From Syncephalis fuscata (taxonomy: Eukaryota; Zoopagomycota; Zoopagomycetes; Zoopagales; Piptocephalidaceae), in assembly GCA_025786725.1 (NCBI GenBank), contig JAHLTZ010000115.1, positions 1 to 25,991 on the forward strand: DNA of 25,991 nucleotides, given 5' to 3'. The translations under genes were made by a program, and so were the position numbers. Below, one piece after another: positions 1 to 25,991 of this stretch; within the stretch, counting starts at the first letter, position 1; each line of letters starts with the position of its first letter. The notes under the pieces are model-generated. The model did no database searches, was not told where the DNA came from, and worked only from the letters and a program-made list of their open reading frames with translations.

Positions 1-83
1 GGAATGGCAGTCTTTTCTTTTCTTTATTACTTCGTTAGCTATCACTTTATTCGTATTTCGTATAACTAAGCGACTACATCATA

Positions 84-470
84 ATGGACACTAGTCTACA
101 AAACTTGCTGGATTCCATGTAAGTAGACAATGAAGCGATAGAACTAAACTAATTATAGCTATAGTATGCAAGAAGAAGGAGTCAAAGGCGTGCTAGTAAC
201 GGACGAGCAAGGATTATGTTTGGCCAGTAAGTGTTTAGTACAGTGTCAATTTTATACGAAGACTGCAAGGCTAATCAACATTATATAGCGCGAGGAATAG
301 CCTCAGTTGAAGCGGCAAGTTTTATTGCTGCTATTTCCGACCGTGCCGCAGAATTGTCAAGAGCCACGATAGATACAAATGATAGCTCAAATAATACACA
401 GCCAACAATTCGTATTGAAGCCGGCAATAATACGTATCCTTTTTCACGAATGATTACTATACGATTATGA
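84..470 (+). CDS. LAMTOR5: LAMTOR5/HBXIP-like Ragulator subunit
   Basis: Roadblock/longin-type small protein of the Ragulator (LAMTOR) complex, which anchors Rag GTPases on the vacuole/lysosome for TORC1 signalling. Three exons are inferred from splice signals: 84-118, 165-226 and 289-470, with phases 2 and 1 that join cleanly. The product is about 92 aa, matching the ~91-aa animal protein. Family hallmarks seen are the N-terminal MDTSLQNLLDSM helix, then GVLVTDEQGLCLA (animal GVLCTDSQGLNLG), then a helix with ASVEAASFIAAISDRAAELS and a C-terminal strand with IEAGNN. The GTAAGT donors and TAG acceptors match other genes here. The gene is convergent with CFAP20, with about 150 bp between stops. 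Identification rests on recalled family sequence; LAMTOR5 is short and divergent, so a generic roadblock protein is the alternative. Confidence 0.8.
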
Positions 471-618
471 CAGTATTTATCTTTAATTTACATAGATCCA
501 TATATATCCGCTCACATGGCACCTATACACTAGCTATTTATCGTTAATGGTCTATTAAGTGATATATTCATGATACAGTAATAAATAGTATATATTATTG
601 TTATCATTGTTATTGCTA

Positions 619-1417
619 TTAAGACGCGTTATCTTTTTGATATAATTTAAATTCTGGTGGCAATTGATCCTCAGCCAGTAGCTGGTCTGTAAAATAAATA
701 CGTTTTAGTCGGCAGTTGGCGTGAACACGTATATAATCGCACTGCGTATATGTACTGCCATAAGCACGGCGAACTAGATTAGCTAGATCAATACGCAGTT
801 GATTCCAGTCATCATCTAGCTGTAGTGGCAGTAGACATAGCTCATCTGTTATGTGGTCTTTTTTCTAAATAAAATGATTGTAGCTAGTGTTATTTATAAT
901 AATCAATATATTGATTGTAGATTGTTACCTGGTAGTTGGCCAGTCTAAAACGACGTGTAGTTCCGCGATTATCGCGTAGACCTACTTCCAGACTAAAGTA
1001 TTTGCTCATGCTTCTCATAAGCAAAACAACAAATGGCAGTCGGATGCTTAAGGATTGACCCAATCTAGCGGGACACATTATGTAGACAGCTCGACTATCC
1101 GACGACCATAGCTGTAATACACGTCCATGGATCATGTCATCGTCAGTAAATTGAATCGTAGCATCCAAGTCTTCGCTTGAGCAGTTATTAGTGCCATTAG
1201 CCTCTGTTACCGATGCAGGTAATGGTGAGGGCGATATGGCTTGCCAAATTTCTAAAGGATGTCCTCTATATTTATAATTCAATAGCTAGTCTTGAAGATT
1301 GCAATTACAACTTACCCTTCACTATAGAACAGCGAGAGGAATCCAGACTGTTTAATTTATAAATAACAGAAGTGTCTCTTAAAGCTATCTACTTACCTGA
1401 TAAATGTGAGAGAACAT
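619..1417 (-). CDS. CFAP20: CFAP20/BUG22 family protein
   Basis: Homologue of cilia- and flagella-associated protein 20 (BUG22/C16orf80), which sits at the inner junction of axonemal doublet microtubules and at centrioles. Four exons are inferred on the minus strand: 1397-1417, 1316-1347, 929-1265 and 619-864, giving 211 aa against ~193 in animals. Hallmarks in order are MFSHIYQ-SGFLSLFYSEGG-HPLEIW, then a cystine-containing core (YIMCPARLGQSLSIRLPFVVLLMR, given here in outline), YFSLEVGLRDN, RRFRLANYQ, and the near-invariant C-terminal segment with DDDWNQLRIDLANLVRRAYG, then CRLKRIYFTD and LPPEFKLY. An insertion of about 25 residues after HPLEIWQAI, rich in Ser, Asn and Asp, is specific to this copy. 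It shares a 74-bp divergent promoter with the enolase-phosphatase. Presence of this gene suggests a lineage that keeps, or recently lost, flagella or centrioles, although CFAP20 also persists in some non-flagellated eukaryotes. Confidence 0.92.
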
Positions 1418-1491
1418 GCGAAATATAAAAAGTAGACAAAAACTAAGCTTTGACGAAACTGCTGCTACTTTATTTTCTTTCATTTTTCAAT
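1418..1491. promoter_or_regulatory. Bidirectional promoter, CFAP20 / enolase-phosphatase
   Basis: Only 74 bp separate the two divergent start codons, so both genes must share a promoter or start transcription inside each other's 5' ends. No clear TATA box or other motif is visible. The enolase-phosphatase start was placed at the ATG at 1492; an upstream in-frame TTG at 1450 only adds a hydrophobic run unlike the family. Confidence 0.5.
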
Positions 1492-2481
1492 ATGTCGTCA
1501 CCGGCCCTGACAACGTCTGCATTGGTACCAAAATGTTTATTGGTCGATATTGAAGGTACAACTACTTCAATAAGCTTTGTACACGATAAGTTATTTCCGC
1601 TGGTACGCGCAGAACTAGCCTCATTCCTGGATGCAGCATGGACGCGAGCGGATGTTCAAGATAGTGTAGCACTCATTCGCCAACAGGTAATAGCTATGTA
1701 CGCTATATTATTGGTATACACTGACAGAGTGTCAAGGCAGTAGAAGACCATAGTAATGGCCTTTCTGAATGCCCCGTTATTCCTGAGTCTGGCGAGGCAG
1801 CTGATATCAAGGAGGCAGTCAAAGCCAATGTGTTATGGCAGATGGATAGTGATCGAAAGACCGGTGGATTAAAGCGATTGCAAGGGCAGATATGGCGTAA
1901 TGCTTACGAGTCAGGCACAGTAAAGGGAGAGTAAGTTGACTAGAACATATAGGTAAACCAAATAAATAAATTAATTAAATACGATATAGATTATTCGAAG
2001 ATGTGTTGCCTGCACTGCATCGATGTCAAGCGTTAAACGTGCCTGTCTACGTATATTCGTCTGGTAGTGTCGAAGCTCAGAAACTTTTGTTTACCCATTC
2101 GGAATATGGTAATCTCCAGCCGGTATGTATATTATAAGTTTTGACATTAGCAAGTTCTAAATAGTTTATTTTACAGCTATTTTCGGGTAATTTTGATACG
2201 ACTATTGGCAGTAAGATTGAATCTGCTTCGTATATTGCCATTGCTCAGCAAATTCAACTGCCCACTAAAGATATTCTGTTTTTAAGCGACAATCCTAAAG
2301 GTATAGTGCACAATAATTTAGCTGTTAGCTATCTCACACAGCGTGAATAGAAATAAAAGCGGCCAGTGATACAGGAATGCAAACGGCCATTCTGGATCGT
2401 CCAGGCAATGCGCCATTAGATGAAATGACGCGCAATAGTTATTTGGTTTTAAATTCATTTGAGTCATTATTTGTTGTATGA
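1492..2481 (+). CDS. ENOPH1: Enolase-phosphatase E1 (methionine salvage)
   Basis: HAD-superfamily enzyme (MASA, yeast Utr4) that converts 2,3-diketo-5-methylthiopentyl-1-phosphate to the acireductone in cytosolic methionine salvage. Five exons: 1492-1686, 1728-1930, 1990-2122, 2177-2300 and 2360-2481, with all phases consistent and a TGA stop. The product is about 258 aa, normal for the family. HAD motif I is [11 protein letters not shown] near residue 17, with a nucleophilic Asp and the family-typical EGTT. Motif II is [15 protein letters not shown] conserved Lys lies in IGSKIES, and motif III/IV in ILFLSDNPK with a following [28 protein letters not shown] precedes motif II, as in known members. 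The third intron lies directly after NLQP. An AATAAA signal lies 24 nt past the stop. Confidence 0.95.
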
Positions 2482-3044
2482 TTAAGTATCGTTAATGACG
2501 CACAAATAAATACGTTATAATGTTTATGTAAAAATAACTTTTCTAAATTCATATATTAATTGGTTAAGGATGGAAAAAACACTTTGGCAATACGTAAACG
2601 TGACAGTTAATTTGTCCTTACTGTATTGTATAGTGTCAAACTTTATACCTATTATGATTAGCATTATCGACGATGATATTGCTAATGTTTAAATTCAAAT
2701 CAAATATAGGCATAGATATAGCATATTAACCAAATATAATTAATGAAACCATGTGTTTATTACTGCAAGTTTGCATGGCTGAATAAACACAGCCAGATGC
2801 AGATTTCTTGATAATGTAATGGCATCATTAATTAAGAGTTGAATAGACCGGAGCATTGGTTGGAATTTGATATGTGAATGAACTGGACAGTAACTAGCTG
2901 GTGGTCTTGTTTTTGTCGAATAGATACTTAAAGTGTATTAGATTACCATTTTAGTAACACTGAAAATGCCAATGCATTTAAAGTATGGTTATCCTATTAA
3001 TAAATAATATGCCACATACGATGTGATTAGTTTAGTATATAGTA
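2482..3044. other. AT-rich convergent intergenic region
   Basis: This is the 3' side of both the enolase-phosphatase (+) and the microexon gene (-). No coding signal is visible on either strand. The stretch from about 2990 to 3044 still looks like a monomer of the neighbouring array: on the minus strand, donor GTAAGT at 3058-3062, a TACTAAAC branch-like site and TTAATAG at 2994-2998 are present. That would offer an alternative last intron with an immediate TGA stop. Confidence 0.5.
2505..2510 (+). terminator. Poly(A) signal of enolase-phosphatase
   Basis: AATAAA begins 24 nt after the TGA stop, the usual position for a eukaryotic polyadenylation signal. Seen in sequence; use not shown. Confidence 0.5.
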
Positions 3045-6000
3045 TTATACAGCTATACTTACTGTTTATAAATACAAGTTATCCGATACAAAATGTATGG
3101 TATTCAATTAGTGCATGATCAATGTTATAAAATGCCATTTATCAATTATTGATACAGGCCATTAAACAAAAATATCGCATAGTGTATAATTAATATTAAC
3201 GCTACTTACAAACTATTGGTATAAGTTATTAAACACATACGAAATATAGCATGTAATTAATACATAGTTAATTGCCATACAATGCTGTTTACTGGCTATT
3301 GGTGCAATTTATCAAATAACCGCAGTACATGGCATTTAATTAGTATGCCATTCAATAATTATACAATGTTACTTACGCGCTATTAATGCAGGCCATTAGG
3401 CACACATATTGCACAGCATGTAATTAGTACGTATTCAATAAATATACATTACTACTTACAAGCTATTAATGCAAGTTAACAAACAATCGCGGTATATAAT
3501 ATGTAGTTAGTATATAATTGATTACTATGTGATGCTACATACAAGCTATTAATGCAAGTCATTAAGCATACATATGTATAGCATATAATTAACATAAAAT
3601 TGAATAATATAAATGTTACTTACTATCTATTAATGCAAATCACCAAGCACATACAATGCATACCATGTAATTAGTACATAGTTAATGAATATACAATACC
3701 ACTTACTTGCTATTAGCATAGTTATTAAGTATAAATTACACCATATGTTTAGTATGTAATTGCTTAATAAATAGTACTACTTACTGTCTATTAGTATAAA
3801 CCATTAAACACGTATAGCGCATATAATGTAATAAGTACATAAGCAATGAATATGCAGTATCACTTACCTGCTGTTGGCGTAGCTATTACACACAATTATA
3901 TTATATGTTTAGTATGCAGTTGCTTAATAGACCATACCACTTACGAGCTATCAATGCAAACCATCAAACACATAGTGCATAGTATATGGTTAGTACATAG
4001 CTAATAAATATGCAGTATCACTTACCTGCTATTGGCGTAGCTATTACACACAATTATATTATATGTTTAGTATGCAGTTGCTTAATAGACCATACCACTT
4101 ACGAGCTATCAATGCAAATCATCAAACACATAGTGCATAGTACATGGTTAGTACATAGCTAATAAATATGCAGTATCACTTACCTGCTATTGGCGTAGCT
4201 ATTACACACAATTACATTATATGTTTAGTATGCAGTTGCTTAATAGACCATACCACTTACGAGCTATCAATGCAAATCATCAAACACATAGTGCATAGTA
4301 CATGGTTAGTACATAGCTAATAAATATGCAGTGTCACTTACCTGCTATTGGCGTAGCTATTACACACAATTACATTATATGTTTAGTATGCAGTTGCTTA
4401 ATAGACCATACCACTTACGAGCTATCAATGCAAATCATCAAACACATAGTGCATAGTACATGGTTAGTACATAGCTAATAAATATGCAGTGTCACTTACC
4501 TGCTATTGGCGTAGCTATTACACACAATTACATTATATGTTTAGTATGCAGTTGCTTAATAGACCATACCACTTACGAGCTATCAATGCAAATCATCAAA
4601 CACATAGTGCATAGTACATGGTTAGTACATAGCTAATAAATATGCAGTGCCACTTACCTGCTATTGGCGTAGCTATTACACACAATTACATTATATGTTT
4701 AGTATGCAGTTGCCTAATAGACCATACCACTTACGAGCTATCAATGCAAACCATCAAACACATAGTGCATAGTACATGGTTAGTACATAGCTAATAAATA
4801 TGCAGTGTCACTTACCTGCTATTGGCGTAGCTATTACACACAATTATATTACATGTTTAGTATGCAATTGCTTAATAGGCCATGCCACTTACGAGCTACC
4901 AATGCAAACCATCAAACACATAGTGCATAGTAAATGGTTAGTACATAGCTAACAAATATGCAGTATCACTTACTCCCTATTAGCATAGTTATTAAACAGT
5001 TTATATTACATTAGTATGCAATTGCTTAATAAACCGTGCCACTTACAAACTATTAATGTATTTGTCAAACACATAGTGCACAGTATATAATTAGTACATA
5101 GCTAATAAATATGCAATGTCACCTACTTGATATCGGCGTAGCTATTACACACAATTATATTACATGTTTAGTATGCAATTGCTTAATAGACCATGCCACT
5201 TACGAGCTATCAATGCAAACCATCAAACACATAGTGCATAGTAAATGGTTAGTACATAGTAAATGGTTAGTACATAGCTAACAAATATGCAGTATCACTT
5301 ACTCCCTATTAGCATAGTGATTAAACAGTTTATATTACATTAGTATGCAATTGCTTAATAGACCATGCCACTTACAAACTAGCAATGCAAATCATCAAAC
5401 ACATAGTGCACAGTATATAATTAGTACATAGCTAATAAATATGCAATGTCACCTACTTGATATCGGCGTAGCTATTACACACAATTATATTACATGTTTA
5501 GTATGCAATTGCTTAATAGGCCATGCCACTTACGAGCTATCAATGCAAACCATCAAACACATAGTGCATATTACATGGTTAGTACATAGCTAACAAATAT
5601 GCAGTATCACTTACTCCCTATTAGCATAGTGATTAAACAGTTTATATTACATTAGTATGCAATTGCTTAATAGACCATGCCACTTACAAACTATTAATGT
5701 ATTTTGTCAAACACGTATAGCGCACAGTATATAATTAGTACATAGCTAATAAATATGCAGTGTCACCTACTTGATATCGGCGTAGCTATTACACACAATT
5801 ATATTACATGTTTAGTATGCAGTTGCTTAATAGACCATGCCACTTACGAGCTATCAATGCAAACCATCAAACACATAGTGCATATTACATGGTTAGTACA
5901 TAGCTAACGAATATGCAGTATCGCTTACTCCCTATTAGCATAGTTATTAAACAGTTTATATTACATTAGTATGCAATTGCTTAATAGACCATGCCACTTA

Positions 6001-9000
6001 CAAACTATTAATGTATTTGTCAAACACATAGTGCACAGTATATAATTAGTACATAGCTAATAAATATGCAGTGTCACCTACTTGATATCGGCGTAGCTAT
6101 TACACACAATTATATTACATGTTTAGTATGCAATTGCTTAATAGGCCATGCCACTTACGAGCTACCAATGCAAACCATCAAACACATAGTGCATAGTAAA
6201 TGGTTAGTACATAGCTAACAAATATGCAGTATCACTTACTCCCTATTAGCATAGTGATTAAACAGTTTATATTACATTAGTATGCAATTGCTTAATAGAC
6301 CATGCCACTTACAAACTAGCAATGCAAATCATCAAACACATAGTGCACAGTATATAATTAGTACATAGCTAATAAATATGCAATGTCACCTACTTGATAT
6401 CGGCGTAGCTATTACACACAATTATATTACATGTTTAGTATGCAATTGCTTAATAGGCCATGCCACTTACGAGCTATCAATGCAAACCATCAAACACATA
6501 GTGCATATTACATGGTTAGTACATAGCTAACAAATATGCAGTATCACTTACTCCCTATTAGCATAGTGATTAAACAGTTTATATTACATTAGTATGCAAT
6601 TGCTTAATAGACCATGCCACTTACAAACTATTAATGTATTTTGTCAAACACGTATAGCGCACAGTATATAATTAGTACATAGCTAATAAATATGCAGTGT
6701 CACCTACTTGATATCGGCGTAGCTATTACACACAATTATATTACATGTTTAGTATGCAGTTGCTTAATAGGCCATGCCACTTACGTTCTAGTAATGCAAA
6801 CCATTAAATAAATAGTGCATAGTATATGGTTAGTACATAGCTAACGAATATGCAGTATCACTTACTCCCTATTAGCATAGTGATTAAACAGTTTATATTA
6901 CATGTTTAGTATGCAATTGCTTAATAGACCATGCCACTTACAAACTATTAATGTATTTTGTCAAACACGTATAGCGCACAGTATATAATTAGTACATAGC
7001 TAATAAATATGCAGTGTCACCTACTTGATATCGGCGTAGCTATTACACACAATTATATTACATGTTTAGTATGCAATTGCTTAATAGGCCATGCCACTTA
7101 CGAGCTACCAATGCAAACCATCAAACACATAGTGCATAGTAAATGGTTAGTACATAGCTAACAAATATGCAGTATCACTTACTCCCTATTAGCATAGTGA
7201 TTAAACAGTTTATATTACATTAGTATGCAATTGCTTAATAAACCGTGCCACTTACAAACTATTAATGTATTTGTCAAACACATAGTGCACAGTATATAAT
7301 TAGTACATAGCTAATAAATATGCAATGTCACCTACTTGATATCGGCGTAGCTATTACACACAATTATATTACATGTTTAGTATGCAATTGCTTAATAGGC
7401 CATGCCACTTACGTTCTAGTAATGCAAACCATTAAATAAATAGTGCATAGTATATGGTTAGTACATAGCTAACGAATATGCAGTATCACTTACTCCCTAT
7501 TAGCATAGTGATTAAACAGTTTATATTACATGTTTAGTATGCAATTGCTTAATAGACCATGCCACTTACAAACTATTAATGTATTTGTCAAACACGTATA
7601 GTGCACAGTATATAATTAGTACATAGCTAATAAATATGCAATGTCACCTACTTGATATCGGCGTAGCTATTACACACAATTATATTATATGTTTAGTATG
7701 CAATTGCTTAATAGACCATGCCACTTACGTTCTAGTAATGCAAACCATTAAATAAATAGTGCATAGTATATGGTTAGTACATAGCTAACGAATATGCAGT
7801 ATCACTTACTCCCTATTAGCATAGTGATTAAACAGTTTATATTACATGTTTAGTATGCAATTGCTTAATAGACCATGCCACTTACAAACTATTAATGTAT
7901 TTTGTCAAACACGTATAGCGCACAGTATATAATTAGTGCATAGCTAATAAATATGCAGTGTCACCTACTTGATATCGGCGTAGCTATTACACACAATTAT
8001 ATTACATGTTTAGTATGCAATTGCTTAATAGGCCATGCCACTTACGAGCTATCAATGCAAACCATCAAACACATAGTGCATATTACATGGTTAGTACATA
8101 GCTAACAAATATGCAGTATCACTTACTCCCTATTAGCATAGTGATTAAACAGTTTATATTACATTAGTATGCAATTGCTTAATAGACCGTGCCACTTACA
8201 AACTATTAATGTATTTGTCAAACACGTGTAGTGCATAGTATATAATTAGTACATAGCTAATAAATATGCAGTGTCACCTACTTGATATCGGCGTAGCTAT
8301 TACACACAATTATATTATATGTTTAGTATGCAGTTGCTTAATAGACCATGCCACTTACAAGCTATTAGTACAAATTATTAAACACATATAGTGCATAGCA
8401 TATAATTAGTACATAGTCAATTGGTTTACAATGCTACTTACAAGCTAGTAATATATAGTATCAGATACACGTAGTGTATTATATATGTTTAGTGTATATT
8501 AAATTGACATACAATTTCACTTACGAACTATTAAGTTTAAATTGATAATAAGACAATATTTAGTTTAGATAGCCTATTTTTACTGTGACTTACCTTTTAT
8601 TAATTTAAATGCAATACATTCGTATCATCAGTGGAGTGTTTAGTTATTTTTTACAGTAAACCTACTCTTAGCCAATGGTCCTAATTAAACCATTATTTAT
8701 TAACAAGCAGCAATTAATTAGCATATCGTTAAACATATACAGCCAACACTTACCAACTGTTTAAGCATGTTTATAGCATGTATAGCAGCATTGAATAAGC
8801 GTTAGAACAATGGTCAATAATTACGACTTACCAACTAATACCATTATCAGTTGAATATAATGTTAGTAAGCATAAGATTATTAAATATTTATTGTAGTTA
8901 CAACATACCACGTCGAATTAGAGCCGACCTAGCATCCACCATGAATGTAAAGACTGTAAAAGTCACAATAATGATGCAGACGACGGCAATAGAAAGCTTC

Positions 9001-9002
9001 AT
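3045..9002 (-). CDS. Predicted secreted repeat protein built from ~71 microexons
   Basis: No known family is recognised. Exon 1 (8909-9002) encodes a signal peptide: MKLS, a hydrophobic core (IAVVCIIIVTFTVFTFMV), then DARSALIRR with a dibasic Kex2-like end. It stops at a GTATGT donor in phase 1. Downstream, monomers carry GTAAGT (or GTAGGT, GTATGT), usually TACTAAY, and TAG, followed by a 3- or 15-nt microexon. I count 52 three-base and 19 fifteen-base microexons. In phase 1 none gives a stop. The predicted chain is about 183 aa: VVGPLAKIPSS, STPIS, ten IW[T/K]PTPIS units, IWTPTPIA, then APTPIA repeats, ending DTNTSSPILSIAV. The last exon is probably 3045-3061 (TAA); an alternative acceptor at 2994 gives TGA at once. 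About 9% of the 5,958 bp is coding. Whether all microexons are spliced in is inference; a noncoding satellite is the alternative. Confidence 0.62.
3199..3867 (-). repeat. Degenerate 3' flank of the intron-microexon array
   Basis: Single diverged monomers of about 75-85 bp. Predicted microexons on the minus strand, in transcription order: ACA 3785-3787, CAA 3707-3709, ATA 3624-3626, CTT 3543-3545, CTT 3460-3462, CGC 3377-3379, CCA 3293-3295 and TTT 3210-3212. In the frame set by the signal-peptide exon they read DTNTSSPI. Monomer bodies have drifted strongly, yet most keep GTAAGT (GTATGT at 3537-3542, GTAAAC at 3287-3292), TACTAAY or TATTAAT, and AATAG. That is the pattern expected if the splice signals are under selection. 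The intron between ATA and CTT lacks a TACTAA match. Confidence 0.7.
3868..4892 (-). repeat. 158-bp dimeric intron-microexon array
   Basis: Seven 15-nt A microexons (starts 3868, 4026, 4184, 4342, 4500, 4658, 4816) alternate with six CTC microexons (3945, 4103, 4261, 4419, 4577, 4735). The period is exactly 158 bp in every step. Intron lengths alternate 78 and 62 nt. A reads CTACGCCAATAGCAG (3868 has ACA in place of ATA), so with CTC the pair encodes APTPIA in the phase-1 frame. Copies are nearly identical, implying recent homogenisation. Branch sites are TACTAACC in the 78-nt intron and TACTAAAC in the 62-nt intron. Confidence 0.9.
4893..8296 (-). repeat. ~313-bp tetrameric higher-order intron-microexon array
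   Basis: Eleven copies of a four-monomer unit. In transcription order each has A' (15 nt, CTACGCCGATATCAA), D (TTT), C (GGA) and B (CTC or AAC). A' starts: 8282, 7969, 7652, 7336, 7025, 6708, 6394, 6082, 5771, 5457, 5127. D: 8200, 7886, 7570, 7256, 6942, 6625, 6313, 6002, 5688, 5376, 5047. C: 8127, 7810, 7494, 7183, 6866, 6552, 6240, 5929, 5615, 5303, 4974. B: 8046, 7729, 7413, 7102, 6785, 6471, 6159, 5848, 5534, 5204, 4893. Unit lengths are 311-317 bp, and 330 where an 18-bp duplication sits. Intron lengths cycle about 79, 70, 78 and 62 nt. The encoded unit is IWTPTPIS, or IWKPTPIS where B is AAC (7729, 7413, 6785). D resembles B and C resembles A, so the tetramer probably arose from two dimers. 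Confidence 0.9.
8354..8908 (-). repeat. Degenerate 5' flank of the intron-microexon array
   Basis: Diverged units next to the signal-peptide exon. Microexons in transcription order: TTG 8832-8834, TTG 8754-8756, a 15-nt exon 8666-8680 (GACCATTGGCTAAGA), TTC 8525-8527, CTT 8442-8444 and CTT 8359-8361. In phase 1 they give VVGPLAKIPS. Branch-like sites TTACTAACA, TTCTAACG, AACTAAAC and TACTAAT precede the acceptors. The 15-nt exon is followed by GTAGGT, the same donor seen after every A' exon. The order of signals is kept although the sequence between them no longer resembles the core array. Confidence 0.65.
8589..8595 (-). other. Zero-nucleotide exon / recursive-type splice site
   Basis: On the minus strand AG (8594-8595) is followed directly by GTAAGT, with no exon base between. 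The acceptor side has ACTAAAC about 50 nt upstream and a run ending AATAAAAG. This juxtaposed acceptor-donor is the form of a recursive splice site and would remove the ~150-nt region between exons 8666-8680 and 8525-8527 in two steps without changing frame. It may equally be a unit whose microexon was lost. Confidence 0.45.
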
Positions 9003-10899
9003 GCTGATATTGGTTTGTTGAAACAAAAAAAGGTGAATAATGCAGTGTGATGCTATAGAGTAGGCAGTAGTGAGTGTTTGACAAAAAGTAGAGTGTGATG
9101 CTGATGCCACTAATTAGCTGTGCGTATTGTGTGGTCTATTTAAGTCTATGTTTAATTTGAAGCACCAGAAAACGTATTCTATGTGTTATACTACTGGAAT
9201 ACAATGTAATCATTAAAGCATGTGTAGATTGACAAAGCAGCGCCGTGACTGCATTTGGTCTAGTTCTTTGTTTTAACCTGTTTTTATTTACCCGGGTAAT
9301 ATGGCAACGCAAATAATCTGGTACATGTACAGTAAAATTCTACATAGATTTCTACTACATTACTAAACAGTCCAATTACGCAATGCAAACTGGATCTATT
9401 GGTTACAAAATACATGATTTTGCTATCCTTTGTGTTTAAGCACAAAGGATAATTACAGGCGGAAGCGGGAGCGAACAAGAGGGTGAGTCAATATTGAAAT
9501 AATATTATCGTTCTGTAAACTGCCCAGTGGGTCAGACAGCCAATTGAACAAAGAACAATAATGAATATACATTGCTACCAAACGATTTATTTAATGTAAA
9601 TGCGTGTCAGATATGAGAAAAGGAAAGAGCCATTGGTTGACAATAAATGGGCGTTGAACATGTATTTATTTGGCTATTTGTTCCCAAGTATATCGGTCGT
9701 TCCACAGATTCCTACCATTACGCATAAATTGGTTGTGGCCCTTTAAGTCATTAAAATATACTGACTGGATCACACATGCCTCAATTCGACATTGCAGCTC
9801 GACTACAAAGGCAGGTGATCTTTGTTTAGCTTCGTACTACCAGATGCCAATATAGACTGTTCTGTTGCCCATGAATTACTTTTCATTATTTATTACTTTT
9901 CAGATATATGTATTTTTGATAATAATACATTGTGTTTAGTCGTTATTATGACTAACTGATTGACCTTAAAACAACATGAACTGACTGTTACATGCATTTA
10001 TATGTCAAACATTGGGTTATATCCATTAGGTTGTCTCAGTCATATTCGTTCAGAATTAATTGTACAACAGCAGTGCATGTTATGTCAAGTAGTAGCAATT
10101 CTGCTGTGCATATGACTCACACAGCAATGGCCTGATTAAAATAACAGGTTTGCAATTTGAAATTTGTTTCAAAGGCTTGATATTTCGGTCATGTCTTTAT
10201 GTTCTGAAATCCGATACTGAAGATGCATTGTGCAAGCTATGCTTATTTTAGTAATTTATCTACTGATCACAATATCTACTGCCTGCTTTTTTAAACATTT
10301 ATCTACATTTAATATTATTTCTAAATTAAATAAATTATTCTGTTAATTAGAAAGAAGTATAGTCCAGTGGTGATCATTATAGTCCAAACTACCATTTTCA
10401 AAGCCTACATGGCTAAAGTCTTTATTAAAAAAAGGATTAAAAATTGCTACTGCTTAATTCACTAAGATTTTTATGTTACTATTTTATTTTAGAAATAACG
10501 TGTTTTGAACAAAAAACCAATAATAGAGAAAATGGAAATAAATATGCAAGTAAGATGCCAAGATTCTAAATAACTGGTTAGCTAAACCATATTATTTTTT
10601 AGAATGTAACAGTCCTTAGTTCTTTATTCCTGGTTCTTTGTTGTCGTTTTTTTCGCTTAATTGGGAACTTGTTTTTAAACAATTATCGGGCGATTGAATG
10701 CACTACATGTGTTCTTGGCTATTTCAACGCCCAAATACTTATAAAAAGTTATTTTATGTGAAATAAAGCTATCACTATGCATATTTGCCTTCCATAATTC
10801 CAAATTCTAGTTATAGTTACAAGATTTATTGATTTACTCAAACTGAAGTATTGTAAAAATACTGGAACAATACCAATAGCATACTAAATAAATTTGAAA
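9003..10899. other. Long AT-rich region without a convincing gene
   Basis: About 1.9 kb between the signal-peptide exon (-) and the broken secreted-protein gene (+), so it holds both promoters. Short open frames (9284-9478 minus, 9670-9855 plus) show no family signal and no flanking splice structure and are not called. A TTAAATAG-like element on the minus strand at about 9135-9143 lies roughly 135 bp before the predicted ATG at 9002. A perfect hairpin sits at 9425-9450. An 11-bp inverted pair, TGGGCGTTGAA at 9648-9658 and its complement at 10723-10733, may be chance or a decayed element end. Confidence 0.55.
9425..9450. repeat. Perfect 10-bp hairpin
   Basis: ATCCTTTGTG, a 6-nt spacer TTTAAG, then CACAAAGGAT: a perfect inverted repeat in otherwise unstructured intergenic DNA. 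No associated gene or element ends were found. Confidence 0.85.
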
Positions 10900-11623
10900 A
10901 TGGCCGCAAAAACGACTGCTTTCGCTGCTGGACTGTTGTGCACAGTTTTTGGATTAATCCGTGATACTTCAAAGGCCAACGTTCACTATTATCGCATAAC
11001 ACCTCAGTCTAATAATACATTATGACATACCGTTGTTTCCAATTACAATGGCATCTACACGACCAGTACTGTGCAATACCATACTTTTGATGTTGAAGTT
11101 GCCGCTCGTGGCGGAAGAGCTAGTGCTGGCGATGGATATATAAAAGTTTATCGTGATAATTGGCAACACGTTGGTAGCGCAATCATGGCGGGCAGAATGG
11201 CCTATTGCTTTTTAAATACGACGGATATGCTCGTACTTGCACTGGATACATATTCAATCTCTCTGGAAAACAAGACGGTTTACCATCTGATAGAGGAAAA
11301 ACGGGAAAAATCGCGGTGACATTGTTATTGTAGAAAAATATGACAAAGGAAACGGTAGACAAGTAACAGATAGCAGCAAATGGGCCGCGATTTTCACAGG
11401 CCCAGACGTTTCTAAATACATTGTGCAGTGCCCTCTGATACTATCCGGTCGGGGACTAACCAATAAGCCAAGTGACGGATGCTTTAAGGCCAAGTGCTTT
11501 TCATTACAGGATCTGGAAGTGAAATACTGCTTAGGTAGTCCTGATGCCACTAGTATTGCGGGCAGCAAAGCTGAGCTATATTACAAAGGCAAGAAGATAA
11601 TGGAAGCATTATTTAATGACTAA
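10900..11623 (+). pseudogene. Broken gene for an unknown secreted protein
   Basis: The ATG at 10900 opens MAAKTTAFAAGLLCTVFGLI, a plausible signal peptide, followed by RDTSKANVHYYRITPQSNNTL. An in-frame TGA stands at 11023-11025, after 41 codons. The same frame then continues without interruption to 11319 (YNGIYTTSTVQYHTFDVEV, then VYRDNWQHVGSAIM, then NTTDMLVLALDTYSISLEN). Reading moves to another frame near 11285-11310, by an A-rich run, and continues through GDIVIVEKYDKGNG, WAAIFTGPDVSKYIVQCP and a Cys-containing tail to TAA at 11621-11623. No intron with this genome's usual signals removes either lesion. The intact product would be about 240 aa. Family unknown. Either a pseudogene or a gene with assembly errors; the adjacent signal-peptide microexon gene makes this a small block of putatively secreted, lineage-specific proteins. 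Confidence 0.65.
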
Positions 11624-11839
11624 GTCTCTTGCTGTTCAATTCACTCAACACGAATGTTTATTCAATGTTAGTTAAAGTAATTGGTACATAGCAACTTTTT
11701 AGAGCGCTATTTTTTTGTACGAGTAACAATAATCATTATAATGATATTTAATATTTTATCTTATCAACTACGCCGTTTTGAAAAATAACAACTTAATAAG
11801 TCTTAACATTAACACTATAAACATATAATTTGACTACAA

Positions 11840-11845
11840 TTTATT
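11840..11845 (-). terminator. Poly(A) signal of glutamate decarboxylase
   Basis: Minus-strand AATAAA, 37 nt beyond the TAA stop at 11882-11884. Position fits; use not shown. Confidence 0.45.
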
Positions 11846-11881
11846 GCATCATGTTCACAAAGTAACAAATATACAATGTAG

Positions 11882-13888
11882 TTAGCAAGGTCTAGCATAT
11901 CCATGTTGCTTTTTGTGTTCAAATGGATCAGCCTCCTCAGAACTAATATCCGTTTCTTTGACCATCGCCACAGAACAAGTTCCTTCTAGATTCGATTCCA
12001 TCAGGCTTTTTATAGCGTTTACTGCATCTTTCATTACACGCGTCACCAAATCGACCGTGGTACTTTCGTGAATGACTATACGAAGAATTTTAGTGTTCTC
12101 GCAATTGGGAGCCAATGCATACGCAGGAATAATCCAGCCATGGTATCGCATTAAAGCAGAAAAACGATACTCTGTCAGTTGCTTGAATTCTTTCTTTAGT
12201 TTATCTGATATTTTGAATGCCACCAGCGGTAGTGCCGCTACATATCCTGAAGAATTATCCGCTGGTTTATGGATACAGGATATAACGTCAAAAAACCCAG
12301 TTTTCATCAATCCTGCAGACAGGAGACGTGCATTGCTCAAACACGTATTCATAACGTTGGTATATCCAACTCGGCCCAGTCGTAAGAAGTTGTAATATTG
12401 TGCCATTACAAAACAAGATGGTCGGGAGAAATTCAGTGTAAACGTGTGCTCAGTTCCTACAAAACAATAAATCAAATGAGCAATACTGTCTAATGGTATT
12501 CAGCAATACTTACCTCCAAGATAATGTAATTCAAAGACTAAATCTTTTGGTAATACATCTTGATTTCTCCATACAACCCATCCTATGCCCTGAAATAGTA
12601 TAATGTTAATTGAATAGGTGAATAAAAATGTAAATAGCTTACTGGATAGACGAGTCCGAATTTATGACCACTAGCATTGATGCTTACAACACGTGGCAAT
12701 TCAAAGCTCCAACGTAAATCAGGCGTTGCAAAGGGTGCCACAAAACCACCCGAAGCAGCATCAACGTGAACATGTACGTCAAGACCGGTACGTTCTTCAA
12801 GCTCATCCAGCAGTTTGCAAAGCTTTTCTATTGGTTCGTAATGACCAGTATAAGTAGAGCCAAGGATAGCCTTGTTAATATCTAGTTAGCAAATACTATA
12901 GCATAAGATTAAAGCAGGCTTTGTTACTTACAAAAATACCTATGGTATTTTCATCAACCATGCTTACGGCCTTTTCGGCATCTAAGCAATAGTTGCTCTC
13001 TTCTGATACTGATACACGTCGTGGCTCAACATCAAAATACCGAGCAAACTTTTCCATAACTACCTAAAATAGTTGTAATCAATTAATGTTAATTAATTTA
13101 TAGTAATTATTAGTAAAACCTATTACCTGAGCATTATATCCGAAAATAATATTTGGTTTACTCGTATCTTTATTTTTAGCTTGTTGTTTCTTGCGCCATA
13201 TCCATTTCAATGCTAGACCGGCGAGCATAACACCTTCTGAAGAACCGGCCACTGCAGTACCGATTGCTTTCTGATCGTTATCGGTGGGCCCTTTCCACAA
13301 ATCGGCCAAAATAGATACACAGCGCTCATGAATGTCTTGAGTCACTGGATATTCGTCCTAACACAGTTGATAGGACATATATAATTTATTATTTAACGAA
13401 TAAACCAAAAATGTATTTATAACTAGACATACCATATCGGCAAAATTCTTGGAAATTGAATCCATAATTAGTTTCTCACATTCTGGTTCCATCCATGTCG
13501 ATACTAAACAAAAGTGTGTCAATAACCAATCAATAATCCAGCTATAGCCTAGTTACTTACAAAATGTGGCAAAATTCTATTTCCAATCTATTAATACTAC
13601 TATTGCTTATTTGCATAATGATGGTAACTTACGGCAACTGGACGGCCATCCAACTCAAGTTCGTCATGGATAGCTCGGTAGGCAACAGTGGGAGCAAGGC
13701 CATTTTGACTTAATTCATACTAAGTATATTAAATGGCATTAAATACTTGAATAGGCAAATGCTGCACCTACCTTTGGAATATTCTGATCAAAATAGCGCG
13801 CGGCATAGGCCATTGGCTGAAGATGTGTATGGGTGTTTAGCGATACCTTTGGTTTTTTACCATGTTTGCTAATATGTTTATGCAGCAT
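11882..13888 (-). CDS. GAD1: Glutamate decarboxylase (PLP-dependent)
   Basis: Group II PLP decarboxylase converting glutamate to GABA and CO2 in the cytosol; in fungi it feeds the GABA shunt and stress tolerance. Nine exons: 13772-13888, 13633-13719, 13561-13576 (16 nt), 13433-13503, 13127-13357, 12932-13063, 12643-12870, 12514-12589 and 11882-12456. All phases agree, giving 510 aa. Family marks in order: [20 protein letters not shown], then [19 protein letters not shown], then [25 protein letters not shown] (cofactor Asp) and [14 protein letters not shown] with the PLP-binding Lys, followed by [14 protein letters not shown], then TLNFSRPS and [15 protein letters not shown]. The C-terminal ~30 residues (from [10 protein letters not shown] to a final Cys) are charged and less conserved. 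Tandem with NUP160, 323 bp downstream of its stop, and convergent with the broken secreted gene. Confidence 0.96.
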
Positions 13889-14211
13889 TTTGAATGTTTA
13901 CACTATTGAGCTAACAAAGAAAACAGTAATTGAAAGTGGCAATGGAGTAGCAAGTTGGTTGATATGCTATTAAGCAAGCTATTTATTAAAGACTGCTGAA
14001 ACTAATGATACCATGATGACTTAAAGGTATGAAACCGAAACTGACTGTGTAATCGCAATGACTAGTATATTGCTCAATCTGATGTCACACCATTTATAGC
14101 CAATATCAGTTATATAAATAGACACACACACATATGCATATGCCATATTATCAGTAGTTATTCTTAATTTAATATAGAAAAAAACAACATTGCGAAATAA
14201 CTGAATAAACA
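13889..14211. other. Intergenic region, NUP160 3' end to GAD promoter
   Basis: AT-rich, 323 bp. It contains a short alternating CATATGCATATG stretch near 14130-14142 and a small CA run at 14122-14131. No gene or clear promoter element seen. Confidence 0.5.
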
Positions 14212-17200
14212 TTAAATCATCGCTGATGCTAATCGTTGATGATCCTCGGTTTTAACCACATTAAAGTAGTCGTTCAATTTGGATGACAATGCACGATGTA
14301 GTTGGGCCAGTGAAGATGCATCCTCGCCAAACATGGCTATTTCAAGTTCTTCATCCTCGCCGAGTAGGTTACTTGTAGACTGCCCCGTTGAATCCTCGAG
14401 TGCCTTGACCAATGTATCCAGTAGTGAATAGGGCAGCCAGTGCAACGAGGTAGTTACCGGCTTGTTATCCGAAGCATTGATTTCCTAACAGAACTACTAG
14501 TAAGCTATCAATTTATCAGCATGCTTTAGTAACATTACCTTTTCAATTTGAAGTAACGCTTGCTTGCCAGCCTCTTCAATCAAATTATGTTTTAAATAGA
14601 TGCGAATAAGATCTTCAGGATTATGTTTCTACAAATACTATTAATAAACTACACTAATTTGCATAGCAATCCAAACAATTACCGTGTAAAAGTGCACAAG
14701 CCAGGCAGGAATCTTGGCATGTCTATTAAGTTTAAGTGTTTCTTCGAGTACAAGCGCACGATATTGATACTGTGTATTGCTGCTGTCATATCGTTCTAAT
14801 AGCTGTTCAAGCAGTCTCCATGCCCGCGACGAAGGCGGTCCTTCCATCGTCTCGGTACATGATGCGTCGTTATCGGTGCTAATGTCAAAGATACGATCTT
14901 GTACATTGTAGGCCCAAGGTCTAGTATAATTATTACAATATTAATCATATAGTTCATCCACTAGTTACTTCAACCTACTTTCCCTCCAAATCCTCTTGTG
15001 CCAATCGAACACACTTTCTAACCATGCTAATAAATATCGGTGACAGATCCAATGAAAATACTTTTGACAAAGCAAATGCATGTCCATACTGTCCACGTTG
15101 ATTAAATAAATTAACTGCGTCTGCTGGTTTAATAGCCCACACTGTTACAAATCATCAGCAATGTTGTTATATAACTAAAACTACTATAATCATACAACTT
15201 ACTTGTCTTGGCAATTTCTGGGTATGATCTTATTAACTGAAGACGAGCCAATGCTAATCCATATTCTCGTTTCATATCATCAATATCGATCATCAATGTG
15301 CTAGTTGTAGTGCCTATATCATTGCGATTAGACGCTTGATTCATAGCTATATGATTTCGTCTAATGCTCACCCTCAATATCGCCTTCTTGTAATCGAATA
15401 CGACGGCGTTTACGTGTCTAATCATTCATAATGCTATAGATCAATAAAATTAACAATATAACAATAACTTACCATATTTGCACTGTCATTGCCCTTTTCA
15501 TTATTATTATTATTGTTGTTATTATTATTATTATTATGTAAGTCATCATCCACATCGTCAACCAGTATCCATGCATGTGCCCCATCAACTAAATGTAATG
15601 CATTCATGGCAGCTAAATAGCTACGTGCTTGATTGGCAATAACATCAACGTGAAATGTCGATGGCATTACTCGACCGAGTCCTTGGGCATTATTATACAT
15701 GGCACGAGCCGCTAATATACAAATAAATAAGTATAGCCATGATTATTTAGTTATCAGTGCTACTTACCATGACGGAAGTTGCCTCGATGTACGTGATATG
15801 CATAGAGTACACGATAGTAATTAGGTGTAGAAAGTACACCACATGTCCGTGCTCTAAATTCTAATGTGGTCTCAACTTCTGATTGAAGTGCACCAAAAGC
15901 ATATCCACACAATTTGCCTATTTGTTGATGATCACATAGTTTAATAATAAATTGGCTTAGACAAGTAGTTTGTCTATTCATATACATTAACAAATCATTA
16001 ATACGTCTATTTAATATTAATCATTTACTTACTTTGTTGAATCTGGATTCTCCATCATAGCCATAAATGCATCATCATATTGATGGAGTGCCAAATGGCA
16101 TTTAAATAATTGAGAGTATAATTGAGCCGATAACTGTTGATTCTATATCCACAACTAATTAGTTAACTAACTAACTAACTAACTAGCTAACTAACTACTA
16201 ATTATTAATTATTATTACTTACCTCATTGGATGAAGATGCTAAACGGAATTTCAATGCTAAGCGATAAAAATCAGCTGCAAATTCATAATGGGCCTTTTT
16301 CTCAAATAGATCTGCTACATAGGCATAATAGCCATCAATGGCGGTATAGGCCGTAGCAGTAGCACTTGATCCAAATAGAGCTGTGGCACTTGATGGCTCT
16401 ACCAATACTGAATTAAACAACGCTAAACTAGCATTTGTATCCAATGCCGGCGTTTCTATTATAGATATCAGAAATTAATCCACTAACAATAACAAATAAT
16501 AAAATATGCTTACCTAATTGAGCACCGGCTTTTGTAAAGTTATCACTAGCTTTTTCGTATTCGTTATGGCGTAGATGAATGGTGCCGCGTAAATGACATA
16601 CAATGGGTGTCGATGATAGTAGCTGCAAACTTTGATAACTAATATGAGATTGATCAAGTGATAGTAAATGGGCGGCTAGCTTAGTCGCTTCCAATTCATT
16701 CTCATCTTCTATCATGGTAGTCGTCTGTGTTGAATCAATCGTGCCTGGTAAACATGATTGAATATGTTCTGCACCCAATACAACAACTTCTGATAAAGAG
16801 TCGCTCATTATTTGAACCGAGTAGAATGACCGTATTAGCGAATGGATAACACTATGATAGTAATAGCGATCGGCTACTTGAATAGAAGCATCGGTGACAT
16901 CCGATACTTGCAATTTTGTAAAATATTTAATAAAGTCATCTTCTTTAAATACATTACCGGTTGTTCCTATGGTCGATTTAGTGCCTTGACCAATGGTTTT
17001 GCGATTAAATGAACTGCTAACTTGAGATGCACTTGATACGTCACATAGTCGTTTAAGCATAATGCAGTAGCGTACTGTTTGTACACATCGGGCAACCAGT
17101 GTTGATTCTAGTCGTGGCACCTTCTTTAATGCCGGGTCTAGTAAACAGAATAGCACAAGTATAACAAGTCGAATTGATAGTTGATGGGCCGTATTAATGC

Positions 17201-19696
17201 GTTGTACTAATGCAGCAACCACTGTCGATTCAACAAGACGAGATGCACGCTGTGACGGTAGAATATCCATACCCGATGGTAATGGGCCTTGAATAACGCG
17301 TAGTAGCTGTTCAATAGCCTTGGGTAACTGATGACAGCCGCGAATAAGACCGAATAAACGGTATTGGCAATGAGAAGATAGTCGTTCACGGGTCATCTCA
17401 TAGATATCAAAGCCTGACATGTCAAGTGGTTCATTGGTAGCTGTAATGAGCATTACACGCAGTTCTTCTTCTACATAGCGTAGCATTTCATCGCCCATAT
17501 CTTCTTGGAGTGACATGATAGCCTCGAGTAGACTTGTCACATCTTCTCGGCCAGTTTGTTCGATCATTGAAGGGAAATGCTCTTTAAATGTGTCTGCTGG
17601 CAGAAATGATAATGCGGCCAGATCGTATTGCTCATCGACATGATGCCATAGCAGTTCAAGTTCACTGCATCGACGTATAAAGGAAAGTGCTCGTTTACGT
17701 AGTGTACAGACCATACCTAAGGATGAATCAACAAATAGACCCATAGGTTGTCGCGTAGCTTCACGTAATTGTAAACAAATAGTTAAAAAGCGGTACCATT
17801 CCTTCTTTACTGTCTCGGAGAATTCATCGAGTAGTAAGGCACCGGTTGGCTCGTAGACTGGTAGTGTTAGACGACGAGATATGGCATTAGTTACACGCTC
17901 TACCAATAGTGCCTCATTGACTGGCTGATTATCTTTACGATCCAATGATGTACGATCTGCTGATCGGCTTTCATATCGGTCAAGTGCCTTTTCAATAATA
18001 GCATAGGAGAATCGATTTGGGAAGAAAATATGCTGTAAATATAGCTGAGAAACAGCTTCAGGCTGCGCTTCAACCATTGAATTAAGTTGATTTAGATCGA
18101 ATAAATCAGGCAACTCAGTAGCTACTGAGAACCATCGGTCGCCGTATAGTCCACGATAAATAGACGATATTTTGGTATCAGTTTGTACACTTGTGATAAG
18201 TGTGGTTGAGTCGGTCATTTGCTGGTCATCCTTTTCGGTCATTTCGTATTCCACTTCATGTGTAGTGCTGGTTATTGTTGGTAGAGCAAGAAAGGTAAAT
18301 CGAATATCAACTTGTTGTTGCTGTTGTTGCCACAATGTCCATAGTCGCAATATATGGCTTGCTGTCTGGCTACTTGAATCCATAATATACTCACAAGCAA
18401 TATCTAATAGACCAAATGTATCGCCACCGCCATTGGCTACTGAAAATGTCCAAGGCGATGGATGCGTGTAAACCTTACAGAGTTGATCCAAATGACCTGA
18501 TTGATCCAGTTGGCCTCTTAGTACAGTGAATACTTGTTCATGATCATTAGGAACATAGGCCAGTAAATGGAATGTTGGTGAGTTAATATCAGAAGCAAAT
18601 GGCACATCATCCAATAGCCAGATACAGCGACGTGGTTGATCTGGTAGTAAAGAAGGCGTAGCTGTAGCGGCAATTCGATGATTTTCTAATTGATTTGGGT
18701 CATGTTGTAAAAGTGGTTTGGACCAAATGCATTTACGACGTGTCAATGACCAGGCCCTTAAATAGCCATCTCGACATATACCAAAGATGAAGGTATCACG
18801 ATCAAATGTATAAGTAGTCATACTAACTACTTGTTCAGGTGTTGAAGATGCCTCATAAACCGGCATGCCATCCATATTATCTGATGATGACACGCCTGAT
18901 GTTCCTCGTTTAAAGGCATGTGATATCATACGTGCTGGTGCTACTAGCATTTGTGCTAATAAAGATTCAGGATTAAATATTGTCTCCACCACTAGTTAAA
19001 TACACAGATTAATTAATTAACTAAGCATTACTATTTAATTTACTTACCGCCCTGATTTGTAAATCCATTAGCATCAATTGAACGTGGTTTTAAACTTTTT
19101 GGTAATTCAATTGAAAATAGTGATCCGTCAGTACAGGCAACAACGATTGTATTGGCATTAATACTCTTCATCATTACTGGTGCACATTCGCCGGTTAGCG
19201 ATTGCATACGGTAGATACAGATATCCACTGCATCAAGAGATTGTATTTGAAATAGCTGTGGCTGGTGGAAACTTAATCGAACTACTGTGCCGGTTACTAG
19301 CAGTAATAGACAGTGTAAACGACGCGTTGTTATATCTTCAAACCAACTAACACTAGGCAGAATAGCCGATGGAAATCGAAAACGAATTGGTGCTGTCGCT
19401 TGTGTCGTATCACCGCCTGATGGCAGTTCAGCGGCACTACGTTCATGGCCTAGCAATAATCGACTAACCTCAAGTACTTGGTTATTCTGGATGACACGCC
19501 ATTCAACACAAGTGTCATGTTCAGCCTCCAATTTATAGAGTGAGCCAGCTAGCGGCGGCGCCGAACGGGTCTGATAAAGAAACGGCGGCTGTGGTTCATA
19601 GTCAAACACGGCTTGTTCTACAATAGTCCCGTCGTTAGGCCGATACGTTGTTGACGGCACCAGCGTCTCTTTAAACCATAGATCTTTTGTCGACAT
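14212..19696 (-). CDS. NUP160: Nucleoporin NUP160/Nup120
   Basis: Large scaffold nucleoporin of the Y (Nup107-160/Nup84) complex at the nuclear pore. Twelve exons: 19048-19696, 16514-18991, 16223-16455, 16033-16142, 15768-16006, 15473-15711, 15372-15417, 15203-15313, 14979-15141, 14683-14920, 14539-14628 and 14212-14484. Phases all agree, total 1,622 aa, somewhat longer than human (~1,436). N-terminal beta-propeller marks: RDTFIFGICRDGYLRAWSL near residue 265, and WLLDDVPF. The propeller-to-helical transition has LYLQHIFFPNRFSYAIIEKAL, then SSLGMVCTLRKRALSFI. Helical solenoid marks are AYVADLFEKKAHYEFAADFY, YYRVLYAYHVHRGNFRHG, DMKREYGLALARLQLIRSYP, AWRLLEQLLERYD and LHWLPYSLLDTLVKALE, each matching NUP160 landmarks. 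A tract of 12 Asn interrupts the solenoid. The intron at 15314-15371 is 58 nt. The start is the ATG at 19694-19696; a preceding TTG is not used. Confidence 0.93.
15500..15535 (-). repeat. Trinucleotide repeat encoding 12 Asn in NUP160
   Basis: Twelve consecutive Asn codons (ten AAT, two AAC) between DDVDDDLH and EKGNDSAN. It lies in a loop of the helical region and is likely length-variable. Confidence 0.9.
16163..16196. repeat. CTAA tetranucleotide repeat in NUP160 intron 3
   Basis: A run of near-perfect CTAA units interrupted once by CTAG. It occupies the intron between exons 16223-16455 and 16033-16142. On the coding strand it reads TTAG, and AACTAATTAG downstream supplies a plausible branch site. 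Confidence 0.8.
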
Positions 19697-20253
19697 CAAT
19701 ATAGGTGCTGTGTATAGAGTAGTAGTAGCAGTAGTAGCAGTAGTAGGTCAGGTTGATTGACTGTACAATCACGGCAACACTAGCAACAAGCTGTGCTATC
19801 AACAAACTATCGACTAATCGGTCAATAGGTAGGCTATTGTACGGATCGTGTCAATAACCAACAAACAAAAAGACCAAACGAATACCCACTTTAATAGTCA
19901 GTAAAACCAAAGCTGCTTTAAAACAATAATAACAATGATAACAACAACTTCATTAAAGCGCGCCCGATCTAAAACTTCAAAAATCAAAAACTGGATCATT
20001 TTCTCTCAATGTCTGTGACGGTGGTTCCTTTAGCGACCTTACTAGACACCAAGTGTTCAAACGCTATTCGGTCTATTTCCCTCATCTTTTTTTACGCAAA
20101 GCATTGTCTCGTTTACCAACCATTGTTGTTATTGTTGTTGTCTTATTGTTGTTGTTGTTGTTGCCGGCCCTATCGCTCCATTTACCTCTTAGTCTCTTAC
20201 TGCCACCAAACACTTATCATTTCTAGTGACCACTTCTTTCTTCATTGTTTACC
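19697..20253. promoter_or_regulatory. Divergent promoter region of NUP160 and VAMP7
   Basis: 557 bp between the two ATGs. It holds a GTAGTAGCA-type trinucleotide run at about 19718-19747 and a TTG-rich tract at about 20122-20163 in the likely VAMP7 5' UTR. No TATA box or recognisable factor site was found. An open frame at 20009-20278 is mostly the TTG repeat and is not a gene. Confidence 0.45.
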
Positions 20254-21502
20254 ATGTCTATCATTTATGCTCTTGTAGCCCGTAGTGCTACTATTCTGGC
20301 CGAACACACTTCATCCAGCGGCAATTTTACTACTGGTACACATTTGCTGTCAATATTGACACTGCACACTATATAGATAGATTACTTATAGCTATTCTTT
20401 ACTTTTGTAGTGACGCAACATATTCTCGAAAAGATTCCCGATGAGGATTCTAAGCTAACTTACGTCTATGATCGGTAAGATTCTTGGCAAAACCAACGAG
20501 TATATATATAGTCATAATAACTGTTTGTTGTTGCCACTAGTTATTTGTTCCATCATATTAGTCAGGATGGCATTGTATATATGTGTATGGCCGACGATGC
20601 CTTTGGTAAGTCTATACAAGCATATAAGGGGCGAGTAACAGACTGATACCGCTATAATGGTAACATAGGCCGCCGTATTCCATTCGCCTTTCTCGAAGAC
20701 TTGAAAACAAGATTTACCGCCCTGTATAATACTAAACAGATAGATTCGGCTATTGCCTATGGCATGAATGAATTCTCTAAAACTATTGCTGAGAGAATGG
20801 TAAGTCTTGTCCCATTGATAGAATCTAAGATCATCTTGGATCAGATGACTCGAGGCTTGGAGTGATACTAATAAATGATACGTGTGTGTGTATTAATTAG
20901 GACTTTTATTCCAATAGCCCGAATGCCGATCAATTCCGTCAATTGCAAGGTAACATCAATCAAGTCAAGGATGTAATGGTGCAGAATATTGGTAGGCTAT
21001 TTGTATATCTATATAGTATAGTCTAACAGGTCATTTAAATAGAACGTGTATTGGAACGAGGAGAGCGAATTGATTTGCTGGTCGATCGTACAGATCAACT
21101 CAATCAAGCAGCCTTTACATTCCGTAAAAGAAGTACTGCATTAAAGGTAAATAGGATTAATAAAATATTAGTTAATATTAATTAATATTTAATTTATTTG
21201 ATTAATTGAACAGAGGGCCATGTGGTGGAAGAATGCAAAATTAATGATGATGCTTGCATTAGTTATTATTGTAAGTGTTGAGTATATAAATTACTAATGA
21301 TGGTCACTAAGTTATTAATATTATTAATATTGCTATTTATTGCTATGCCTAGTTTTGCATTTATTTCATAGTGAGTGCGGCATGTGGATTTCCAGGTAAT
21401 TAACACTGAGTTATGACAATGCATAGCTATACTATGCATGTCCTATAGAATACACGATATTAACCATTTTATAACATTCTAGGCTGGCAAGAATGCGTTT
21501 AA
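20254..21502 (+). CDS. VAMP7: Longin R-SNARE VAMP7
   Basis: Vesicle SNARE for fusion at endosome, vacuole and plasma membrane. Nine exons: 20254-20335, 20411-20474, 20541-20605, 20669-20799, 20901-20991, 21043-21146, 21214-21270, 21353-21395 and 21483-21502; phases agree and give 218 aa (human 220). The longin domain (1-120) starts MSIIYALVARSATILAEH and has LEKIPDEDSKLTYVYDRYLF, then GIVYMCMADDAFGRRIPFAF and YGMNEFSKTIAERM. The SNARE motif (about 124-185) has NINQVKDVMVQNIERVLERG, with the zero-layer Arg, then ERIDLLVDRTDQLNQAAFTF. A C-terminal membrane anchor follows WWKNAKLMMMLALVII. The last two exons supply FCIYFIVSAACGFPGWQECV, matching the human end. The first donor is GTACAC, unusual here. 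Divergent from NUP160 and convergent with CNOT9. Confidence 0.95.
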
Positions 21503-22045
21503 GTAGCTCATAATGCGAACAATTATAATGACGATTACTTTCTCTTTATTCTAATTGTTATTACTTTGATTGTGGCTATTATGGCCGATTATCGATAATA
21601 CTAGTGTTATTTTTATACCAATAATCTATAATATGTTACATCATTTGTATATGTTTACATGTTTTGGATATACATATATATATGTGTGTGTGTGTTTAAA
21701 TGATAATACACGTTTGTTTAGTGTAAATAGTCGTATTATGTAAAAATGAATTGCGCTTCATTGGCGCAAGTATAAAAGCAAAATACATCGTGACGACGAA
21801 TTGCAATCAAACAGCAGTTAATACATAGAATAACGATAACAATATATTATCAATTATTCCTATACTATTGCACTAATAGTGATCACAAATCAAAATGAAA
21901 TGATGTGGTACTGTTGTTATAAGGATGGGAGTAAGTGTGTGTGTGTGTGTGTGTGTGTGTGGATAGTAACTAAGTGAAGGGGAGAGGCAGATGATTAAAA
22001 AGATGGATGTGTAGGAGTGAATATTATAGTACTAGAACTAGTAAA
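21503..22045. other. Convergent 3' region with TG microsatellites
   Basis: 543 bp between the stops of VAMP7 (+) and CNOT9 (-). Contains TG runs at about 21682-21695 and 21935-21961 (13 GT units). No gene seen. Confidence 0.6.
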
Positions 22046-23456
22046 TTAAGAAGCAGTCACCACATTATCTGACAAGTTCACTAGTAGTTGGGCCAAGCAT
22101 CGCTTTGTTGGTCCATCGTCTTTAAGTGCTTCCGAGAAACTGGCATCTCTCAATGCCTCAGGTAGACATTGGCGTAGTGCTTCACGGGCCCGTGGATTAT
22201 CGGATAGTCGTAAATAGCAGCGTATTATATGTTTTAGCAAACGGACAGCCTGTGTCTCCACAATAGCCATGACCATGTTGTTTAATACAGTAGTGACTGC
22301 ATAGAAACGTTCGTACGTTTGACAGATGTAGGAAAGGCCAACATCGTCCATAAGAATCTTTTGAATAATAAAAATAGCCACTGTTTTAGACAACTCGCTG
22401 CCTGTCTCCATAATTCTTAAGCAAAGCGGAATAATCTCCGTTGAAAGCAAGAATTGGATCACTTCAGGATTATCGTTCTAGTAGATAATATAGCCGTTAA
22501 TATTAACTAGACTATTCACATAGATAGTCTACCTTAACCAAAGCACCAATGACCCCTAGACTTGTTAATCTTAAATATTCAAATGGTTTAGGCTTGTAGG
22601 TAGAGTTGAGGAATGGATAGAGATACAACGGAATATGTGCTATGGCAGTTGGTAAGTATAGTTCTATACAATACTAATTAACGGATGTCTACCATTTAAT
22701 AAAAGGCTACGGGTTTCATTGTGACTGGCTACACACTGCAGTAAAGCAAGTGCATTGCAGACACGATTGGATACGACGGTAGTGAAAGCATCTGGAGTAA
22801 GGACGGGATAAACGCTGGTAATTTCTTGTAGTAAAATGGCCATAACACCTAGTAGCATAGATGATAAGTAATAGTATAGAGATATTATGGAAACGTATTA
22901 GTATATAGTTACCATAAGCATGCCAGAGAATCAGGGCAAGATCGTCAAACTGTTCTCGCTTCTTTGAGAGTTCCAATAAGGCTTGTTCTCGTAGTGCAGG
23001 ATTGGCCAAGTCCAGAATTAGTTGGTAGATCTTTTCTTCGTCAGCTTGGGGAATGCGTACTTGATAAAGTCCGCCAAATCCATAGGCACCTGCATTGGCA
23101 GTGTTATTAGTATTGGCAGTAGCAGCAGTAGCAGCAGTAGCAGTAGCAGCGATATTGTTATTGTTGCCATTGTTGCTAGCTGCTGTAGCCGAGGTGCCAG
23201 CATTATTCATAGGACCAATATTAGTAGAACCCAAACTACTGGCATAGCTGAATGCATCAGTGCCTGTACCTCCTACACTAGGCTGTTGCTGTTGCTGCTG
23301 CTGCTGTTGTAGGCCGCGATAGTTAAGCGAATGGGCAGCGGTACCGCCAGGCAAATTGGCATTATTATTGCCACTGCCCGATAAAAGCGGATTAGATTGC
23401 AGTTGCAGAAACTGCTGTAGCTGGGAATTAGCCTGATGCAAGGAATGCATATTCAT
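22046..23456 (-). CDS. CAF40: CCR4-NOT subunit CNOT9/Caf40
   Basis: RCD1/CNOT9 armadillo-repeat subunit of the CCR4-NOT deadenylase, which binds NOT1 and Trp-containing partners and promotes mRNA decay. Four exons: 22913-23456, 22693-22848, 22533-22639 and 22046-22477, in phase, 412 aa. The first ~150 residues are low complexity: nine consecutive Gln after NYRG and L, then Asn-, Ala- and Thr-rich stretches. This is typical of fungal Caf40 N-termini. The conserved domain runs from [20 protein letters not shown] to the end, with [78 protein letters not shown] and [19 protein letters not shown], close to invariant in eukaryotes. The start at 23456 (MNMHSLHQ) is chosen because the upstream extension, MHSQPWPC and on, is not family-like. 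Confidence 0.95.
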
Positions 23457-24140
23457 AGTCAAGGAGAAGTGTAGATCTAAGAGTGGTATCAAACACGGCC
23501 AAGGCTGTGAATGCAAGCGTAGACAATAGAGAAAGGACCGTTGAAAGTAGGGCGGCTGAATTAGCCAATCGGGCCGTCAATATATTTGATGACCGATCGC
23601 TGTAAGAAGATAGCCAAATACGATGCCCAACGGAATGCTAAGCCACTGATCGTATGACAGGAGAGGAGACGGGAAAGACAGATAGTTGAAAACAAAAGGT
23701 ATAGAAACACGCTTACTAAGTTAAGTAGTTAAAGTAGACGGGAAGCAAGAGGAATAGTGCTATATTATGTAGTTGTGTGGACATGCAATATAGACATGTG
23801 AACAGAGCAACCACTACTGATAACTATTTGTAACAGTGGCCACTGTTTAACAGTCAGTGTTATTGTAACAACAACAGCACCTTTTCTACAAATCTATAGC
23901 AACTAGTAAAATATTTACAAGTTGTATATTCATTATTAATAAATATAAAAATAGACTAAAACACTACAAATAATCATCACTGGTATTTTCATCATATAGC
24001 TATGCATATGACGGTTTAGCATGAACTAATTATGACATTTTTCTTTACATAATACCAGTGTTGCTTATAGATATGACACAGAGCTTGATACAATAATATG
24101 CATGTCTTATACATGTTTAAAACCAATGTCTCAAGCTATC
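23457..24140. other. Divergent upstream region of CNOT9 and HSP20
   Basis: No gene seen. Contains an inverted pair CACTGGTATT (about 23979-23988) and AATACCAGTG (about 24051-24060), 62 bp apart, upstream of the HSP20 TATA box. No run of alternating GAA/TTC units typical of a heat-shock element was found. The CNOT9-proximal ~200 bp is richer in AG and may be 5' UTR. Confidence 0.5.
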
Positions 24141-24150
24141 TATATAAATA
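24141..24150 (+). promoter_or_regulatory. TATA box of HSP20
   Basis: TATATAAATA lies about 100 bp before the HSP20 ATG. The leader would then start near 24170 and contain the A- and C-rich CAACAACAAAC-type stretch just before the start, common in highly translated stress genes. Confidence 0.65.
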
Positions 24151-24242
24151 AGTGTTTATATACAGTTACAGTTCATTACACTTATTGATCTTATTTTTAT
24201 TGTAACTTTAAACGAACCAACAACAACAAACAACCAACCAAT

Positions 24243-24716
24243 ATGGCACTCTGGGCACGCGGTATGGGTCGGGATCCAATGGACTCGATGGACACAGCAC
24301 TTGGCCGGGCTTTCCACGACTTTTGGACCAACCCAAGCAGTATGATGCGTCGTGGCGCAGGCGATATGATGGGTGGCGACTCTGAAATGCGTAGCTGGTG
24401 TCCGGCCATCGATGTTTGCGACGAGCCTAACCGAATGGTGGTGCACGCCGAACTACCCGGTGTTAAGAAGCAGGATATTAAACTCGAGCTTCACGATGAT
24501 AATATCCAAATCTGTGGTGAAACAAAATACCAGGCCGAATACAATCGTGAAAATATGCAGTGCTCGGAACGACGCTACGGCAAATTCACTCGAACCATTC
24601 CATTGCCCAAGAACGTGGATGGCAACCATGCGAAGGCCAAATTCGAGGATGGCATTCTATGCCTCGAAATGCCTAAAAAGACGGAAGAGCATCCAAAAAA
24701 GATTGCCATCTCGTAA
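24243..24716 (+). CDS. HSP20: Small heat shock protein (HSP20/alpha-crystallin)
   Basis: ATP-independent holdase chaperone that binds unfolding proteins in the cytosol. Single exon, 157 aa, normal for class I sHSPs. The N-terminal arm is Met-rich (MALWARGMGRDPMDSMDTAL, FHDFW, SSMMRRGAGDMMGG). The alpha-crystallin domain begins at about residue 58 (CPAIDVCDEPNRMVVHAELP) and has GVKKQDIKLELHDDNIQICG, then SERRYGKFTRTIPLP, KNVDGNHAKAKFEDGILCLE with the conserved GxLxL-type GILCLE, and ends KKIAIS. The C-terminal IXI-like motif is IAI. Lack of introns, in contrast to its neighbours, is usual for genes that must be expressed while splicing is stress-inhibited. Codon use is more GC-rich than in neighbours. 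Has a TATA box and an AATAAA at 24783. Confidence 0.97.
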   Translation: MALWARGMGRDPMDSMDTALGRAFHDFWTNPSSMMRRGAGDMMGGDSEMRSWCPAIDVCDEPNRMVVHAELPGVKKQDIKLELHDDNIQICGETKYQAEYNRENMQCSERRYGKFTRTIPLPKNVDGNHAKAKFEDGILCLEMPKKTEEHPKKIAIS

Positions 24717-24782
24717 TCATCTGATTTGATGCATTAGCAGTGTGTGCAAGCGTACATTATTGCCGATGGCTTGATGTTTGTA

Positions 24783-24788
24783 AATAAA
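24783..24788 (+). terminator. Poly(A) signal of HSP20
   Basis: AATAAA 67 nt after the TAA stop. Confidence 0.5.
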
Positions 24789-24984
24789 CGCGCACACGTG
24801 TAATAATTGATAATTGTAATTGTGTAATAACAAATATTTAAATGAAAATTTTAATTGAATTAATGTTATCACGTTTACTCCTCACCGATTCTTTCTTGCA
24901 ATATTATTTTTGGGTCACCATTTCTCTGTCTATCATAGCCTGTTGTACTATTGACGCACTGCAAGCTATTGCTACTAGGTGGTC

Positions 24985-25991
24985 ATGAACGATAAATACG
25001 AGCTACTTGAGCCTATTGGGCAGGGCTCATTTGGTGTGATTCGTAAGATTCGTCGCAAATCAGATAACAAGGTAAGCTAGAGCTTGTATATTGAATAGCC
25101 GACATACTATGTATAACACTATGCTTTCAGCTATTTGTACGCAAAGAAATCAATTATGGCCGCATGTCAGACAAAGAGCGACGACAAATGGTCAACGAAG
25201 TCAACATTCTTAATAAGCTTCGACACCCCAATATTGTACGGTATCATGAACGTCAAATAGATCAGGACCTGCGCTGCATTTACATTGTTATGGAATACTG
25301 TTCAGGCGGTGATCTAGCAGCAGTTATAAAGTACTACAAGGGCAGAAAGTAACTAAGTAGATATAATAGTAATGACGCTATGTTAACAGTAGTGTAATAG
25401 CATGCAAATACCCGAAGAGACCATTTGGCAAGTATTGGCTCAAATACTATTGCTCTTCATGAATGTCACCAAGGAAGAGTAATTAAGAATCAGACAGATG
25501 GATCAGAATCTCGTGTTATTATTTACATCGAGATCTTAAGCCAGATAACAGTATGTTGTAATTAATCATATATAAATGAGTATCTAATTAGTATGTATTT
25601 ATTTATAGTTTTCTTGGATGAACAGCACAACGTAAAATTGGGTGATTTTGGACTTTCTCGTGCTATGGAAGCAGCATCTGAAAAGTTTGCACAAACATTT
25701 CTTGGTGTAAGTTTAGTGGATGACATTAAATTATTTGCTAATAATTTGGATGTAAACTATAGACTCCATATTACATGTCACCGGTAAATAGCAGTATAAA
25801 TTACACGCATATTTACTAACACTACCCAGGAAATTGTTTCAGGATCTGTTTATGACGCAAAAACAGATATATGGTCACTAGGCTGTATTATTTATGAGAT
25901 GTGTGCTTTACAGTGAGTATTGGAATTAATTATCAATTGTATTATGGTTGACGGGACTAGTCCTCCATTTCCAGCTACTAATCTACAAGAG
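24985..25991 (+). CDS. NEK2: NIMA/NEK2-type Ser/Thr kinase, 5' part
   Basis: Mitotic kinase of the NIMA family, cut by the window end. Exons: 24985-25071, 25131-25348, 25401-25550, 25609-25706, 25763-25783, 25830-25912 and 25961 onward. The kinase domain begins YELLEPIGQGSFGVIRKIRR (Gly loop), then LFVRKEINY with the catalytic Lys, LRHPNIVRYHER, YIVMEYCSGGDLAAVI, then IPEETIWQVLAQILL, ALHECHQ, YLHRDLKPDN, KLGDFGLSRAMEAASEKFAQ, TFLG-TPYYMSP, DIWSLGCIIYEMCAL and HPPFPATNLQE. Exon 3 needs two frame changes to connect these: one between 25448 and 25452, one between 25513 and 25525. Each equals one missing base. The exon is 150 nt, whereas the flanking phases require 2 modulo 3, which two extra bases would give. 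The insert before LHRD resembles fungal NIMA. The lesions are probably assembly deletions, otherwise a recent pseudogene. Confidence 0.9.

Follow-up and report, generated by a model that had tools for sequence, protein, structure and literature searches.

Exons of only a few nucleotides are mostly known as isolated cases within ordinary genes (PMC8042270). Introner elements provide a genome with many near-identical introns, and the SP7-like effectors of Glomeromycotina carry tandem repeats and several introns. Schistosome micro-exon genes (MEGs), of which 35 are described in S. mansoni, contain 10–20 short exons, mostly of 15 bp, separated by introns of ~0.1–5 kb; the exon size range is given as 3–81 bp in the abstract of the source and as 6–81 bp in its text, and the genes are described there as hard for automatic annotation (PMC10526429). 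Aphid bicycle genes are reported to average ~17 exons, in phase 2, and to include a megacycle gene with >100 microexons (PMC9168663). The SP7-like effectors of Glomeromycotina are described as a fungal secreted effector family (PMC11333574), while a single, regulated microexon is reported in Trichoderma Xlr2 (PMC11121469) and a spliced 3-nt exon in mouse Ncam (PMC8042270).

The window analysed here is a 25,991-nucleotide stretch of the Syncephalis fuscata genome. It holds a tandem array that the original prediction read as a ~73-exon gene for a secreted repeat protein. We place a probability of roughly 0.88 on the window containing a gene from a large family that encodes secreted peptides, the mature part of which is written almost wholly in one-codon exons. 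Like MEGs, the family combines a signal peptide with many small, mostly symmetric exons, and codes for putatively secreted, fast-evolving proteins of a parasite (PMC10526429). Twenty large loci were fetched by their signal exon. In 15 of them the signal peptide occupies a separate first exon, with a donor and an array behind it (one cut by a contig end); two are intronless and three hold few units. Signal-type exons were judged from sequence alone. With no prior on length, 434 of 440 exons in a first set of parsed loci, and 322 of 328 in a second, are multiples of 3. The Syncephalis genes differ from MEGs in that (i) their exons are nearly all 3 nt long, (ii) their introns are short (median ~78 nt in the family arrays) and homologous to one another, (iii) the genome contains at least 150 related signal-peptide exons, and (iv) there is no sign of selected exon skipping. 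When 5.8 billion proteins were searched with a profile of 15 intronless members (as distinct from a direct MEG alignment), no homology to MEGs emerged: all 14 matches are from Syncephalis fuscata.

Bicycle genes also form a large family of putative secreted effectors with many small internal exons of the same phase and fast divergence (PMC9168663), but the Syncephalis genes have one codon per exon, a single intron family and intronless siblings, and are in phase 1: the signal exon ends in this phase, rather than phase 2, in 13/13 and 12/12 loci of the two parsed sets. The likeness to MEGs and bicycle genes drawn in the original prediction holds as an analogy and nothing beyond. Set side by side by description, the Glomeromycotina SP7-like family and, putatively, the Syncephalis family are both fungal secreted effector families. 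Whereas the isolated microexons of animals, plants and fungi occur singly inside ordinary genes, those of Syncephalis would make up whole coding regions; and the Syncephalis introns seen so far fall almost entirely within the arrays of a single gene family, which may set them apart from introner elements. The literature searched (preprints and most subscription journals fell outside its scope) describes no genes of this type, whether from Syncephalis or from another fungus, and we know of no more extreme gene structure.

Of the 69 exons given by a codon-blind splice parse of the window, 50 are 3 nt long and 19 are 15 nt long, the latter consisting of 11 copies of CTACGCCGATATCAA, six of CTACGCCAATAGCAG, and one each of CTACGCCAACAGCAG and GACCATTGGCTAAGA. 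Reading the tail by eye adds two further exons, CCA and TTT, giving 71 microexons and, together with the first and last exons, the 73 originally counted (Table 1). The proposed signal-peptide exon, its donor and its phase are likewise recovered, as are microexon lengths that are all multiples of 3; the chain of 71 stays open in phase 1 throughout, with TGA arising upon entry to the terminal exon. A second parse with other weights also yields 69 exons, of which 58 are of 3 nt and 11 of 15 nt: it takes CAG where the first parse has the 15-nt CTACGCCAATAGCAG exons, passes over two of the first three exons and includes CCA and TTT, and no stop occurs in 113 codons.

Table 1. Features of the predicted microexon gene (positions are those of the window).
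Feature	Position	Strand	Basis or detail
Exon 1: signal peptide and propeptide ending RR (MKLSIAVVCIIIVTFTVFTFMVDARSALIRR + 1 nt), phase 1	8909..9002	-	Sequence, relatives; 94 nt, ATG at 9002, donor GTATGT at 8908
Array: 71 microexons (3 or 15 nt each) and their introns, mostly ~78 nt	2994..8908	-	Codon-blind splice parse plus two by-eye exons; open chain
Homogenised core with higher-order repeats of four units (316 bp) and two units (158 bp)	3829..8416	-	Tandem Repeats Finder
First of 11 exons CTACGCCGATATCAA	8282..8296	-	Splice parse
CCA microexon	3293..3295	-	By eye; weak donor GTAAAC
TTT, last recognisable microexon before the terminal exon	3210..3212	-	By eye; also in the parse with other weights
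Two units with lost splice sites	near 3060..3180	-	
Terminal exon: stop (TGA across junction) and family 3'UTR block	2805..2993	-	2805 is the limit of the block, not a mapped exon end
Family 3'UTR block	2805..2939	-	Matched at 70% identity

The predicted ~78-bp monomer with splice signals is evident in the array. Tandem Repeats Finder reports periods of 158 and 316 (two and four times ~79). The first parse has 70 introns; TACTAA is present in 64 of these, and its strict form TACTAAY in 42. The strict form, present in 121 of 425 introns of relatives, is a feature of the window array. The pattern AG-NNN-GTRAGY occurs at 57 sites inside the array, on the minus strand, versus one minus-strand and two plus-strand sites in the rest of the window. 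Since two units towards the 3' end have lost their splice sites, the last intron would be 216 nt long. The array units are AT-rich and tandem. Rfam and tRNA scans of the window returned no match. Exon 1 has an identical copy at C24:517344-517439. The 71 exons comprise only 16 different sequences, so that openness within the window alone is weak evidence; the strength of the case comes from diverged relatives elsewhere in the genome.

Across the 28.95-Mb genome, AATAG-NNN-GTAAGT occurs at 3,183 sites versus 28 for the reversed control. When the same splice words are separated by 4, 5 or 6 nt, the counts are 54, 53 and 38, against 50, 42 and 19 reversed. At 391 distinct sites NNN takes 51 of the 64 possible triplets between near-fixed flanks, of which the AG and the donor consensus belonged to the search pattern. 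Arrays matching that of the window lie on many contigs, and at the examined loci they start directly after a signal-peptide exon and end near a common 3'UTR block. Extrapolation would put the number of one-codon exons in the genome at about 4,700. Patterns for 5.8S and 18S rRNA had no match, and rDNA may be absent from the assembly.

The coding content of these arrays depends on exon order. When the small exons of 13 other loci (window and L009 left out) were joined in order, no stop was found in 418 codons, versus a mean of 23.9 and a minimum of 12 in 2000 shuffles of the order; the in-order chains contain 72 Cys, versus a shuffled mean of 34.5 and maximum of 48. For this test, the chain of L019 was taken up to exon 37 and that of L025 up to exon 27, since beyond these points the parse continues into a second gene; a 7-nt exon of L018 was also excluded. 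Twelve further loci gave two stops in 339 codons (shuffled mean 11.4, minimum 3)—one at a 2-nt exon of L049, the other in L051—and 29 Cys (shuffled maximum 26). L017, which meets a contig end, and five loci without a main array were unparsed. The weights of the splice parse were learned from AG-NNN-GTRWGY sites, so that 3-nt exons were favoured in the finding of sites, although not in the no-prior lengths given above; the other-weights parse holds residual errors, fewer than earlier codon-blind parses. On these counts, the 3-nt exons appear to code in order. The predicted products are small Cys-rich or Pro/Thr-rich peptides following a signal peptide.

Intronless paralogs encode peptides that resemble the microexon chains; L030, for example, scores 42.0 bits with the 45-exon chain of L024. 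Relative to 1,300 shuffled-order controls, the best intronless match exceeds the 95th percentile (19.6 bits) for 10 of 13 chains. Of these ten, four also exceed the maximum (26.9) and six lie between the two values; for the other three chains, no intronless member scores beyond the range of the controls. Of 53 searched sequences, of both the array and the intronless form, 49 share a 3'UTR block that lies downstream of the signal exon (L017, L026, L051 and L059 have no match). In a tree of 47 rows, from which these four loci and the near-duplicates L009 and L046 were left out, the intronless label needs 11 changes, at least four of which are forced by well-supported branches. Intronless loci were chosen for a match running past the signal exon or for a long open frame, so that they provide no estimate of the frequency of the intronless state. 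The 15 aligned intronless members have invariant Cys columns in common, with a spacing that appears to differ from that of bicycle CYC motifs. None of the 14 family proteins found in NCBI contains a long chain; those that could be placed lack introns, and the ends of several look like translated intron. Pfam searches with four proteins gave nothing convincing (best E 0.051, below the Pfam cut-off), a PDB search with one peptide found no convincing relative, and the predicted fold of a family peptide is poor (pLDDT 66).

Sequence evidence thus confirms the microexon-gene observation in the window, and it extends to the architecture, order-dependent coding and homology to intronless paralogs of the family. 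The proposed joining of a signal peptide to many symmetric microexons is supported by the stop, Cys and intronless-paralog tests and by the 3'UTR block, and the genome lends it far more weight than the window does. The term repeat protein fits the Pro/Thr-rich member in the window, but most parsed relatives are predicted to be small Cys-rich peptides with one residue per exon; the window holds an unusual, locally amplified member. Members of the family appear to be working genes, probably for peptide effectors.

Several other explanations bear on these results. The tandem structure and AT-rich units could mark the array as satellite or centromeric DNA, where any likeness to splice signals is incidental or reflects protein binding. 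Yet matching arrays recur on many contigs, those examined lie between a signal-peptide exon and a 3'UTR block, stop absence and Cys excess depend on exon order, and intronless homologs exist; we consider the chance of this explanation close to negligible. A satellite free of coding constraint was rejected given the stop and Cys tests and the intronless homologs. A narrower possibility is that the array in the window is a relic, removed as one long intron or unexpressed, and that only its less amplified relatives work. Its copy has few exon kinds, two terminal units without splice sites and an immediate stop in the last exon, for which reasons it could be decaying; the homogenised 316-bp higher-order repeats also fit. 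Against this, phase is kept and the frame open in all 71 exons, the second copy on C24 (L009) is open too despite fewer parsed units (50 exons, 0 stops in 90 codons), and the diverged relatives L054, L056 and L060 also hold Pro/Thr-rich chains. On balance, decay is unlikely. It was further proposed that the gene could make many isoforms by exon skipping without loss of frame. A related reading is a MEG-like generator whose main function is combinatorial skipping, with a cloud of peptides per gene. The frame would hold, since nearly all units are symmetric, but the junctions argue against an evolved function. Adjacent exons give one stop in 721 junctions (shuffled-order mean 37.8), whereas skipping one to five exons gives 45/696, 44/671, 28/646, 33/621 and 35/596 (4–7%, about the shuffled rate). 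This test drops exons that are not multiples of 3 (L049, L050, L058, L059) and the last exon of L051; the sole in-order stop lies in L051, has further parsed exons after it, and is either a natural gene end or a parse overrun. Skipped products show no sign of being kept open, and skipping as an evolved source of isoforms is improbable and not supported by these counts.

The direction of change between the two gene forms could also be reversed, intronless genes being ancestral and a mobile, introner-like intron having invaded nearly every codon. The array introns are indeed one homologous family, with 62–64% ungapped identity within and between loci versus 32% when shuffled, and neighbours hardly more alike than distant introns (ungapped identity was used in place of gapped identity, which is uninformative at a shuffled baseline of 0.747); array and intronless forms are also interspersed on the tree. 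However, such an invasion needs ~20–45 insertions per gene, one per codon and always in phase 1, several times over, while loss of all introns via cDNA is a single event. The 5' pattern of the intron, with at most one mismatch, has 1,937 matches in the genome (control: 6), and among the first 100 places listed most fall in clusters and few look isolated (e.g., C13:497713). We regard intron invasion as doubtful.

Exons and introns were also compared between paralogs. In five of six pairs, differences are 1.6 to 3.3 times as frequent at exon positions as at intron positions (Fisher P 0.04 to 5e-13), while donors differ at 0–4%; the comparison excludes columns that carry different labels in the two genes, of which each pair has 16 to 96. 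In the remaining pair, exons and introns differ alike (9/246 vs 130/3416). The upstream flank of L018/L019 differs at 85/575 positions, and can thus differ as much as exons, and the two closest pairs show no excess of nonsynonymous over synonymous codon differences (3 to 1 and 8 to 4). For these three reasons, faster exon change is no proof of selection.

Under the favoured reading of a one-codon-exon gene family, the signal-peptide exon ends in phase 1 just past a dibasic Arg-Arg. The homologous ~78-nt introns that follow would carry the splicing information in a near-fixed GTAAGT and TAG, and the 3 nt between introns could therefore vary freely; each exon would supply one amino acid through a codon that the junction divides 1+2. 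Intron definition presumably governs the removal of the introns, probably from 5' to 3', such that every splice restores the upstream context of the next donor. The spliced mRNA would encode a signal peptide, a short propeptide and a mature peptide, released at RR by a Kex2-like protease. The mature peptide would be roughly 15 to 65 residues long (~147 in the gene of the window), Cys-rich in most parsed members and Pro/Thr-rich in that of the window and a few others. Since all units are symmetric, the peptide would grow or shrink by one residue, with the frame intact, whenever an 80-bp unit is gained or lost. Intronless members most likely arose by reverse transcription of spliced mRNA. Syncephalis is a mycoparasitic genus, and the peptides probably serve as host-directed effectors or toxins of mycoparasitism. 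Taken together, we think it likely that this is a new gene architecture: a fungal arsenal of disulfide-rich effector peptides spliced one amino acid at a time from thousands of one-codon exons in long unbroken runs, in which one family of short introns holds all splice information, peptides evolve by gain, loss and mutation of single-residue units, and reverse transcription has repeatedly produced intronless genes.

Across the many genes of this family, single transcripts appear to join as many as 71 consecutive exons accurately, most of these exons being 3 nt long. If true, this would set a new lower bound for exon definition and open pure intron definition and sequential splicing to study in a natural setting. 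It would also serve as a clear model for the way in which gene structure can accelerate secreted-peptide evolution, because every unit is a frame-neutral, single-residue module. Aligners and gene finders struggle with 3-nt exons, and similar families may therefore hide in other genomes; much of the secreted peptide set of a mycoparasite may escape gene prediction.

Joined behind a signal-peptide exon, the array of the window yields 69 exons in a splice parse that ignores codons, 50 of them 3 nt long and the other 19 of 15 nt; two more, CCA and TTT, were added by eye. The resulting chain of 71 microexons is open up to a stop in the terminal exon. An alternative, differently weighted parse gives a chain that is not the same in every detail but is open as well. 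Both the signal-peptide exon with its GTATGT donor ahead of the array, and the ~71 microexons in multiples of three, are therefore as the original prediction had them. AG-NNN-GTRAGY occurs 57 times within the array (minus strand) versus three times in the rest of the window (both strands summed). Because the 71 exons comprise only 16 distinct sequences, the window by itself constitutes little proof. A second copy of the gene, L009, encodes an identical signal peptide and has 50 parsed exons versus 69; the number of units varies between close copies. The window also encodes a CFA20-domain protein; the CFA20 family is ciliary, and the fungal group concerned is not known to have flagella.

Coordinates of features in the window and elsewhere in the assembly
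Feature	Position	Strand	Remarks
Signal-peptide exon	ATG at 9002	minus	94 nt; donor GTATGT; codes MKLSIAVVCIIIVTFTVFTFMVDARSALIRR + one nucleotide
Array	signal exon to 2994	minus	period near 79 bp; higher-order repeats of 158 and 316 bp
Stop of the 71-exon chain	2993	minus	TGA at entry to terminal exon
CFA20-domain protein	890-1282	minus	Pfam E 6.8e-19
L009, second copy	C24:508500-518040
L051	C179:147589-151889		Ser/Thr-rich chain
P0005, coded without introns	C104:2803-3009; C212:181832-182038		identical at both places
Closely similar array pairs, inverted	C1:475k/534k; C57:418k/475k; C234:202k/235k		one contig each
Closely similar array pair, direct	C2:225k/245k		one contig

A 401 bp query from the array, run against the assembly to which the window belongs (28.95 Mb in 299 contigs), hit 134 places on many contigs; relatives of the signal-peptide exon number at least 150. 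The pattern AATAG-NNN-GTAAGT occurs at 3,183 sites genome-wide versus 28 for its reverse; with spacers of 4, 5 or 6 nt, the counts are 54, 53 and 38, versus 50, 42 and 19 in the controls. The exact pattern fits 268 of 399 exons in 13 parsed loci, from which ~4,700 one-codon exons can be extrapolated for the genome. Among 20 loci fetched around signal exons, 15 carry an array, which in one case is truncated where the contig ends; two lack introns and three have few units. Parsed genes outside the window hold 6 to 46 microexons. Contig C249 stops within an array (L017), and the family may therefore be undercounted in the assembly. The array pairs that share a contig (Table) suggest effects of the assembly or segmental duplications of recent date.

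Between a near-fixed TAG and a near-fixed GTAAGT, the three exon letters use 51 of the 64 triplets over 391 distinct sites, the AG and donor consensus being conserved by selection of sites, since they belonged to the search pattern; flanking intron positions outside that pattern are also strongly conserved. Parsed without a length prior, 13 loci gave 434 of 440 exons in multiples of three. Read in order in phase 1, these contain no stops in 418 codons and 72 Cys, versus a mean of 23.9 stops (minimum 12) and 34.5 Cys (maximum 48) when exon order was shuffled within loci 2,000 times. Stops number 50 in phase 2 and one in phase 0, where codons are independent of order. In twelve further loci, parsed with weights learned from the first set, 322 of 328 exons are multiples of three, with two stops in 339 codons (shuffled mean 11.4, minimum 3) and 29 Cys (shuffled maximum 26). 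One stop lies at a 2-nt exon of L049; the other, in L051, seemingly spans two microexons and is followed by more parsed units. The relatives thus agree with the symmetric, phase 1 microexons predicted for the window and, given the stop and Cys tests, the message resides in the order of the one-codon exons.

Members of the same family without an array comprise L021, L028 and 20 small loci picked for this property, in which the signal peptide is followed by an unbroken short, mostly Cys-rich ORF. Fifteen of them align with five invariant Cys columns in the mature part. Aligned with the chain of L024 (ACNNPSRDNGHQICTDCTYSECKKCKTYC), the intronless L030 (ACNRPSRGGWCGRKAECTYSECMEKCKTYC) scores 42.0 bits, and L022/L034, L016/L043 and L020/L040 (chain versus intronless) reach 27.3-27.7 bits; 1,300 shuffled-order chains gave a maximum of 26.9 and a 95th percentile of 19.6. 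The best intronless match exceeds 19.6 bits for 10 of 13 chains and 26.9 for four. L018, L019 and L025 (15.0, 17.7 and 17.3 bits) have no intronless match beyond the 95th percentile, and the window and L009 chains none that stands out from shuffled controls. A 3'UTR block ~140 nt in length is found downstream of the signal exon in 49 of 53 sequences (70-97% identity). On a 47-row tree of signal exon and 3'UTR, the intronless label requires 11 changes, with bootstrap support incompletely settled, at least four of the changes being forced by well-supported branches. In our reading, intronless members would have lost all introns repeatedly, via cDNA. Intronless relatives also include other mature types behind a signal peptide of the same kind: Pro/Ser-rich in L047, of a CC-motif type in L045/L046, and free of Cys in the NCBI protein P0012. 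Taken together, the genomic data show a splice grammar that keeps one phase throughout, coding that depends on exon order, and homologs without introns.

Exon skipping, by which the gene had been proposed to make many isoforms, fares poorly at the exon junctions. Stops arise at 1 of 721 in-order junctions versus 45 of 696 when one exon is skipped and 44 of 671 when two are; shuffled order gives a mean of 37.8 of 721 (minimum 26, 500 shuffles). Skip junctions thus carry stops at the shuffled rate, so selection would see complete in-order inclusion. Combinatorial skipping is therefore disfavoured as the main function, even if the frame would stay open after most single skips. Exons have diverged more than introns in five of the six pairs of paralogs compared (exon letters 4/69 versus introns 28/1575, Fisher P 0.04; 12/105 versus 135/2600, P 0.013; 49/81 versus 453/1880, P 1e-11; 53/79 versus 545/2009, P 5e-13; 38/84 versus 658/2339, P 0.001). 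Against simple positive selection as the cause stand the possible lack of orthology between aligned units in distant pairs, the 600-bp upstream flank, which differs by 1-25% (for L018/L019, 85/575, above their exons), and the codon differences of the two closest pairs (nonsynonymous:synonymous 3:1 and 8:4, no excess). The sixth pair, window versus L009, differs alike in exons (9/246) and introns (130/3416); across pairs, donors differ by 0-4% and signal exons by 0-12%. Peptides of L012 and L023 differ by insertions of whole residues, which matches expectation from gain or loss of units.

By ungapped identity over 34 nt (neighbours 64%, between loci 62%, shuffled 32%), the array introns form one family; neighbours are scarcely more similar than distant introns, so the arrays beyond the window gene are not fresh tandem duplications. 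Some array introns are far longer, e.g., 579 nt (L023) and 890 nt (L020); these and one L019 intron start T-rich and continue similarly (...AGAGCTTGTG...CATAATTA...), which probably marks the insertion of a related element. TACTAA (usually TACTAAY in the original prediction) is clear in the window (64 of 70 introns), but occurs in only 123 of 425 introns of relatives. A looser branch-type motif is found in 395 of these 425, versus about 80-98 in shuffled introns; because about half of the 395 lie at the very 3' end of the intron, it does not fix the branch site.

A profile of the 15 intronless members retrieved 14 NCBI proteins, all from the zoopagalean fungus Syncephalis fuscata, which are members without introns (P0003 is identical to L033, P0004 to L028) or seemingly truncated or partial models. 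P0005, encoded on two contigs (Table), is a recent duplicate or reflects redundant assembly. None of the 14 contains a long microexon chain, so this annotation neither confirms nor excludes splicing. P0006-P0010, P0013 and P0015 seem to stop shortly past the signal exon, some apparently within an intron, and the family looks misannotated in public models.

Predicted products include those of L024 (45 exons; ERYRFCNNPFSCGLACNNPSRDNGHQICTDCTYSECKKCKTYCEKCAFKTS...), L015 (GLEECWACMDECTTIYTTAECRKNNYCAKQCRK) and L027 ((G)SYGKACMVVCKDRGELSKEQCQGKCYNQCKADNPQP). The secreted repeat protein claimed for the window is reflected in its Pro/Thr-rich predicted chain (STPISIWTPTPISIWKPTPIS...); such chains are only a minority among relatives (e.g., L054, L056, L060), with which the window gene belongs by predicted composition. 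Signal exons of parsed loci end in RR, likely a Kex2-type site given known fungal processing.

Schistosome MEGs (35 genes with 10-20 short exons, mostly 15 bp; 3-81 bp in the abstract, 6-81 in the text of PMC10526429) and the bicycle genes of aphids (~17 exons, in phase 2, according to PMC9168663; phase 1 here) are structural analogues and, as far as tested, not relatives; the proposed fungal counterpart stands as an analogy. Preprints and most subscription journals aside, we found no report of one-codon-exon genes in Syncephalis or other fungi, in agreement with the original prediction. We regard them as an extreme form of micro-exon gene, and a case can be made for a separate kind. Introns of ~78 nt would hold the splicing information (intron definition) and would probably be removed sequentially; the peptide would then be cut by Kex2-like processing and secreted. 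In Syncephalis, an obligate mycoparasite according to a title cited in PMC6784888, it may act as an effector in mycoparasitism.
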